A stretch of 61,642 bases of DNA, taken from the NCBI RefSeq assembly GCF_900128525.1, contig NZ_FQTQ01000007.1, forward strand, positions 1 through 61,642, written 5' to 3'. The notes under the pieces were generated by a model that did no database searches, had not been told where the DNA came from, and was given only the letters and a program-made list of their open reading frames with translations. Positions 1-61,642 of this stretch are shown here, piece after piece. Position 1 is the stretch's first letter, and every line of letters begins with the position of its first letter. The stretch comes from a methanotrophic endosymbiont of Bathymodiolus puteoserpentis (Logatchev). GTDB taxonomy: Bacteria; Pseudomonadota; Gammaproteobacteria; Methylococcales; Methylomonadaceae. Made by a program: the position numbers and the translations under genes.

Positions 1-219
1 TCATTGTTAGTTTAATGAGCTTGCAGGTTACCTTCCTATGCGAATAGAAGGAAGTGAGGTTACAACTTTAATTACCGGCGTGGTGGTTCTTTTCTCCGCG
101 TTAGCGGCTTCGTCCAACTAGTGGATTCTGGCTTGCCTTTTTGTTTGCCATAATGTAAAAATTATTTCATTTTCATTCCTAAGTGATTTTTTAATAGGAC
201 TAAATAAGGGGAAATAATA
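1..219. other. Intergenic lead-in, no gene recognised
   Basis: I see no open frame that continues from outside the window and no recognisable RNA. Positions 31-52 can form an imperfect hairpin (CTTCCT against AGGAAG) and 98-109 a short one (CCGC/GCGG). The right part should hold the promoter of the secreted protein at 220. Its Shine-Dalgarno AAGGGG lies at about 206-211. Confidence 0.4.
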
Positions 220-621
220 ATGATAAAAAATAAGTCTTTAAAATTAGTATGTTTAATCGTTAGCGTTGGTTTTACTGGCTCTGTCTTTGCTTATGGGACA
301 TCGGCAACCAATAACGGCTGTAAAAAGCCTAAGTTTAAAACTTTTACGCCTGCGCATAAGTCCGAAGTAGACCCTGAGTCAGAAATTTCGTTTACTGTCT
401 CTGGTTATGCTGATCCTGCAACGATCAAGGCGACTGCCAAGAAAATTCCGTTAGAAGTCGATACTGAATATAAAATTAGCTTTTATGCAGTAAAAGCAAA
501 ACTTCCCGCATCTTTAAGTGGTAAGTATGCTCGTATCCATGTGCAAGCAGATGCGATGCTAGGCTGTACGGGAAAGGATGGCTGGTTACTGAAAATTAGA
601 GATAGTTGCAGAGGGTTTTAA
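220..621 (+). CDS. Small secreted protein of unknown function
   Basis: A 133-residue protein with a clear N-terminal signal peptide: Lys-rich n-region, hydrophobic stretch to about residue 22, and a likely cleavage after VFA. The mature part is about 110 residues with three cysteines (motifs NNGC, LGCTG, DSCRG), so one disulfide is possible. I recognise no family. The middle (SEVDPESEISFTVSGYA) has the alternating character of a small beta-sandwich exported to the periplasm or surface. The start is set by an AAGGGG Shine-Dalgarno 8 nt upstream. It stands alone, convergent with the guaD-metA operon. The coding call is good; the function is unknown. Confidence 0.75.
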   Translation: MIKNKSLKLVCLIVSVGFTGSVFAYGTSATNNGCKKPKFKTFTPAHKSEVDPESEISFTVSGYADPATIKATAKKIPLEVDTEYKISFYAVKAKLPASLSGKYARIHVQADAMLGCTGKDGWLLKIRDSCRGF

Positions 622-705
622 AGAGTCAATGCGAATTGTATTTGATGAGCACCTGAGGCAATGGAATTATACTGCCATTCCTGACGCAACAACTTTATAA
701 GTTGC

Positions 706-1137
706 CTAAGTTATTTCATGCACATTCCTTATCTCAAGATGCTGCATATTGATAGTGCGTTTTTCTGGCGCTACAGCAATTTCATTATAAATAAAACTAT
801 CATCAAAGCCTGCTTGTGCGGCATCAAGGTGATTACAAGCAAAATAGACCTGCTCCAAGCGTGCCCAATAAATAGCGCCTAAGCACATAGGGCAGGGCTC
901 GCAACTACTGTAAAGGGTGCAGTCAGTGAGCTGAAAATTGTTTAAATGCTTGCAAGCCGTACGAATGGCAGTGATTTCAGCATGTGCGGTCGGATCATTA
1001 CTACAAGTTACGATATTAGAGCAAGCTGCAATGACTTTGTTGTCTTGACAAATAACGGCACCAAACGGTCCGCCATTTCCTGTATGTACATTTTTTATGG
1101 CTAAGTCAATTGCTTGTTGCAAGAATTGCGCGTGCAT
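706..1137 (-). CDS. guaD: Guanine deaminase-like nucleoside deaminase
   Basis: A 143-residue enzyme of the CMP/dCMP deaminase fold, most like the small bacterial guanine deaminase GuaD, which turns guanine into xanthine and ammonia in purine salvage. The zinc site is visible: H52-A-E54 (ligand plus proton shuttle) and C82-P-M-C85. The stretches GGPFGAVI near the N-terminus and AGFDDSFIY near the C-terminus are characteristic of GuaD rather than of TadA, whose true copy lies at 55688. It is the last gene of a minus-strand operon and starts directly after the metA stop codon. The exact substrate (guanine versus another purine) is inferred from family resemblance. Confidence 0.82.
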   Translation of the reverse strand: MHAQFLQQAIDLAIKNVHTGNGGPFGAVICQDNKVIAACSNIVTCSNDPTAHAEITAIRTACKHLNNFQLTDCTLYSSCEPCPMCLGAIYWARLEQVYFACNHLDAAQAGFDDSFIYNEIAVAPEKRTINMQHLEIRNVHEIT

Positions 1138-2202
1138 TTATAAGTTTAGGGGATTGTTGGGGTCTATGCCATCCATAAAGGGGAGGCGACGATCCTGATT
1201 GGTAATTTGATACACTTTTCCAAGCCAATTATTAAAAACGGCTTTTGCAGTATCGCGCCAAGTATTGTCTAAAAATGGTTCAACTTCTTGTTCTGGAAAA
1301 TCGTCAATAGGGCTGTGATTCTTTAGTGCATCTTGTACATGCTCAGCGTAGCGAGTAAAAATTGCTTGCGCCTCGTGACTAAAATAATGCTCTGGAAAAT
1401 GCGGGTACTGATCAATCTCTTGATTAATATAGCGCAATACTTCGCGTTTATATTCTTTCAATAAACTGATGTTATCGTACTCTGGGTGTCCCTGGAAAAA
1501 TACAATGCGAAAACCATCGGGACTGACCGCGAGATGCAAACCAGCTTCTGCGCTAGAAACCAGTGTTTTTACGCCATGGTGTTCTAAGTCTTCTTGAAAT
1601 ACAGCGTTAAAGCGTGAGTGAGGAACATCAAAGCGTGTGTTAATTTCGGCAATCAAAGGGTGCTTACGATCAATGACTTTATGCGCATAAACGCCCCAAC
1701 ATTTTGCGGGTAAACGTGTACGCTCTATGCCATAGCAAAACTGAATCAGTGCATGTGTAGCGAGGCATGAACAGAGAATTGAGGTGACATTGTCTTTTGC
1801 CCAATCAAATACTTCCGTTAACGGTTGCCAAAAATCTTCGTCCTGTAAATGTGCGTGAGTAACATTCGCGCCACTGATAATTAAGGCATCTAAGCCATCG
1901 AGTTTAAGTTGCTCAAAGGTTTCATAGTATTGGTCGATATGTGCTTGCGCGCTCACACCTCTAGGTAAACCATTAATGGTGAATGGGTGGACGTGAAATT
2001 GTGCAATTTGATTACAGGCGCCGATTAATCTAAAAAATTGACGTTCTGTGGCCTCGAGCGCTGCATCCGGCATAATATTTAGAAAACCAATATGCAGTTC
2101 ACGGATATGTTGATGCGTGGCGCGTTCAGGGTTAAGAATATCCTCGCCTTCTTCTTGCAAGCGTAGGAATGTGGGTAATTGTGTGTGGGCAACTAAAGGC
2201 AT
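1138..2202 (-). CDS. metA: Homoserine O-succinyltransferase
   Basis: A MetA-family enzyme that acylates homoserine in the first committed step of methionine synthesis. At 354 residues it is longer than E. coli MetA (309). The glutamine-amidotransferase-like core is intact: nucleophile C146 in the CSCLATHAL segment, and the His/Glu pair in FQGHPEYD (H239, E241). The N-terminal NIMPDAALEATERQF block is typical. The extra length is a C-terminal tail after about residue 310. Whether succinyl- or acetyl-CoA is the donor cannot be fixed by eye, so the name follows the usual proteobacterial assignment. It is 5 nt downstream of a P-loop ATPase gene and abuts guaD, so the three are probably co-transcribed. 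Confidence 0.85.
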   Translation of the reverse strand: MPLVAHTQLPTFLRLQEEGEDILNPERATHQHIRELHIGFLNIMPDAALEATERQFFRLIGACNQIAQFHVHPFTINGLPRGVSAQAHIDQYYETFEQLKLDGLDALIISGANVTHAHLQDEDFWQPLTEVFDWAKDNVTSILCSCLATHALIQFCYGIERTRLPAKCWGVYAHKVIDRKHPLIAEINTRFDVPHSRFNAVFQEDLEHHGVKTLVSSAEAGLHLAVSPDGFRIVFFQGHPEYDNISLLKEYKREVLRYINQEIDQYPHFPEHYFSHEAQAIFTRYAEHVQDALKNHSPIDDFPEQEVEPFLDNTWRDTAKAVFNNWLGKVYQITNQDRRLPFMDGIDPNNPLNL

Positions 2203-2207
2203 CGTGG

Positions 2208-3056
2208 TTAAGTAGTTTGCTGTTCTAGCGCAGCGGCAATCAGCTGAATAAAGTCTTCTTCGTTACTAACTTGGGCGACATCATTAGCATCGAGCGTATA
2301 GCCATACTGATCGGCTATGGCTTGGTAGCGTGGTAAGCGAGAGCGAAATAATTCAGGAAAAATCCATGTTACAAATTCATCTGGCGGAATGCTACTAGTC
2401 TCGCTGTAGTGGTTTTGTTGCATAAATTCGGCAAGCTTTTTATCCAGAAAAGATTCACGATAATACAATGGCTTGGGTGATGATTTAGCCCGGTTAATAA
2501 TCATTTTCTCTTGCTCGGGAGAGGTTTTTATATAAAGAATAAGTGTTTGTTCAGCGAGATGATCTAATACGGCTTGATTGTCTAGTTCGCAAACGCTGCC
2601 ACCTGCATCATTAATAAAGTTTTTATAGCCGTAAATGTCTTCAGCCTTATGAATAAAATTGCCAACATCCAGCATAGCAGCAACTTCAGCATGATAATGT
2701 AGGGCTTGTCTGCGTTTAAATTCATCTAGTGTTAGCCCCCCTAAGTCAGGGTTACCTAACTTGCTTAAAAAACTGGAAATGGGTGCTAAATTTTCTACTG
2801 TGACGTTATTGCGAATATAAATAGAATCAGACAGCAGAAGTTCCTTTAAAAAAGGCACTTCCATTGCCTGTTGTTTAATATTGTCTAATATTGGCTCGTC
2901 TAAATATTTAGTGCCTATACGGTAATCACCTGAGTAATGGAACCATTTCTCTTTAGGCAGTTTACTTGATAGCGTGGTTTTTCCGGCACCAGACATACCT
3001 AGTAAAGTCAGGCTTTTAGAGCTCCAGTTTAGGAACTCTTGAGAACTCATTTTCAT
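2208..3056 (-). CDS. P-loop ATPase of unknown role in the metA operon
   Basis: A 282-residue cytosolic protein with a Walker A motif GMSGAGKT at residues 20-27, followed by a kinase-like WFHYSGDYRIG stretch. A possible Walker B is LILYIKT around residue 170. The overall look is of an adenylate-kinase/dephospho-CoA-kinase-like NTPase that has drifted, and I cannot name a substrate. Two in-frame ATG codons (3056 and 3050) are both possible starts, and neither has a strong Shine-Dalgarno. The gene lies between a DUF6763 gene (13-nt gap) and metA (5-nt gap). That placement suggests a shared transcript, but does not prove a methionine role. Confidence 0.7.
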   Translation of the reverse strand: MKMSSQEFLNWSSKSLTLLGMSGAGKTTLSSKLPKEKWFHYSGDYRIGTKYLDEPILDNIKQQAMEVPFLKELLLSDSIYIRNNVTVENLAPISSFLSKLGNPDLGGLTLDEFKRRQALHYHAEVAAMLDVGNFIHKAEDIYGYKNFINDAGGSVCELDNQAVLDHLAEQTLILYIKTSPEQEKMIINRAKSSPKPLYYRESFLDKKLAEFMQQNHYSETSSIPPDEFVTWIFPELFRSRLPRYQAIADQYGYTLDANDVAQVSNEEDFIQLIAAALEQQTT

Positions 3057-3069
3057 GCAGGGGTATATC

Positions 3070-3369
3070 CTAATCTAGGTAGTCTTTTAAAGGCGTGTCG
3101 TCCATATCAGTACGTCGTGTGTCTGAGTTAGAATAGCCTAAATCATCAGATTCAAGATCATCAAAGGGAGCACTCCAATCTTCTGGGTCTTCAATGAAGT
3201 CAAAGGTCGAGTTATACCAACTATCAGTATCATATTCGCCAATATCACCATTACTATATTGCACTTCAATGGTATCATCGCTCTCTTCAATAGCGACGAC
3301 TTTGAATGTGAGGTTATTTTCTACGTCTTTGTACCACTGTTCAATAACGGGATCTGTTATGGTAGTCAT
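3070..3369 (-). CDS. DUF6763 family small acidic protein
   Basis: A 99-residue acidic cytosolic protein that resembles the gammaproteobacterial DUF6763 family. Signs are the opening DPVIEQWYKDVENNLTFKVV, the central VQYSNGDIGEYD and the EDWSAPFDDLESDDLGY segment. No catalytic motif is visible and the function is unknown. The ATG at 3369 is preferred over a TTG six bases upstream because AAGGA lies 7 nt before the ATG. It is the first gene of the minus-strand operon leading to the ATPase, metA and guaD. The family assignment is from memory of the pattern. Confidence 0.65.
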   Translation of the reverse strand: MTTITDPVIEQWYKDVENNLTFKVVAIEESDDTIEVQYSNGDIGEYDTDSWYNSTFDFIEDPEDWSAPFDDLESDDLGYSNSDTRRTDMDDTPLKDYLD

Positions 3370-3375
3370 GATCAA

Positions 3376-3722
3376 TTCCTTGTATTGTTTAGTTAATATT
3401 CTAGTCGTATGGGTATGGCTAGAAAAATAGGGGTAGCCAGTATGTATTAGTTCTGCTGTTTATTGGCTGAGTTAAGAGAATATTATGCTTATGATGTGTA
3501 GATTGCAAGGCGGATTTGCACAAGTTAATGAGTAATAGCCTGTAGACTGATAGTATAAAACCTAATAAAAGTGGGAGCTGATTTTAGCCTAAATTATAAC
3601 GGGTAGACTAGAGTTTGTTTCATGCACGGTCCTTATTGTGCCAAAGTTGCTGCATATATTTATTGGCCCTATCAGGCTGCAATAAGCAGCACATTTAATT
3701 AGAGTGAAAATAAAGAGGAATA
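3376..3722. other. Intergenic region between divergent transcripts
   Basis: About 350 bases without a gene. It separates the minus-strand DUF6763-metA operon from the plus-strand small-membrane-protein/darP/mscS run, so it should hold two promoters. I see no convincing -35/-10 pair, long inverted repeat or RNA gene. The right edge carries the Shine-Dalgarno GAGGA at 3715-3719. Confidence 0.4.
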
Positions 3723-3725
3723 GTG

Positions 3726-3911
3726 ATGGAGTTGTCTGTGTGGGAAAATGTTTTTCTTGGAGCGATGGCGTTGGGTCTAATTTTTTGGATGCGACCGAGC
3801 ATTAAAGCTTCGTTACAACAAAATAAAGAGACTCCTTCCGACTGGGTAGGGGCGTTAATCCCTATCGTTGGGGTAGTGTTATTTGTTATTTTTTTAATTA
3901 CGATGGTTTGA
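3726..3911 (+). CDS. Small two-helix membrane protein
   Basis: A 61-residue protein with two predicted membrane helices: residues about 7-21 (VFLGAMALGLIFWM) and 43-60 (ALIPIVGVVLFVIFLITM). A short polar loop rich in Lys, Gln and Glu joins them. No family is recognised. ATG at 3726 is preferred over the GTG at 3723 because GAGGA ends 6 nt before the ATG. It sits 1 nt upstream of darP, with which it is almost certainly co-transcribed. The function is unknown. Confidence 0.65.
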   Translation: MELSVWENVFLGAMALGLIFWMRPSIKASLQQNKETPSDWVGALIPIVGVVLFVIFLITMV

Positions 3912-3912
3912 T

Positions 3913-4521
3913 ATGAGTGATTTTACAGATGAAGAGTTTGACGAGCTTCAAAGGCATGAAGAAGGTGATGAATATGAAGAGCAAACCTGGGCGATTAGGC
4001 CCAATAAGACACAGCTAAAACGTGATATTGCCGTTATACATAAAATGTGTGAAGACATGGCTTTGCTTGCCCCAGCGCAGATTGAAAAATTAAATCTTCC
4101 TGAAGAGATAGAGGCAGCGATTTTGGCGGCGGCTAAAATGCCTTTTAAAGCAGCGCGTAAACGGCAGTTAAAGTTTATTACGGGCTTAGTGCGAAAGATT
4201 GATATTGAGCCAATTGAGGAGGCTTTAGCTAAGATTAAAGCAAAAAGCGCACATGCTACTCGTGAATTACATCAGCTAGAGCGCTGGCGAGAGCGTTTAT
4301 TGTCTGATGATAAACAGGCATTGACCGAATTATTAGATAAATATCCGGAGGCTGATGTTCAGCAGTTACGGCAGCTCATTCGTAATGCGAAAAAAGAAAT
4401 TAGTCTTGAGAAACCTATTAAATCATCACGACTCTTGTTTAAGTATTTAAGAGCTTTATTTGAAAATACCCAAAATATAGAAAATGAACAAGGTCTTGAG
4501 GGGGATTCAAGTGTTGAGTAG
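3913..4521 (+). CDS. darP: Ribosome-associated protein DarP (YjgA, DUF615)
   Basis: A 202-residue basic helical protein of the YjgA/DUF615 family, named DarP in E. coli for its role in late 50S subunit assembly. Family landmarks are the PNKTQLKRDIAVIHKM opening, RQLKFITGLVRKID, the LERWRERLL segment and LRQLIRNAKKE. It has an acidic N-terminal leader (DEEFDELQRHEEGDEYEE) and a C-terminal tail of about 20 residues (NTQNIENEQGLEGDSSVE) that I would not expect in the E. coli protein (about 183 residues). It lies between a small membrane protein gene and mscS. Confidence 0.88.
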   Translation: MSDFTDEEFDELQRHEEGDEYEEQTWAIRPNKTQLKRDIAVIHKMCEDMALLAPAQIEKLNLPEEIEAAILAAAKMPFKAARKRQLKFITGLVRKIDIEPIEEALAKIKAKSAHATRELHQLERWRERLLSDDKQALTELLDKYPEADVQQLRQLIRNAKKEISLEKPIKSSRLLFKYLRALFENTQNIENEQGLEGDSSVE

Positions 4522-4574
4522 GTTTAGACAATTTTTATTGCGTTTAATTAGGTCGGTTAAGGGAGGCAGATGTA

Positions 4575-6446
4575 GTGGTAGTTAAGCAATTTATACGTAT
4601 ATTTTTATGCTTAGGCTTGATGTTTTTTTCAATGCAAGGGTTTGCCGAAGAAGGTGATAGGCGGTATGCCGCTATTGAGGATGTTCTTATAGACGTTGCT
4701 ACTCTCAATCAACAAATTTCAGAGAATAAAGACGAAACAAAGTTGACACGGCTCATTAAAAATAAGGATGACTTATTTGATCGATTAATGATGGTGATAC
4801 GCGGTTCAGCGCTTGATTATGATATTGAATCTATTAATAAATCAGAATTGCAATTACTTAACTCGAAAATAAGAATAAACCGAGCGAGGGGTAATAAGGC
4901 AGCAGTGCAGCGAGATCAGTTTAGTATTGATTATTACTTGGCTAAGCGTGATATAGGTAGCTTTGTTGTATTTTTAGTTGAAGCAAGTCGTAATTATCTG
5001 CCTGAAGAAGAAATTTTAGCTGAAATCGAAGCTAGAATAGCAAAAATTAAGAAAAAGATAAAAGCGATGCCAGAGCCTCTGCAGGGTGATAGTAAGATTT
5101 ATCAAGATATAGCTAAAAATTATCAGGACTTAAAACGTATTTATACTGTGTATTTGGATTTTTTGGAATATGTAAAAAATAACCCAGAAGATGTTGTTAC
5201 AAGCAGTTTTTTAAATAAAATTTCTTTAATTGCTTTAATTTCTTATTTCAATAATATTGAAGTATTGAATCGTATAAACCCTATCATCGCGCCTTTGCGT
5301 ATTGATATGGGAGGGCTTATTGTTTCTTTATGTATTTTCTTGTTGACCATGATTTTTTTCCCTGTTGTTTCCAGAGGAAGTAATAGCTTGATTGAGCGCT
5401 TTATTTTAAATGATGGCAAAGTAGAAAATATGGAGCTTGTTTTTATCAGTATTCATAAGCCACTTTTGTATTTAGTGTTCTTTTTTGGTATTGATTTAGC
5501 CATGAATGCTTTACTTTATAAAACTGAATATAAGGGCGTTGTTGATCATTTTATTTATATTTTTTATCAGGGGCTTTGTGTTTACTTGCTGTTTAACTTA
5601 ATTGATAGCGTAGTGGCTGTCCAGTTCGATAGGGCAGATAAGAGGAATAAGGAATTAAGTAGAGAGCTCGTCTTATTAATGGTGAAAGCCTTAAAGGGTA
5701 TTGTTGTATTGCTTTCTTTAACATTTATATTGAGCCACTTTGGTATAAATGTAACCGCAATTCTTTCTACTTTAGGAATCGGTGGTCTAGCTTTTGCAAT
5801 GGCTGCAAAAGATAGTTTGTCTAATTTTTTTGGTGGCCTAAATATTATGGTCGATCATATTTTCAAAATGGGCGACTGGATTAAGGTAGGCGATGTTGAA
5901 GGGACAGTAGTTGAAATTGGGCTACGCAGCACTACAGTGAGAACCTTTGATAATGCCTTGGTGACTATGCCTAATGCGATGGTTTCGACAGCGAGTGTTC
6001 TAAACTGGAATCGTCGCTCCGTTGGGCGGCGTATTAAAATGTATATTGGTGTAACTTATGAAAGTAATATGGATGATATTCGTCAAGCAGTGGCAGATAT
6101 TAAGCTGATGCTGGAAGAGCATCCTGGTATTGCCAGCCCTAAAGAATCACATACTTCCTATAGAGCGCGTAATAAGTTTTTAAAGCAAGAAGACTTGCAC
6201 GGGATTAAATCGACGCAATTAGTGTTTGTAGATCGCTATAGTGACTTTTCGATAGATATATTAATTTACTGTTTTTCAAAATCGGTAGATTGGGTGAAGT
6301 GGCTGGAGGTGAAAGAAGATGTGTTATTTCAAATAGCGAATATTTTACAAACAAATAACCTGTCTTTTGCTTACCCAACAAATGTGCAAATTAATCGAAA
6401 TGAGGAGACTGAAGAAATTAATTTAGGCGAGATTTTAAGAGAATAA
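4575..6446 (+). CDS. MscS-family mechanosensitive ion channel
   Basis: A 623-residue channel of the MscS superfamily, which releases solutes on membrane tension. A signal peptide (cleavage near GFA, residue 24) is followed by a periplasmic, helix-rich, coiled-coil-prone N-terminal half to about 230. Several membrane helices then span about 240-410. The pore-lining helix has the MscS pattern GGLAFAMAAKDSLSNFFGG (about 402-420). The cytosolic beta domain follows (GDWIKVGDVEGTVVEIGLRS, then TMPNA) and an alpha/beta tail. GTG at 4575 is chosen because GGGAGG lies 8 nt upstream. The large periplasmic part makes it more like the MscK/YbiO/Ynai group than E. coli MscS (286 residues). Confidence 0.85.
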   Translation: MVVKQFIRIFLCLGLMFFSMQGFAEEGDRRYAAIEDVLIDVATLNQQISENKDETKLTRLIKNKDDLFDRLMMVIRGSALDYDIESINKSELQLLNSKIRINRARGNKAAVQRDQFSIDYYLAKRDIGSFVVFLVEASRNYLPEEEILAEIEARIAKIKKKIKAMPEPLQGDSKIYQDIAKNYQDLKRIYTVYLDFLEYVKNNPEDVVTSSFLNKISLIALISYFNNIEVLNRINPIIAPLRIDMGGLIVSLCIFLLTMIFFPVVSRGSNSLIERFILNDGKVENMELVFISIHKPLLYLVFFFGIDLAMNALLYKTEYKGVVDHFIYIFYQGLCVYLLFNLIDSVVAVQFDRADKRNKELSRELVLLMVKALKGIVVLLSLTFILSHFGINVTAILSTLGIGGLAFAMAAKDSLSNFFGGLNIMVDHIFKMGDWIKVGDVEGTVVEIGLRSTTVRTFDNALVTMPNAMVSTASVLNWNRRSVGRRIKMYIGVTYESNMDDIRQAVADIKLMLEEHPGIASPKESHTSYRARNKFLKQEDLHGIKSTQLVFVDRYSDFSIDILIYCFSKSVDWVKWLEVKEDVLFQIANILQTNNLSFAYPTNVQINRNEETEEINLGEILRE

Positions 6447-6692
6447 AACCGTTTGACTATAAACTTAGCCCTCCTAAAATAAACCTTGATATGCCTGCAC
6501 TGTACACTTTAGTAGCTAAATAATTGGGAAACTTCAGCTTTGAAAGTAAAAGCTAAAAAATGGAAAAAAAATTAACAGATAAAGTCAGTGCTTTGGCAGG
6601 GCTAGTAGGCGCTTACGAACCGATTGTTGGTTATCTTACTCAACTTGCTTAATTGAGGGGCTGTAAGCGTTACTTTGTGAATAAATTCGCCC
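6447..6692. other. Intergenic region with a 30-codon open frame
   Basis: Between convergent mscS and the zinc-ribbon gene. It holds a short open frame on the plus strand at 6560-6652 (ATG to TAA, 30 residues, beginning MEKKLTDKVSALAGLVGAY). It has no clear Shine-Dalgarno and no match that I recognise. I list it as possible but unproven. No strong terminator hairpin is visible for mscS. Confidence 0.3.
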
Positions 6693-7130
6693 TTATTCAG
6701 GGTTATTTGATGCTAAATCTGTCTTACTATTCACTTGGGCCTGCTCATGATATTTGGTTAATAAATACCTTGTGAAAGCTTGTAATTGCTGCAACTGTGG
6801 GCTGTATAATGATATTTGACGCGCTTGGTATAAACATTGATTGGCGGATAATAACTGCTTTTTCTCAAGTCGTTGTACGACGTCTTGATAGTATTTCTGA
6901 ATCAGAAAATTACGAAATGTGACGGCCAGCTGCGTCTTTTTTAAACGCAAGGAAAGCACGAGTGTATGAATACTTTGTTCCTTATTATTTTGCGCCCAAT
7001 GCTGTATTGCCTTGGCTAAGTAGTGTTCGGCTGCTTGTTCTGAGCCGATTACAGCACTTAGGTTTGCTTGGCAGCGCGGACAGATGAGCGCTTCTTTTAA
7101 GCGTGCATTACAGCAAGGGCAGCGTTTCAT
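6693..7130 (-). CDS. Zinc-ribbon protein at the end of the HSP70 cassette
   Basis: A 145-residue protein with an N-terminal four-cysteine zinc ribbon (C4-x2-C7 and C18-x2-C21, motifs CPCC and CPRC). A helical region follows, with TPR-like spacing (AEHYLAKAIQHWAQNNKEQS and onward). I do not recognise a family. ATG at 7130 is preferred over a TTG one codon upstream, because this ATG overlaps the HSP70 stop codon by one base (TGATG), a typical translational-coupling arrangement. The placement and the ribbon (compare the zinc centres of DnaJ) suggest it is a client or co-chaperone component of the cassette. That role is inferred. Confidence 0.65.
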   Translation of the reverse strand: MKRCPCCNARLKEALICPRCQANLSAVIGSEQAAEHYLAKAIQHWAQNNKEQSIHTLVLSLRLKKTQLAVTFRNFLIQKYYQDVVQRLEKKQLLSANQCLYQARQISLYSPQLQQLQAFTRYLLTKYHEQAQVNSKTDLASNNPE

Positions 7131-8881
7131 CAAGATTCCAAATAATAAATAATATCAGTTAATTGTGCGCTAGACTTATCTAAGCCTTCAATATCTTGCG
7201 CTTCAATGCAGCCGGTCATTGTTTCAATTAAATCTACCATATCCTCTTTATCTTCAGCAGATATTTTCTCGAATAAACCTTCAGCCTTAGTTATTAATTC
7301 ACGCGCTGCTGTAATTTCTGGTGTATCAGAAACAGTGCTAGGCTCTTCCTCAATAATGCGCGGATCCATTTGTCCAAATAAAGAGGTAATACGTTGTTTG
7401 GCGGTATCTAATGATTCGCCTTCAAATTGAGATAACGCATTTTTAATGGTAATGGATTTCTCTAGTCCGGTTTCTTTTTCTACTGCGGAAACATTTAAAA
7501 TACCATTCAAATCCAAACCTAAAGTTAGTGTAATAACATTACCTCGAGGCACCTCTAATAAGCCTTCAACTAAGAACTCACCTATTTTGACATTATTTAA
7601 AGCATCAGGGTCTTCACCTTGGTAAATAATAATTTCAACTGTATCTTGGTTATCATAACTGGTCAAAAATGCTTCAGTTTTACGATTAGGCAAAACGCTA
7701 TTTTTATGAATAATAGGCACAAACATAAAGGGATAGGGTTGGCCATCTAATACACCGATAGCACTGGTTCCATAAGTATAAGGTGTTACATCAACCAGCA
7801 CTGTATCGACTTCTTGACCGCTAATCATAGCGGCTTGTATTGCTGCCCCCATGGCAACGCATAAGTCAGGATCAACTTCGCTATGTGGTTCAAAACCAAA
7901 TTCATTAAGTAAGCGCTCACGGATGCAGGGTGTACGTGTCGAGCCACCGACTAAGATCACTTCATCTATATCCGATGCGGTTAGTTTTGCGCCTTTTAAG
8001 GCGATATGCGTAGCATCAATCGTGGCATTAATATAGTCTTCAATCATGTCTTCGTAAGCTATCCTGGATAGCTCAAGCGATAGATGCACGGCTGCGCCGT
8101 CATGCTCTAATAAGTATTCTTCATTGATTTGTGCATAAGGCTGGTCGGACAGTAAAAATTTCGCTTCTTCAGCGGCTCGTGTAAGTCGTGCCATCGCTTT
8201 ACTGTGCTGGCGCACATCAACATTATGTGTTTCTTGTATATGTTCAATTAAATATTCAATAATTTGTTGGTCAAAATCATCACCGCCTAGATGGTTGTCA
8301 CCATGACTGGAGAGTACCTCAACTACGCCATCTTGCATGTTCACTACGGAGACATCAAAGGTTCCGCCGCCCAAATCATAAACCAAAACCTGCTTTGCTT
8401 CAGCTTGCTCAGTGCCATAAGCTAATGCCGCCGCCGTTGGCTCATTAATCATACGCATGACTTCTAAGCCTGCAATTTCACCTGCTTCACGGGTTGCTTG
8501 GCGTTGTGCATCCGAGAAGTAAGCGGGTACAGTAATGACTGCTTTACTGACGGCTTGACCTAGATATTGTTCGGCGATACCTTTTAGGCGAGTAAGAATA
8601 ATAGCGGATATTTCTTGCGGCGTATAAGCTTGATCTGCTAATACGACTTGCGTATCTTGTCCCATTAAACGCTTGATGGATTTAATCGTTCGCTCTGGGT
8701 AGACGAGGTATTGATTGCGTGCGGTTTCTCCGACAATCACCTGACCTGCGTCATCAATACCAACAAAAGAGGGGAGCATTTTTTTGTCACCCTCTTTAAT
8801 AATAGTAACCTTACCTTGTTCAACAACCGATACTTCTGAGTTAGTTGTGCCTAAATCTATACCTATAATGATATCTTTCAT
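7130..8881 (-). CDS. Divergent HSP70 (DnaK-like) chaperone
   Basis: A 583-residue HSP70, shorter than canonical DnaK (about 640). The nucleotide-binding domain is intact: IGIDLGTTNSEVSV (7-20), YDLGGGTFDVSVV (168-180), HLGGDDFD (197-204) and VGGSTRTP (311-318). The interdomain linker DTVLVD (359-364) keeps the hydrophobic pattern of DVLLLD. The substrate-binding domain is recognisable up to about 500, but the lid is short and the C-terminus (IYYLES) has no EEVD-like or DnaK-like tail. It is not the housekeeping dnaK, which normally sits with dnaJ and a heat-shock grpE. Here its partners are a GrpE-like and a small J protein directly upstream. Resemblance to specialised HSP70s such as HscC is possible, but the exact subfamily needs a tree. 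Confidence 0.85.
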   Translation of the reverse strand: MKDIIIGIDLGTTNSEVSVVEQGKVTIIKEGDKKMLPSFVGIDDAGQVIVGETARNQYLVYPERTIKSIKRLMGQDTQVVLADQAYTPQEISAIILTRLKGIAEQYLGQAVSKAVITVPAYFSDAQRQATREAGEIAGLEVMRMINEPTAAALAYGTEQAEAKQVLVYDLGGGTFDVSVVNMQDGVVEVLSSHGDNHLGGDDFDQQIIEYLIEHIQETHNVDVRQHSKAMARLTRAAEEAKFLLSDQPYAQINEEYLLEHDGAAVHLSLELSRIAYEDMIEDYINATIDATHIALKGAKLTASDIDEVILVGGSTRTPCIRERLLNEFGFEPHSEVDPDLCVAMGAAIQAAMISGQEVDTVLVDVTPYTYGTSAIGVLDGQPYPFMFVPIIHKNSVLPNRKTEAFLTSYDNQDTVEIIIYQGEDPDALNNVKIGEFLVEGLLEVPRGNVITLTLGLDLNGILNVSAVEKETGLEKSITIKNALSQFEGESLDTAKQRITSLFGQMDPRIIEEEPSTVSDTPEITAARELITKAEGLFEKISAEDKEDMVDLIETMTGCIEAQDIEGLDKSSAQLTDIIYYLES

Positions 8882-9544
8882 TTATTTGCCGTTAATTTTA
8901 TTGACTTTGACTTCTGCTAAACGCAGAACCTGACCTTTAAATAAAAAGCCTTTACGTAATTCTTGTAATACTATGCCATTTTCGTGTGTGGTATCCTGCC
9001 CTGTTTCCACAGCACTCATGGTTACTGGATCAAGGCGCTTACCAACACAATCAATCACTTGTACTTTATACTCTGCGAGTAATTGTTCAAAACGTTTTAA
9101 AGTCATTATTTGGCCTTCTTTAAAGCGCTTAATAAAATTGACATCTTTTACCCGAGATTTTTTAAACGGGCGATTGACTGGTCGATAGTTTTGTAAAACG
9201 TCAACCCCTGTATTTAAACGATCATACATATCGACCATTTGTAATAGCATAGTGCGCATTAATTTTTCTTGCTGTTGCTCTAGTCGTTGACTATAAGCGG
9301 CCAATTCCGTTGCTAAGGTTTTATTATCTTCTTGAACAGTCGTTAGTGCTGTCGTTAAGGTGTCTAAAGTATTTTTAAACTGCCTTGCTTCTGCCTTTAC
9401 TTCAGTTTTTAGACCGCTCATTTCACTTAGCAGACTGTGTAAGTCTGGCTGGTTCTGGATAGCAAAAGGATCAAGCGTATTTTGCTCTAGGTACTTCTGG
9501 AAATCTTCCAATAATTCGTTTTTCTGACCTTCTGTACTCATCAT
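8882..9544 (-). CDS. GrpE-like nucleotide exchange factor
   Basis: A 220-residue protein whose C-terminal half carries the GrpE beta-domain signature: DPVTMSAVETG, then NGIVLQELRKGF, then GQVLRLAEVKV. Residues about 45-110 form a likely coiled coil, as in the GrpE dimerisation stalk. The segment in between (RPVNRPFKKSRVKDVNF) is basic and unlike housekeeping GrpE. It starts 4 nt inside the J-protein gene (ATGA overlap) and ends immediately before the HSP70 start codon. It would recharge that HSP70 with ATP. I leave the gene symbol empty because a separate housekeeping grpE is expected elsewhere. Confidence 0.8.
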   Translation of the reverse strand: MMSTEGQKNELLEDFQKYLEQNTLDPFAIQNQPDLHSLLSEMSGLKTEVKAEARQFKNTLDTLTTALTTVQEDNKTLATELAAYSQRLEQQQEKLMRTMLLQMVDMYDRLNTGVDVLQNYRPVNRPFKKSRVKDVNFIKRFKEGQIMTLKRFEQLLAEYKVQVIDCVGKRLDPVTMSAVETGQDTTHENGIVLQELRKGFLFKGQVLRLAEVKVNKINGK

Positions 9545-9876
9545 TTTTTAGAGGTGGCTGTGGCATTTAAAAGCGTTGTATCATCTATACTGGCTTGTAA
9601 CAATTGATTAATAAATTCGGCACTCAAATTAAGCGTGTGCTCAGTTTGTAACAGTTGCTCCATTAAGGTATCAAAATTAACCTCGGGTAGCCTAAATAAT
9701 GCATAACTAACTCGGCTTTTATGGTCTTTAATTGCACTATAAGCGTCATGAATTAACTGAAATTTTTCTTGGTTACGATCTGGCGGGTTATCTTTTACTA
9801 ATCGTAAATAGGCTTGTTTAATTTCAGCATCATTGGCTGTTGTTGCTACATTTAAAACTTCATAAGCTGTGCTCAT
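9541..9876 (-). CDS. Small J-domain protein with PPD in place of HPD
   Basis: A 111-residue protein, most of which is one J domain: helix I YEVLNVATTANDAEIKQAY, the loop, then helix III KFQLIHDAYSAIKD and a SRVSYAL terminus. The loop that should read HPD reads N-P-P-D-R-N (residues about 30-35), confirmed from the codons AAC CCG CCA GAT CGT AAC. The conserved His needed to stimulate HSP70 ATPase is thus a Pro, while Asp is kept. A helical tail of about 45 residues follows. It overlaps the GrpE-like gene by 4 nt and follows the TPR gene by 11 nt. PPE/PPD-type J domains do occur in other bacteria as far as I recall, so this may be a subfamily trait rather than a defect. Confidence 0.78.
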   Translation of the reverse strand: MSTAYEVLNVATTANDAEIKQAYLRLVKDNPPDRNQEKFQLIHDAYSAIKDHKSRVSYALFRLPEVNFDTLMEQLLQTEHTLNLSAEFINQLLQASIDDTTLLNATATSKK

Positions 9877-9887
9877 AACAGACCCCC

Positions 9888-12380
9888 TTAAAAAGGAAAA
9901 GGAAAAGAAGATGAACTTGTACGTTTACCTATACCATAATATGCAAGTACATCCTCTATGCTGACATCAATATTAATACCGAGTTTATCGGCTGCTTTAA
10001 CAATCATCAGTGCTGAAAATAGATCAGGTTCTTGCATAATAGCTAACATAACACTCTTATCGCCTATGGACTGTATAAGCTCTATAGCGACTTGTTCAAT
10101 ACTGGTTTTTTTAGATAAAGATTCAACGGTTTCATCGAGTTTCATTACGACTTCATCAGAAAGATGACCAAATAATATATCCAGCTTATCATCCTCTTCG
10201 TCATCATCATTTATACCAAAGAAATTATCAAGAAAGTTCATACTGCTTTGTGGGTGTGCGTGATAATACCGGTCTATTAGTTTCTGCAGCTTTATGCCCA
10301 CCTGAAAATCCTTAGCCAGCATGGCTTGCTCATGATAATGTTCTAAGCTCATCAGCTCTCTATAGGTACAATCCTCGGGTTTGCCATTATTATCTGCATA
10401 AACGCGGTAATACATCCATATAGGTTCTTGCCATTTAGCAAAGGCAGTTTTGGCACAATGCCGTAATAATTCAAAATGCTCAAGCTTTTCTAATAGTTTG
10501 CATAAATGGCGTAAGGTGGATTCTGCAAAATCTTGCCCTGTTAGTGCCTTTTTCAGTGGTGCCTTAACTTTTTCTAATGCCTTGTGTATCTGGCTATTAT
10601 CAGCCTCATTGATAAACTGCTCTAGCAGTTGTATAAATTGAGTGAATTCAGACTCTGTCAGTAAATAATCTTTCGCAGGTGGTAAGACGCGTAAAATAGT
10701 CGCAACGGGTAAGCCTGCAGACAAAGCTGCCATGCTGGCATGAAAATGCCTATTAACTGGGTCGGTATATAAGTTAGCTAAGGCATCGCTAATTAATTGT
10801 AAGCCCTGCTCTTTATCTTCATGAGCAAAACATAATAGCGCACGCATAAGTTGGGTTTGCTTAACATAAATTTTACCAATATTGAGCGCTTCTGCCAGTG
10901 CAATTTCCTTTGCGACTAAAGGGTAAGATTTTTCGCGCATCAACCGATAGGCATGTGCTAAGTGACTCGCAAACAAAGTTTGCTTAGCAAAGGTATTCAG
11001 TGGGTCGATTTTTAATATTTTTGTTGCATATTGGCTGGCTTTTTTATAAGTTTTGTTACGTGTTGCTTCGCGCACAGCCTGAATAAGTATATCAATATCT
11101 TGTGGGAATTTTTTCAACGCTTTAGATAGCCATAACTTATAGTCCTTAGTCGCTTCTGCTTGTTGATAATGCTGTAAGATTTGTAGATAAATATCGCGAT
11201 CTTCAGCATCATATTGTAAACTTTCAATCAATAATTCAGTTTTCTCAGCAGGTTCCTCTCGCTTGCTGAGATGACGTAAAATCAACGCTATTTTTAAGTT
11301 GTTTTCCTCAAGGTGTTGACCTATTAATTCTTTAATACAAAGACGCCAATAATGTTCAGCATCATAACTATTGCCCTGGCGCTCACATGCTAGAGCATGA
11401 AGGCGATTGTTTTCAAACTCATCCACTGCACCAAAATTCTTTTTAAAAATTTTGTGTCCCGCCGAGTAATTAACTAAAAGCTGTTGACAGTAATTTTTCG
11501 CAAATTCTGTACCGCATAGCGATTGATACTGAATAGCCATATTGAACTTTACTTTATCTGATAAATGCTCATATTGACGTGTCAAATGCGTTAGAAATTC
11601 AAGCTGAGTTTTATTAAACCCTTTTATATTAGAGATAATATTACGTTGTGCAGGACTAAGCTTAACTAGATTTTTTGCCAATTCAGCACCGTCAAAAGTG
11701 CTGACTAACAATAAATGAGCAAAGTTAGAATAAGCTGAATTGTCAGGTATCTTGGCTAATAATACACGTGCTTGATCTATTGACTCAGGTAGGGTTATTA
11801 AAGCATTTAGCACAGTACGCAAATCTTTAAAAGCAGAGCGGTACGGTAATTGTTTTAATGCCTCGTCTAGCTTTTCTCGGTTATTATCTTGGTAGGCCTG
11901 CAATGCCATTTTCACTTGTTGCAAGTGCGCAATAAACATAGAATCTTGCGGTAAATCTAACGCAAACTCAGGGTGTTCAGTGAGTATTAATAAACCTAAT
12001 ACAGCGGCGAGCGCAGGATATTCTTTATCTAGCTGCTGCGCTGATAATTGCTGAATATTCTCTTGGATACGTGCTTTATTTTTACTTAAAATAAGCCAAA
12101 TAATATATTGATCATAAGCGGCATAAGGTGCATGTGTATGTTGACGGTGATTTTCCCACAGCACTAAAGCCTCTTTAAACATTCCTTGCGCAGCCAAAGC
12201 CGTTGCACGCTGCACATAACAATAGGCTAATTTCTTATGCCACTCGTTATGATCAGAAATTTTTAATAATTTCTTATATAGCCCAATCGCCTCTTTATAT
12301 TTGCCAGCACTTAACTGAGTTTGAGCTTGTTGCTCAAGGCTATTGGGGTCAGCTGGGGCAGCTGCAGGTTTCTTTTTCAT
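9888..12380 (-). CDS. Large TPR-repeat protein heading the HSP70 cassette
   Basis: An 830-residue cytosolic protein built largely of helical repeats. Tetratricopeptide-type units are clearest near the N-terminus (AQTQLSAGKYKEAIGLYKKL, then QRATALAAQGMFKEALVLW). Another set lies around 395-500 (YDAEDRDIYLQILQHYQQA; YKKASQYATKILKIDP). A strongly acidic patch (NDDDEEDDKLD, about 722-732) separates a C-terminal helical domain that ends in a Ser/Pro/Phe tail. There is no signal peptide. As the first gene, it may be the client-selecting or scaffold part of the chaperone set; TPR proteins often bind HSP70s. No family name is recognised. A good Shine-Dalgarno is not visible. Confidence 0.75.
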   Translation of the reverse strand: MKKKPAAAPADPNSLEQQAQTQLSAGKYKEAIGLYKKLLKISDHNEWHKKLAYCYVQRATALAAQGMFKEALVLWENHRQHTHAPYAAYDQYIIWLILSKNKARIQENIQQLSAQQLDKEYPALAAVLGLLILTEHPEFALDLPQDSMFIAHLQQVKMALQAYQDNNREKLDEALKQLPYRSAFKDLRTVLNALITLPESIDQARVLLAKIPDNSAYSNFAHLLLVSTFDGAELAKNLVKLSPAQRNIISNIKGFNKTQLEFLTHLTRQYEHLSDKVKFNMAIQYQSLCGTEFAKNYCQQLLVNYSAGHKIFKKNFGAVDEFENNRLHALACERQGNSYDAEHYWRLCIKELIGQHLEENNLKIALILRHLSKREEPAEKTELLIESLQYDAEDRDIYLQILQHYQQAEATKDYKLWLSKALKKFPQDIDILIQAVREATRNKTYKKASQYATKILKIDPLNTFAKQTLFASHLAHAYRLMREKSYPLVAKEIALAEALNIGKIYVKQTQLMRALLCFAHEDKEQGLQLISDALANLYTDPVNRHFHASMAALSAGLPVATILRVLPPAKDYLLTESEFTQFIQLLEQFINEADNSQIHKALEKVKAPLKKALTGQDFAESTLRHLCKLLEKLEHFELLRHCAKTAFAKWQEPIWMYYRVYADNNGKPEDCTYRELMSLEHYHEQAMLAKDFQVGIKLQKLIDRYYHAHPQSSMNFLDNFFGINDDDEEDDKLDILFGHLSDEVVMKLDETVESLSKKTSIEQVAIELIQSIGDKSVMLAIMQEPDLFSALMIVKAADKLGINIDVSIEDVLAYYGIGKRTSSSSFPFPF

Positions 12381-12684
12381 AAGCTTGTTACGAGAATTTA
12401 AAAGGAGGAGATTTGAAATTATAATCTAATTCGACGATAGGAGGTATAGTCGGGCGCTGAATTTTATAGCTATAGCGCACTCCGGTGGCGAGCATGTAAA
12501 TCCATACATTTTTAGAGGGCTACAGAGTGTCGTAGCTGCTGAGGAGCGAAGCGCATCGTTTACGTGATGCGCTCTCTACAGACCTTAATATCTCAAATAT
12601 TTGTGGGTATGAGGATTTTATGCGAGTCCTAAATCTTTTTCAGTAGGGCTGAGGGTAATGAGAAGGGGGCTGAACGGTTATACT
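12381..12684. repeat. Intergenic region with a GATGCGCT hairpin repeat
   Basis: Positions 12550-12557 (AGCGCATC) and 12566-12573 (GATGCGCT) form a perfect 8-bp stem with an 8-base loop, extendable outward by GAG/CTC with a bulge. Flanking CTACAGA motifs occur on both sides (about 12520 and 12576). This looks like a copy of an interspersed palindromic repeat rather than a terminator, since no T-run follows on either strand. The rest of the gap should contain the promoter of the TPR-HSP70 cassette. Confidence 0.45.
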
Positions 12685-13989
12685 TTATTTGGCTGTTGCG
12701 GCACTACGTGAGCGAGACCTATTACGATTTCTACTACTTGGACTATTGCCTTGTTTATGAGTACCTGAGCGCTGTCCATCGCGGTGCTCTACTTTCGGTT
12801 TTTTCGGTTTTTTTGCTTTGAACGGACGTGTATCCAAGCGTGACTCCGGTAAGCTATGTACAGGATCAAAACCTTCAATAATCTCGCGCGTGAGTAACTT
12901 CTGAATGAGGCGCTCAATATCTGATAGTTGCTCGAATTCATCGGCGCTGACTAATGATACGGCTTGACCTGATGCGCCTGCACGACCAGTACGGCCAATA
13001 CGATGCACATAATCTTCAGGAACATTTGGTAAGTCAAAATTCACTACTTGGGGGAGCTGATCAATATCTAAGCCGCGTGCGGCGATATCTGTGGCAACCA
13101 AAATACGCACTGTACCTGCTTTAAAATCAGCTAAGGCTCTGGTGCGCGCGCCTTGGCTTTTGTTGCCATGAATGGCGGCAGATTGAATACCTTCTGCTTC
13201 TAAGTGACGGGTAAGTTGGTTTGCACCGCGTTTTGTTCGTGTAAACACGAGCACTTGTTGCCAGTTCTGCTCATTGATGAGTTTGGTTAATAGAAGGGCT
13301 TTTTTCTTTTTATCAACGGGACAAATCCATTGTTTAACGGTTTCTGCTGTTGTATTGCGAGGACTGACCGACATTTCTACAGGGTTATGAACAATGCCTT
13401 TAGCTAACTGACGAATCTCATTTGAGAAAGTAGCTGAAAATAATAAGTTCTGACGTTGTTTAGGTAAAAAGGCTAATATTTTACGAATATCATGAATAAA
13501 GCCCATATCTAACATGCGGTCAGCTTCATCTAGGACTAAGATTTCTAATTGTGAAAATCTGACGGCATTTTGATTGTATAAATCTAATAGTCGCCCAGGC
13601 GTTGCTACTAGAATATCTACGCCTTGGCGTAAGCGCATCATTTGTGGATTTATTTTTACGCCACCAAAAACAACGGCAGACTTCAGAGGTAAGTTTTTAC
13701 CATAGCTAGTGATGCTTGCTTCAACTTGAGCCGCAAGTTCACGCGTGGGTGTTAAAACCAGAGCACGCACTTGATTTACTGGTGCGCGCTGGCCTTTAGA
13801 CAGTAGCTCTAATAAAGGCAGTGTAAAGCCCGCTGTTTTCCCTGTGCCAGTTTGCGCGGCAGCCATAACATCCTTGCCTTCGAGAATGGCTGGAATCGCT
13901 TGGGATTGTATTGGAGTGGGGGTGTTATAACCTTGTGCTGTTACAGCGTCAAGAATAGGGAGGGATAGGCCTAGGGAGGCAAAACTCAT
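12685..13989 (-). CDS. rhlE: DEAD-box RNA helicase RhlE
   Basis: A 434-residue ATP-dependent RNA helicase. The opening [16 protein letters not shown] with the Q motif [11 protein letters not shown] is typical of RhlE. Motif I is AQTGTGKT, Ia PTRELAAQV, Ib TPGRLLD, II DEAD ([12 protein letters not shown]), III SAT, and [12 protein letters not shown]. The C-terminal tail after about 375 is rich in Lys, Arg, Ser and Pro and would bind RNA. It probably acts in ribosome assembly or cold adaptation, as known for the family. It is transcribed alone on the minus strand; a second DEAD-box helicase, DbpA, is at 59171. Confidence 0.9.
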
Positions 13990-14403
13990 AGATTTTCTCT
14001 TTTAATTTGGAATTACTTTTTGCGATAGAAAGGAAATGATCTCCGAGACGCGGGCATCATAACTGTTCCATTTCTTGGTGCGGACACCTAGTTTACAGGA
14101 TCTTAAGGGCATGCATGAAATAAATTAGGGGATTTCCTCGATAAATAAAAAATGTAGTTATTTTCGAGGTTTTAATGGGCGCTATTTAGTTGATTTCAGA
14201 GGTTATGCATATTATACGAATTCAGGATTACTTTAGAAGAAATAATAGGTGGAGCAACGTAAAGCTTGATTATTATATGGTGACGCAAGATAAAAAGAGG
14301 TCATTATAGATTATTCTTGTTCAGCTTTCGTTCAGTCTTTGCGCGGTAAAGTATCAATAACGGAAAATTACTCCGTTTTAAAAATGTTACTTGGAGCAAT
14401 AAG
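13990..14403. other. Intergenic region between rhlE and the His-rich gene
   Basis: About 414 bases. The left part is the 5' region of rhlE (minus strand) and is long enough for a structured leader of the cold-shock type, but I see no decisive motif. The right end carries the direct-repeat box at 14320-14335 and a small hairpin ACGGA/TCCGT at about 14360-14376. The Shine-Dalgarno of the His-rich gene, GGAG, follows. No gene is visible. Confidence 0.4.
14320..14335 (+). promoter_or_regulatory. Putative OmpR/PhoP-type response-regulator box
   Basis: Two copies of TTCAG start 11 bases apart (14320 and 14331), one helical turn, as in binding sites of OmpR/PhoP-family regulators. The box lies about 70 bases before the His-rich gene, the first gene of a run that ends with a PhoP/PhoQ-like pair. 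Autoregulation by that pair is the natural inference. The hexamer is not the enterobacterial PhoP box (GTTTA). Confidence 0.45.
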
Positions 14404-14787
14404 ATGAAAATAATCACAAAAATAAAATCAATTACATTCGTTAGCATAATATTAGTTTTCACATCGTCTATCGCTATGGCAGAGAGGGGAGAACATAGTA
14501 ATAAGCATGGCTCGCATCGTCATGAAGCTGAAACACACTATAATGACAGGTTTGAACATCAACATAGACAGGGTTATGGTAATGAATATCGCCGCCATCA
14601 TAAGCATCATGCGTATGGTTGGCGACATAATAGACATCACCGTTACTTTGATAAGCATGCTTATCGGCACGGGCACAGAAAGCATCATAATCATAGGTAT
14701 TATGCTCAAAATCATAATTATTATCAGCCTGCACGTATTTTATTTGGCTTGCAAGGTGGCGATTTTAGATTCTTATTCCGTGATTAA
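14404..14787 (+). CDS. Secreted histidine-rich protein
   Basis: A 127-residue protein with a signal peptide (cleaved near SIAMA, residue 26). The mature chain contains 21 histidines by my count, mostly as HH, HRH and KHH clusters mixed with Arg, Tyr and Asn. It ends in a non-His tail (ARILFGLQGGDFRFLFRD). The composition suggests binding of transition metal ions in the periplasm or at the surface, but no fold is recognised. GGAG lies 8-9 nt before the ATG. It is followed by a PepSY gene and a two-component system, and preceded by a direct-repeat box. That supports a stress- or metal-responsive unit. Confidence 0.7.
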   Translation: MKIITKIKSITFVSIILVFTSSIAMAERGEHSNKHGSHRHEAETHYNDRFEHQHRQGYGNEYRRHHKHHAYGWRHNRHHRYFDKHAYRHGHRKHHNHRYYAQNHNYYQPARILFGLQGGDFRFLFRD

Positions 14788-14912
14788 AATATCAACCTAA
14801 ACGAGCTATTGTACCTAAGTGCTGCTTGATATGATTAGTCATGCAAATGAGTTTTGCGCCTTAATAAGAACGCAGTGTAAACTCTAGTGATTAAATAAAT
14901 TAGGCTAATTTA

Positions 14913-15149
14913 ATGAAAAATTTGATGAATTATCTATATATTATCTGTTTATTGATGGTGAGCTGTAATATTTATGCGGCTCCCGTCAATATTAGCCAGC
15001 AACAGGCGGTTAGTATTGCTCAACAAGTAAATGTAGGGCGAGTATTGGGCGTAAAGCGTAAAGGTAATACATATCGAGTAAAAATACTGCTCAGCAATGG
15101 CGAAGTGAAAATTACTCAAGTTGATGTTAATAGTGGGAAAATCAAGTAA
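14913..15149 (+). CDS. PepSY-domain periplasmic protein
   Basis: A 78-residue protein: a signal peptide (cleavage near IYA, residue 22) and one PepSY domain (ISQQQAVSIAQQV, then GRVLGVKRKGNTYRVKILL, ending VDVNSGKIK). PepSY domains are small extracytoplasmic units often coded beside PhoP/QseB-like two-component systems. The cysteine in the signal region (VSCNIYA) does not make a good lipobox. The gene ends 11 nt before the response-regulator gene, so it is probably part of the same operon and may modulate the sensor. That role is inferred. Confidence 0.75.
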   Translation: MKNLMNYLYIICLLMVSCNIYAAPVNISQQQAVSIAQQVNVGRVLGVKRKGNTYRVKILLSNGEVKITQVDVNSGKIK

Positions 15150-15160
15150 AGGCGTGGCTA

Positions 15161-15841
15161 ATGCGAATACTGTTGATTGAAGATGACCCTGATTTACAAG
15201 ATCATATTAAACAAAGTTTAGAAAAAGAAAGTTATATAGTCGATGTTAGCGGTGATGGTAATGAAGGGTACTTTTTTGCCACCGAATATCCTGCGGATGC
15301 TGCGATTATTGACCTAGGTTTGCCGGGAATGAACGGCATAGAAATTATTCAAACACTACGCAAGCAAGGGTCGGTACTACCTATACTGGTCTTAACTGCA
15401 CGTAGTCGATGGCAAGAAAAAGTAGAAGGCTTAGAAGCAGGAGCGGATGATTATTTGGTTAAGCCATTTCAAATGGAAGAACTACTTGCTAGGCTTAAAG
15501 CCTTATTACGTCGATCGGCTGGTTCGGCAACTTCAGAGCTAAGTTGCCAAGGTCTAAGGCTAAACCCGTCCACAGAACAAGTCTGGTTAAACAATGAATT
15601 ATTAGACATAACAGCTTTTGAATATCGTATGTTAGATTATTTAATGCGTCATGCAAATGAAGCCGTTTCTAAAGCGCGTCTCGCAGATTATATCTATCCG
15701 CACGATCATGATCGAGATAGTAATGTGATTGAAGTATTGATTGGTCGTTTACGTAAAAAATTAGACCCAAATAGTTGCTTGCACCCCATAGAAACTTTGC
15801 GTAACCGCGGCTATCGTTTTACGCTTTACGATCAACAATAA
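15161..15841 (+). CDS. PhoP-like response regulator
   Basis: A 226-residue OmpR-class regulator. The receiver domain has D8/D9 (IEDDPDLQ), phospho-acceptor D51 (IIDLGLPGMNG), T79 (LVLTAR) and K101 (YLVKPF). The C-terminal winged helix starts near 125 and shows ITAFEYRMLDYLM and the recognition-helix segment DSNVIEVLIGRLRKKL. The segment TARSRWQEKVEGLEAGADDY and the overall order closely resemble enterobacterial PhoP, more than QseB or PmrA. It ends 1 nt before the sensor kinase gene. A direct-repeat box at 14320 is the likely target. I give no symbol because orthology to PhoP is unproven. Confidence 0.85.
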   Translation: MRILLIEDDPDLQDHIKQSLEKESYIVDVSGDGNEGYFFATEYPADAAIIDLGLPGMNGIEIIQTLRKQGSVLPILVLTARSRWQEKVEGLEAGADDYLVKPFQMEELLARLKALLRRSAGSATSELSCQGLRLNPSTEQVWLNNELLDITAFEYRMLDYLMRHANEAVSKARLADYIYPHDHDRDSNVIEVLIGRLRKKLDPNSCLHPIETLRNRGYRFTLYDQQ

Positions 15842-15842
15842 C

Positions 15843-17165
15843 ATGTCGCTTGCTACGCGAATTAACTTAAGTGCAGCTTTAGTACTGCTCAGTTTTATTT
15901 GTCTAACAGCCTTTGCATTGGAGCGGGCTTTTTTTGATAGCACGGAAAGCGCGTTGCGCGACACGATGAGCAGTCAACTATTTGCATTGATGGCTGCTGC
16001 TGAAATGGAAAATCAGCAAGTGATTATGCCTTCAAACGAGTTGGATGCCTTATTAGGTCTACCGGCTTCTGGTATTTATGCGACGATTAGTAACCCTACT
16101 GGCAATATTCTATGGCAGTCGTCTTCAACACTTGGCACTACATTACCCAAACCTCCTTTATTAAAACAAGGCGAAAAAATTTTTAACAAAGTCTATGTTG
16201 ATGATAAAGGTTTTTATCGTACCGCATACACAGTGCTTTGGCCGACTCAGGCAGAAAGTGTCGAATTGACCTTTAGCGTGATTACAGATTTACGCTCCTT
16301 TGATAAGCAAATTAATCGCTACCGCGCCTCCTTATGGGGTTGGCTTGGCGCGATGGCAGTTTTGTTATTATGTAGTCAAGCCATTATTTTGCACTGGGGG
16401 CTATCACCTTTACGTAAAGTTGGGCGCGAACTTAATCATATTGAAACAGGTCAGCAGCGGCAAATTGAGGCACAGTATCCACAAGAGATTAAGCAGCTGA
16501 CCGATAATATTAATTTACTTTTAGAACAAGAGAGACAGCAGAAAATACGCTATCGTGATGCGATGGGCAATTTAGCGCATAGCCTAAAAACCCCATTAGC
16601 TGTTTTACAAGTCAATTTACAAGCAGGGGCGCAGCAACAAGATAAGCAAGGTATGCAAGAGCAGTTAGATAGAATGGATATGATTGTAAAATATCAACTG
16701 CAATGGGCGGTATCAGCAGATACTAAACAGGGTACAAGAGTGAATTTATTATCTACTATTGAGCGTTTGCTAAATTCATTACAAAAAGTTTATGCGGATA
16801 AAGCCATCGCTGTGCAAGTTATTGTTGATAGCAGTTTGAACTTTAGGGGGGATGAAGGCGACTTAATGGAGGTGCTAGGCAATTTATTAGAAAATGCTTT
16901 TAAATGGACTAGGCAAAAGATAATTATCAAGGCTGAACAAAGAGAAAATCACCTATTTATAAGTATTGATGATGACGGCGTAGGGTTAGCACCAGAAAAA
17001 GTAGATGAACTATTGCAGCGTGGTGTGCGTGCAGACCAATCAACCGCTGGGCATGGCATTGGCTTGTCTATTGTAAAGAATATAGTGCAAGCTTATGGTG
17101 GTGAGTTAAAGATAGGAAAAAGTCATTTAGGTGGGGTTGGGGTTAGAGTGACCCTGACTTTTTAG
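15843..17165 (+). CDS. PhoQ-like sensor histidine kinase
   Basis: A 440-residue membrane kinase. Membrane helix 1 spans about 8-28 and helix 2 about 164-184. The roughly 135-residue periplasmic domain between them has the LERAFFDSTESALRDTM start seen in PhoQ-like sensors. A HAMP-like linker follows. The H-box is GNLAHSLKTP with H246, the N-box LGNLLENAFKW, and the G-boxes DDDGVGLAPEK and GHGIGLSIVKNIV. Its partner is the regulator 1 nt upstream. The last two codons and the TAG stop lie inside sequence that resembles the reversed 3' end of parE (see 17156-17233), so the original C-terminus may have been slightly altered. Confidence 0.85.
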   Translation: MSLATRINLSAALVLLSFICLTAFALERAFFDSTESALRDTMSSQLFALMAAAEMENQQVIMPSNELDALLGLPASGIYATISNPTGNILWQSSSTLGTTLPKPPLLKQGEKIFNKVYVDDKGFYRTAYTVLWPTQAESVELTFSVITDLRSFDKQINRYRASLWGWLGAMAVLLLCSQAIILHWGLSPLRKVGRELNHIETGQQRQIEAQYPQEIKQLTDNINLLLEQERQQKIRYRDAMGNLAHSLKTPLAVLQVNLQAGAQQQDKQGMQEQLDRMDMIVKYQLQWAVSADTKQGTRVNLLSTIERLLNSLQKVYADKAIAVQVIVDSSLNFRGDEGDLMEVLGNLLENAFKWTRQKIIIKAEQRENHLFISIDDDGVGLAPEKVDELLQRGVRADQSTAGHGIGLSIVKNIVQAYGGELKIGKSHLGGVGVRVTLTF

Positions 17166-17233
17166 CTAGAGTTTATGATCTTGCGAGTGTTTTTTGTTAG
17201 CAATAAATCCATTTTTTATTGGTAGCATCACGT
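17156..17233 (-). pseudogene. Decayed copy of the parE 3' end
   Basis: This stretch aligns with 17379-17455, inside the real parE, in the same orientation at an offset of about 223 bases. The best block is an uninterrupted 19-base identity (17199-17217 against 17423-17441). The flanks differ mostly by transitions and two single-base gaps. It covers roughly 25 codons near the ParE C-terminus and cannot be translated into anything useful. It overlaps the histidine-kinase stop codon. I read it as a fossil tandem duplication. Confidence 0.7.
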
Positions 17234-17245
17234 ACTTCAAGAATA

Positions 17246-17343
17246 CGTAGAGTGGAATAGCGTAGCGTTTGCCATCATCAGAAGTAACCCTGTCATCAGC
17301 GGTAAACACTATGCCGAAAAAATGCTACGCTATCCGGTCTACG
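17246..17343. repeat. Palindromic intergenic element (CGTAGA...TCTACG)
   Basis: The left arm at 17246-17266 and the right arm at 17324-17343 are inverted copies: CGTAGA, two mismatches, GGA, ATAGCGTAGC. The core between them is about 57 bases. The shape and size fit a non-autonomous mobile repeat or a large hairpin. It lies between the fossil parE tail and the parE stop codon, so it may have arrived with, or caused, the duplication. Confidence 0.5.
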
Positions 17344-17355
17344 AGTTAGATTATT

Positions 17356-19248
<1,893 letters not shown>

Positions 19249-19324
19249 CTAGTTAATTACTCTGACGATTTTCATATATAATAGTTTGCCTAATACATCG
19301 TATCATTAAATTATTTTTATCGAC

Positions 19325-19558
19325 ATGGCTAGAAAGAAAAGCGCAACATTATTTGAAGATTCTCTCAAGAATTTAGAAGGAATTGTTGAGCAATTGGAGC
19401 AGGGAGATATATCTTTAGAAGAGTCATTAAAATCATTTGAAGAAGGTGTGAAATTAACGCGTATTTGCCAAACCGCTTTACAAGAAGCAGAGCAAAAAGT
19501 GCAAATATTATTAGATAAAAACGGTCAACAAACTTTGGAGCCATTTACAGATGAGTAA
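19325..19558 (+). CDS. xseB: Exodeoxyribonuclease VII small subunit
   Basis: A 77-residue subunit of exonuclease VII. The family pattern is clear: [34 protein letters not shown], then a helix ending [10 protein letters not shown]. Several XseB chains coat one XseA, and xseA is not in this window. The last 8 bases overlap the ispA start, so the two are translationally coupled, the usual xseB-ispA order. In many relatives dxs follows ispA; here it does not, and zwf faces it instead. Confidence 0.92.
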
Positions 19559-20447
19559 CGCCTTAAAAGAATATTTAGTCGCTAGCCAAGAGCGGGTCGA
19601 AAAGGCTTTAGACTTACGCTTACCCGCTAATAATATTTTACCAAAAAGATTGCATGATGCGATGCGTTATAGTGCTTTAGATGGCGGTAAACGTATGCGT
19701 CCTATGTTGACATATAGTGTGGGTAAGGCTTTAGGCATAGCAGCCGACGTTTTAGATGGCCCTGCTTGTGCTGTTGAGTTTATTCATGTCTATTCATTGA
19801 TACATGATGACCTGCCCGCAATGGATGACGATGACTTGCGCCGTGGTAAAGCAACATCACATATACAATATGATGAAGCAACGGCTATTTTAGCAGGTGA
19901 TGGCTTGCAAACCTTAGCCTTTCAAGTTTTGGCTAATGATGACAGCATGCAAGCGAGTGCTGCAACGCGCATAAAAATGATTCAGGCTTTAGCAAAAGCC
20001 AGTGGCTCACAAGGCATGGTGGGCGGGCAGGCAATTGACTTAGAATCTGTCGGCAAAAAACTCACGTTGCCTGAGCTAGAGAATATGCATATTCATAAAA
20101 CCGGTGCGTTAATTCGTGTCGCAGTGCAACTGGCGACTTTATCTCAACCAGATTTAGACCCAGCTGTGACCGCTAAATTAGATCATTACGCAAAATGTAT
20201 CGGACTTTCATTTCAAGTAAAAGATGATATTTTAGACGAAGAAAGTGATACCGCGACTTTAGGCAAGACGCAAGGTAAAGATCAAGATAACGATAAACCG
20301 ACTTATCCCGCTTTATTAGGTTTAGAAGGTGCTAAAGAAAAGGCTCAGAACCTACATGAGCAAGCTTTAGAAAGTTTGGCTGATTTTGGCCCAGAAGCTG
20401 ATTTATTGCGTGATCTTTCTTTGTATATTATTCAGCGCGACCATTAA
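19551..20447 (+). CDS. ispA: Farnesyl diphosphate synthase
   Basis: A 298-residue short-chain prenyltransferase that condenses isopentenyl diphosphate with dimethylallyl/geranyl diphosphate to C15. The first Asp-rich motif is [14 protein letters not shown], with the two-residue insertion typical of bacterial FPP synthases. The second is [10 protein letters not shown]. The GGKRMRP substrate-binding motif is near 47, and the chain ends in the usual IIQRDH. It supplies quinone, undecaprenyl and hopanoid precursors. It overlaps xseB by 8 nt and is closed by the hairpin at 20501. Confidence 0.93.
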
Positions 20448-20500
20448 GGAATGGGCATAAAATAACTTGTATATGATGGTAAACTAAATAATATCCACAA

Positions 20501-20531
20501 GCACCACTAGTCCTTTAAGGACTGGTGGTGC
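20501..20531. terminator. Bidirectional hairpin between ispA and zwf
   Basis: GCACCACTAGTCC and GGACTGGTGGTGC pair over 13 positions (one G-T wobble) around a loop of about 5 bases. It lies 54 bases after ispA and 13 bases after the zwf stop, exactly between two convergent genes. T-runs are weak on both sides, so termination strength is uncertain. Confidence 0.65.
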
Positions 20532-20543
20532 TGAGTTAGTTGA

Positions 20544-22016
20544 TTACTCTTCCCAAGCCCTACCGTCTCTAGCAAGTAGCGCAACTGAAGCAACCGGTCC
20601 CCAAGTTCCTGCTGGGTAGCCTTTTGTTTCTTCATTAGATTTTTCCCAAGCTTCTGAGATAGAGTCGATCCATGTCCAGGCTTGTTCAATTTCTGCACGA
20701 CTGATAAATAAAGTGGGATTACCGCGCATTGCTTCTAAAACTAATTTTTCATAACCACCAAACAGCTTGCTGTTTTTGAAGGTTTCGGAAAAACTCAAAT
20801 CCAGTTTTGTACGTTGTAATTTGATATTTTCATCAATCCCCGGGATTTTATTTAGCATTTGAATTTCAATACCTTCATTGGGTTGTAAATGAATGATCAG
20901 CTTGTTTGCGGGTAATTCTCGGTAGCTTTCTTGGAATATATTGTGTGGTAGCTGTTTGAAGTTAATGACAATCTCTGTGCGCTTATGCATTAAGCACTTG
21001 CCAGTACGTAGGTAGAATGGCACGCCAGCCCAGCGCCAGTTATCAATATCGACACGCAAGGCGACAAAGCTTTCAGTGGTGCTGCTAGTATTTGCCCCTT
21101 CTTCATTAAGATAGCCGGGAACTTCTTTACCCTTGATAAAGCCGTCCGTGTATTGGCCGCGTACAGTTTTTTCATGGACATTTTCTGCGGTAATAGGGCG
21201 TAGAGCATCGAGTACTTTGATTTTTTCGCTATGTATGCTTTGTGCCTCTAAATTAACGGGCGGTTCCATAGCAACAAAGGTCAAAATTTGTAACAAATGG
21301 TTTTGTACCATATCGCGCAATTGCCCTGTTTGGTCAAAATATTCCCAGCGACCTTCGATACCGACTTCTTCTGCAACCGTGATTTGTACAGAATCAATGG
21401 TGTTATGATCCCAGTTGGTAGTGAAAATAGAGTTGGCAAAGCGTAAAGCTAATAAGTTAAGAACAGTTTCTTTGCCTAAATAATGATCGATGCGGAAGAC
21501 TTGATCATCATTAAATACACTAGCAACGGTATCATTAATCTCTTTTGATGATTCAAGGTCATGGCCAATGGGCTTTTCCATGACCATGCGTGATTGATCG
21601 GTTAGCACGCCTGAGTGTTTTAAGCCTTTGCAAATATGTTGGAATAAGAAAGGGGCTACAGCAAAGTAATTAACCATAACTCGCTTGCTAGAGTCGGTTA
21701 GTTGGTTGAAAATTTTGTATTCTTCAGGCTGCGTTAAATCCATTTTCTGATAGGATAAACGCGCTGAGTATTTTTTCCAGATGGCTTCATCAAGGGGCTC
21801 TCCCAAAAAGTCTTGTAAGCTTTTATAGGCGATTTTAATAAAGCTGGCACTGTCTTCTTCTAGCCTGTCAACGGCAATAATACGTGTATCAGGCTCTAAA
21901 AAATTTCCTTTTTCTAAGCGATAGAGAGAAATAATGAGTTTACGGCGTGATAAATCGCCTAGCCCACCATAAATAACTAAGTCGCAAGGTGGGAATATTT
22001 CTTGTGTTGTTGTCAT
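20544..22016 (-). CDS. zwf: Glucose-6-phosphate 1-dehydrogenase
   Basis: A 490-residue dehydrogenase that oxidises glucose 6-phosphate to 6-phosphogluconolactone with NADP. The coenzyme motif is YGGLGDLSRRKL (about 15-26) and the active-site signature is RIDHYLGKETVLN. The length matches the family (E. coli 491). It feeds the oxidative pentose phosphate and Entner-Doudoroff routes; neither pgl nor edd/eda is adjacent. An unusual set of inverted and direct repeats at 22051-22103 lies just upstream and may be its operator. Confidence 0.94.
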   Translation of the reverse strand: MTTTQEIFPPCDLVIYGGLGDLSRRKLIISLYRLEKGNFLEPDTRIIAVDRLEEDSASFIKIAYKSLQDFLGEPLDEAIWKKYSARLSYQKMDLTQPEEYKIFNQLTDSSKRVMVNYFAVAPFLFQHICKGLKHSGVLTDQSRMVMEKPIGHDLESSKEINDTVASVFNDDQVFRIDHYLGKETVLNLLALRFANSIFTTNWDHNTIDSVQITVAEEVGIEGRWEYFDQTGQLRDMVQNHLLQILTFVAMEPPVNLEAQSIHSEKIKVLDALRPITAENVHEKTVRGQYTDGFIKGKEVPGYLNEEGANTSSTTESFVALRVDIDNWRWAGVPFYLRTGKCLMHKRTEIVINFKQLPHNIFQESYRELPANKLIIHLQPNEGIEIQMLNKIPGIDENIKLQRTKLDLSFSETFKNSKLFGGYEKLVLEAMRGNPTLFISRAEIEQAWTWIDSISEAWEKSNEETKGYPAGTWGPVASVALLARDGRAWEE

Positions 22017-22050
22017 TTTTTTATTTTTTTTGAATGAATAATGACCTAGC

Positions 22051-22103
22051 TTTATAGCATAAGAGCTTAAAGGCTATAAAACAGGGGGATTATGCTATAA
22101 AAC
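22051..22103 (-). promoter_or_regulatory. Inverted and direct repeats upstream of zwf
   Basis: TTTATAGCATAA (22051-22062) and its exact reverse complement (22090-22101) form a 12-bp inverted repeat. Overlapping them, CTATAAAAC occurs twice in direct orientation (22074-22082 and 22095-22103), 21 bases apart. The block starts 35 bases before the zwf start codon and about 80 bases before the divergent small Cys-rich gene. It could be an operator for either. It is not a HexR-type site as I know it. Confidence 0.45.
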
Positions 22104-22181
22104 GCCAGTAATGTTTGTGGCACTGATTTAGAGTATATTACCCCCCTAAGTAAAAGTAAATATTGAACTCGGAGGTGGAAA

Positions 22182-22391
22182 ATGAAATTTAACCCTTGTA
22201 AAGGTGGTGCGTGGTGTGAAGATACTGGCACGCACTGTAATGGTTGTGGTCGCTCACATAAAGAAATCGCAGAGACGAAAGTGTTGATAAAAGGTTTGGT
22301 GGAATTTGCGCAAAAACAAGACTATGAAAATCCAGAGGATTTTGCGCAATTTATTGGCGAGACTTTAGCAAGAAAACTGCAGAAGCCTTAA
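22182..22391 (+). CDS. Small Cys-rich protein (DUF1289-like)
   Basis: A 69-residue cytosolic protein with four cysteines near the N-terminus (C6, C12, C19, C22). The CNGCGRSHKEI segment recalls the DUF1289 family (CxGCGRTxxEI). A single zinc or iron-sulfur site is likely. The C-terminal half is a plain helix (DFAQFIGETLARKLQ). GGAGG lies 6-7 nt before the ATG, so the start is secure. It is 22 nt before dhaL and probably co-transcribed with it. The function is unknown. Confidence 0.7.
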   Translation: MKFNPCKGGAWCEDTGTHCNGCGRSHKEIAETKVLIKGLVEFAQKQDYENPEDFAQFIGETLARKLQKP

Positions 22392-22413
22392 GTGATATAT
22401 AGGAGTAAACATC

Positions 22414-23043
22414 ATGAAAATAAATCCTGATATTTTGCCTGAGTTGATTCAGGCAGTAAATAATACAGTAACATTGCATGCCGATGAATTGACTGAATTA
22501 GACAAGGCAATTGGTGATGGTGATCATGTGATTAACTTACAGCGTGGCTTAGATGCTTTGTTAGCGCAGCAAGATGAAATCGCTCAGCTAGATTGGGCGA
22601 GTGCATGGCAGAAAATAGGCATGATTTGCATGAGTAAGATTGGTGGTGCTTCAGGTTCTTTATTTGGCACTTTATTTGTGACTATGGCAAAAACAGCTAA
22701 GGGTCAGGCTGTTGATGTTGAGGTGTTTGCTCAAGCGTTTGCTGCGGGTGTTGAATCTATGAAATTGCGCGGTAAGGCTGAGGCTGGTGAGAAAACAATG
22801 CTGGATGTTTTGATCCCTGTTGCGCAAGTTTTGCAAGAGAATGCGAGTCGTGCTGAATTCCCTGATTTATTGGTACAAGTTGAACAGGCTGCGCAGGTTG
22901 GCATGGAATCAACACGTGATATGTTGGCGACTAAAGGGCGTGCTTCTTTTCTAGGTGAACGTAGTTTAGGGCATATTGATGCAGGCGCAAAAAGTAGTCA
23001 GTTAATCATTAGTGCAATTATTGATACATTGCAAAGACAATAA
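22414..23043 (+). CDS. dhaL: Dihydroxyacetone kinase subunit DhaL
   Basis: A 209-residue nucleotide-binding subunit that transfers phosphate to dihydroxyacetone held by DhaK. The Mg-ADP site is visible as D30, D35 and D37 in ELDKAIGDGDH, the same numbering as E. coli DhaL. GGASGSLFGTLF and ERSLGHIDAGAKS are further family marks. In PTS-type systems DhaL keeps ADP bound and is recharged by DhaM; no dhaM is seen here, and dhaK lies 3.7 kb away on the other strand. Separate K and L chains exclude the fused ATP-dependent kinase. It is followed 10 nt later by roxA. Confidence 0.88.
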   Translation: MKINPDILPELIQAVNNTVTLHADELTELDKAIGDGDHVINLQRGLDALLAQQDEIAQLDWASAWQKIGMICMSKIGGASGSLFGTLFVTMAKTAKGQAVDVEVFAQAFAAGVESMKLRGKAEAGEKTMLDVLIPVAQVLQENASRAEFPDLLVQVEQAAQVGMESTRDMLATKGRASFLGERSLGHIDAGAKSSQLIISAIIDTLQRQ

Positions 23044-23053
23044 AAAGGTATTT

Positions 23054-24229
23054 ATGGCTAATTTTTTTAATACTGGACTAAGTCAACAACAATTTTTAGA
23101 GCAATATTGGCAAAAAAAGCCATTATTAATACGTCAGGCCTTCCCTGATTTTGTCTCGCCTATAAGTCCAGAAGAGTTGGCGGGTCTAGCTTGTGAAGAT
23201 GAGATTGAATCACGCTTGATTGAAGAGTGTGGTCAAGAAGGTAAGGCATGGCAGGTAACTAGCGGGCCATTAAGTGAAGGTGATTTTGCTTGCCTGCCAG
23301 AAACACATTGGACAATACTTGTGCAAGATGTCGATAAACATTTACCCGAGTTGCAGTATTTGCTTGACCCCTTTCGTTTTATTCCCGATTGGCGACGTGA
23401 TGATTTAATGATTAGTTACGCCTCTGAATTTGGTTCGGTAGGGCCTCATACGGATAGCTATGATGTTTTTTTATTGCAAGCAATGGGTGAACGTCGTTGG
23501 CAAATTGGTGAAGGGCCTATTCATGAAGCTCAACTAGTTGATGGTTTAGGCCTGCAAATATTAGCTGAATTTACAGCGGACCAAACCTGGGATTTGCAGC
23601 CAGGTGATATGTTATATCTACCGCCACATTTTGCGCATCATGGTGTTGCACTTAATGATTGCATGACTTTTTCTTTTGGCTTTCGCGCCCCGACTCAAGT
23701 TGAGGCTCTGGATGCGGTAGTGAATAATTTGCTTGAACAACAATTAGGTAAAGCTGAATACAGTGACCCTGATTTGTTAAATAAGCCGGGTAGTGAAATA
23801 GATACTCACTCTGTTGCACGCTTGAAACAAATGTTACATCAGGCAGTTGATGATGCTGAACCTATTTTGGCGCGCGTATTAGGTAAAATTGTTACCGAGA
23901 CAAAACCTAGCTTAACTGCTTTAGCGACAGAGGCAGCGACTGAGCTACCAGAGGTAGATGAGTTGACTGTTCTGTTTGAGCAAGGCGGTATATTGCAGAG
24001 GAATCCATATTTTCGTTTTGCATGGTCTAGTCATGCAAAGAATGGTCAGTTGTATATGGCTGGTGAAGTTTATGAGGTTGATATGCAGGGGGGCAAGTCT
24101 TTGCCGCTATTAACCGAGCAGGCCATTTTGCGAGACAGTGATTGGCAAAAGATACTTAAAAATCGGTCGGCTGCTACGTTATTGTGTCAGTTGATTGCCG
24201 AGGGTGCTTGGTTTTGGAGTGAGGGTTAA
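23054..24229 (+). CDS. roxA: Ribosomal protein L16 arginine hydroxylase (RoxA/YcfD, JmjC cupin)
   Basis: A 391-residue Fe(II)/2-oxoglutarate oxygenase of the YcfD family, which hydroxylates an arginine of ribosomal protein L16 in E. coli. The iron ligands appear as H132-T-D134 (GPHTDSYDV) and H195 in LPPHFAHHGVA. The C-terminal winged-helix part follows. The start at ATG 23054 is supported by AAGG 5-6 nt upstream and by the first residues; a frame open from 23012 would run inside dhaL. It is 10 nt after dhaL, but a functional link between the two is not evident. Confidence 0.88.
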   Translation: MANFFNTGLSQQQFLEQYWQKKPLLIRQAFPDFVSPISPEELAGLACEDEIESRLIEECGQEGKAWQVTSGPLSEGDFACLPETHWTILVQDVDKHLPELQYLLDPFRFIPDWRRDDLMISYASEFGSVGPHTDSYDVFLLQAMGERRWQIGEGPIHEAQLVDGLGLQILAEFTADQTWDLQPGDMLYLPPHFAHHGVALNDCMTFSFGFRAPTQVEALDAVVNNLLEQQLGKAEYSDPDLLNKPGSEIDTHSVARLKQMLHQAVDDAEPILARVLGKIVTETKPSLTALATEAATELPEVDELTVLFEQGGILQRNPYFRFAWSSHAKNGQLYMAGEVYEVDMQGGKSLPLLTEQAILRDSDWQKILKNRSAATLLCQLIAEGAWFWSEG

Positions 24230-24405
24230 TATACGCTTAGAGTCTGAGTGAGGATATTTTTATCGATTATATATTAGTATATTATTATTTTTATGTATAA
24301 TGATTTATTTTCCTGGCTAGGAACTCATTTTTCTTGATGTTTATTATAGAGAAAATATTTTGGTTTCTAAAAAAATGGATTACCTAAATTAAGAAGAGAA
24401 TAACT

Positions 24406-25413
24406 ATGTGGGTTCACAGCTTTAGCTTAAGGCGTCAAATAGTATTGCTAGCGGTTTTTTCGGTCATGTCTAATGCGGCGTACGCTGAATGGTCTAGTGG
24501 CTTTGATTTTAGTACTTATTATACTGATGATGTAGGGTTGTTTTCTGTAACACGCCGTCTCTCATTGGACGAGGATCCAACTCAGCCGATTGTTGATGAG
24601 CCAAACCAGGGCGCTGATGCAGTATACGAGCCTAGTGCTTATGTTAGTTGGGCAACTGAGAATGCGCTGGGTGAATTTGAACTTACTTTGGATGCGGGCG
24701 GGTATATTTTTAATAACTATAGCGCATATACGCATGGTTTCTTTCAGATGGAAGTTGCGCAGGCGTTAACAGAGAAAACGACAATAAAATTTCTTTACGA
24801 CTTTGTGCCTAGGTTATTTGTTGGTGTTAAGTCTTTGTCACAAGATGAGCATGGTGAAGGGGAAGCAGATGAGCGACTTAATAGTCATATTTGGTCTATG
24901 CATTTAGAGCATGAGTTGTTTAATAATTTAATGTTGCGTGGCCTCGTGCGCTATGGTCTTAGGGATTACGATCAGCCGTTTGCCTATCGCGATACTCAGT
25001 TTTTTACGGTTGGTTCGCACTTTGAGTGGGCTATTACTTCTGATATTGAGTTATTGGCTGGTTATCATTTTGAGCGAGGCTATACCGACCATAAGCAAAC
25101 GGTGTATTACCAAGATGATATAGCTTATATTAATCACTTTGCCTCAGCAGAGCTAAAAATACACCTATTACCTAAATTAGAAATGAGGGTGATTTTTGAT
25201 TATGAGCATAATGACTTTACCAGTAGCTATACCGAGGATATTCATTATGCAGGTAATGAAAACGTTTATCAGGGTGAGCTAGAGTTTTTATATGAGTTAA
25301 CGGAAACCACTTTACTTAAAGCAGGCTGGCAGCATGGTTCGCGTAAGTTTAATTATGAGCAGTTCAGTGTGCAGAATAATAACGTTTGGCTAGGAGTTGA
25401 GTTTCATATTTAA
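24406..25413 (+). CDS. Outer-membrane beta-barrel protein
   Basis: A 335-residue protein with a signal peptide (cleavage near AAYA, residue 27). The body consists of alternating amphipathic strands: DFSTYYTDDVGLFSVTRRL, then ANEFELTLDAGG-like turns, then LLAGYHFERGYTD. It ends in a short strand, NNVWLGVEFHI. This is the look of a TIGR03016/OMP-type barrel of about 12-16 strands. Neither ligand nor family is certain. It stands alone, with a 176-base AT-rich leader on its left. The gene on its right is a secreted, frameshifted cytochrome, and the two may form an outer-surface pair. Confidence 0.7.
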   Translation: MWVHSFSLRRQIVLLAVFSVMSNAAYAEWSSGFDFSTYYTDDVGLFSVTRRLSLDEDPTQPIVDEPNQGADAVYEPSAYVSWATENALGEFELTLDAGGYIFNNYSAYTHGFFQMEVAQALTEKTTIKFLYDFVPRLFVGVKSLSQDEHGEGEADERLNSHIWSMHLEHELFNNLMLRGLVRYGLRDYDQPFAYRDTQFFTVGSHFEWAITSDIELLAGYHFERGYTDHKQTVYYQDDIAYINHFASAELKIHLLPKLEMRVIFDYEHNDFTSSYTEDIHYAGNENVYQGELEFLYELTETTLLKAGWQHGSRKFNYEQFSVQNNNVWLGVEFHI

Positions 25414-25443
25414 CTACTTAATTTGCTGTAAAGTGGCGCGCCT

Positions 25444-25547
25444 AAGGGTTAAGTATAAATAAAAGCTAATGGTATGTATTATTTATGTTAATTATCATTA
25501 ATTGTTTTTTTCGCATATTATGACACTCTTAACCCTTTGTAAGGGTT
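25444..25547. other. Alternative hairpins between the barrel and cytochrome genes
   Basis: AAGGGTTAAG (25444-25453) is the exact reverse complement of CTTAACCCTT (25528-25537). The second arm can also pair locally with AAGGGTT (25541-25547), across a 3-base loop (AACCCTT-TGT-AAGGGTT). The two structures are mutually exclusive, as in attenuators, but there is no clear T-run after the local hairpin. It lies about 75-180 bases before the gene at 25623. Confidence 0.4.
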
Positions 25548-25622
25548 CTCTGAATTACTCTTTAGTATTTTATTTTGAGTGTGTAACATCCGTTTCAGTA
25601 TTACTTTCAGGAAAATAATCTA

Positions 25623-26228
25623 ATGAACTTATTTAAACTAAAATCTGTTGCAGTGGCGATAGGGTTGAGTGCCTTATCGAATTTAGCACTTGCTGATATC
25701 AGTACTTCTAAAGCGGTGCTTGGCAACGATGGTAGTGAGCGACTTGCTGCAAGCGCTGATTTTACGGCGGCCGTTGAGGGAGATTTATATATTGCAATAG
25801 GGGTCGAGGAGAAGTTACTCTTTCTAGCAAATGGTGGGAACAGTTTGACAGAACGCATCAGTCCTTTTGCGGCAAACCAGGTTTATATAGGGTCTATACC
25901 TTTATTTAATTTTTCGACAGCGGGTATTCCGGCAGGGCGCTACCCAGTCTATAAAATTGTTACTCGTACGGGCACTGATCCATTAAATTTTACTAATTGG
26001 GTAGGCGGTTTGACTTCAGTCAACTTTATGGTAGGCCTACCGGTTGCGCACAGTGGTGATTTTGATGGGGATGGTTTTGCGGATAGTGATTTAGATCAAG
26101 ATGGTTATTATATGATGACCTTGATAAAGATGGGTTTCATGATGATGACCATGATAAAGATGGTTATTATGATGATGATCATGATAAAGATGGTTGGAGT
26201 GATTCAAACGGAAGTATGGTACCAGTGA
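25623..26228 (+). CDS. N-terminal part of a frameshifted secreted Asp-repeat/cytochrome c protein
   Basis: The open frame codes a signal peptide (cleavage near LALA, residue 24), then a domain of about 125 residues that I do not recognise. An Asp-rich linker begins next (GDFDGDGFADSDLDQDGYY). At 26111/26112 one G appears missing. The frame then runs into a Met/Ile/Lys-rich nonsense tail (from MMTLIKMG) to a stop at 26228. Inserting one base restores D-D-D-L-D-K-D-G repeats that read straight into the cytochrome c domain at 26216-26443. The intended product is about 273 residues. Either this is a real disrupted or phase-variable gene, or a sequencing error. Confidence 0.7.
   Translation: MNLFKLKSVAVAIGLSALSNLALADISTSKAVLGNDGSERLAASADFTAAVEGDLYIAIGVEEKLLFLANGGNSLTERISPFAANQVYIGSIPLFNFSTAGIPAGRYPVYKIVTRTGTDPLNFTNWVGGLTSVNFMVGLPVAHSGDFDGDGFADSDLDQDGYYMMTLIKMGFMMMTMIKMVIMMMIMIKMVGVIQTEVWYQ
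26112..26200 (+). repeat. Three 30-base Asp-repeat units, the first one base short
   Basis: Units are 26112-26140 (29 bases), 26141-26170 and 26171-26200. The restored reading is D-D-D-(H/L)-D-K-D-G-(Y/F/W)-(Y/H/S) per unit, a calcium-binding-like Asp pattern of the thrombospondin-3/dockerin sort. The missing base is at the start of the first unit, where TATTAT should be followed by GATGAT but reads ATGAT. Confidence 0.75.
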
Positions 26229-26443
26229 CCGGGGGAACGACAGGGAAGGCGCTATATGCTATTCATTGTGCTGAGTGCCATGGCGTAGACCCTTCTCGAG
26301 GAAAAAATGATATTTATGAAGCAGTAGACCCTAGGGAAACACGAGAAGCCATCAATGAAAATGAAGGTGGGATGGGAATTTTGAGTTTTCTAACGGATGC
26401 TGAGTTACAAGCGATTGCTGCTTATGTGCGTAATCCTAATTAG
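26216..26443 (+). CDS. Cytochrome c domain, separated from its signal peptide by a frameshift
   Basis: This open frame of 75 residues holds a class I cytochrome c domain. The haem-binding motif is CAECH (IHCAECHG), and a Met axial ligand is likely in NEGGMGILSFL. The C-terminal helix is LTDAELQAIAAYV. It lacks a signal peptide and a proper Shine-Dalgarno, yet haem c is attached only outside the cytoplasm, so it is unlikely to be an independent gene. It continues in frame, leftwards, into the Asp repeats and joins the protein starting at 25623 once one base is restored. It would be a periplasmic or surface electron carrier. Confidence 0.7.
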   Translation: MVPVTGGTTGKALYAIHCAECHGVDPSRGKNDIYEAVDPRETREAINENEGGMGILSFLTDAELQAIAAYVRNPN

Positions 26444-26743
26444 GGGATGTACAAAATAACAGCTGTTCCATGAAACCTGTAAGCAGTATCCTCCGAGTAA
26501 GCACCAACCGAAGGAGGTTTTCATAGGTTTTCTCAAATACTATCAGCAGCGACTTTGGTATTACGTCTCTAGGATCGAATTTATTTGGTACTAAAAATCC
26601 TATTAAATATGAAGGTACAAATAAATTCGATTCTACAAAGCGTTAAATTAATTATGCCTCAGTATTTAGGGCTCTGTTCTTAGCTTTTAAGGAAATGAGT
26701 GAAGTGTGCATTTAGAAGGGGGCTTTACTCGTTTTGTTAATGC
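26444..26743. repeat. Intergenic region with a long AT-rich inverted repeat
   Basis: ATCGAATTTATTTG (26574-26587) is matched by its exact complement at 26618-26631. Weaker matching extends outward to about 26559 and 26648 (TTACG/CGTTAA). The loop is about 30 bases of AT-rich DNA. It resembles a small non-autonomous palindromic element between convergent genes, and may also terminate transcription. A weaker CCTCC/GGAGG pairing followed by TTTTC occurs at about 26490-26523. Confidence 0.5.
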
Positions 26744-27733
26744 TTAACAGCCCCAACGTAAATGAGGCGTATGTACGGGCGCATCCCATAATTGCGTCAT
26801 TTCATCATCTAGTAAGGTTAAAGTGATCGACACGCCTGCCATATCTAATGAAGTAGTATAATTGCCAACTAAAGAACGGGTGATATTGATACCGCGTTTT
26901 TGCCAGAACTTTTCTGCTAAATCATAAATCAAATATTGCTCCATTAACGGTGTAGCGCCTAGACCATTAATATGCAGTAAGGCTGACTGGCCTTTTTGAG
27001 GTTTTAAATCTGCTTCAATAGCTTCGGCAATCGTTTTAACTATTTCCGTGGCCGTGGCGAGCGGCATAGTTTTATGGCCGCGTTCGCCATGAATACCCAC
27101 ACCCATTTCCATTTCTTGTGCGTCAATTTCAAAAGTTGGTTCGCCTAATGCGGGTACGGTACAGCTGGTGAGTGCTACACCCATAGATGCTGTGTTGTTA
27201 TTGACGCGTTCTGCCAAGACTTTACATGCAGTTAAATCAGCGCCATTTTCAGCCGCAGCACCCACTATTTTTTCGACAATTAAAGTGCCAGCAACACCAC
27301 GACGTCCTGTGCTATGTGTTTTGGGTAAAGACACGTCATCATCAACTAACACTGAAGCATTGGGGCATTCCAGCATTTCGGCGGCAATTTCAAAGTTCAT
27401 AACATCGCCAGCATAATTTTTGACGATAAATAATACACCTGCTTCTGTAGCAACTTCTTCTGCAGCAGCAAGCATTTGGTCAGGAGTGGGGGAGGTGAAT
27501 ATTTGCCCAGGACATGCTGCATCTAACATGCCTTTGCCGACAAACCCAGAATGTAAGGGTTCATGACCAGAGCCACCACCGGAAATAATGGCAACTTTGT
27601 TTTTGTGCGTACTTGGCGCGCGGCTAATAAAATAGGGCTCGGTATTCAGTTGGATAATATCAGCGTGGGCTTTGGCAAATCCTTCTAGGCTTTCTGTGTA
27701 GAGAGTATCGATTTCATTGATAAATTTTTTCAT
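26744..27733 (-). CDS. dhaK: Dihydroxyacetone kinase subunit DhaK
   Basis: A 329-residue substrate-binding subunit, close to E. coli DhaK through most of its length. The substrate-binding residues are present: GGGSGHEPLH (H57), KNYAGD (D110), and the covalent His in GVGIHGERG (H215). The C-terminus WDAPVHTPHLRWG is also typical. It holds dihydroxyacetone as a hemiaminal for phosphorylation via DhaL, coded at 22414 on the other strand. The pair is split by roxA, a barrel and a cytochrome gene. With no dhaM or PTS gene in sight, the phosphate donor is unclear. It is divergent from the TRAP permease genes. Confidence 0.9.
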   Translation of the reverse strand: MKKFINEIDTLYTESLEGFAKAHADIIQLNTEPYFISRAPSTHKNKVAIISGGGSGHEPLHSGFVGKGMLDAACPGQIFTSPTPDQMLAAAEEVATEAGVLFIVKNYAGDVMNFEIAAEMLECPNASVLVDDDVSLPKTHSTGRRGVAGTLIVEKIVGAAAENGADLTACKVLAERVNNNTASMGVALTSCTVPALGEPTFEIDAQEMEMGVGIHGERGHKTMPLATATEIVKTIAEAIEADLKPQKGQSALLHINGLGATPLMEQYLIYDLAEKFWQKRGINITRSLVGNYTTSLDMAGVSITLTLLDDEMTQLWDAPVHTPHLRWGC

Positions 27734-27827
27734 AGTCTGTTTCCGAAAATGATAAATAGAGAGTATTGCTGATTGTGTAAGGTCTTAAGGCTGAAACTTA
27801 TTAAGATAATAAGCGATTAGGTTTATA

Positions 27828-28391
27828 ATGCTACATTTTGCTATTCTTAGTTTTATTATGGCCTCATCTTTTTCTTTTTTGCAACAGGCCGCGCAGGCAA
27901 TAGATGCTCTTAATGAGTTTGTTGGGCGCTTGGTTTCTTGGTTGACGCTTGCGATGGTTTTAACTACTTTTATTATAGTCGTTTTGCGTTATTTGTTTGA
28001 TTTAAGTTGGGTGCCTTTGCAAGAGTCAATTATTTATATGCATAGTTTAGTATTTATGCTGGGTGCTGCCTATACCTTAAAGCATGATGGTCATGTGCGT
28101 GTCGATATTGTTTATCAGCGTTGCACACGGGTTGTTAAAGCATGGATTGATTTTTTTGGCACTTTATTGCTCTTATTGCCGGTAGCAGGTTTTATATTAT
28201 GGAGTAGTTGGGAGTATGTTGTTGACTCTTGGGCTATTACCGAAGGTTCGCGTAATTCAGGTGGCCTGCCTTTGGTTTATTTATTAAAAAGTTGTTTAAT
28301 ATTGATGTCCGGCTTATTGGTTTTACAGGGTATATCTCTACTGATTTCTAAGTTGAATGTTATTATCACAGCAGGCGCTAAACATGGATAG
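27828..28391 (+). CDS. dctQ: TRAP transporter small permease (DctQ type)
   Basis: A 187-residue membrane protein with four predicted helices: about 35-60, 68-85, 107-127 and 148-168. It has DctQ-like features: VVLRYLFDLSWVPLQE, then FMLGAAYTLKHDGHVRVDI and WAITEGSRNSGGLPL. It pairs with the large permease, whose ATG lies 8 bases inside this gene. The start at 27828 has TTAGG 6-7 nt upstream; an ATG at 27858 would also be possible. No dctP gene for the periplasmic binding protein is adjacent. Confidence 0.85.
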   Translation: MLHFAILSFIMASSFSFLQQAAQAIDALNEFVGRLVSWLTLAMVLTTFIIVVLRYLFDLSWVPLQESIIYMHSLVFMLGAAYTLKHDGHVRVDIVYQRCTRVVKAWIDFFGTLLLLLPVAGFILWSSWEYVVDSWAITEGSRNSGGLPLVYLLKSCLILMSGLLVLQGISLLISKLNVIITAGAKHG

Positions 28392-29760
28392 TTATATGGC
28401 TTTATGGATGTTTTTTGCTGTGTTTGTCGTTTTATTATCAGGGTATCCGGTTGCTTTTGTGCTGAGTGGTACGGCTTTATTGTTCGCGTTATTGGGCTTA
28501 CAAATGGATACCTTTGATGCGGATTTTTTGGCAGCATTACCAAATCGTTTATTTGGTATTATGAACAACGAAACGTTGATTGCTGTGCCCTTATTTGTTT
28601 TTATGGGGGTCATGCTGGAGCGCGCTAAGATTGCCGAATCTTTACTTGAAGCGATGTCGGAATTATTCGGATCTTTGCATGGTGGTTTAGGTTTGGCAGT
28701 AACGATTGTCGGTATGCTGATGGCGGCTAGTACAGGAATTGTTGGTGCCACGGTTGTGACTATGGGCTTACTATCATTACCTACTATGTTAAAACGTGGC
28801 TATGATCCCTCTATTTCTTGTGGCATTATTTGCGCATCAGGAACACTAGGACAGATTATTCCACCTTCGATTGTTTTGGTTTTGCTGGGTGATGTGATTT
28901 CTACGGCTTATCAGCAAGCACAATTAGATATGGGAGTATTTGCACCGGAAACCATTTCCGTGGGGGATTTATTTGCTGGCGCATTAGTGCCAGGTTTATT
29001 GTTAGTATTCATGTACTTAATTTATATTGCTGTGACAGCGTGGTTAAGACCGGATGCTTTGCCCAAGCCGGAAAAGACTCGAAATCATGAGCAGGGCTTT
29101 TATTTTCGAGTATTTAAAAGTCTTTTGCCGCCACTGTTGCTTATTTTAGCGGTATTAGGTTCCATTATTGGAGGCCTAGCAACACCGACGGAAGCTGCTT
29201 CTGTTGGGGCGATAGGGGCGATTTTTCTCGCTTTTGTCAGTGGGCAGTTAAACAAGGAAATATTGCAAGATGTTACGCGTAATACCACGCGAATTACTAG
29301 TATGGTCTTTATGATTCTTATTGGTGCTGCTCTGTTTTCCTTGGTCTTTCGAGGCTTTGAAGGCGATGAAATCATTATTGAGTTACTGTCTGATTTACCG
29401 GGCGGGAAGTTTGGTGCGCTGTTTATCGTCATGTTAGTGATGTTTTTATTAGGCTTTGTACTTGATTTTATTGAAATTACCTTTGTTATTGTGCCTATCG
29501 TCGGTCCTGTTTTATTGGCGATGGGTTTGGATCCGGTCTGGCTGGGTATTATGATTGCCTTAAATTTACAAACCTCTTTTTTAACACCACCTTTTGGTTT
29601 TGCTTTATTTTATTTACGCGGCGTAGCGCCTGCTGAAGTAACAACGGGACAAATTTATAAAGGGGTGTTCCCGTTTATTCTTATTCAGTTGTTCTTGCTT
29701 GGGGTGTTGGCTTATTTTCCTGAACTGGCAACTTGGCTGCCGTCACTTATTTATGCTTGA
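28384..29760 (+). CDS. dctM: TRAP transporter large permease (DctM type)
   Basis: A 458-residue polytopic permease with about 12 helices. DctM landmarks are SGYPVAFVLSGTALLFALLG, PLFVFMGVMLERAKIAESLL, GIVGATVVTMGLLSLP, SGTLGQIIPPSIVLVLLG and GLATPTEAASVGAIGA. It drives sodium- or proton-coupled uptake, probably of an organic acid or similar solute. The start is taken at 28384, overlapping the dctQ stop by 8 bases. An upstream ATG at 28357 would add nine residues with no homology. The substrate is unknown because the binding protein is missing here. Confidence 0.88.
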   Translation: MDSYMALWMFFAVFVVLLSGYPVAFVLSGTALLFALLGLQMDTFDADFLAALPNRLFGIMNNETLIAVPLFVFMGVMLERAKIAESLLEAMSELFGSLHGGLGLAVTIVGMLMAASTGIVGATVVTMGLLSLPTMLKRGYDPSISCGIICASGTLGQIIPPSIVLVLLGDVISTAYQQAQLDMGVFAPETISVGDLFAGALVPGLLLVFMYLIYIAVTAWLRPDALPKPEKTRNHEQGFYFRVFKSLLPPLLLILAVLGSIIGGLATPTEAASVGAIGAIFLAFVSGQLNKEILQDVTRNTTRITSMVFMILIGAALFSLVFRGFEGDEIIIELLSDLPGGKFGALFIVMLVMFLLGFVLDFIEITFVIVPIVGPVLLAMGLDPVWLGIMIALNLQTSFLTPPFGFALFYLRGVAPAEVTTGQIYKGVFPFILIQLFLLGVLAYFPELATWLPSLIYA

Positions 29761-29766
29761 TAACGT

Positions 29767-29886
29767 ATGATATTTCCTAGATTATTAACTGCTTTGCTAT
29801 TTAGCTTGCTGATTGCCTGCGGCCAGCAGGGCCCTTTATTTATGCCAATAGAAGATACTAAAACTCAACAGGGAGACGCTCTGTAA
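29767..29886 (+). CDS. lptM: LptM-like short lipoprotein upstream of lysA
   Basis: A 39-residue protein: a hydrophobic signal, a lipobox L-I-A-C (Cys at residue 18), then G-Q-Q-G-P-L and a short polar tail. It matches the YifL/LptM family. LptM is a small lipoprotein, typically coded directly before lysA in gammaproteobacteria, that assists maturation of the LptD/LptE lipopolysaccharide translocon. Its TAA overlaps the lysA ATG by one base (TAATG). It starts 6 nt after the dctM stop. Confidence 0.82.
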   Translation: MIFPRLLTALLFSLLIACGQQGPLFMPIEDTKTQQGDAL

Positions 29887-31133
29887 TGGATTATTTTGAT
29901 TATCATGATAATGTCTTGTGTGCTGAGGATGTTGCGGTTAGTAAGATTGTTGAGCAATATGGTTCACCTTGCTATATTTACTCAAAAGCAACGCTAGAGC
30001 GCCATTGGCATGCTTTTGATGATGCTTTTGGTGCACAGGCGCATTTAATTTGTTATGCGGTAAAAGCAAACTCTAACTTGGCAATATTAAATACTTTGGC
30101 ACGATTAGGCTCTGGGTTTGATATTGTTTCATTGGGTGAGCTAGAGCGTGTTTTAGCGGCCAAAGGTGAGCCAAAGAAGATTGTTTTTTCTGGTGTTGGT
30201 AAGCGTGAAGATGAAATCAAGCGTGCTTTAGATGTTGGTATTCGTTGTTTTAATATCGAAGTAAAAGGTGAATTAGATAGAATTAACCAGATTGCGGGCG
30301 AGCTAGGTGTTAAAGCGCCCGTTTCATTTCGTGTGAACCCTGATGTCGATGCAAAAACGCATCCGTATATTTCTACCGGCTTAAAAGAAAATAAATTTGG
30401 CATTGATATAGATTCTGCTCTTGAAGAATACCGTCGTGCAGCGAGTATGAAAAATATTCAGATTATCGGTATTGATTGTCATATTGGCTCGCAATTAACC
30501 GAAACTCGCCCCTTTTTAGATGCTTTAGAGCGGGTGCTAAAAATAGTCGAAACTTTGAAGTCAGAAGGGATTGTTTTGCATCATTTAGATTTAGGTGGTG
30601 GTTTAGGTATTTGTTATAGTGACGAAACACCGCCCGAGCCTGCTGAATATGTGGCGGCTATTTTGCAGCATCTAGGTGCTAATGATTTAGAAATTTTACT
30701 TGAACCTGGGCGTGCAATTGCAGGTAATGCGGGTATTCTCGTCACTAAAGTAGAGTATTTAAAGCCTACCAAGTATAAGAATTTTGCTATTGTTGATGCG
30801 GCAATGAATGACTTGGTACGTCCGTCTTTATACAGCTCATGGCAGGCTATTATTCCGGTGCAATTAGCGAGTGCTGAGGCAGAAAAAGAATGGGATATTG
30901 TCGGGCCTGTGTGTGAAACCGGTGATTTCTTAGGTAAAAATCGTTCTCTCGCTTTAGTACAAGGTGATTTATTGGCGATCCGTTCTTCTGGCGCTTATGG
31001 TTTTACGATGAGTTCTAATTATAATTCACGCCCTAAAGTGGCAGAAATCATGGTCGATAAACAAGAAGCGTATCTTGTACGCGAACGTGAAACGATTGCT
31101 CAATTATGGTTGGGCGAGCATTTACTACCTTAA
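29886..31133 (+). CDS. lysA: Diaminopimelate decarboxylase
   Basis: A 415-residue PLP enzyme that makes L-lysine from meso-diaminopimelate. The cofactor lysine is K60 in CYAVKANSN. HIGSQLTE, DLGGGLGI and EPGRAIAGNAG bind cofactor and phosphate. The catalytic Cys lies in GPVCETGDFLG, and SSNYNSRP is near the end. The length fits the family. It sits in the usual gamma order lptM-lysA-dapF-DUF484-xerC, all on the plus strand with short gaps. Confidence 0.95.
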   Translation: MDYFDYHDNVLCAEDVAVSKIVEQYGSPCYIYSKATLERHWHAFDDAFGAQAHLICYAVKANSNLAILNTLARLGSGFDIVSLGELERVLAAKGEPKKIVFSGVGKREDEIKRALDVGIRCFNIEVKGELDRINQIAGELGVKAPVSFRVNPDVDAKTHPYISTGLKENKFGIDIDSALEEYRRAASMKNIQIIGIDCHIGSQLTETRPFLDALERVLKIVETLKSEGIVLHHLDLGGGLGICYSDETPPEPAEYVAAILQHLGANDLEILLEPGRAIAGNAGILVTKVEYLKPTKYKNFAIVDAAMNDLVRPSLYSSWQAIIPVQLASAEAEKEWDIVGPVCETGDFLGKNRSLALVQGDLLAIRSSGAYGFTMSSNYNSRPKVAEIMVDKQEAYLVRERETIAQLWLGEHLLP

Positions 31134-31147
31134 AGCAGCGGCTTACT

Positions 31148-31981
31148 ATGATAATTGAATTTACAAAAATGCATGGCTTAGGTAATGACTTTGTTGTTAT
31201 CGATGCGATTCGTCAGGAAATTTCTTTAACACCTGAGCAAATTCGTTTTATTGCGGCAAGGCATTTTGGTGTTGGTTGTGATCAGTTACTCTTGGTCGAA
31301 TTGGCTGCGAAGCATTCGGATGCGGATTTTCGTTATCGCATTTTTAATGCTGACGGCAGTGAGGTGGCGCAATGTGGTAATGGCGCGCGTTGCTTTGCCC
31401 GCTTTGTGAGAGATAAGAAGCTGTCATATAAGGATAATATTCTGGTTGATACACAGGGGGGGCAGTTGCTCTTAAGTTTTGATGATGATGGCTTGATTAC
31501 GGTTAATATGGGTATTCCTCGTCATAGTCCAGCGATCATTCCCTTACGTACTGAGCAAGAAGAAAAATTTTATACCGTTGATGTTAATGGGATAGAAAAG
31601 GCTTTTGGCGCGGTTTCTATGGGGAACCCTCATGCGGTATTAAAGGTTAATGATGTGCAGCTTGCGCAAGTGAGTGAAATCGGAGAGGCTTTAGAAAGTC
31701 ATCCGTTTTTTCCTGAGCGAGCGAATATAGGATTTATGCAGGTTATTGACCGTCATACTATTAAGTTGCGTGTTTATGAGCGGGGCACTGGCGAGACTTT
31801 AGCTTGTGGGAGTGGGGCTTGTGCCGCTGTCGTGATTGGTATTGAGCAGAAATTACTAGATCAAGATGTTATTGTTGAGCTGCCTGGAGGCAAGCTTAAA
31901 ATTCATTGGGAAGGTCGGGATAAACCGGTTTTTATGACGGGGCCGGCGGTAAGTGTATTTGAGGGAAGAGTGGAAGTATGA
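31148..31981 (+). CDS. dapF: Diaminopimelate epimerase
   Basis: A 277-residue cofactor-free epimerase that converts LL- to meso-diaminopimelate. The two catalytic cysteines are in QCGNGARCF (C76) and the ACGSGACA motif near 220. The start is set at ATG 31148 (MIIEFTKMHGLGNDF, the family opening). The frame is open further upstream into lysA, but without homology. It overlaps the DUF484 gene by 4 nt (ATGA). It provides the substrate for LysA and for peptidoglycan. Confidence 0.95.
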   Translation: MIIEFTKMHGLGNDFVVIDAIRQEISLTPEQIRFIAARHFGVGCDQLLLVELAAKHSDADFRYRIFNADGSEVAQCGNGARCFARFVRDKKLSYKDNILVDTQGGQLLLSFDDDGLITVNMGIPRHSPAIIPLRTEQEEKFYTVDVNGIEKAFGAVSMGNPHAVLKVNDVQLAQVSEIGEALESHPFFPERANIGFMQVIDRHTIKLRVYERGTGETLACGSGACAAVVIGIEQKLLDQDVIVELPGGKLKIHWEGRDKPVFMTGPAVSVFEGRVEV

Positions 31982-32652
31982 GTGAAATTGATTCAAGTGT
32001 TGTAGAAAATTATCTAAAACAGCACCCAGAGTTTTTTAATGAGCATTTAGAGTTACTGGAGCATATGACTGTCCCACATCCGAGTGGTAATGCTGTGTCA
32101 TTGATTTCTAAACAGTTAGAATTATTTCGGCAGCGGCATCATGATATGGAGGTGCAGTTAAATGGCTTGATTGAAATAGCGCGTGATAATGATCATTCAG
32201 CTAATCAAATGCATGAGCTAACGTTGGCTGTGATTGAGGTTGATACGCTAGATGCGGCAATTGAGAATCTAAATGTAGTTTTGGCAGAATGTTTTTTAAC
32301 CGATTTCTTTTCAGTAAAAATTATTTCTGCTGACAAGCATAAGTCCGCATTAGCTGATTTATTTGTTGCGCCAGATTGTGAGGAGTTAACACACTTTGTG
32401 AAAGAGTTGGGCAGTAATCAAGCAAGCTGTGGCAAGCCCACTTTAGCACAAGCTCAATTTCTCTTTGGTGATAATGCATTAGAGGTCCAATCCTGCGCAA
32501 TTATTCCTATGTCATTTACCGAGATAGAAGGATTGCTAGCAATTGGCAGTCGCGATGATAGCCGTTTTCATTACAGTATGGGGCATTTGTTTTTAACTCA
32601 GATGAGTGAAATCATAGGCACACGCTTTGCTTCATTGCTGAAGGCAGCTTAA
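31978..32652 (+). CDS. DUF484 family protein
   Basis: A 224-residue cytosolic protein. The opening VVENYLKQHPEFFNEHLELL with the coiled coil at SLISKQLELFRQRHHDMEVQLNGL is the DUF484 hallmark. A GAF-like domain follows (about 85-220). The family is conserved between dapF and xerC in gammaproteobacteria and its function is unknown. The overlap with dapF and the 2-nt gap to xerC indicate a shared transcript. Confidence 0.88.
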   Translation: MSEIDSSVVENYLKQHPEFFNEHLELLEHMTVPHPSGNAVSLISKQLELFRQRHHDMEVQLNGLIEIARDNDHSANQMHELTLAVIEVDTLDAAIENLNVVLAECFLTDFFSVKIISADKHKSALADLFVAPDCEELTHFVKELGSNQASCGKPTLAQAQFLFGDNALEVQSCAIIPMSFTEIEGLLAIGSRDDSRFHYSMGHLFLTQMSEIIGTRFASLLKAA

Positions 32653-32654
32653 TT

Positions 32655-33563
32655 ATGCAAGCCCTTGCACAGCAGCAGTTGTTAGATTTTTTACAACAGT
32701 TAAAAGTTGAAAAGCGTGCTTCTGAGCATACGGTGAAAAGCTATCAAAGGGATTTGCAACGTTTAGTGGCTTATTGTGAGCAGCATAATGTTGATTGTTG
32801 GGCTGATTTAAGTTCGACAGATGTGCTTAAGCATATCGCAGAACGACATCGCTTAGGCTTAAGTAGTACGAGCTTGCAGCGTGAACTTTCGGCGAGTAGA
32901 AGTTTTTATTTGTTTTTAATGAAAACAGGACAGGTTGATATTAATCCTGCATTGCATGTGAAAGCGCCAAAACAAGCGCGAAAACTACCTAAAACATTAG
33001 ATGTTGATCAAGTAAGTGCTTTACTAGATGCTGATGCCAACTCTATTTTAGAGTTGCGTGATGTCGCGATGTTTGAATTGTTTTATTCTTCTGGATTACG
33101 TTTGAGTGAGTTGCATGAACTTAACTTAGAAGATATAGATTTGCATGATAAACAGTTAAAAGTGGTCAAAGGTAAGGGAGGGAGGTCTAGGCTTTTACCT
33201 GTAGGCACCAAAGCAATTAGTGCGCTGCAGGCGTGGCTAAAAGTTCGTTCACCAGCAATGGATAGGCAAGAAAATGCTGTCTTTACCAGTGTAAAAGGTA
33301 AGCGGCTAGGTCAGCGTAGTATTCAGTTACGCCTAAAGCAATGGTGTCGCAAAAAAGGTGTCACTGAGGCAGTGCACCCTCATATGTTGCGCCATTCCTT
33401 TGCTAGTCATCTATTGGAAGCAAGCCAGGATTTAAGGTCTGTGCAAGAGCTATTAGGTCATGAAAATATTAGTACTACGCAGATTTATACGCATTTAGAT
33501 TTTCAGCATTTAGCTGAAGTTTATGATCAGGCGCATCCACGAGCAAAAAAAACAAGCGAATGA
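32655..33563 (+). CDS. xerC: Tyrosine recombinase XerC
   Basis: A 302-residue site-specific recombinase that, with XerD, resolves chromosome dimers at dif. It has an N-terminal SAM-like core-binding domain (EKRASEHTVKSYQRDLQRL) and a catalytic domain. The catalytic residues are visible as Arg in SSGLRLSEL, Lys in VKGKGGRSR, His-x-x-Arg in HPHMLRHSFASH, the second His in LGHENISTTQ, and the nucleophile Tyr in IYTHLD. No dif-like site was seen in the window. It is the last gene of the lysA run. Confidence 0.92.
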   Translation: MQALAQQQLLDFLQQLKVEKRASEHTVKSYQRDLQRLVAYCEQHNVDCWADLSSTDVLKHIAERHRLGLSSTSLQRELSASRSFYLFLMKTGQVDINPALHVKAPKQARKLPKTLDVDQVSALLDADANSILELRDVAMFELFYSSGLRLSELHELNLEDIDLHDKQLKVVKGKGGRSRLLPVGTKAISALQAWLKVRSPAMDRQENAVFTSVKGKRLGQRSIQLRLKQWCRKKGVTEAVHPHMLRHSFASHLLEASQDLRSVQELLGHENISTTQIYTHLDFQHLAEVYDQAHPRAKKTSE

Positions 33564-33692
33564 TCTGTTTTGCTAGTAAAAAATGTTACTATAAATAAAA
33601 TTTATTAGCGGGAATATAATAGATTACACTTCAAAAGTGCCATTAGTGTGGCTTTGGAGGTGTATGGTTATTTAATTGAATAGGGTTATAAA

Positions 33693-34688
33693 ATGGCAGC
33701 AAGCGACTTTTCGCAGGAAGCAGAAACAAAGGGGTTTAAGTGGTTTTTAGGAATCGTAGGAGCCATCACGGTAATCATTGTGATTGCGCTAGGCGGTTAC
33801 TGGAGTATTGAGCCTACTTCCTTTGATGTGATCGAAGAGGCGAAAATCCGGCAACAAGAAGATCATATTGATGATTTGCCTATCGGCTATGTTTATGCCA
33901 ATACTTTAGCCCATATTGCAGAAACCTTGTTATATAAACCAGGGGGTTATATCACTAATGATGTAGGTGTACCTGGTGTGTATTTAGATAATATTACCAG
34001 CTGGGAGTATGGGGTTTTAGTGATGTTGCGTGATGCTACCTCGGCATTGCGCAATCATTTAGCGCGTTCACAGTCTCAGTCTGCAGAAGATCCAGATTTA
34101 GCTAACGCCGAGCCTTACTTTTACTATGAGCATAACTCATGGGCTTTGCCTTCTTCTGAGTCTGAGTATCAGAAAGGAATTGACTCACTACATAAGTATA
34201 TGGTGCGTTTGGCTGATCCTAGCCATAAAAACCCAGGGCATTTCTATTCTCGAGCAGATAATTTATGGCAATATATTGAAATTATTATTAAGCGTTTAGG
34301 TGGTTTATCTACACAATTAAGTGCGAGTACTGATCGCTATGAAGCTTATGATATTAAGCTAGAAAAATCTGCGGCAATTTCACAAACAAGTTGGTTAATG
34401 CTGGATAATGTTTTTTGGCAGGCGCGCGGTTCTTGTTGGGCTTTGTTACATATTTTGAAAGCAATTAAGCATGATTTTAGGCTGATTTTAGAAGATAAAA
34501 GAGCAATGGACACGGTCAATATTATGATCCACGAAATGGAAAATGCCTTAGCTCCTATTACTAGTCCTGTTATTCTTAATGGCAATGGCTACGGTATTTT
34601 TGCCAACTATTCTTTAGCAATGGCTAGTTATGTTTCTCGGGCCAATGCGGCAGCACTTGATTTGCGTGATGTAATGAACAGAGGTTAA
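33693..34688 (+). CDS. DUF2333 family membrane-anchored protein
   Basis: A 331-residue protein with one N-terminal membrane helix (about 17-40, WFLGIVGAITVIIVIALGGYW) and a large periplasmic domain. The SIEPTSFDVIEEA, PIGYVYANTLAHIAETLL and GYITNDVGVPGVYLDN segments fit the gammaproteobacterial DUF2333 family. The function is unknown; the domain is helical with many conserved aromatic residues. It is followed 5 nt later by a DUF4389 gene. The 129-base upstream gap is AT-rich. Confidence 0.82.
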   Translation: MAASDFSQEAETKGFKWFLGIVGAITVIIVIALGGYWSIEPTSFDVIEEAKIRQQEDHIDDLPIGYVYANTLAHIAETLLYKPGGYITNDVGVPGVYLDNITSWEYGVLVMLRDATSALRNHLARSQSQSAEDPDLANAEPYFYYEHNSWALPSSESEYQKGIDSLHKYMVRLADPSHKNPGHFYSRADNLWQYIEIIIKRLGGLSTQLSASTDRYEAYDIKLEKSAAISQTSWLMLDNVFWQARGSCWALLHILKAIKHDFRLILEDKRAMDTVNIMIHEMENALAPITSPVILNGNGYGIFANYSLAMASYVSRANAAALDLRDVMNRG

Positions 34689-34693
34689 TAGCG

Positions 34694-35008
34694 ATGGATG
34701 AAGAATTAAATAACAATCTCAAACAAGTGGGGACTTGGAAGCGTATTGCTTTTATTCTTGTTTTTGCCATTATTATTGGTATCGTGCGTACTTTGTTGTG
34801 GGGGGTTGTGTTGTTGCAAATCGCTTCCGCCTTATTAACGGGGAGTGCTAATCAAAATATTTTAAGTTTTGGTCAGAAATTAGCGGCTTATACTTACCAT
34901 ATTTTATTGTTCCTTACTTTTAACACGGATGAAATTCCTTTTCCTTTTTCGGATTGGGGGCTAACAGAAGAAATTAGCGCACAGAAGGATTTGGTGTCTA
35001 AAAAATAA
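34694..35008 (+). CDS. DUF4389 family membrane protein
   Basis: A 104-residue protein with two membrane helices: about 16-42 (WKRIAFILVFAIIIGIVRTLLW) and 62-82. The pattern ALLTGSANQNILSFGQKLAAY between them, and FLTFNTDEIPFPFSDW after them, matches DUF4389. The function is unknown. It ends 4 nt before dinB. Confidence 0.8.
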   Translation: MDEELNNNLKQVGTWKRIAFILVFAIIIGIVRTLLWGVVLLQIASALLTGSANQNILSFGQKLAAYTYHILLFLTFNTDEIPFPFSDWGLTEEISAQKDLVSKK

Positions 35009-35012
35009 TACT

Positions 35013-36089
35013 ATGGCAATACCGTTGCGTAAAATCATTCACATTGATATGGATGCTTTTTTTGCAGCGGTAGAGCAAAGAGATAATCCAAGCTATCAAA
35101 ATAAACCGATCATTGTCGGTGGTCTGCCAGATAGTCGAGGTGTTGTTGCAACCTGTAGTTATGAAGCCAGAAAGTATGGTATTCATTCAGCTATGTCTTC
35201 TTCCAGAGCTTTTCGTCTTTGTCCTCATGCAATTTTTGTTAAGCCACGGTTCACGCAATACAAAGAGGCTTCGCAGCAGATACAAGGCATCTTTTATCAA
35301 TATACTTCACAAATTGAGCCTCAGTCTTTGGATGAGGCTTATTTAGATGTCACTCATAGTCTTTTGTGCCAAGGCTCTGCCTCGCGGTTAGCTGAAAAAA
35401 TTAGGCAGCAGATTTTAGATGAAACTGGTTTAGTCGCTTCTGCTGGCATATCGTACAATAAATTCCTAGCAAAATTAGCTTCTGGTATAAACAAGCCTAA
35501 TGGACAATATTTAATAACGCCAAAGCAAGGTATTGGTTTTATTGCTCAATTACCTATTGGCCGGTTTCATGGAGTAGGTAAAGCTACTGAGAAGAAAATG
35601 CATGCTTTAGGTATAGCTAAGGGCGCTGATTTGTTGCGTTTTTCTTTGCCTGAATTGAAGTTGCATTTTGGAAAGTCGGCAATATTTTTTTATCAGATAG
35701 CTCAAGGTGTTGATGATCGGCCTGTGAGAGCGCGTCAAGAAAGTAAATCAATAGGCGTCGAAATTACTTATGCACATGACCTTGAGGAGAGGTCTGAAAT
35801 ATATCAGCAATTAATGAACTTGCTTGATAAGGCCTTAGATAAAGTTTTTGCTAAGACTTTGTATGCTCATACCCTGACGGTAAAGGTTAAATATCATAAT
35901 TTTCAGCAAATTACGCGCAGCTTAACCTTTAGTGGGCCGATTAAAAAACGGATGTTAATGTTGCCTGTTTTTCAGCAATTATTGGAAGGTGAGAGTGTAG
36001 GGCAAACGAAAGTGCGTTTATTAGGGGTTACTTTGTCGTCATTAGAACAGCAGAGTTTATATTATCAGCAGGTGGATTTATTTGATTAA
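35013..36089 (+). CDS. dinB: DNA polymerase IV
   Basis: A 358-residue Y-family translesion polymerase. Catalytic acidic residues lie in IIHIDMDAFFAAVEQ and SLDEAYLDVT. Other family marks are RGVVATCSYEARKYG, SAGISYNKFLAKLASG and the FHGVGKATEKKM helix-hairpin-helix. The C-terminal little finger is present, with the tail SLYYQQVDLFD, a plausible beta-clamp-binding QxDLF motif. I see no LexA box immediately upstream; the DUF4389 gene ends 4 nt before it. Confidence 0.92.
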   Translation: MAIPLRKIIHIDMDAFFAAVEQRDNPSYQNKPIIVGGLPDSRGVVATCSYEARKYGIHSAMSSSRAFRLCPHAIFVKPRFTQYKEASQQIQGIFYQYTSQIEPQSLDEAYLDVTHSLLCQGSASRLAEKIRQQILDETGLVASAGISYNKFLAKLASGINKPNGQYLITPKQGIGFIAQLPIGRFHGVGKATEKKMHALGIAKGADLLRFSLPELKLHFGKSAIFFYQIAQGVDDRPVRARQESKSIGVEITYAHDLEERSEIYQQLMNLLDKALDKVFAKTLYAHTLTVKVKYHNFQQITRSLTFSGPIKKRMLMLPVFQQLLEGESVGQTKVRLLGVTLSSLEQQSLYYQQVDLFD

Positions 36090-36206
36090 GCTATGCTGAT
36101 CGCTTAGAGAATCAAATGCAATAATAGCCGAAAGCGCTATCGGCCCTTTATGCCCTAAAGTCTTTAATGTGCATTCCTTGATTGGATTTGAGTAGAGATA
36201 GAGTCA

Positions 36207-36941
36207 GTGAGTAAAAACATTTTGATAACAGGTGGGGCAAAGCGAGTTGGAGCGCAGTGTGTGCGTTATTTGCATGCGCAAGGGCATAATATTTTGCTGC
36301 ATTACCGCTCGTCCGCAATAGAAGCTAAGGGTTTAGCTGATGAATTGAATCATGAGAGGGACGACTCCGTGCGTTTGGTGCAAGCAGATTTAGCTGATTC
36401 TGAGGCTTTGAAAGATTTGGTTGATGTGGCTAGTCATGCTTGGGGTGGTGTTGATGTGCTTATTAATAATGCCTCCGCTTTCTATGCAACAGAGTTTGGT
36501 TCAGTCAGTGAGGGGCAGTGGGATGAGTTGCTGGGTAGTAATTTAAAGGCTCCTTTTTTCTTGGTGCAGGCATTGGCTCCGGTATTGAAGAAAAAAAATG
36601 GCTGTGTAGTTAATATTGTCGATATTCATGCTGAGCGAGGTTTGCCGGGCTTTTCTGTTTATAGTATAGCTAAAGCGGGCTTGGTGGCTTTAACTAAGAT
36701 TCTTGCCAAAGAGTTGGCGCCAGAAATAAGAATTAATGCGGTGGCACCAGGTGCGATTTTATGGCCTGATCAGGGTGAAATGAACGAGCAGCAGAAGCAA
36801 GAAATAGCGGCTAAAGTTGCATTGCAGCGGGTGGGAACTCCTGAAGATATTGCTCGGGCAATTGCTTTTTTAATTGCTGACGCAGCTTATGTGACGGGGC
36901 AGGTGATAACCGTCGATGGAGGGCGTACCTTGTTTACTTAG
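36207..36941 (+). CDS. folM: Pteridine reductase (FolM/PTR1-like SDR)
   Basis: A 244-residue short-chain dehydrogenase. The NADPH motif is TGGAKRVG, in the PTR1 style with Arg in place of the usual second Gly spacing. NNASAFY, the catalytic YSIAK and the C-terminal DGGRTLF follow. It probably reduces dihydropterins or dihydrofolate to the tetrahydro forms. Its tail-to-tail neighbours are folK and folB, which supports a folate role. The start codon is GTG at 36207. The last 8 bases overlap the folK 3' end on the other strand. Confidence 0.8.
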   Translation: MSKNILITGGAKRVGAQCVRYLHAQGHNILLHYRSSAIEAKGLADELNHERDDSVRLVQADLADSEALKDLVDVASHAWGGVDVLINNASAFYATEFGSVSEGQWDELLGSNLKAPFFLVQALAPVLKKKNGCVVNIVDIHAERGLPGFSVYSIAKAGLVALTKILAKELAPEIRINAVAPGAILWPDQGEMNEQQKQEIAAKVALQRVGTPEDIARAIAFLIADAAYVTGQVITVDGGRTLFT

Positions 36942-37446
36942 GGTGGGGGGGCTTGTTTGTTGGTAGGTGTTTAATTCGCCGTTGTTGATATTTGCTTTTA
37001 TCAAAATCTTGCCACAGTTGCGCATAACTTAGTTTTTTTATCGGGTGTTGATGATCTGGTGCAATTTCGGCTAAAGGTTCAAGCACAAAAGCATATTTTA
37101 CAATATCATGATGCGGAATTTTTAGGTTTTCAGTATTAATGATTTGTTGGTCATATAAAAGTAAATCTAAGTCTAACGTGCGTGATGAGAACTTTTCTTT
37201 ACTGCGTATGCGCCCGTGATCCGCTTCTATCTGTTTGAGCTTTATGGCGATGTGCTTTGCTTCTTGGTCGCAATTAAAAGTGCTGACTAGATTATAAAAA
37301 GCATCACCAGTAAAGCCAACGGCAGTAGATTCGTATATGCTGGAGTGCTGGAGTTGGCCGAATTGCTGGCGCAATGCACCGAGAGCTGAGATGATATTGT
37401 GCTCTCGGTCGATATTGCTGCCTATGCTAATAAAACAAAGAGGCAT
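36934..37446 (-). CDS. folK: 6-Hydroxymethyl-7,8-dihydropterin pyrophosphokinase
   Basis: A 170-residue HPPK that transfers pyrophosphate from ATP to the pterin in folate synthesis. The family opening FISIGSNIDREHNI is present, with SSIYES, DQEAK and the signature GRIRSKEKFSSRTLDLDLLLYD holding the metal-binding Asp pair. PHHDIVKYAFVLEPLAEI follows. It is 2 nt downstream of folB, with which it forms an operon. Its 3' end overlaps the folM 3' end by 8 bases. Confidence 0.92.
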   Translation of the reverse strand: MPLCFISIGSNIDREHNIISALGALRQQFGQLQHSSIYESTAVGFTGDAFYNLVSTFNCDQEAKHIAIKLKQIEADHGRIRSKEKFSSRTLDLDLLLYDQQIINTENLKIPHHDIVKYAFVLEPLAEIAPDHQHPIKKLSYAQLWQDFDKSKYQQRRIKHLPTNKPPHPK

Positions 37447-37448
37447 GT

Positions 37449-37802
37449 TTATTTTATGCCGCGCTCAATGATAATGCCAACATCGCTTGCGCCGCTAATA
37501 GCGCCTTTTTTGTTGAGTATTAGTTTGACCCAGGGTACATTAAATTCTTCGCGGATTAGGTGGTTGATTTCTTCGGCAAGTTTCTCCACTAGAAAAAAAT
37601 CACTTTGTTCGACAAAGCTAATGACTCGCTGTGATACGGCTTTATAATCGAGGGTATCTTCTATGTCGTCTGTTGCGGCAGCTTTTTTTATGTCATGCGC
37701 CATTTCGATATCTAAGATAACTGTTTGTTTGGTTTTTCGCTCCCAGTCATAAATTCCAATAATTGTCTCGATTTGTAAGCCGCCTAAAAAAATAATGTCC
37801 AT
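37449..37802 (-). CDS. folB: Dihydroneopterin aldolase
   Basis: A 117-residue enzyme that cleaves dihydroneopterin to the hydroxymethyl-dihydropterin used by FolK, one step later. The pattern IIFLGGLQIETIIGIYDWER, then TLDYKAVSQRV and FFLVEKLAEEI with the catalytic Lys, is typical. The start is placed at ATG 37802 rather than GTG 37808, because GGAG lies 5 nt before the ATG and would directly abut the GTG. It is divergent from plsY. Confidence 0.9.
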   Translation of the reverse strand: MDIIFLGGLQIETIIGIYDWERKTKQTVILDIEMAHDIKKAAATDDIEDTLDYKAVSQRVISFVEQSDFFLVEKLAEEINHLIREEFNVPWVKLILNKKGAISGASDVGIIIERGIK

Positions 37803-37906
37803 TAACACTCCAGTTATTATAATAATTATAGATTTAGGTAAGTATCAGGGAAATATCTCTGTCATACAAGTAATAGGCTTATATTTTTAAAAAATAGGAT
37901 AAAAAA

Positions 37907-38479
37907 ATGATTGAATGGTTGTTAGTCCCGGTTGCATATTTATTAGGTTCTATTTCTAGTGCGATTATTGTTTGTCGGGTGATGGGCTTGCCTGATCCAA
38001 GAGCTCAGGGCTCTGGAAACCCGGGTGCTACAAATGTGATGCGTATTGGTGGCAAGAAAGCTGCTGGCATTACACTTTTTGGTGATATGTTAAAAGGTTT
38101 GATACCTGTTTTAATTGCGCAAGCGCTTAATGTGGGGCCGCTAATTTTATCTGCTGTGGTTTTTGCTGCTTTTGTCGGGCATTTATATCCGGTTTTTTTT
38201 GGTTTCAAAGGAGGCAAGGGGGTTGCGACTTCATTTGGCGTATTTTTTGGGGCTCACTGGATGCTTGGTGGGGCGGTCGCGGTAACTTGGTATATAGTTT
38301 ATAGGTTGTTCAAAATTTCTTCTTTATCTGCTCTTGTTGCTTCGGTATTGGCGCCTGTTTATGTTTATTTTATTATGGGTATGCAGCCACTTGTTTATGT
38401 GGCTGCACTTATTTCAGTTATTTTGATTTGGCGCCATAAAGGCAATATTCAGCGACTTTTGGCGGGAGAGGAAAAATAG
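37907..38479 (+). CDS. plsY: Acyl-phosphate:glycerol-3-phosphate acyltransferase
   Basis: A 190-residue inner-membrane enzyme with five helices that makes lysophosphatidate. The family motifs are YLLGSISSAIIVCR, GSGNPGATNVMRIGGK and FVGHLYPVFFGFKGGKGVAT. The length fits (about 200). The gene is a typical neighbour of folB and tsaD in gammaproteobacteria. It is convergent with tsaD, with only 3 nt between the stop codons. Confidence 0.93.
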   Translation: MIEWLLVPVAYLLGSISSAIIVCRVMGLPDPRAQGSGNPGATNVMRIGGKKAAGITLFGDMLKGLIPVLIAQALNVGPLILSAVVFAAFVGHLYPVFFGFKGGKGVATSFGVFFGAHWMLGGAVAVTWYIVYRLFKISSLSALVASVLAPVYVYFIMGMQPLVYVAALISVILIWRHKGNIQRLLAGEEK

Positions 38480-38482
38480 TGC

Positions 38483-39496
38483 TTATGCTTTGTAGAGCTC
38501 GTTAATAGGCCAACGAGGTTTTGCTTGAATTGCTAGGGATTCGGATTGTTGTGCTTTTAAGTGTTGGCTGCCTGCGTAGGCAATCATTGCGCCGTTATCG
38601 GTGCAGAATTCAGGCCTGGGAAAAAAGATTTCCGCCCTTTCTTTTTGGGTCATATCGGTTAATGTTTGGCGGATGTATGTATTGGCGCTGACGCCGCCAG
38701 CAACAACTAGGCGTTTTAGTCCGGTCTGCTTAAGTGCTCGTTTGCACTTTATCGCTAGGGTTTCAGCGGTGGCCTTTTGAAAGGCGAGAGCAACATCGGC
38801 TTTATCTTGGTCTGTTTGCTTGGTGCTGATCAGGGTGTTCATGGTAAAGGTTTTTAGCCCGCTAAAGCTAAAATCCAAGCCAGGGCGGTCAGTCATTGGG
38901 CGTGGAAATTTAAAGCGTTCAGGATTGCCTTGTTCTGCCATTTTTGCTAATAAAGGGCCGCCAGGATAGGATAATCCAAGCATTTTAGCTGCTTTGTCAA
39001 AGGCTTCGCCCGCAGCATCATCGAGTGATTCACCCAGTAATTCATATTGGCCAATATTGGTAACTTTGACCAATAAAGTGTGCCCGCCTGAAATAAGTAG
39101 TGCGACAAAGGGGAATGCTGGTGGATTATCTTCTAACATAGGCGCTAATAAATGGCCTTCCATATGATGTACGGCAATAGCAGGTATACCCCAGGTCCAA
39201 GCTAAGCTTTTTGCTGTTGCTGCGCCGACTAATAGTGCGCCGATTAGGCCAGGGCCGGCGGTATAGGCAATGCCGCCTATGTCTGCTTTAGTTAGCTGGC
39301 TGCTTTTTAAACATTCGTGGATCAGAGGAGTAAGTTTGCGAATATGGTCGCGCGAGGCTAGTTCTGGAACGATCCCGCCATATAGATTATGCATGGCTAT
39401 TTGGCTGTATAAGCAATGGTGAATTAGCCCTTTTTCGCTATGATAAATGGCAACGCCAGTTTCATCGCATGATGTCTCTATACCTAAAATATACAT
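38483..39496 (-). CDS. tsaD: tRNA N6-threonylcarbamoyladenosine transferase
   Basis: A 337-residue metalloenzyme of the Kae1/Gcp family, which transfers threonylcarbamoyl to A37 of ANN-decoding tRNAs. The start at 39496 gives the canonical [14 protein letters not shown] opening and the E. coli length of 337. A longer frame to 39550 has no homology. The metal site HHMEGH is near 111-116. [14 protein letters not shown] and [13 protein letters not shown] are present. Its 5' end faces the rpsU promoter, whose -35 begins 5 bases away. Confidence 0.93.
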
Positions 39497-39500
39497 GGGT

Positions 39501-39528
39501 TTGATTTTAAAAATATTGCTGCTATAAT
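39501..39528 (+). promoter_or_regulatory. Sigma-70 promoter of the rpsU-dnaG-rpoD operon
   Basis: TTGATT at 39501-39506 and a perfect TATAAT at 39523-39528 are separated by 16 bases. Transcription would begin about 90 bases before rpsU. It lies in the short gap between tsaD (minus) and rpsU (plus), next to the tsaD start codon. Confidence 0.65.
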
Positions 39529-39628
39529 CGAGGGTTTCGCTGGCTGACATATATTAATTTTAGCTAGCCCCATAAACTTTGAACTTCTTATCATTCAATA
39601 ACTGAATTTTAGCAAACTGGAAAAATTT

Positions 39629-39862
39629 ATGCCTGCAATTAAAATTAAAGAAAACGAACCATTTGATATCGCTCTACGCCGCTTTAAGCGCTCTTGTGAG
39701 AAGGCGGGTATTTTGTCTGAAGTACGTCGTCGTGAATTTTATGAAAAACCAACGGCCGAACGTAAGCGCAAAGCAGCTGCAGCAGTAAAGCGTCACCTTA
39801 AGAAATTATCTCGTGAGCGTTATGCTTTGAAAAATTTACGTCGTGGCCGCCCCCAGCTGTAA
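39629..39862 (+). CDS. rpsU: Small ribosomal subunit protein bS21
   Basis: A 77-residue basic protein, slightly longer than E. coli S21 (71). The sequence [36 protein letters not shown] and the Arg/Lys-rich C-terminus leave no doubt. The extra residues are at the C-terminus ([11 protein letters not shown]). It is the first gene of the macromolecular synthesis operon rpsU-yqeY-dnaG-rpoD, joining translation, replication priming and transcription. Confidence 0.95.
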
Positions 39863-39865
39863 GTT

Positions 39866-40315
39866 ATGACTACTATGCAAAGTCGTCTTAAAGACGAAAT
39901 GAAGCAGGCAATGAGAGACAAAGAAAAATCTCGTTTGGGGACTATTCGGTTAATTATGGCTGCGATTAAGCAGATAGAGGTTGATCAGCGTATTGTTTTA
40001 GACGACGAGCAAGTTATTGCGACATTAGATAAGATGCTGAAGCAACGCAGAGAGTCGATAAGGCAATACCGCGATGCAGGCCGTGAAGATTTGGCTGAAG
40101 TTGAAGAGGCTGAGATAGTTGTGATTCAAGATTTTTTGCCTCAAGCATTGACTGAAGAAGAGATTGTGGCAATGGTTGAAAGCGCTATTGCGGATTGTTC
40201 AGCAAGCTCTATTAAGGATATGGGTAAAGTAATGGCTTTGTTAAAGCCTGCTATGCTGGGTCGAGCAGATATGTCAGTTGTCGGTAAAAAAATAAAGACA
40301 GCACTAGGCGTTTGA
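39866..40315 (+). CDS. yqeY: GatB/YqeY domain-containing protein
   Basis: A 149-residue helical protein of the YqeY family, related to the tail domain of the amidotransferase GatB. The patterns LKDEMKQAMRDKEKSRLGTI, KQRRESIRQYRDAGREDL, and DMGKVMALLKPAMLGRADMS are diagnostic. Its role is uncertain; the family is suspected to bind tRNA. It is placed 3 nt after rpsU and 13 nt before dnaG, a common arrangement in gammaproteobacteria outside the enterics. Confidence 0.9.
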   Translation: MTTMQSRLKDEMKQAMRDKEKSRLGTIRLIMAAIKQIEVDQRIVLDDEQVIATLDKMLKQRRESIRQYRDAGREDLAEVEEAEIVVIQDFLPQALTEEEIVAMVESAIADCSASSIKDMGKVMALLKPAMLGRADMSVVGKKIKTALGV

Positions 40316-40328
40316 TTTTTAACTGATT

Positions 40329-42050
40329 ATGGCAGGCAAGATCCCGAGGTCATTTATTGATGATTTATTGGTCAGGGTTGATCTAGTTGATCTTGTTGAT
40401 AGTTATGTTCCATTAAAGAAAGCGGGGAGTAGCTATGTAGCACGCTGCCCTTTTCATACGGAAAAGACGCCTAGCTTTAGCGTAACTCGCAATAAACAGC
40501 TGTATCATTGCTTCGGTTGTGGTGCGGGTGGCAATGCTATTAGTTTTTTAATGGATTATGGTCACCTCAATTTCGTTGAGGCGGTAGAGGATTTAGCTGA
40601 CTTTGTTGGTGTGGAAGTACCACGAGAAGCTAACGCTGATCCGGTAAAAAAGAATAATACTGCAGAGATTTTGCAGCTGCTTGAGCAGGTTACTGGTTTC
40701 TATATAGACCAGTTGCGCGATAATGTCAGTGCTAAGGCCGCTGTCGATTATTTTAAGTCGCGTGGCTTAAGTGGTGAGGTGGCGCAAGAGTTTCAATTAG
40801 GTTATGCGCCAGCAGGCTGGGATGCTTTGAGTAAGCGTTTTAAGTCGCAGCAGTTGATGGAAGCTGGCTTAGTGGTTGCTAAGGATAGTGGCGCAGTTTA
40901 TGATCGTTTTCGTGATCGAGTGATTTTCCCTATTCGGGATCGTCGTGGTAGGGTGTTAGGGTTTGGTGGGCGTGTTTTAGATGACTCCTTGCCCAAATAT
41001 TTGAATTCTCCTGAGACAGCTGTATTTCATAAGGGCCGAGAGGTTTATGGGCTATATGAGTTGTTGGCCAGGAATGCCAAGCCTGAGCGAATTCTTGTCG
41101 TTGAGGGTTATATGGATGTTATTGCATTGTCCCAGTTTGGGTTGGGTTATGCAGTAGCGACCTTAGGTACGGCGACCTCTAAAGAGCATTTGGAATTACT
41201 GTTTCGTTTTAGTTCAGAGATTGTCTTGTGTTTTGATGGCGATAAGGCGGGAAGGGCAGCTTCTTGGCGGGCTGTTGAGGCTGCTTTGCCAAGTCTCAAA
41301 GATGGGCGGCAAGTAAAGATTATGCAGTTGCCTGCAGGAGATGATCCAGATATTTTGGTGAGACAGGAGGGGCTTGTTGCTTTTGAGCAGCGTATAGCAT
41401 CAGCAGCCAGCTTATCGGCGTTCTTTTTTGATCGACTAAAGCAAGGTTTAAACCTTAATGACCTGGAAGGTCGTGCAAGTTTAGCGAGTAAGGCAAAAGG
41501 ATACTTAGAAAAGATACCAAGTGGTGTTTTTCAAGATCTAATGCTAGAAAAATTAAAAGAGATATCTAAGGTAGACCAGTTGGACTTTTTTGGAAATCCG
41601 ACTACGCTTAAGGTTTCAAGGCATAAGCAAAAGCAGGCAGACGTAAAGCTGTCGCCAGTAAGGATAGCGATATCTTTGCTGCTGCAGAACCCTAGCTTAA
41701 TTGATGTACTCGAAGAAAAAAATATAAATTGGCAAAGTTTGAACTTCCCAGGGATAAGTTTATTAAAAACAATAGTTGAAATTATTGTGGAGAGCCCTAA
41801 TATTAATTTACCTAGTTTGTTAGAGTATTTTAGAGGAAAAGAGGAAGAGAGTTATATAGGTGTAATGATGAATCATGACTTTTTTATCTCAGGAGATGAG
41901 TTAAAAGAGGAGTTTTCAGGAGCAATTGACAGGTTAATTAGTCAGGGTCAGGAGAGTCGTCTTGATCAGTTAATTGCAAAGGAAAGGGCGAGTGGTTTGA
42001 GTGAGCATGAGCGAAAGGAATTGTTAAGTATGCTGGCGAACCGTAAGTAG
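40329..42050 (+). CDS. dnaG: DNA primase
   Basis: A 573-residue primase. The N-terminal zinc-binding domain has C40-x2-H43 and C61-x2-C64 (RCPFHTEKTPSFSV, YHCFGCGAGG). The RNA polymerase core with TOPRIM follows: LVVEGYMDVIAL (about 258) and CFDGDKAGRAA. The C-terminal helicase-binding part is recognisable but divergent, and its codon use is more A-rich than the core. The length fits (E. coli 581). It makes the RNA primers for replication. Confidence 0.95.
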   Translation: MAGKIPRSFIDDLLVRVDLVDLVDSYVPLKKAGSSYVARCPFHTEKTPSFSVTRNKQLYHCFGCGAGGNAISFLMDYGHLNFVEAVEDLADFVGVEVPREANADPVKKNNTAEILQLLEQVTGFYIDQLRDNVSAKAAVDYFKSRGLSGEVAQEFQLGYAPAGWDALSKRFKSQQLMEAGLVVAKDSGAVYDRFRDRVIFPIRDRRGRVLGFGGRVLDDSLPKYLNSPETAVFHKGREVYGLYELLARNAKPERILVVEGYMDVIALSQFGLGYAVATLGTATSKEHLELLFRFSSEIVLCFDGDKAGRAASWRAVEAALPSLKDGRQVKIMQLPAGDDPDILVRQEGLVAFEQRIASAASLSAFFFDRLKQGLNLNDLEGRASLASKAKGYLEKIPSGVFQDLMLEKLKEISKVDQLDFFGNPTTLKVSRHKQKQADVKLSPVRIAISLLLQNPSLIDVLEEKNINWQSLNFPGISLLKTIVEIIVESPNINLPSLLEYFRGKEEESYIGVMMNHDFFISGDELKEEFSGAIDRLISQGQESRLDQLIAKERASGLSEHERKELLSMLANRK

Positions 42051-42101
42051 AGAAATTTTTCTATATCAGAAGCTTTTGATATAGCGTCTTTAAGGTAAAT
42101 A

Positions 42102-43913
42102 ATGAATCAAGAACAGCAGCAGTCTCAGCTTAAACAATTAATTGCAAAAGGTAAGTCGCAAGGTTATTTAACTTATGCGGAGGTTAATGATCACTTACCA
42201 AGTGATATTGTCGATCCTGAGCAAATTGAAGATATTATCGGTATGATTAATGACCTTGGTATCAAGGTTCATGAAAGTGCGCCTGAAGATACTGAGGACC
42301 TTTCTAATGATGAAGTGACTGCTGATGATGATGATGCGGAAGAAGTTGCAGCGCTGGCATCAGTCGATAGTGAATTTGGCCGTACCACTGACCCAGTCAG
42401 AATGTATATGCGTGAAATGGGCTCGGTTGGGCTATTGGCGCGACCTGAAGAATTAAAAATTGCGCGCCGAATTGAAGAGGGGCAGCGTCAAATTGTGCGT
42501 GCTATTGCTCGATCTGGCATAGTTTTAGAATCTTTGTTTGCTGACTTTGAAACGGTAGGTAAAGAGAATGGCTTGCGTTTGACTGATATTCTTAGTGATT
42601 TTATTGATCTTAATGAGCCTGACTACGATGATTCGAAAGTTGCCGTTGTGGCAGGAACTGATGATGACGACGATGATGATGAGGTAGTTGAGCCTACTGG
42701 TATTACTTATGAAGAGGCGCAAGCGAAAATTGAGGAAATTAGAGCCGCGTATAAGCGAGTTAAAGCCTCAGTGAAGAAAAATGGATATAAGCATGAAAAG
42801 ACAGAGCAAGCAATGGAAGCGTTGTCTGAACGGTTTCTTGAGGTAAAGTGGACACCACAATATTTTAAAAAGAAAGTCGCGTTACTTGATGTGGTTACGC
42901 AAAATATCCGAGAGCAAGAGAGGGTAGTTTTATCTATTTGTGTTAAACAGGCAAAAATAAATCGTAAAGAATTTATTGATAAATTTATTTCTAATGAAAC
43001 TGATTTAACATGGCTGTCTGAGTATGCAGATAAGGATGAGGCAGTTGCTGCCGTTTTAGAAGCTAATGCAAAAGAGCTTAAACGAGCTCAGGCGCAGTTT
43101 AAAGCGATGGAGGAGGCACATGGTTTATCTATTGTGGAAATAAAGGATATTAGCCGCCGTGTGTCGATTGGTGAGGCAAAGTCACGACGTGCGAAAAAAG
43201 ATATGATCGAGGCTAATTTGCGTCTGGTTATTTCGATTGCAAAAAAATACACTAATCGTGGTTTACAATTCTTGGATTTAATTCAGGAAGGTAATATCGG
43301 CTTAATGAAGGCGGTTGATAAATTTGAGTATCGCCGAGGCTATAAGTTTTCGACCTACGCAACATGGTGGATACGTCAAGCGATTACACGGTCTATTGCT
43401 GATCAAGCAAGAACCATTCGTATTCCTGTGCATATGATTGAGACGATTAATAAACTGAATCGTATTTCACGTCAAATTATGCAAGAAAAAGGCCGTGAAG
43501 CAACGCCTGAAGAATTAGCAGTGCATATGGAAATGCCGGAAGATAAAGTGCGCAAGGTTCTGAAAATTGCTAAAGAGCCTATTTCAATGGAAACACCGAT
43601 AGGCGATGATGAAGATTCGCATTTAGGTGATTTTATTGAGGATTCAAAGATGCTTTCTCCTGTGGACTCTGCTACAATTGCCGGTCTAAAAGAGTCGACA
43701 CAAAGTGTATTGGCGGGATTGACGGCAAGAGAGTCGAAAGTTTTGCGTATGCGTTTTGGTATTAATATGAATACTGATCATACCTTGGAAGAGGTTGGAA
43801 AGCAGTTTGATGTAACACGCGAACGTATTCGCCAAATTGAAGCAAAGGCCTTACGTAAATTGCGACACCCTTCTCGCTCGGATCAGTTGAAGTGCTTTTT
43901 GGATGCAGAATAA
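42102..43913 (+). CDS. rpoD: RNA polymerase sigma-70 factor RpoD
   Basis: The 603-residue housekeeping sigma factor. Region 1.1 is N-terminal. Region 1.2 starts [11 protein letters not shown] (about 98), and the non-conserved acidic insert [12 protein letters not shown] is near 185-196. Regions 2.1-2.4 contain [19 protein letters not shown] and [16 protein letters not shown]. Regions 3 and 4.2 end in [20 protein letters not shown]. It closes the rpsU operon, 51 nt after dnaG, and is followed by a tRNA gene. Confidence 0.96.
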
Positions 43914-43945
43914 GCAAGAAGTGAAAAATCTATTTAAATAATTTA

Positions 43946-44022
43946 GGGCCCTTAGCTCAGTTGGTTAGAGCATCCGACTCATAATCGGCAGGTCCCCAGT
44001 TCGAGTCTGGGAGGGCCCACCA
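43946..44022 (+). tRNA. tRNA with CAU anticodon (Ile2 or elongator Met)
   Basis: A full 77-base cloverleaf: acceptor GGGCCCT/AGGGCCC, D-arm GCTC/GAGC, anticodon loop CTCATAA (CAU), T-arm CCAG-TTCGAGT-CTGG and encoded CCA. The anticodon stem pairs over four positions, with a T-C mismatch at its base. The overall sequence, especially the acceptor stem and GCTCAGTTGGTTAGAGCA, looks closer to tRNA-Ile2 (lysidine-modified CAU) than to elongator tRNA-Met. The identity is not settled by eye. Confidence 0.92.
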
Positions 44023-44028
44023 TATATT

Positions 44029-44057
44029 AAAGGTTGCAGATGCAACCTTTTTTTTTA
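44029..44057 (+). terminator. Rho-independent terminator after the tRNA
   Basis: AAGGTTGC and GCAACCTT form a perfect 8-bp stem with an AGAT loop (44030-44049), followed by a run of nine T residues. It ends the rpoD-tRNA transcript just before metK. Confidence 0.9.
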
Positions 44058-44125
44058 TCTGAAAAACATGCGTTAGCTGTTTTCAGTCTTTATATCTATC
44101 CCTTGTATAAAAAAGGACCATATTT

Positions 44126-45286
44126 ATGAGCAATAACTATATTTTTACTTCTGAGTCTGTTTCAGAAGGGCATCCTGATAAGGTTGCCGATCAGATTTCT
44201 GATGCTATTTTAGATGCACTACTTGCACAAGACCCTAAATCAAGGGTTGCTTGTGAAACTTTGGTAAAGACTGGGATGGTGATTATTGCCGGAGAAATTA
44301 CTACAGATGCCTGGGTTGATACTGAGGAGGTTGTTAGAAAAGTTGTTCATGATATAGGTTATAACAGCTCGGATATAGGTTTTGATGCGGCAAGTTGTGC
44401 CGTATTAAATGCGATTGGTAAGCAATCGGCAGATATTGCTCAGGGAGTTGATGATAGCGAAGATCATGAGCAAGGGGCGGGTGATCAGGGTTTAATGTTT
44501 GGTTATGCGAGCAATGAAACGGATGTGTTAATGCCTGCCCCGATTACTTATTCGCATTTATTAATGAAGCGTCAAGCAGAAGTGCGTAAAAATGGTACTT
44601 TACCTTGGTTGCGTCCTGATGCAAAAAGTCAGATTACTTTTCGCTATGAAAATAATAAACCCGTTGCGATTGATGCTGTTGTTTTGTCTACGCAGCATTC
44701 GCCTGACATGGGGGGGAAGCTTTTAGAAGAAGCGGTGATGGATGAAATTATCTTACCGACTTTACCTCAAGAATGGCTGCATGCCAATACCCAATATTTT
44801 ATTAATCCAACGGGCCAATTTATTATTGGTGGCCCAGTGGGTGACTGTGGTTTAACAGGCCGTAAAATTATCGTTGATACTTATGGTGGTATGGCTAGAC
44901 ATGGTGGTGGCGCTTTTTCAGGAAAAGACCCCTCAAAAGTAGATCGTTCAGCGGCTTATATGTGTCGTTATGTGGCAAAAAATATTGTTGCGGCAAAATT
45001 AGCAGAGCGCTGTGAAATTCAGGTGTCTTATGCGATTGGTGTTGCTGAGCCTACTTCTATTAGCATAGAAACCTTTGGTACAGGAAAGATGAGCGAAGAG
45101 CGTTTGGTACAAATCATTAGGGATGTATTTGATTTAAGGCCTAAAGGTTTAATTGCTATGCTCGATTTATTAAAACCTATATACCAGCCTACTGCTGCCT
45201 ATGGTCATTTTGGTCGTACAGAAGATACATTTAGTTGGGAAAAAACTGATAAAATTGATGCCTTAAAAAGCGCAGCTGGCCTTTAA
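44126..45286 (+). CDS. metK: S-adenosylmethionine synthetase
   Basis: A 386-residue enzyme that makes SAM from methionine and ATP. The motifs are [30 protein letters not shown] and [24 protein letters not shown] lies about 9 nt before the ATG. It heads the metK-ahcY-metF group, 25 nt before ahcY. I see no SAM riboswitch in the 68 bases between the upstream terminator and the start codon. Confidence 0.96.
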
Positions 45287-45311
45287 AAAATTAAATATAC
45301 GGAATAATAAA

Positions 45312-46604
45312 ATGAGTGAACAAGATTATAAAGTTGCAGATATGTCTTTGGCCGAATGGGGCCGTAAAGAAACTTTAATTGCTGAAACAGAAATGCCAGG
45401 ATTAATGGCATTGCGTGAAGAGTTCGGTGCAGCACAACCATTAAAAGGAGCACGTATTGCAGGCTGTTTGCATATGACTATTCAGACAGCCGTTTTAATT
45501 GAAACGTTAACGGCGCTAGGTGCTGAAGTGCGTTGGTCTTCGTGTAATATTTTCTCTACCCAAGATCAAGCTGCGGCAGCAATGGCAGCAGCAGGTATTC
45601 CTGTGTTTGCTTGGAAAGGCGAAACTGAAGAAGAAGCAGAATGGTGTATTGAGCAAACTATTATCGGTCCTAATGGCTGGCGACCCAATATGATTTTGGA
45701 TGATGGCGGTGATTTAACCGTGATGATGCATGAAAAATTCCCAGAATTAATGGCGGATGTAAAAGGCCTTTCTGAAGAAACGACAACGGGTGTCTTGCGT
45801 TTATACGAGATGGTTACAGAAGGGACTTTAAAAGTACCGGCATTCAATGTGAATGACTCTGTCACTAAGTCAAAATTCGATAATCTATATGGCTGTCGTG
45901 AGTCTTTGGTTGACGGTATTAAGCGTGCAACAGATGTTATGGTTGCGGGTAAAATCGCGGTTGTGTGTGGTTATGGTGATGTAGGTAAAGGTTGTGCGCA
46001 ATCGCTACGTGGCTTAGGTGCTACGGTTTGGATAACAGAAATTGATCCGATTTGTGCGCTACAAGCATCAATGGAAGGCTACCGCGTGGTCACAATGGAA
46101 GAAGCAGCGCCTTTAGCGAATATCTTTGTCACAGCAACGGGTAACTACCATATTATCAATCATAAGCATATGTTAGCGATGAAAAATAACGCTATCGTAT
46201 GTAATATTGGTCACTTTGATTCAGAAATTGAAATTGCGGCCTTACGTCAGTACACTTGGGATAATATTAAGCCGCAAGTGGATCATGTTACTTTCCCTGA
46301 TGGCAAAAAGCTGATTATTTTGGCGGAAGGTCGTTTAGTAAACTTAGGCTGTGGAACAGGCCACCCTAGCTTTGTTATGTCGAATTCATTCTGTAACCAA
46401 GTGCTAGCGCAAATGGAATTATGGGAAAATGCTGCTGATTATGAAAATAAAGTATATATTCTGCCTAAGAAATTAGATGAAAAAGTAGCGCGTTCGCATT
46501 TGGCGCAATTAGGAGTGCAATTAACACAGTTAACACCTGAGCAAGCTAAATATATTAGCGTACCGGTTGAAGGTCCATATAAAGCAGATCATTACCGTTA
46601 CTAA
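45312..46604 (+). CDS. ahcY: S-adenosylhomocysteine hydrolase
   Basis: A 430-residue NAD-dependent enzyme that splits SAH into adenosine and homocysteine, removing the product inhibitor of methyltransferases. The substrate domain has [13 protein letters not shown] and [15 protein letters not shown]. The Rossmann motif is [17 protein letters not shown], and the chain ends in the typical KADHYRY. It directly follows metK. No room exists for an SAH riboswitch between the two. A long-loop hairpin follows at 46629. Confidence 0.96.
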
Positions 46605-46628
46605 GCGACTTTATTAGCGGGTTTGTTG

Positions 46629-46680
46629 TAAAAAGGGCTTTAGTTGCGCATATTTACGGCGTGTCTATAAGCCCTTTTTA
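46629..46680 (+). terminator. Long-loop hairpin between ahcY and metF
   Basis: TAAAAAGGGCTT (46629-46640) and its exact complement AAGCCCTTTTTA (46669-46680) enclose a 28-base loop. A short T-rich tail follows. It may be a partial terminator that lowers metF expression relative to metK-ahcY. The loop size is unusual for a simple terminator. Confidence 0.55.
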
Positions 46681-46709
46681 CTTTTTATTATTTCTCTGAT
46701 GCTTAAAAG

Positions 46710-47555
46710 ATGATGACCAAAAAAAATAAAGCAGACTTATTTAGTTTTGAATTTTATCCGCCAAAAACGGAAGAAGGAGCGGTAAATTTAGAGAAAGTCC
46801 ATCAAGAATTGGCCCAGTTAAACCCTGACTTTTTCTCGGTTACGTTTGGTGCAGGGGGCTCTACGCGCGATAAAACTTATGATACTGTGGTTAAAATACA
46901 GAAAAATGGCGTTTCTGCTGCGCCGCATTTATCTTGTGTCGCTTCAACTAAAGAAAATATTCTAGAAATTCTACAAAACTACCGTCAGCATGGGGTATCT
47001 AAAATCGTTGCTTTGCGCGGTGATTTGCCCTCAGGAATGATGTCTGCTGGTGAGTTTCGTTATGCTAATGAGCTAGTTGAATTTATTCGTAAAGAAACGG
47101 GTGATCATTTTCAAATTCATGTAGCAGGCTACCCTGAGATACATCCACAAGCAAGCTGCGCGCAAACAGACTTTGATAATTTTAAGCGTAAAGTTGATGC
47201 GGGGGCGAATGCGGTGATTACTCAGTATTTCTATAATGCTGAAGCTTATTTTTACTTTCTAGATAAATGTGAGAAAAGTGGCATTGATATTCCTATTGTG
47301 CCGGGCATTATGCCGATTACTAATTATTCACAATTGTTTCGATTTTCTGATATGTGTGGTGCGGATATTCCGCGTTGGATGCGTAAAACATTGGAAGGAT
47401 TTGGTGATGATAGAGAGTCGATTGTTGCCTTTGGTGAAGATGTGGTCTCCAAATTATGTCAAGAATTACTAGATAATGGTGCGCCGGGCTTGCATTTTTA
47501 TACTATGAATCAAGCAAAACCTACTTTAGCGGTCTGGAATAATTTAAAATTCTAA
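46710..47555 (+). CDS. metF: Methylenetetrahydrofolate reductase
   Basis: A 281-residue flavoprotein that reduces 5,10-methylene-THF to 5-methyl-THF, the methyl donor for homocysteine. The signature FSFEFYPPKTEEG opens the barrel. SVTFGAGGSTRDKTYDTV, LRGDLP and ITQYFYNAEAYFYF follow. It completes the SAM cycle block with metK and ahcY. It is followed by a strong terminator at 47576. Confidence 0.95.
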   Translation: MMTKKNKADLFSFEFYPPKTEEGAVNLEKVHQELAQLNPDFFSVTFGAGGSTRDKTYDTVVKIQKNGVSAAPHLSCVASTKENILEILQNYRQHGVSKIVALRGDLPSGMMSAGEFRYANELVEFIRKETGDHFQIHVAGYPEIHPQASCAQTDFDNFKRKVDAGANAVITQYFYNAEAYFYFLDKCEKSGIDIPIVPGIMPITNYSQLFRFSDMCGADIPRWMRKTLEGFGDDRESIVAFGEDVVSKLCQELLDNGAPGLHFYTMNQAKPTLAVWNNLKF

Positions 47556-47575
47556 ACGCGTTTGAACAGGCTATA

Positions 47576-47616
47576 AAGGCAGGCAAGGCAGCTTATGTTT
47601 TGCCTGCCTTTTTTGT
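47576..47616 (+). terminator. Rho-independent terminator after metF
   Basis: AAGGCAGGCAA (47576-47586) pairs perfectly with TTGCCTGCCTT (47600-47610) around a 13-base loop, followed by a T-run. It lies 20 bases after the metF stop and 17 before rsmE. Confidence 0.88.
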
Positions 47617-47632
47617 TGGGGCGGGAGAGTAA

Positions 47633-48373
47633 ATGAGAGTATCAAGATTATATGTAGACATGCCTTTGGTTGTGCAGGAAACAATTAGTTTAGATGAAGG
47701 TTGTGCGCATTATGTGCGTACTGTTTTACGGCTAAAAAAGTCCTATTCAATTATATTATTTAATGGCCTAGGTGGTGAATATCAAGCTGAAATCATGGTC
47801 GTGTCACGTAAGCAGGTTTTAGTGAAAATACTAAGTTTTGTGGACCGTGACATTGAATCGCCATTGCAGGTGTTGTTAGGCTTAGGTGTATCACGCGGTG
47901 AACGTATGGATTTTTCCGTGCAGAAGTCAGTAGAGCTGGGTGTTATGAAAATTACCCCTTTAATTAGTGAGCGTTGTGTGGTGCAGCTAAAAGGCGATAA
48001 AGAGAGTAATAAGATTCGCCACTGGCAGAAAATTGCGCAGCATGCAGCTGAGCAAAGTGGACGGACGGTTATGCCGAGGATTGAATCTGTTGCACTTTTA
48101 GCTGCTTGGGTAAAACAGCAATCTGGACTTAAAGTTTTTTTAGATCCTTTTGCGACGCAAACTTTGCAAGATTTACAGCCAGAAGGTAATAAAGTGACTT
48201 TATTAGCAGGGCCTGAAGGTGGTTTTTCTGAACAGGAACGAGAAACAGCTAAGCAAGCTGGATTTATTCCAGTGCAATTAGGGCCGCGAGTGCTACGCAC
48301 AGAAACAGCCGCTTTGGCTGCTTTAACTGCTGTTCAAGTTTTATGGGGTGATTTAGGTTGCACTGATGCTTAA
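47633..48373 (+). CDS. rsmE: 16S rRNA m3U1498 methyltransferase
   Basis: A 246-residue SPOUT methyltransferase acting on the decoding-site region of 16S rRNA. It has an N-terminal PUA-like domain (HYVRTVLRLKKS, FNGLGGEY) and a knotted SPOUT domain with ISERCVVQ, LLAGPEGGFSEQE and LGPRVLRTETAALAAL, which hold the SAM site. The last 8 bases overlap the CPBP protease gene. Confidence 0.93.
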   Translation: MRVSRLYVDMPLVVQETISLDEGCAHYVRTVLRLKKSYSIILFNGLGGEYQAEIMVVSRKQVLVKILSFVDRDIESPLQVLLGLGVSRGERMDFSVQKSVELGVMKITPLISERCVVQLKGDKESNKIRHWQKIAQHAAEQSGRTVMPRIESVALLAAWVKQQSGLKVFLDPFATQTLQDLQPEGNKVTLLAGPEGGFSEQERETAKQAGFIPVQLGPRVLRTETAALAALTAVQVLWGDLGCTDA

Positions 48374-49241
48374 AAAAGTTGCTGTTAGCTTAGTGCCTTT
48401 GGTTATGCTGCTGCTTTATACTGGTATTGCCTGTGTCATTGGTTATGGTATTTTTATGCTTATTAATGGTGTAGCAGAGTTGCATCGAGTGATTAGTCGA
48501 GTGACTCAAGCATTATTGATATTGAGTATTTATCCAACGATGCGTTATTTGAATATTAGCGCAAAGCAGTTGGGTTTTGTGCCATTTAAACGGTTTCTTA
48601 AGCAAATGTCAGGAGGCATGATTCTAGGACTGTGTACTTTGCTGCCTGTTTTATTATTAAGTTATGCCTTAGATATTACGATTATTAATGAAACTAAAGC
48701 CTGGACCCTAGAAAAAGTTTTGGTTAAATTATTGGTGACTTTTTTGTTGGCTTTGTTAATTTCTCTTTTAGAGGAGCCGATGTTTCGAGGGATTCTAATT
48801 TCAGCATACGTAAAGCGTATTGGCGTCGCTGCAACGATATTTATTAGTTCGTTTTATTATGCCATATTGCATTTTATTAAAGCGCGTACATCCATTCCTA
48901 TTGAGGATGCGCAGTTGATAGATGGTTTTTATCTTGCAATAGAGGCTTTTCAAAACTTATTAAAGCCCGAGCATTTAGGTGCTTTATGGGCTTTATTGAT
49001 GGTGGGTGTGTTTTTGGCGATTATGCGCGCACGTCTGCAATTGAGTCTGGCTTGGTGTATAGGTTGTCATGCGGCATGGGTGTGGCAAATTAAAATGGCA
49101 CATCAACTGGTGAATGTAAATCCAAGTTCGGATTTGATTTATTTAGTCAGTCCCTATGATGGTGTGATTGGCCCTATGGTGGCAATATGGTTGTCTTTGG
49201 TGATTGCTGCTTATTTTATTTATGAGAAAGTGAAAGTGTAG
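48366..49241 (+). CDS. CPBP-family intramembrane metalloprotease
   Basis: A 291-residue membrane protein with about eight helices. The CPBP (CAAX/Abi) glutamate motif is LLEEPMFRGIL (E136, E137, R141). A second motif is FYYAILHFIKA with its His, and a third GCHAAWVW. Such proteins are predicted intramembrane proteases, some linked to bacteriocin immunity or signalling; the substrate is unknown. It overlaps rsmE by 8 nt and is followed by a mobile-looking repeat. Confidence 0.85.
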   Translation: MLKKVAVSLVPLVMLLLYTGIACVIGYGIFMLINGVAELHRVISRVTQALLILSIYPTMRYLNISAKQLGFVPFKRFLKQMSGGMILGLCTLLPVLLLSYALDITIINETKAWTLEKVLVKLLVTFLLALLISLLEEPMFRGILISAYVKRIGVAATIFISSFYYAILHFIKARTSIPIEDAQLIDGFYLAIEAFQNLLKPEHLGALWALLMVGVFLAIMRARLQLSLAWCIGCHAAWVWQIKMAHQLVNVNPSSDLIYLVSPYDGVIGPMVAIWLSLVIAAYFIYEKVKV

Positions 49242-49257
49242 GTTAATAAATAATGTA

Positions 49258-49447
49258 CACCTCTACTTGGCTTATACTTCGTGCAGTTACAGGTGTGCTG
49301 TTATAGCGCGTTTATTTTGGTCTAGAGAAAGATGCTGAGTCAGGCGGCGCGTAGCAAGCTCTGTAACGGTTTCAGAAACTTAGCTATTGGCTAAAATCAA
49401 CCGTTAGAAGTTAGTAGTCGTGAGCGTGCGAAGTATAAATAGAGGTG
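49258..49447. repeat. Terminal-inverted-repeat element, copy 1
   Basis: About 190 bases bounded by inverted ends: CACCTCTA (49258-49265) with TTATACTTCG just inside, mirrored on the right by CGAAGTATAA and TAGAGGTG (49440-49447). The interior matches the element at 53931-54073, with exact blocks TAGCAAGCTCTG (49352-49363) and CGTGCGAAGTATAAA (49425-49439). There is no transposase, so it is a non-autonomous MITE-like repeat. It sits between convergent CPBP and yajQ genes. Confidence 0.7.
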
Positions 49448-49456
49448 TGGAATGCT

Positions 49457-49939
49457 CTAGTCTCTAAAATTATTAAACTGTAATGGCTGCTCTAAATCTT
49501 GTTTACGTAATAATTGCATAGCGGCTTGCAGGTCATCTCTTTTTTTGCCGGTTACTCTGATTTTTTCGCCTTCAATGGCGGTCTGCACTTTGATCTTGCT
49601 ATCTTTAATGGCTTTAACGATCTTTTTTGCTAAAGGCTTGTCGATACCTTCTTTCAGCGAAATGGGTTGTTGTGCTGTTTTTACGCCTTCTTTTATGTCT
49701 CCCATTTCTAAGCAGCTAATATCAATGCCGCGCTTAGTCATTTTAGAAAATAAAATGGGTAGCATCTGTTGTAGTTGGAATGTTGAAGCAGCTTTCATCA
49801 AGATAGTGTCATCTTTTAATTCAAACTCTGCATTAGAGCCTTTAAAGTCAAAGCGAGCTCCTACTTCTTTATTAGCTTGGTCAAGGGCATTTTGAGCTTC
49901 GTGCATATCAAGCTCTGAAACAATATCAAAAGAGGGCAT
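49457..49939 (-). CDS. yajQ: YajQ-family nucleotide-binding protein
   Basis: A 160-residue protein of two ferredoxin-like folds. The opening MPSFDIVSELDMHEAQNALDQA and the segments EVGARFDFKG, KMTKRGIDI and VTGKKRDDLQAAM are diagnostic. Members bind cyclic di-GMP in Xanthomonas. Whether this one does is unknown. It is 16 nt downstream of cca, on the same strand. Confidence 0.93.
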   Translation of the reverse strand: MPSFDIVSELDMHEAQNALDQANKEVGARFDFKGSNAEFELKDDTILMKAASTFQLQQMLPILFSKMTKRGIDISCLEMGDIKEGVKTAQQPISLKEGIDKPLAKKIVKAIKDSKIKVQTAIEGEKIRVTGKKRDDLQAAMQLLRKQDLEQPLQFNNFRD

Positions 49940-49955
49940 ATTAAATCCTATGGTC

Positions 49956-51191
49956 TTAATTTTTAGTAAATTGGGCTTTTATTTTACTGATTTCAGCTGT
50001 GCGTAGTCTATTAATTGCTATGCCAATTTCTTTGCCTTGCAAATTCCCGCTTAAAACCGTTGAGCTATCTATATCAGCTCCTGCTTTTTGTGCGGCTAAA
50101 ATATAGTGAGCTTGAGGATAAGCTGAATTCTCAAATCCTAAGCGACCTTTAGCATCAGCTTCGCAAGCGAGTAAAAAGTCATTTAAATGATTGTCAGCTT
50201 TAAATGCATTGAGGCTAACCAGTGTTGCGCAGAGTGTCGATGCTTTTAACTCAAAAGCGCGATGACTGTGAGTATGATATTGCATGACTTGTTGTGCCAG
50301 TTTCTGGTAATTATTGGGTACGCGCAGTCGAGTGCAGAGTGCAGTGAGGGCACTTAATCCTAATGTTTCATGACCATGGTGGCTAGGCCAATTTGTTACA
50401 GGAGTCAGTGCTTTTCCTAGGTCGTGGGTTAGGGCTGCAAAGCGTATTGTGGTTTTATTGCTTAATAAAGCGGCTTGGTCTAAAACCATCAGCGTATGTA
50501 TGCCGGTATCAATTTCAGGGTGATAGATGGCTGTTTGCGGTACGCCAAATAAGGCATCAATTTCTGGGAAAATACGCGCTAAGGCACTGCAGTCACGTAA
50601 GGCTTGAAAATAAGCAGAAGGCGACTGCTCGCTTAGGGCTTTGGTGGTTTCTGCCCAAACACGATCAGGAACAAGATGATCAATTTCACCTTGTTTAACC
50701 ATGTTCTGCATTAATTTTTGTGTTTCTGGTGCAATATGAAAACCAAGGTGTTGGTAGCGTGCACAAAAACGCGCGATGCGTAAGACGCGTACAGGATCTT
50801 CACAAAAAGCGGGAGATATATGGCGAAACACTCTGTTTTTAAGGTCTTCTTGGCCACCATAAGGGTCGATGATCTCGCCATTATCTAGCATGGCCATAGC
50901 ATTAATCGTTAAGTCGCGGCGTAGTAAATCCTCTGCTAAGCTAACGTCAGGTGTTGCGCAAACAGCAAAGCCTTTATAGCCATGAGTTGTTTTCCTTTCG
51001 GTCCGTGCGAGTGCATATTCATCTTTTGTTTCGGGGTGTAGAAAAACGGGGAAGTCTTTGCCTACTTTGGTAAAGCCTTTTTGCAGCATAGCTTCTGGTG
51101 TTTCTCCGAGCACAACCCAGTCGCGCTCGCGCACGGGTAGATTGAGAAGTGTGTCACGTACAGCGCCGCCAACTAAATAGGCTTTCATCAT
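49956..51191 (-). CDS. cca: CCA-adding tRNA nucleotidyltransferase
   Basis: A 411-residue class II enzyme that builds or repairs the tRNA 3' CCA end, matching E. coli Cca (412). The nucleotidyltransferase motif YLVGGAVRDTLLNLPVRERD is at the N-terminus. RRDLTINAMAM and RVLRIARFCARY follow, then an HD phosphohydrolase domain (AALTHDLGKALTP). The last is absent from the short class II enzymes. The gene is monocistronic or coupled to yajQ. Confidence 0.94.
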   Translation of the reverse strand: MMKAYLVGGAVRDTLLNLPVRERDWVVLGETPEAMLQKGFTKVGKDFPVFLHPETKDEYALARTERKTTHGYKGFAVCATPDVSLAEDLLRRDLTINAMAMLDNGEIIDPYGGQEDLKNRVFRHISPAFCEDPVRVLRIARFCARYQHLGFHIAPETQKLMQNMVKQGEIDHLVPDRVWAETTKALSEQSPSAYFQALRDCSALARIFPEIDALFGVPQTAIYHPEIDTGIHTLMVLDQAALLSNKTTIRFAALTHDLGKALTPVTNWPSHHGHETLGLSALTALCTRLRVPNNYQKLAQQVMQYHTHSHRAFELKASTLCATLVSLNAFKADNHLNDFLLACEADAKGRLGFENSAYPQAHYILAAQKAGADIDSSTVLSGNLQGKEIGIAINRLRTAEISKIKAQFTKN

Positions 51192-51317
51192 GTTAAATTT
51201 ATTATCTTTTTAATATTAAGATGCATGATAAAGGATTCAGTGCTAAGTTGGCAATGAGCTGTCGTATTGATATTTGATGTTGATTAGGGGCTGGAATAGA
51301 GTGATGGAATATTTTTC

Positions 51318-52124
51318 ATGTTAGAGGTTGTCCTAGTTTGTTTGGCTTTTGGTTGTTTTTCGGGGGTCTTAGCTGGGCTTTTTGGTGTGGGTGGTGGTTT
51401 GGTTTTGGTGCCTTTTTTTGCACTTTTATTTGCGCAGCAAGGCATTGCTAGTGAGTTGGTTATGTTGATGGCAGTTGCAACCTCATTGGCAACAATTATT
51501 GTTACCTCTATAGCGACAGTTCTCGCGCACCAGCGTTTGGGGGCTGTTATTTGGCCTTATGTATGGCGGCTTTCTGCCGGTATTGTATTGGGTGTTGTTG
51601 CGGGCGCTTATGCAGCGGATTACCTTTTGTCGGCAAACTTACGTTTTATCTTTGCCTTGTACATGTTATATGTAGCAGTACAGATGGTAATGCAATTAAG
51701 GCCCAAAGCCGCTGTGCAAACAACAAAGTTGACTAGTCTAACTTTAACTATCGCAGGTTTGGTGATAGGTTTTGTTTCTGCTGTCTTAGGTATAGGGGGA
51801 GGAACACTAACTGTTCCTCTGTTAGCTAAGTATCAGATTCCGATGCGTAATACTGTAGCTGTTTCCAGTGCTTGTGGTTTGCCGATTGCGCTTGCGGGTA
51901 GTATCAGTTATGCACTGTTGGGTTGGCAAAAGGTCGGCTTGCCTGAGGGGAGTTTTGGCTATATTTATTTGCCAGCATTTTTAGGGGTGGTGCTGAGTAG
52001 TATATTGGTTGCTCCTATTGGCGCTAAATGGGCTAATCGCTTGCCAACAAAAAAGCTAAAACAGTATTTTTCTATCTTGTTATTTATCGTGGCCGGCAAA
52101 TTATTATGGCCTTTTATTTATTGA
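51318..52124 (+). CDS. TauE/SafE-family anion exporter
   Basis: A 268-residue polytopic protein with about eight helices. The two internally repeated glycine motifs, [14 protein letters not shown] (about 21-34) and [15 protein letters not shown] (about 156-170), are the TauE/SafE (DUF81) hallmark. Members export sulfite, sulfoacetate or similar anions. No sulfur-metabolism gene is adjacent, so the substrate is open. It is 13 nt before a rubredoxin gene. Confidence 0.87.
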
Positions 52125-52137
52125 TTGGGAGAGTGTC

Positions 52138-52308
52138 ATGGCAGAGTTTAAAAAATATCGCTGTTTAGAATGTGAACATGTTTATGATGAGGCTATAGGT
52201 GACCCAGATAGTGGTCTTGCCCCTGGTACATTATGGGCTGATATTCCAGATGATTGGGCGTGTCCAGTTTGCGGAGCACCGAAAAGTTTCTTTGAGTTGA
52301 TGGTTTAA
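52138..52308 (+). CDS. Rubredoxin
   Basis: A 56-residue iron protein. The iron ligands are C9-x2-C12 ([17 protein letters not shown]) and C42-x2-C45 ([10 protein letters not shown]). The aromatic core residues Y7, W33, W40 and F51 are also present. It carries single electrons, for example to a reductase or hydroxylase. The start follows GGGAGAG by 5-6 nt. It is 13 nt after the TauE-like gene and probably shares its transcript. Confidence 0.93.
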
Positions 52309-52322
52309 TTTAAGTACGTTGG

Positions 52323-52375
52323 TATTGGTAATGCCAATAAACAGCTATTAATGGGTTGGTTATTTATAGTATAAT
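52323..52375 (+). promoter_or_regulatory. Inverted repeat and -10 box upstream of guaB
   Basis: TATTGG (52323-52328) and CCAATA (52334-52339) form a perfect inverted repeat with a 5-base spacer. A perfect TATAAT follows at 52370-52375, 37 bases before the guaB start. No good -35 is visible at 16-18 bases from it. The inverted repeat could be an operator in the -45 region. Confidence 0.45.
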
Positions 52376-52399
52376 CATCGGTTAATTTTTATTTCTTGA

Positions 52400-53875
<1,476 letters not shown>

Positions 53876-53898
53876 TTTTAGGCTGGCATTATTGTTAT

Positions 53899-53930
53899 AA
53901 AATAAGGCTCCTAGTGAGCCTTATTTTGTT
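53899..53930 (+). terminator. Rho-independent terminator after guaB
   Basis: AAAATAAGGCTC (53899-53910) pairs perfectly over 12 bases with GAGCCTTATTTT (53916-53927) around a CTAGT loop, and the T-rich arm continues into TTTGTTT. It directly borders the repeat element at 53931. Confidence 0.88.
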
Positions 53931-54073
53931 TATATACTTTGCGCAATTGCGGATGCGTTGTGTTTAGCGAGTTTATTTTTGTCGATAGCAAGCTCTGCAA
54001 TTGTTTCGGCAATGCAGCTATCGGTACAAACCAACCGCTGGAAATCCGTAGCCGTAACCGTGCGAAGTATAAA
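53931..54073. repeat. Terminal-inverted-repeat element, copy 2 (between guaB and guaA)
   Basis: About 143 bases with inverted ends TATACTTTGCGCA (left) and TGCGAAGTATAAA (right, to 54073). It shares the exact blocks TAGCAAGCTCTG (53986-53997) and CGTGCGAAGTATAAA (54059-54073) with copy 1 at 49258-49447. It lacks the outer CACCTCTA/TAGAGGTG ends of copy 1. It fills almost the whole space between the guaB terminator and the guaA leader. Confidence 0.7.
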
Positions 54074-54107
54074 ACCTAGTCGTATTAAATAATTAAAGAG
54101 ATTTACC

Positions 54108-55697
54108 GTGAACCAACATTCAACTACAGATATCCATGCCCACAAAATCCTGATTTTAGATTTTGGCTCGCAGTACACACAGCTTATTGCACGTCGTATT
54201 CGTGAAATTGGCGTTTATTGTGAAATTTACGCCTGTGATTGTTCCGATGATGAGGTGCGTAATTTTGGCGCAAAAGGGATCATTTTATCCGGTGGCCCTG
54301 AGTCAGTGACTTTAGGTAATACACCAAGAGCTCCGCAGGCTGTATTTGATGCTGGCGTACCTGTTCTAGGTATTTGTTATGGTATGCAAACTATGACCGA
54401 GCAACTTCATGGCAAAGTAGAGTCCTCAGATCATCGTGAATTTGGCTATGCGCAAGTCCGCGCGCGCGGCCATTCTAAATTATTAAAAGACATAGAAGAT
54501 GCTGTTACGGTAGAAGGTTTTGGTTTATTAGATGTGTGGATGAGTCATGGTGATCGTGTCGTCGAATTACCAGAAGGTTTTAAGCTGATTGCAAGTTCTG
54601 ATGGTGCCCCCATTGCTGGGATTGCGAATGAAGAAAAAGATTTTTATGGTATACAATTTCATCCTGAAGTAACCCATACTAAACAAGGTGGCCGCATATT
54701 AAGGCGTTTTGTCTTGGATATTTGCGCTTGCGATGCTTTATGGGATTCAGCGCATATTATTGATGAAAATATTCAAATTATTAAAGAGAAAGTCGGTACA
54801 GATCAGGTTGTTTTAGGCTTGTCAGGCGGAGTTGATTCTTCAGTAGTTGCAGCTTTATTGCATAAAGCTATTGGTAAACAATTAACCTGTGTATTTGTCG
54901 ATACAGGCTTGTTGCGTTTAAATGAAGGCGATCAAGTGATGGCTATGTTTGCTGAAAACATGGGCGTTAATGTGCTGCGTATTAATGCAGAGCAGCGTTA
55001 TTTAGACGCTTTAGCAGGTAACAGTGATCCTGAGCAAAAGCGCAAAATTATCGGTAACTTATTTATTGAAATTTTTGATGAAGAAGCCGCTAAATTAACC
55101 GATGCAAAATGGCTCGCACAAGGTACGATTTACCCCGATGTGATTGAATCGGCTGGTGCAGCAAATGGAAAAGCTCACTTGATTAAATCGCACCACAATG
55201 TTGGGGGCTTACCTGAAAATATGCAGCTAAAATTACTCGAGCCATTACGTGAATTATTTAAAGATGAAGTGCGTCAACTTGGTTTGGAATTAGGTCTGCC
55301 TGCCAATATGATTCATCGCCACCCTTTTCCAGGGCCAGGCTTAGGCGTACGTATTTTGGGTGAAGTAAAAAAAGAATACGCAGATTTACTGCGTAAAGCG
55401 GATGCTATTTTTATTGAAGAATTATACAAAAATAATTTGTATCATACCGTTAGCCAAGCCTTTGCTGTATTTTTACCAATTAAATCAGTAGGTGTTATGG
55501 GGGATGGGCGACGTTATGATTATGTGATAGCCATTCGTGCCGTAGAAACGGTTGATTTTATGACCGCACGCTGGGCGCATTTACCTTATGACTTTTTAGG
55601 CTTAATTTCCAACCGTATTATCAATGAAGTCGAAGGTATTTCACGCGTGACTTACGATATTTCAGGCAAGCCACCGGCAACGATTGAATGGGAATAA
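54108..55697 (+). CDS. guaA: GMP synthase (glutamine-hydrolysing)
   Basis: A 529-residue enzyme that aminates XMP to GMP. The class I glutaminase domain has the nucleophile C90 ([10 protein letters not shown]) and the FHPEVTHT His/Glu pair. The ATP pyrophosphatase domain has [10 protein letters not shown], and the C-terminal dimerisation domain ends KPPATIEWE. The start codon is GTG at 54108. It overlaps tadA by 10 nt. The usual guaBA operon is interrupted here by a terminator and a repeat element. Confidence 0.96.
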
Positions 55698-56173
55698 CAG
55701 CAGAAGATGAAGCGTGGATGCGTCATGCCATTAGGCTGGCGCAGCGTGCTGAAGAGCAAGGTGAAGTACCTGTCGGTGCGGTTGTGGTAATGGAAGGGCA
55801 ATGCATTGCCGAAGGTTGGAATGTCCCGATTACTACACATGATCCATCAGCACACGCAGAAATGGTCGCATTACGATTAGCGGGCAAGACTTTAGCAAAT
55901 TATCGTTTAATGAATAGCACTTTATATGTGACACTAGAGCCTTGTGTGATGTGTATGGGGGCAATCGCTCATGCTCGAGTTAAGCGAGTGGTATTTGGCG
56001 CATTAGATGAAAAACGTGGTGCGATTTGTAGTGCTTTAGAATTAGCAAATGCTGATTTTTTAAATCATCAGGTTGATTGGCAAGGCGAGGTGCTGGCAGA
56101 AACCTGCGCTGATTTATTGCGCGATTTCTTTCGGGCTAAGCGGAGAAAAGCTAAGTTAAGTGTGTCTAATTAA
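55688..56173 (+). CDS. tadA: tRNA adenosine(34) deaminase
   Basis: A 161-residue deaminase that makes inosine at the wobble position of tRNA-Arg(ACG). The zinc site is H56-A-E58, C86-V-M-C89 ([17 protein letters not shown]). The opening [21 protein letters not shown] and [15 protein letters not shown] are typical TadA. It starts within the last 10 bases of guaA and is probably co-translated. It is distinct from the GuaD-like paralogue at 706. Confidence 0.94.
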
Positions 56174-56201
56174 AGTGTGAGCAATATTCAGAGGTGCTGA
56201 A

Positions 56202-56918
56202 ATGCAAGAAAATAGCAAAGTTAATGTCTTTATACTCGGTTTTTTTATATTTTTAGGTTTATTTGCATTAGGCTACTTATTAGCTAATGCTGCTATTAAG
56301 GTGAAAGAATATGAACGTACTGTGACCGCAAAAGGTCTATCTGAGCGTGAGTACCCAGCAGATATTATTATTTGGCCGATCCAATTTACAGAAGCGAGTA
56401 ATGAATTAATTAAGCTGTACAGTTCAGTTGATGCCAGCAGTTTAAAAATAAAACACTTTTTACAGAAAAAGGGCATCAGTGAAAAGGAAATCTCCTTTTC
56501 TTCACCTGTCATTACTGATAAATCAGCGCAGCAATATGGTAATGCTAAAGCGGAATTCCGTTATACTGCCATGCAAACAATAACCGTCTATTCAGAAAAT
56601 ATAAAAGGCGTGCGTGCAATAATGAGTTCTTTGTCTGAGCTGGGTAAAAGTGGTATTGCTTTTACCGGTAATAATTACCAGTCTCAAACGAAATATATTT
56701 TTACTCGACTTAATGATGTTAAGCCCGATATGATTGAAGAGGCAACTAAACAAGCCAGAGAAGTTGCGCAAAAGTTTGCGGCAGATTCTCAAAGTCAACT
56801 CGGTAAAATTAGAAAAGCATCGCAAGGGCAATTTAGTATCAGTGCTCGTGATCAAAACAGTCCGCATATTAAAAAGGTGAGGGTGGTTTCGACGGTTGAG
56901 TATTATTTATCGGATTGA
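56202..56918 (+). CDS. SIMPL-domain (DUF541) protein
   Basis: A 238-residue protein with an N-terminal membrane anchor or uncleaved signal (about 9-30, FILGFFIFLGLFALGYLLANA) and a periplasmic SIMPL domain. The segments VTAKGLSEREYPADIIIWPI, SVDASSLKIKHFLQKKGI and EATKQAREVAQKFAADSQS fit the family. The E. coli relative YggE is linked to oxidative stress; the biochemical role is unknown. It is 28 nt after tadA. Confidence 0.85.
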   Translation: MQENSKVNVFILGFFIFLGLFALGYLLANAAIKVKEYERTVTAKGLSEREYPADIIIWPIQFTEASNELIKLYSSVDASSLKIKHFLQKKGISEKEISFSSPVITDKSAQQYGNAKAEFRYTAMQTITVYSENIKGVRAIMSSLSELGKSGIAFTGNNYQSQTKYIFTRLNDVKPDMIEEATKQAREVAQKFAADSQSQLGKIRKASQGQFSISARDQNSPHIKKVRVVSTVEYYLSD

Positions 56919-57268
56919 ATCTTCTGTAGGAGATGCAGAAGAAGCTGATTGATTAATATATCCCCTGTAAAATCAAGGTTTTTTGGTAGCAAATAGAATA
57001 CTCAAGCGATTTGCAAGATGAAGAATGGGATACACTTGCAAATGTTTTCAACCTAAAAGCAAAAGAGGCTGACCGCAGGGCGTGCTCAGAAAGATATATT
57101 CCATTGCCGGTGCAGGGTTCCTTTTGGAATGAACCTGCAACCTATAATGTATTCTTTTGTTGCTGTGTCAATGGTTATTCATCACCACAATAAATACAGG
57201 TGGCATTGTCTATAACATGCCTCGGTTGATAGGTGGTAGTCCTTTCAGATTACTTGTAAGCACGCTAT
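56919..57268 (+). pseudogene. Intergenic region with a transposase N-terminal relic
   Basis: From 56990 one frame reads Q-I-E-Y-S-S-D-L-Q-D-E-E-W-D-T-L-A-N-V-F, resembling the conserved N-terminus of IS5-type transposases (YxSDLTDEEW). It is preceded by a stop (56987), has no ATG, and drifts into unrelated residues before a stop at 57193. TGCAGGGTTC (57111-57120) and GAACCTGCA (57131-57139) form a hairpin with one bulge further right. I take the whole as a decayed insertion-sequence fragment. Confidence 0.4.
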
Positions 57269-58234
57269 TTAGACCGTTAAAATGATTTTTCCGATATGCT
57301 CACTGGATTCCATTAGTACGTGCGCTTTTTCGGCTTCAGCTAATGGAAAGGTTTGATGAATAATAGGTTTTATTTGCCCAGAAGCCAATAAAGGCCAGAC
57401 ATTTTCTTGTAGTTGCCGGGCGATTTTAGCTTTGAAGTGGGTGTTACGGGCGCGTAAAGTAGATCCTGTTATGCTGAGTCGTTTAAGCATAATGGGTAAT
57501 AGATTAATTTCTGCTTTAATACCATGCTGTAAAGCAATATGCACTAAGCGGCCATCAAAATTAAGACACTTTATATTACGTGGAAAATAATCTCCGCCAA
57601 TCATATCTAAAATAACATCTACACCTTGGTTATTAGTATAGCTTTTAATTGTTTGGGCGAAGTCTTGCTCATGGTAATTGATCGCTAGATCAGCACCTAG
57701 CCCTGTGCAGAAGTTGCACTTTTTTTCGCTACCGGCAGTAACGATAACTTTAGCACCAAAAACTTTTGCAAGCTGTATGGCGGTTGTTCCTATGCCGCTA
57801 CTACCACCATGAATTAATAGCGTTTCATTGGCTTTTAGTTGAGCGCGATCAAATAGGTTGCTCCAAACGGTGAAATAGGTTTCAGGCAGCGCAGCGGCTT
57901 GAGTGAAGTTTAACCCACTGGGGATAGATAAGCATAATGGTATGGCTGCAGTGCAGTATTCGGCATAGCCCCCACCTGTGACTAAAGCGCAGACTTTATC
58001 ACCGATTTTTAAATGTGATTGGTTGTTGCCCAAATCGGCAATAGTGCCAGCAACTTCTAAACCTAATATATCCGAAGCGCCTTTGGGCGGCGGGTAAAGT
58101 CCTTGGCGTTGCATAATATCGGGGCGATTTATGCCTGCGGCATGGACTTTGATTAATACTTCGTCAGGTTTGAGGGTGGGTGTGACGTGATCAGTGAGGT
58201 TTAGCGCAGTTGATGAATGGGAGATAGCAAGCAT
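57269..58234 (-). CDS. NAD(P)H quinone oxidoreductase (PIG3-like MDR)
   Basis: A 321-residue medium-chain reductase without catalytic zinc. It has the quinone oxidoreductase pattern: VHAAGINRPDIMQRQGLYPPP, ILGLEVAGTI, PETYFTVWSNLF, and the NADPH motif HGGSSGIGTTAIQLAK (about 143-158). This is the PIG3 subgroup. It probably reduces quinones or reactive enones with NADPH. It is 38 nt after the peptidoglycan-binding gene, on the same strand. Confidence 0.87.
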   Translation of the reverse strand: MLAISHSSTALNLTDHVTPTLKPDEVLIKVHAAGINRPDIMQRQGLYPPPKGASDILGLEVAGTIADLGNNQSHLKIGDKVCALVTGGGYAEYCTAAIPLCLSIPSGLNFTQAAALPETYFTVWSNLFDRAQLKANETLLIHGGSSGIGTTAIQLAKVFGAKVIVTAGSEKKCNFCTGLGADLAINYHEQDFAQTIKSYTNNQGVDVILDMIGGDYFPRNIKCLNFDGRLVHIALQHGIKAEINLLPIMLKRLSITGSTLRARNTHFKAKIARQLQENVWPLLASGQIKPIIHQTFPLAEAEKAHVLMESSEHIGKIILTV

Positions 58235-58272
58235 GAATGAAGGGTTATCGTGGTTAAGAGCGGCTGATATTT

Positions 58273-58896
58273 TTAATAATCTACACCGAGCGATTTAAGC
58301 GTGTCAATAGTGATTTGACCTACCGCTAAGTTGTTCTCTTTTTGGTAGCTTGTTATGGCACGAACAGTGCTTGAACCTATGATTCCGTCAATAATGCCAG
58401 GGTTGTACCCCGCAGTTAATAATGCTTGTTGTAGCTTGCGCACGATAATTGGGGTGGTATTAATGCTACATAAAATAGCATGCCAATATAAGAAACTAAC
58501 TGTATCTTGGGTAGCTTCTTTCTGTTCGGTGCTAGACGGCACTGTTGGCATTAGAATTCTGGCGTAGCACTCTTTGGTAGTTACTTTGGAGGAGGCGAGG
58601 GGTAATGTTTCTGGTAATAATGAATCATTGGTCGTGCTGGCGTATTCAGCGTTAGTTAATTCTAGTTGACGGCTGCTAGCAGGGGAAGCTATAGCTAACT
58701 GTAATTGATGATTCTGTTTAGTGAGTTGTTGTATCTTTTTGTTAGATTTTGTGATTTCCGTTTCTAGTGTACTTTTTTGAATTCGCGTTTGATCAAGTTG
58801 ATTCTGTATTTCTATGAGCTTGCTGTCTGTGGTTGTGGCACATCCACAGGTAAGTAGTACTGAGGTGATAGCGCTTATTTGTTTTTTTAATTTCAT
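58273..58896 (-). CDS. Peptidoglycan-binding domain protein, probable lipoprotein
   Basis: A 207-residue exported protein. The signal ends in LLTCGCATT, so lipid attachment at a Cys is likely though the lipobox is imperfect. A coiled coil follows (about 25-70, LIEIQNQLDQTRIQKSTLE). The C-terminal 60 residues are a PG_binding_1 domain (VRKLQQALLTAGYNPGIID, SSTVRAITSYQKENNL). The start at ATG 58896 is chosen because AAGGAAG lies about 8 nt upstream; a longer frame to 58935 has a weak start. It probably sits at the inner or outer membrane, touching the cell wall. Confidence 0.75.
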   Translation of the reverse strand: MKLKKQISAITSVLLTCGCATTTDSKLIEIQNQLDQTRIQKSTLETEITKSNKKIQQLTKQNHQLQLAIASPASSRQLELTNAEYASTTNDSLLPETLPLASSKVTTKECYARILMPTVPSSTEQKEATQDTVSFLYWHAILCSINTTPIIVRKLQQALLTAGYNPGIIDGIIGSSTVRAITSYQKENNLAVGQITIDTLKSLGVDY

Positions 58897-59096
58897 CGTC
58901 TTGCTTCCTTTGGGCTTTATTGGAGGGTTGAGCAAAGAGAGTGTTAATATATTTAAAAGAGGATTATAAATAAGGGGTTTTAGGGTTGAGTATATACTTT
59001 TGACCTTAGGTAGTCATACACAATGAGTTTTAGTGTGCTTCTGGATTCCTGGTTGCAGGCGTGCAATAAATAGCAGAAAATTTTTTCAGTTTATGG

Positions 59097-59116
59097 CTTA
59101 ATAGCAAGCTATTAAG
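59097..59116. promoter_or_regulatory. Perfect palindrome upstream of dbpA
   Basis: CTTAATAGC and GCTATTAAG are exact inverted 9-mers separated by AA. The centre lies about 64 bases before the dbpA start codon. It could be a dimeric repressor site or a 5'-leader hairpin. Confidence 0.5.
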
Positions 59117-59170
59117 TTTAATGACTCATAGATAGAGTTCATTACTTGCCATTAAAGACAGGAAATTCCT

Positions 59171-60559
59171 TTGAGCCAAATCTCTTTTTCAACACTTAAA
59201 TTAAAACCTGGTTTACTATCCAATTTGTCAACTTTGGGTTATGAAACGATGACACCCATCCAGGCGCAAAGTTTACCGTATATTTTGTCAGGGAAGGATG
59301 TTATTGCCCAAGGAAAAACGGGCTCAGGAAAAACAGCTGCATTTGGGTTAGGCTTGCTGGAGAACCTTAATGTAAAACGCTTTCGCATACAGACGCTAGT
59401 GCTTTGCCCGACGCGAGAGTTGGCTGACCAGGTCGCAACAGAGATTCGTCGCTTGGCGCGTGGTATTCATAATATTAAAGTATTAACTTTATGCGGCGGA
59501 GTGCCGTTTGGCCCGCAAGTGGGTTCACTAGAGCATGGTGCGCATATTGTAGTGGGCACGCCGGGGCGTGTTGATGAACATTTACGCAAAGGGACTCTGC
59601 GCCTTGATGATTTAAATACCTTTGTATTGGATGAGGCGGATCGTATGCTAGAAATGGGTTTTCAAGAGGCAGTGGAGGATATTGTCGGTTTAATGCCTGA
59701 GCAACGCCAAACACTCTTATTTAGTGCGACTTTTTCAGAGGAAATAAAGACTATTGCACAGCGTATTATGCTTAAGCCAATTATAGTGAAAGTTGAATTT
59801 AAACATGATGACCTGAGTATTCAGCAGCATTTTTATAAGGTTGATGATAATGATCAGCGCTTGACAGCTGTGCGTTTATTACTTTTGCAACATAGGCCAG
59901 AATCAACTGTTATTTTTTGTAATACTAAAAAAGATGCTCAGGAAGTGGCTGATGAGCTACATCATTTTGGTTTTAGTGTGATGGCTCTACACGGTGATTT
60001 GGATCAAAAAGATCGTGATCAAACTTTAGTAAGGTTCGCTAATAAAAGTGTTTCTATTTTAGTTGCTACAGATGTGGCGGCGCGTGGTTTAGATATTGAT
60101 GCTTTGGATGCAGTGATTAATTATCATATAGCGCGGGATCCTGAAATACATCTACATCGTATTGGTCGCACAGGAAGAGCAGGCAGTAAAGGGATTGCTT
60201 GTTCATTAATTAGCGATAAAGAAAGTCATAAAGTTATTGCTTTGGGTAATTATTTGGATATGGCAATAGAAGGGGAGTCTTTGCCTGCTATTAATTTTTT
60301 AGATAAACCGATATTTGCGCCTCAAATGGCAACCTTACAAATTGAAGGCGGCAAAAAACAAAAAATGCGTCCTGGTGATATTTTAGGTGCATTGACTGGG
60401 GATAGTGGCGTTGCAGGTAAGCAAGTCGGTAAAATTAATGTGTTTGATAATTGGGCTTATGTCGCTGTCCAGCAAGAAGTGACACAAGTTGCTCTGAAAA
60501 AACTAGGCCAAGGTAAACTAAAAGGCCGTTCATTTCGAGTCAGGTTGATTCGGGCTTAG
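59171..60559 (+). CDS. dbpA: ATP-dependent RNA helicase DbpA
   Basis: A 462-residue DEAD-box helicase that acts on 23S rRNA hairpin 92 during 50S assembly. The motifs are Q (TPIQAQSLPYIL), I (GKTGSGKT), II DEAD ([12 protein letters not shown]), III SAT and [12 protein letters not shown]. The C-terminal RNA-binding domain is the DbpA mark: MRPGDILGALTGDSG and GKINVFDNWAYVAV. The start codon is TTG at 59171, with AGGA 7-8 nt upstream. No ATG near it would preserve the N-terminal homology. Confidence 0.92.
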   Translation: MSQISFSTLKLKPGLLSNLSTLGYETMTPIQAQSLPYILSGKDVIAQGKTGSGKTAAFGLGLLENLNVKRFRIQTLVLCPTRELADQVATEIRRLARGIHNIKVLTLCGGVPFGPQVGSLEHGAHIVVGTPGRVDEHLRKGTLRLDDLNTFVLDEADRMLEMGFQEAVEDIVGLMPEQRQTLLFSATFSEEIKTIAQRIMLKPIIVKVEFKHDDLSIQQHFYKVDDNDQRLTAVRLLLLQHRPESTVIFCNTKKDAQEVADELHHFGFSVMALHGDLDQKDRDQTLVRFANKSVSILVATDVAARGLDIDALDAVINYHIARDPEIHLHRIGRTGRAGSKGIACSLISDKESHKVIALGNYLDMAIEGESLPAINFLDKPIFAPQMATLQIEGGKKQKMRPGDILGALTGDSGVAGKQVGKINVFDNWAYVAVQQEVTQVALKKLGQGKLKGRSFRVRLIRA

Positions 60560-60582
60560 TTTTTATACAACCTTCATAAAAG

Positions 60583-60625
60583 AAAAGCAGGGTTCCGCAT
60601 AAGCATGCGGGCTCTGCTTTTTTGT
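60583..60625 (+). terminator. Rho-independent terminator after dbpA
   Basis: AAAGCAGGGTTCCGCA (from 60584) pairs with TGCGGGCTCTGCTTT (to 60620) over about 14 positions with one bulge and G-T wobbles. The loop is about 6 bases and is followed by TTTTTTG. Confidence 0.82.
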
Positions 60626-60707
60626 TATTTGTCATAGTAGTTCTCTTACTTTTAATAGCATGCAACCTAATGCTCAAAGTAGTTACCTGAAATTTAAACC
60701 GGTGAAA

Positions 60708-60756
60708 ACTTAAATTTTTAAGTGATTTTTAAGTTTCCTTATATGGAAATTTAAGT
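60708..60756 (+). promoter_or_regulatory. Array of TTTAAGT boxes with 11-base phasing
   Basis: TTTAAGT occurs at 60717, 60728 and 60750 (spacings 11 and 22). An inverted copy, ACTTAAA, lies at 60708-60714. The first two give TTTAAG-N5-TTTAAG, which fits the published PmrA/QseB-type consensus YTTAAK-N5-YTTAAK. They lie 110-150 bases before the secreted repeat protein. A TTTCC/GGAAA hairpin sits between boxes two and three. The regulator is unknown. Confidence 0.5.
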
Positions 60757-60865
60757 GAAATCGGAGAAGAATAAAACCCAAGGTAACTATTTGCAGTTAT
60801 CGGTAATGGCAGATGATCAATGAAAATTATCTGACATAAATTTTGTTCTTGGAGGAGATGGAAAA

Positions 60866-61561
60866 ATGAAATTCAATAAAACGATAATGGCAGTAAGTGT
60901 GGCTCTTGCTTTGGGTTTGTCATCTGTGTCTGCCTATGCTGCAGATCCTACGACTTCTGCAGATACAAGTGGCGATAACTCTAGTTCAGCTAATGATAGT
61001 TCTGAAGCATTAACTGATAATAGTGCTAATGACAATATAGGTAATATTGCAGACTCAAATAATAATAGTAGTACGAGTGATAGCAATGACAATAATAGCA
61101 ATACCGATGTAGGTAATACGGATGTTGCTGTGTCAGATGTGTTAAACGATAAAAGTGCTAACGACAGCAATGACAATAATAGCAATACCGATGTAGGTAA
61201 TACGGATGTTGCTGTGGATGATGTTGCTAATGATAAAAGTGCAAACGATAGCAATGATGATAACAGTACTACCGATGTAGGTAATACAGATGTTGCTGTG
61301 TCAGATGTGTTAAATGATAAAAGTGCTAACGACAGCAATGACAATAATAGCAATACCGATGTAAATAATACGGATGTTGCTGTGGATGATGTTGCTAATG
61401 ATAAAAGTACGACTGACAGTAATGATAATAACAGCAATACCGATGTAAATAATACGGATGTTGCGGTAAATGATGTTGCTAATGATAAAAGTGCCACTGA
61501 TAGTAATGACAATAACCTGAATTCGTATAATAAGTGCATAACCTCTGAAAGTAACGGATAG
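60866..61561 (+). CDS. Secreted Asp/Asn/Ser-rich 28-residue-repeat protein
   Basis: A 231-residue protein: a signal peptide (cleavage near AYA, residue 25), a Ser/Asn/Asp-rich leader, then five repeats of 28 residues (72-211) of the form DSNDNNSNTDV-GNTDVAV-SDV-LNDKSAN. A sixth, broken unit leads to a short tail (SYNKCITSESNG). The pattern is acidic, lacks Pro and has no enzyme motif. It suggests an extended or calcium-binding surface or matrix protein. GGAGGAG lies 9 nt before the ATG. Upstream boxes suggest control by an OmpR-class regulator. The family is not recognised. Confidence 0.75.
   Translation: MKFNKTIMAVSVALALGLSSVSAYAADPTTSADTSGDNSSSANDSSEALTDNSANDNIGNIADSNNNSSTSDSNDNNSNTDVGNTDVAVSDVLNDKSANDSNDNNSNTDVGNTDVAVDDVANDKSANDSNDDNSTTDVGNTDVAVSDVLNDKSANDSNDNNSNTDVNNTDVAVDDVANDKSTTDSNDNNSNTDVNNTDVAVNDVANDKSATDSNDNNLNSYNKCITSESNG
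61079..61498 (+). repeat. Five tandem 84-base coding repeats
   Basis: The units start at 61079, 61163, 61247, 61331 and 61415. Units 1 and 3 carry the VAVSDVLNDK version. Units 2 and 4 carry VAVDDVANDK, and unit 5 VAVNDVANDK. The older structure is thus a 168-base dimer duplicated once, with a fifth unit. Such repeats can gain or lose copies by slippage. Confidence 0.88.
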
Positions 61562-61635
61562 CAATACACTGGTTGAATTGAGACAAGACATAGGTGTAAA
61601 GTAAACAGCTACCAAACAATTTACAGAGGCTACAA

Positions 61636-61642
61636 ATGAGCT
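61636..61642 (+). CDS. First codons of a further gene, cut by the window end
   Basis: ATG AGC begins at 61636 after GAGG at about 61626-61629, a 6-nt spacing. It reads only two codons before the window ends. Nothing can be said of the product. The 75-base gap to the repeat gene has no clear terminator, so co-transcription is possible. Confidence 0.3.

Follow-up and report, generated by a model that had tools for sequence, protein, structure and literature searches.

The window, the whole 61,642-nucleotide stretch analysed here, carries five tightly packed minus-strand genes that a sequence-only reading singled out as a self-contained alternative HSP70 machine. Two questions follow: do the five genes form an inherited unit built around an Hsp70 distinct from DnaK, and how might such an Hsp70 work with a J-like partner in which the histidine of the HPD motif is missing?

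A five-gene cassette and its distribution

The open reading frames at 6693-12380 are real and as closely packed as first described. In the ORF list the successive TPR/J/GrpE/Hsp70/ribbon junctions measure 11, -4, 0 and -4 (or -1) nucleotides, and the TTG start of the ribbon gene is followed directly by an ATG codon, overlapping the Hsp70 stop codon as TGATG. The features are as follows.

6693-7133, minus strand: zinc-ribbon gene, 146 aa from the TTG start (alternative ATG start at 7130, minus strand, 145 aa product)
7071-7121, minus strand: CxxC-x9-CxxC ribbon, four cysteines invariant in 35 aligned members
7130-8881, minus strand: Hsp70 gene, 583 aa; Pfam HSP70, E 6.2e-151
7133-7147, minus strand: YYLES, extreme C-terminus of the Hsp70, conserved among distinct members
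8882-9544, minus strand: GrpE gene, 220 aa; Pfam GrpE, E 2.3e-22
9541-9876, minus strand: J-like gene, 111 aa; Pfam DnaJ, E 5.5e-13
9778-9786, minus strand: P31-P32-D33 replacing H-P-D in the J-like protein, from alignment to E. coli DnaJ
9888-12380, minus strand: TPR gene, 830 aa; Pfam TPR_14, E 5.4e-6
10197-10238, minus strand: acidic linker of the TPR protein, residues 715-728, from pLDDT below 50 and D/E count

The source genome, that of a Methyloprofundus-like methanotroph, is 99.99% complete and has a full second chaperone set besides the cassette. A search of this genome revealed two full-length DnaK proteins, one further GrpE encoded on a contig that also bears one dnaK and dnaJ, and three further J proteins, all three with HPD. 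The housekeeping grpE adjoins an ORF read by eye as hrcA. The cassette therefore does not stand in for a missing dnaK or grpE, a case that the sequence-only reading had counted against itself.

Forty-eight loci were found in named genomes. One of these, a Myxococcales match (L082), was rejected as a clade member since it lies outside the clade in the Hsp70 tree, and counts use the other 47. All five genes occur in order at 39 of these 47 related loci; among the remaining eight, seven are cut by contig ends and one (L039) is without the TPR gene and most of the J gene. The nearest named relatives include Bathymodiolus methanotroph symbionts and Methyloprofundus. Presence of the cassette Hsp70, defined as at least 49% identity over most of the length or a match split at contig ends, was recorded in 25 of 41 near relatives. 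Genomes without it number 4 of 18 in the genus, 1 of 7 among other family members and 11 of 16 in the rest of the order. Some of the near relatives that lack it are 99-100% complete, so the cassette is accessory.

At greater distance, a class sample of 369 genomes contained the Hsp70 in at least 11, G000 included, a lower bound since at most the best three candidates per genome were scored; each reached at least 691 bits and the next match was a DnaK at 517. Of 160 genomes in a phylum sample, each at least 90% complete and with at most eight candidates scored, G000 and 13 others carried it (at least 826 bits; next match 555). These 13 are Pseudomonadota outside the class and show the full order at 13/13 loci, so that the predicted recurrence of the five genes together holds among relatives and beyond the class. 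Within the order and class the full order is seen at 9 of 14 annotated loci: the sequence of L132 ends ahead of the ribbon gene, as does that of L136, which has no GrpE gene; L090 is reduced to GrpE-Hsp70-ribbon, and L129 and L137 (the latter on a short contig) to Hsp70-ribbon. The TPR and GrpE genes of G156 and G404 sit on different contigs and the TPR gene of G033 is distant from the Hsp70 gene; three split-cassette genomes retain the TPR protein elsewhere. Two genomes without the cassette Hsp70 (G017 and G024, 99% complete) have neither the special GrpE nor the TPR protein, the only TPR match in G024 being generic (19 bits). The description of the set as self-contained is supported by gene order, by the other dnaK and grpE genes of the host and by the separate trees given below, but needs qualification: in G115 the TPR, J and Hsp70 genes are together and the special GrpE is absent.

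Flanking genes were considered as a clue to the client and rejected as such: when flanks within 4.5 kb were clustered (not annotated), no family was common to more than 5 of 57 loci, the size of the commonest cluster. A gatCAB group, identified by eye, lies ahead of the cassette only at L086-L089. Upstream regions (n=48) revealed no clear excess of sigma-32 (heat-shock) promoters over mononucleotide shuffles, with score 10 in three and score 11 in one, against 1.9 and 0.1 in the shuffles. When compared with PADLOC anti-phage models, the TPR, J and ribbon proteins had no match, and weak matches only were obtained for the GrpE (best 25.3 bits, ZorA) and the Hsp70 (22 bits).

The Hsp70 and its partner proteins

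In a 60-row Hsp70 tree, 20 clade rows form one group (100/99) outside DnaK and HscC. A second tree of 48 rows was obtained by removing 21 of the 60 (HscA, L082, the fragment L137, three near Methylococcaceae, three repeats and 12 DnaK) and adding Nostoc and eight of the 13 phylum loci. Here the 25 system rows (100/100), the system with Nostoc (100/99), DnaK (100/99) and HscC (100/100; seven HscC-type rows, four of them unnamed) are all separate. Because the drawn midpoint root moved between the two trees, they do not order the system, DnaK and HscC groups, which cannot be ordered without an outgroup; a reading as sister to HscC, taken from the 60-row tree, was dropped. In neither tree does the Hsp70 fall inside ordinary DnaK, the outcome that would have undone the original proposal. 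Identity as DnaK was rejected on its own clade and on scores below the cut-offs of the NCBIfam DnaK models (554.3 against 648 bits and 545.1 against 822.55 bits), identity as HscA on 413.9 bits against a cut-off of 708.55, and identity as HscC on the separate clade and the retained GrpE-signature loop. Three prokaryotic Hsp70 types were distinguished in a 2021 review (PMC8215388), and the sequence comparisons indicate that the cassette Hsp70 is probably a fourth lineage.

A survey of 70 distinct Hsp70s indicates which functional residues this lineage has kept. The intact ATPase motifs noticed in the window are general: K70, E171, D194, T199 and D201 are retained in 69/70, the other row being gapped. 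Among residues that contact the J domain, R167 is present in 69/69 ungapped rows and Q378, L391, D393 and P419 in 70/70; N170 is replaced by Q in 2/69, and the pair equivalent to the 56/264 salt bridge of DnaK is altered in nearly all 70. The GrpE-signature loop is full length in 70/70. Deletions of loops 76-101 and 208-211 are found in 69/70 (one gapped row) and an L1,2 insertion in 70/70. The 76-101 deletion is also seen in Paenibacillus DnaK.

The C-terminus is indeed shortened, to 583 residues, and the DnaK tail is replaced by a conserved end: [YF][YF]LE[ST] in 55/70 and [YF][YF][LMV][EDQ]x-stop in 69/70. This end may act as a ligand of TPR repeats. Its conservation might be partly due to the ribosome site that serves the overlapping ribbon gene; at L185, where the ribbon ORF begins 54 bases further on, the Hsp70 end is still FYLET.

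The GrpE-like factor includes the C-terminal part noted earlier, matching Pfam GrpE over positions 8-165 of 165. In the GrpE tree the system proteins group together (98/95), join their cyanobacterial partners (99/99) and are apart from housekeeping GrpE (99/99).

As modelled by AlphaFold2 (mean pLDDT 90.6), the TPR protein is an all-helical solenoid with a low-confidence acidic linker, which is probably disordered, and a small C-terminal helical domain. The acidic patch pointed out in this protein is real (8 D/E of 10, within the last 220 residues; 10/10 in the Nostoc protein) but is not a family constant, since at least 6 of 10 are acidic in 23 of 39 orthologues and 4 or 5 in the other 16. 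Sequence searches for solved relatives gave generic or designed TPR proteins and others that were weak or at chance level. This protein is a plausible candidate client selector.

The ribbon protein has the expected CxxC-x9-CxxC motif, only sub-threshold zinc-ribbon matches in Pfam, and no solved relative by sequence below E 0.048. It was suggested to replace the zinc centre of DnaJ. The model (mean pLDDT 95.0) argues otherwise: in it the protein is a single small ribbon followed by a five-helix repeat.

Counterparts occur in cyanobacteria. A plasmid of Nostoc sp. UHCC 0302 carries TPR-J-GrpE-Hsp70-ribbon/TPR in identical order. Its Hsp70 is 42.6% identical to that of the window and scores 652 bits with the clade profile (DnaK rows at most 543), and its ribbon protein is homologous by profile (E 2.3e-10); its TPR protein resembles that of the window in layout only (hhalign probability 6%). 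In Acaryochloris 'Moss Beach', TPR-J-GrpE is present three times on plasmids, in each case with an unannotated Hsp70 behind it; the Hsp70 frame is broken in pMB01 and pMB02, the two copies read.

A J-like protein without the HPD histidine

The J domain assigned to the J-like protein stands (Pfam E 5.5e-13), but its HPD histidine is lost: N-P-P-D is read where Y-H-P-D is expected. Alignment to E. coli DnaJ places a histidine at this position in 0 of 71 J proteins, which were drawn from 66 of 69 loci searched (no J gene was found in L039, L057 and L078), the window, Nostoc and the three Acaryochloris copies, two of them identical. The motif is PPD in 43, PPE in 18, PAH in four, SPE in two, and PPA, PAE, PPS and SPD in one each. 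The loop that follows has 5 residues in 71/71 and 11 in E. coli DnaJ. A shifted reading of HPD is possible in 8/71, because a histidine stands one position earlier (H-P-P-D/E or H-P-A-E). The claim that the genes encode every part of an HSP70 cycle thus fails at this protein in its classical sense. A type IV (pseudo) J protein is described as a J domain with HPD replaced non-conservatively (PMC13254874), and by its motif the family corresponds to this type and not to J proteins with a canonical HPD.

DnaJ H33 is described as bonding L391 of DnaK, and D35 as bonding R167 and Q378 (PMC8215388); R167H in DnaK suppresses DnaJ D35N in E. coli (PMC5519331). Exchange of H for Q abolished J stimulation in every system reported as tested (PMC8215388, PMC13254874), so that the cassette J protein may not stimulate at all. 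HPE is described in a 2026 review as the sole HPD change that seems tolerated, and a designed J-domain analogue as stimulating Hsc70 (PMC13254874). The cyanobacterial Hsp70s have Q at 167 and their J partners PAH instead of PP[DE], with the Asp gone as well as the His of HPD; this matching of R167Q to PAH is suggestive only, as it is one contrast between two groups. Whether accident or selection lies behind HPD loss has been called enigmatic (PMC13254874). The absence of the histidine in 71/71 J proteins, beside a dedicated Hsp70 and GrpE in two phyla, points to selection.

Possible mechanism, alternatives and related systems

The evidence leans towards a client-dedicated Hsp70 machine, passed on as a cassette of five genes and built around a fourth prokaryotic Hsp70 lineage. 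The retained docking, GrpE-loop and ATPase residues suggest that the Hsp70 runs a functional cycle served by an exchange factor of its own, and the missing J histidine suggests either a different trigger or a J protein that holds the cycle back and does not drive it. In the proposed mechanism the J-like protein would dock on the Hsp70 where J domains usually bind and carry the Hsp70 to its client; the HPD-less J domain and the client would jointly trigger hydrolysis, replacing the classical HPD. Two helical-repeat proteins, the long TPR solenoid and the ribbon with its helical repeat, would serve as client adaptors, perhaps by reading the conserved Hsp70 C-terminus, and the dedicated GrpE would reset the cycle. 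Counted against such a machine are the lack of the special GrpE in G115, the separate TPR gene of G033, TPR proteins that cannot be confidently aligned between phyla, N170Q, the altered 56/264 pair and the lack of a clear sigma-32 promoter. A second formulation, put forward tentatively and somewhat short of an even chance, is that this fourth Hsp70 class cycles its ATPase without an HPD switch, with the J-docking surface kept, the J histidine replaced, a matching R167 change in cyanobacteria and two repeat adaptors feeding one client class.

Under a rather unlikely alternative, the J-like protein is a regulatory pseudo-J resembling mitochondrial Pam16, which would restrain the Hsp70 or another J protein while housekeeping DnaJ or a CbpA-like protein stimulates. 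The loss of the histidine throughout the family, the HPD-bearing J proteins encoded in the same genome and the Pam16 precedent (PMC13254874) are consistent with it. As in Pam16 and other type IV proteins, a recognisable J domain has its HPD replaced; however, the cassette protein is operon-linked to an Hsp70 and a GrpE and conserved in two phyla, and the single J gene per cassette in annotated loci means that no HPD-bearing partner is built in.

The cassette machine also resembles HscC-DjlB/DjlC of E. coli, in which a specialised Hsp70 has its own J proteins with altered HPD, and it may be asked whether the cassette is an HscC/Djl system with parts added. The losses of loops 76-101 and 208-211 and the L1,2 insertion in the SBD are common to both. 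HscC-linked J proteins are altered at the motif too (HPE, HPE, RPD, HPE, RPD, GPE and none, n=7) and also have the 5-residue loop, as read by eye. Repeat proteins are close by, since the E. coli hscC locus encodes, besides DUF1266 proteins, TPR-like proteins of the Sel1-repeat type; its annotation includes neither a GrpE nor a ribbon gene. Such an origin is nevertheless improbable. HscC forms its own clade (100/100), and its GrpE-signature loop is shortened or lost (13 in E. coli and Rahnella HscC against 19; shortened also in HscA) but kept in every cassette Hsp70. HscC-linked J proteins score no better against the J profile than ordinary DnaJ does, and the 76-101 deletion is not peculiar to HscC, given its occurrence in Paenibacillus DnaK. 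DjlC has no match to the TPR profile, and on this result the TPR protein was rejected as a homologue of DjlC's helical part. No GrpE is thought to act on HscC, and its J proteins are tail-anchored (PMC8215388).

Least probable by far is an ordinary DnaK-DnaJ-GrpE set duplicated for stress. All three chaperone parts are present, ATPase and J-binding residues are shared with DnaK, and at least two DnaK paralogues are reported in 6.4% of dnaK-bearing bacterial genomes (PMC11019930). Against this, the Hsp70 and GrpE fall into separate clades (unless the trees are misled by long branches), DnaK model scores are below cut-off, there is no clear heat-shock promoter signal, and HPD is lost. Moreover, the gene order differs, two extra proteins are present, the J protein has only 111 residues, and the Hsp70 is without the DnaK C-terminal tail.

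Two further systems bear comparison with the cassette. In DnaK1-DnaJ3 of Nostoc punctiforme a specialised cyanobacterial Hsp70 likewise has a J partner of its own, but only one GrpE is encoded in that genome, where dnaK1 is flanked by grpE and dnaJ11; the terms 'TPR' and 'HPD' are absent from the main text of the report (PMC9239167). GAP1-N2 GTPase conflict systems, as described in PMC7159879, combine an Hsp70 and a GrpE with a DnaJ- or TPR-bearing partner and are centred on GTPases, whereas the cassette stands alone, as its variable flanks indicate. A description of the cassette was not found in searches of the open-licence PMC literature. Within the literature searched, it appears to be an undescribed variant of the Hsp70 machine, close to a fourth class. 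Its J family, lacking HPD, offers a natural test of the need for the HPD switch, and the cassette is testable because the cultured methanotroph Methylotuvimicrobium buryatense 5G carries it (locus L056).

Plasmid-borne copies and a divergent GrpE

In Acaryochloris 'Moss Beach' the cassette is carried on plasmids, in three copies (loci L163 1-16000, L160 and L161). Its Hsp70 gene is unannotated in all three, and the frame is broken in both of the copies that were read. A further GrpE, extremely divergent in the GrpE tree, adjoins a short Hsp70-family gene on a Pseudanabaena galeata plasmid (locus L159 4444-6575), where DUF1257 and ATPase genes follow the pair.

Other Hsp70 families and extended ribbon proteins

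DnaK paralogues of about 625 aa (loci L114, L116, L118, L121 and L122) form one well supported clade in the Hsp70 tree, separate from housekeeping DnaK. The only one read for the 76-101 loop, the segment missing from cassette Hsp70 and HscC, is that of L114, and it does not have this loop. Genes of a far more divergent Hsp70 family (for example, 914 aa) are located less than 10 kb from the cassette in four Methylococcaceae loci:

L042 11423-16634, distant Hsp70-family
L061 1461-2225, distant Hsp70-family
L063 2604-3368, distant Hsp70-family
L068 17288-18049, distant Hsp70-family

Two distant Hsp70 genes are also present on a separate contig (C197) of the window's own genome.

The ribbon proteins, or the ORFs containing them, at L086 10042-10998 and L089 6893-8233 carry an additional C-terminal domain which, by eye, resembles the GxxExxY family.

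A histidine-rich protein and a regulator-like ORF

As read from sequence, the window also includes:

14404-14787, +, histidine-rich protein of 127 aa, start signal-peptide-like by eye
15161-17165, +, OmpR-type response regulator-like ORF and 440-aa ORF, following the histidine-rich gene

Together, these could possibly constitute a metal-responsive two-component set.
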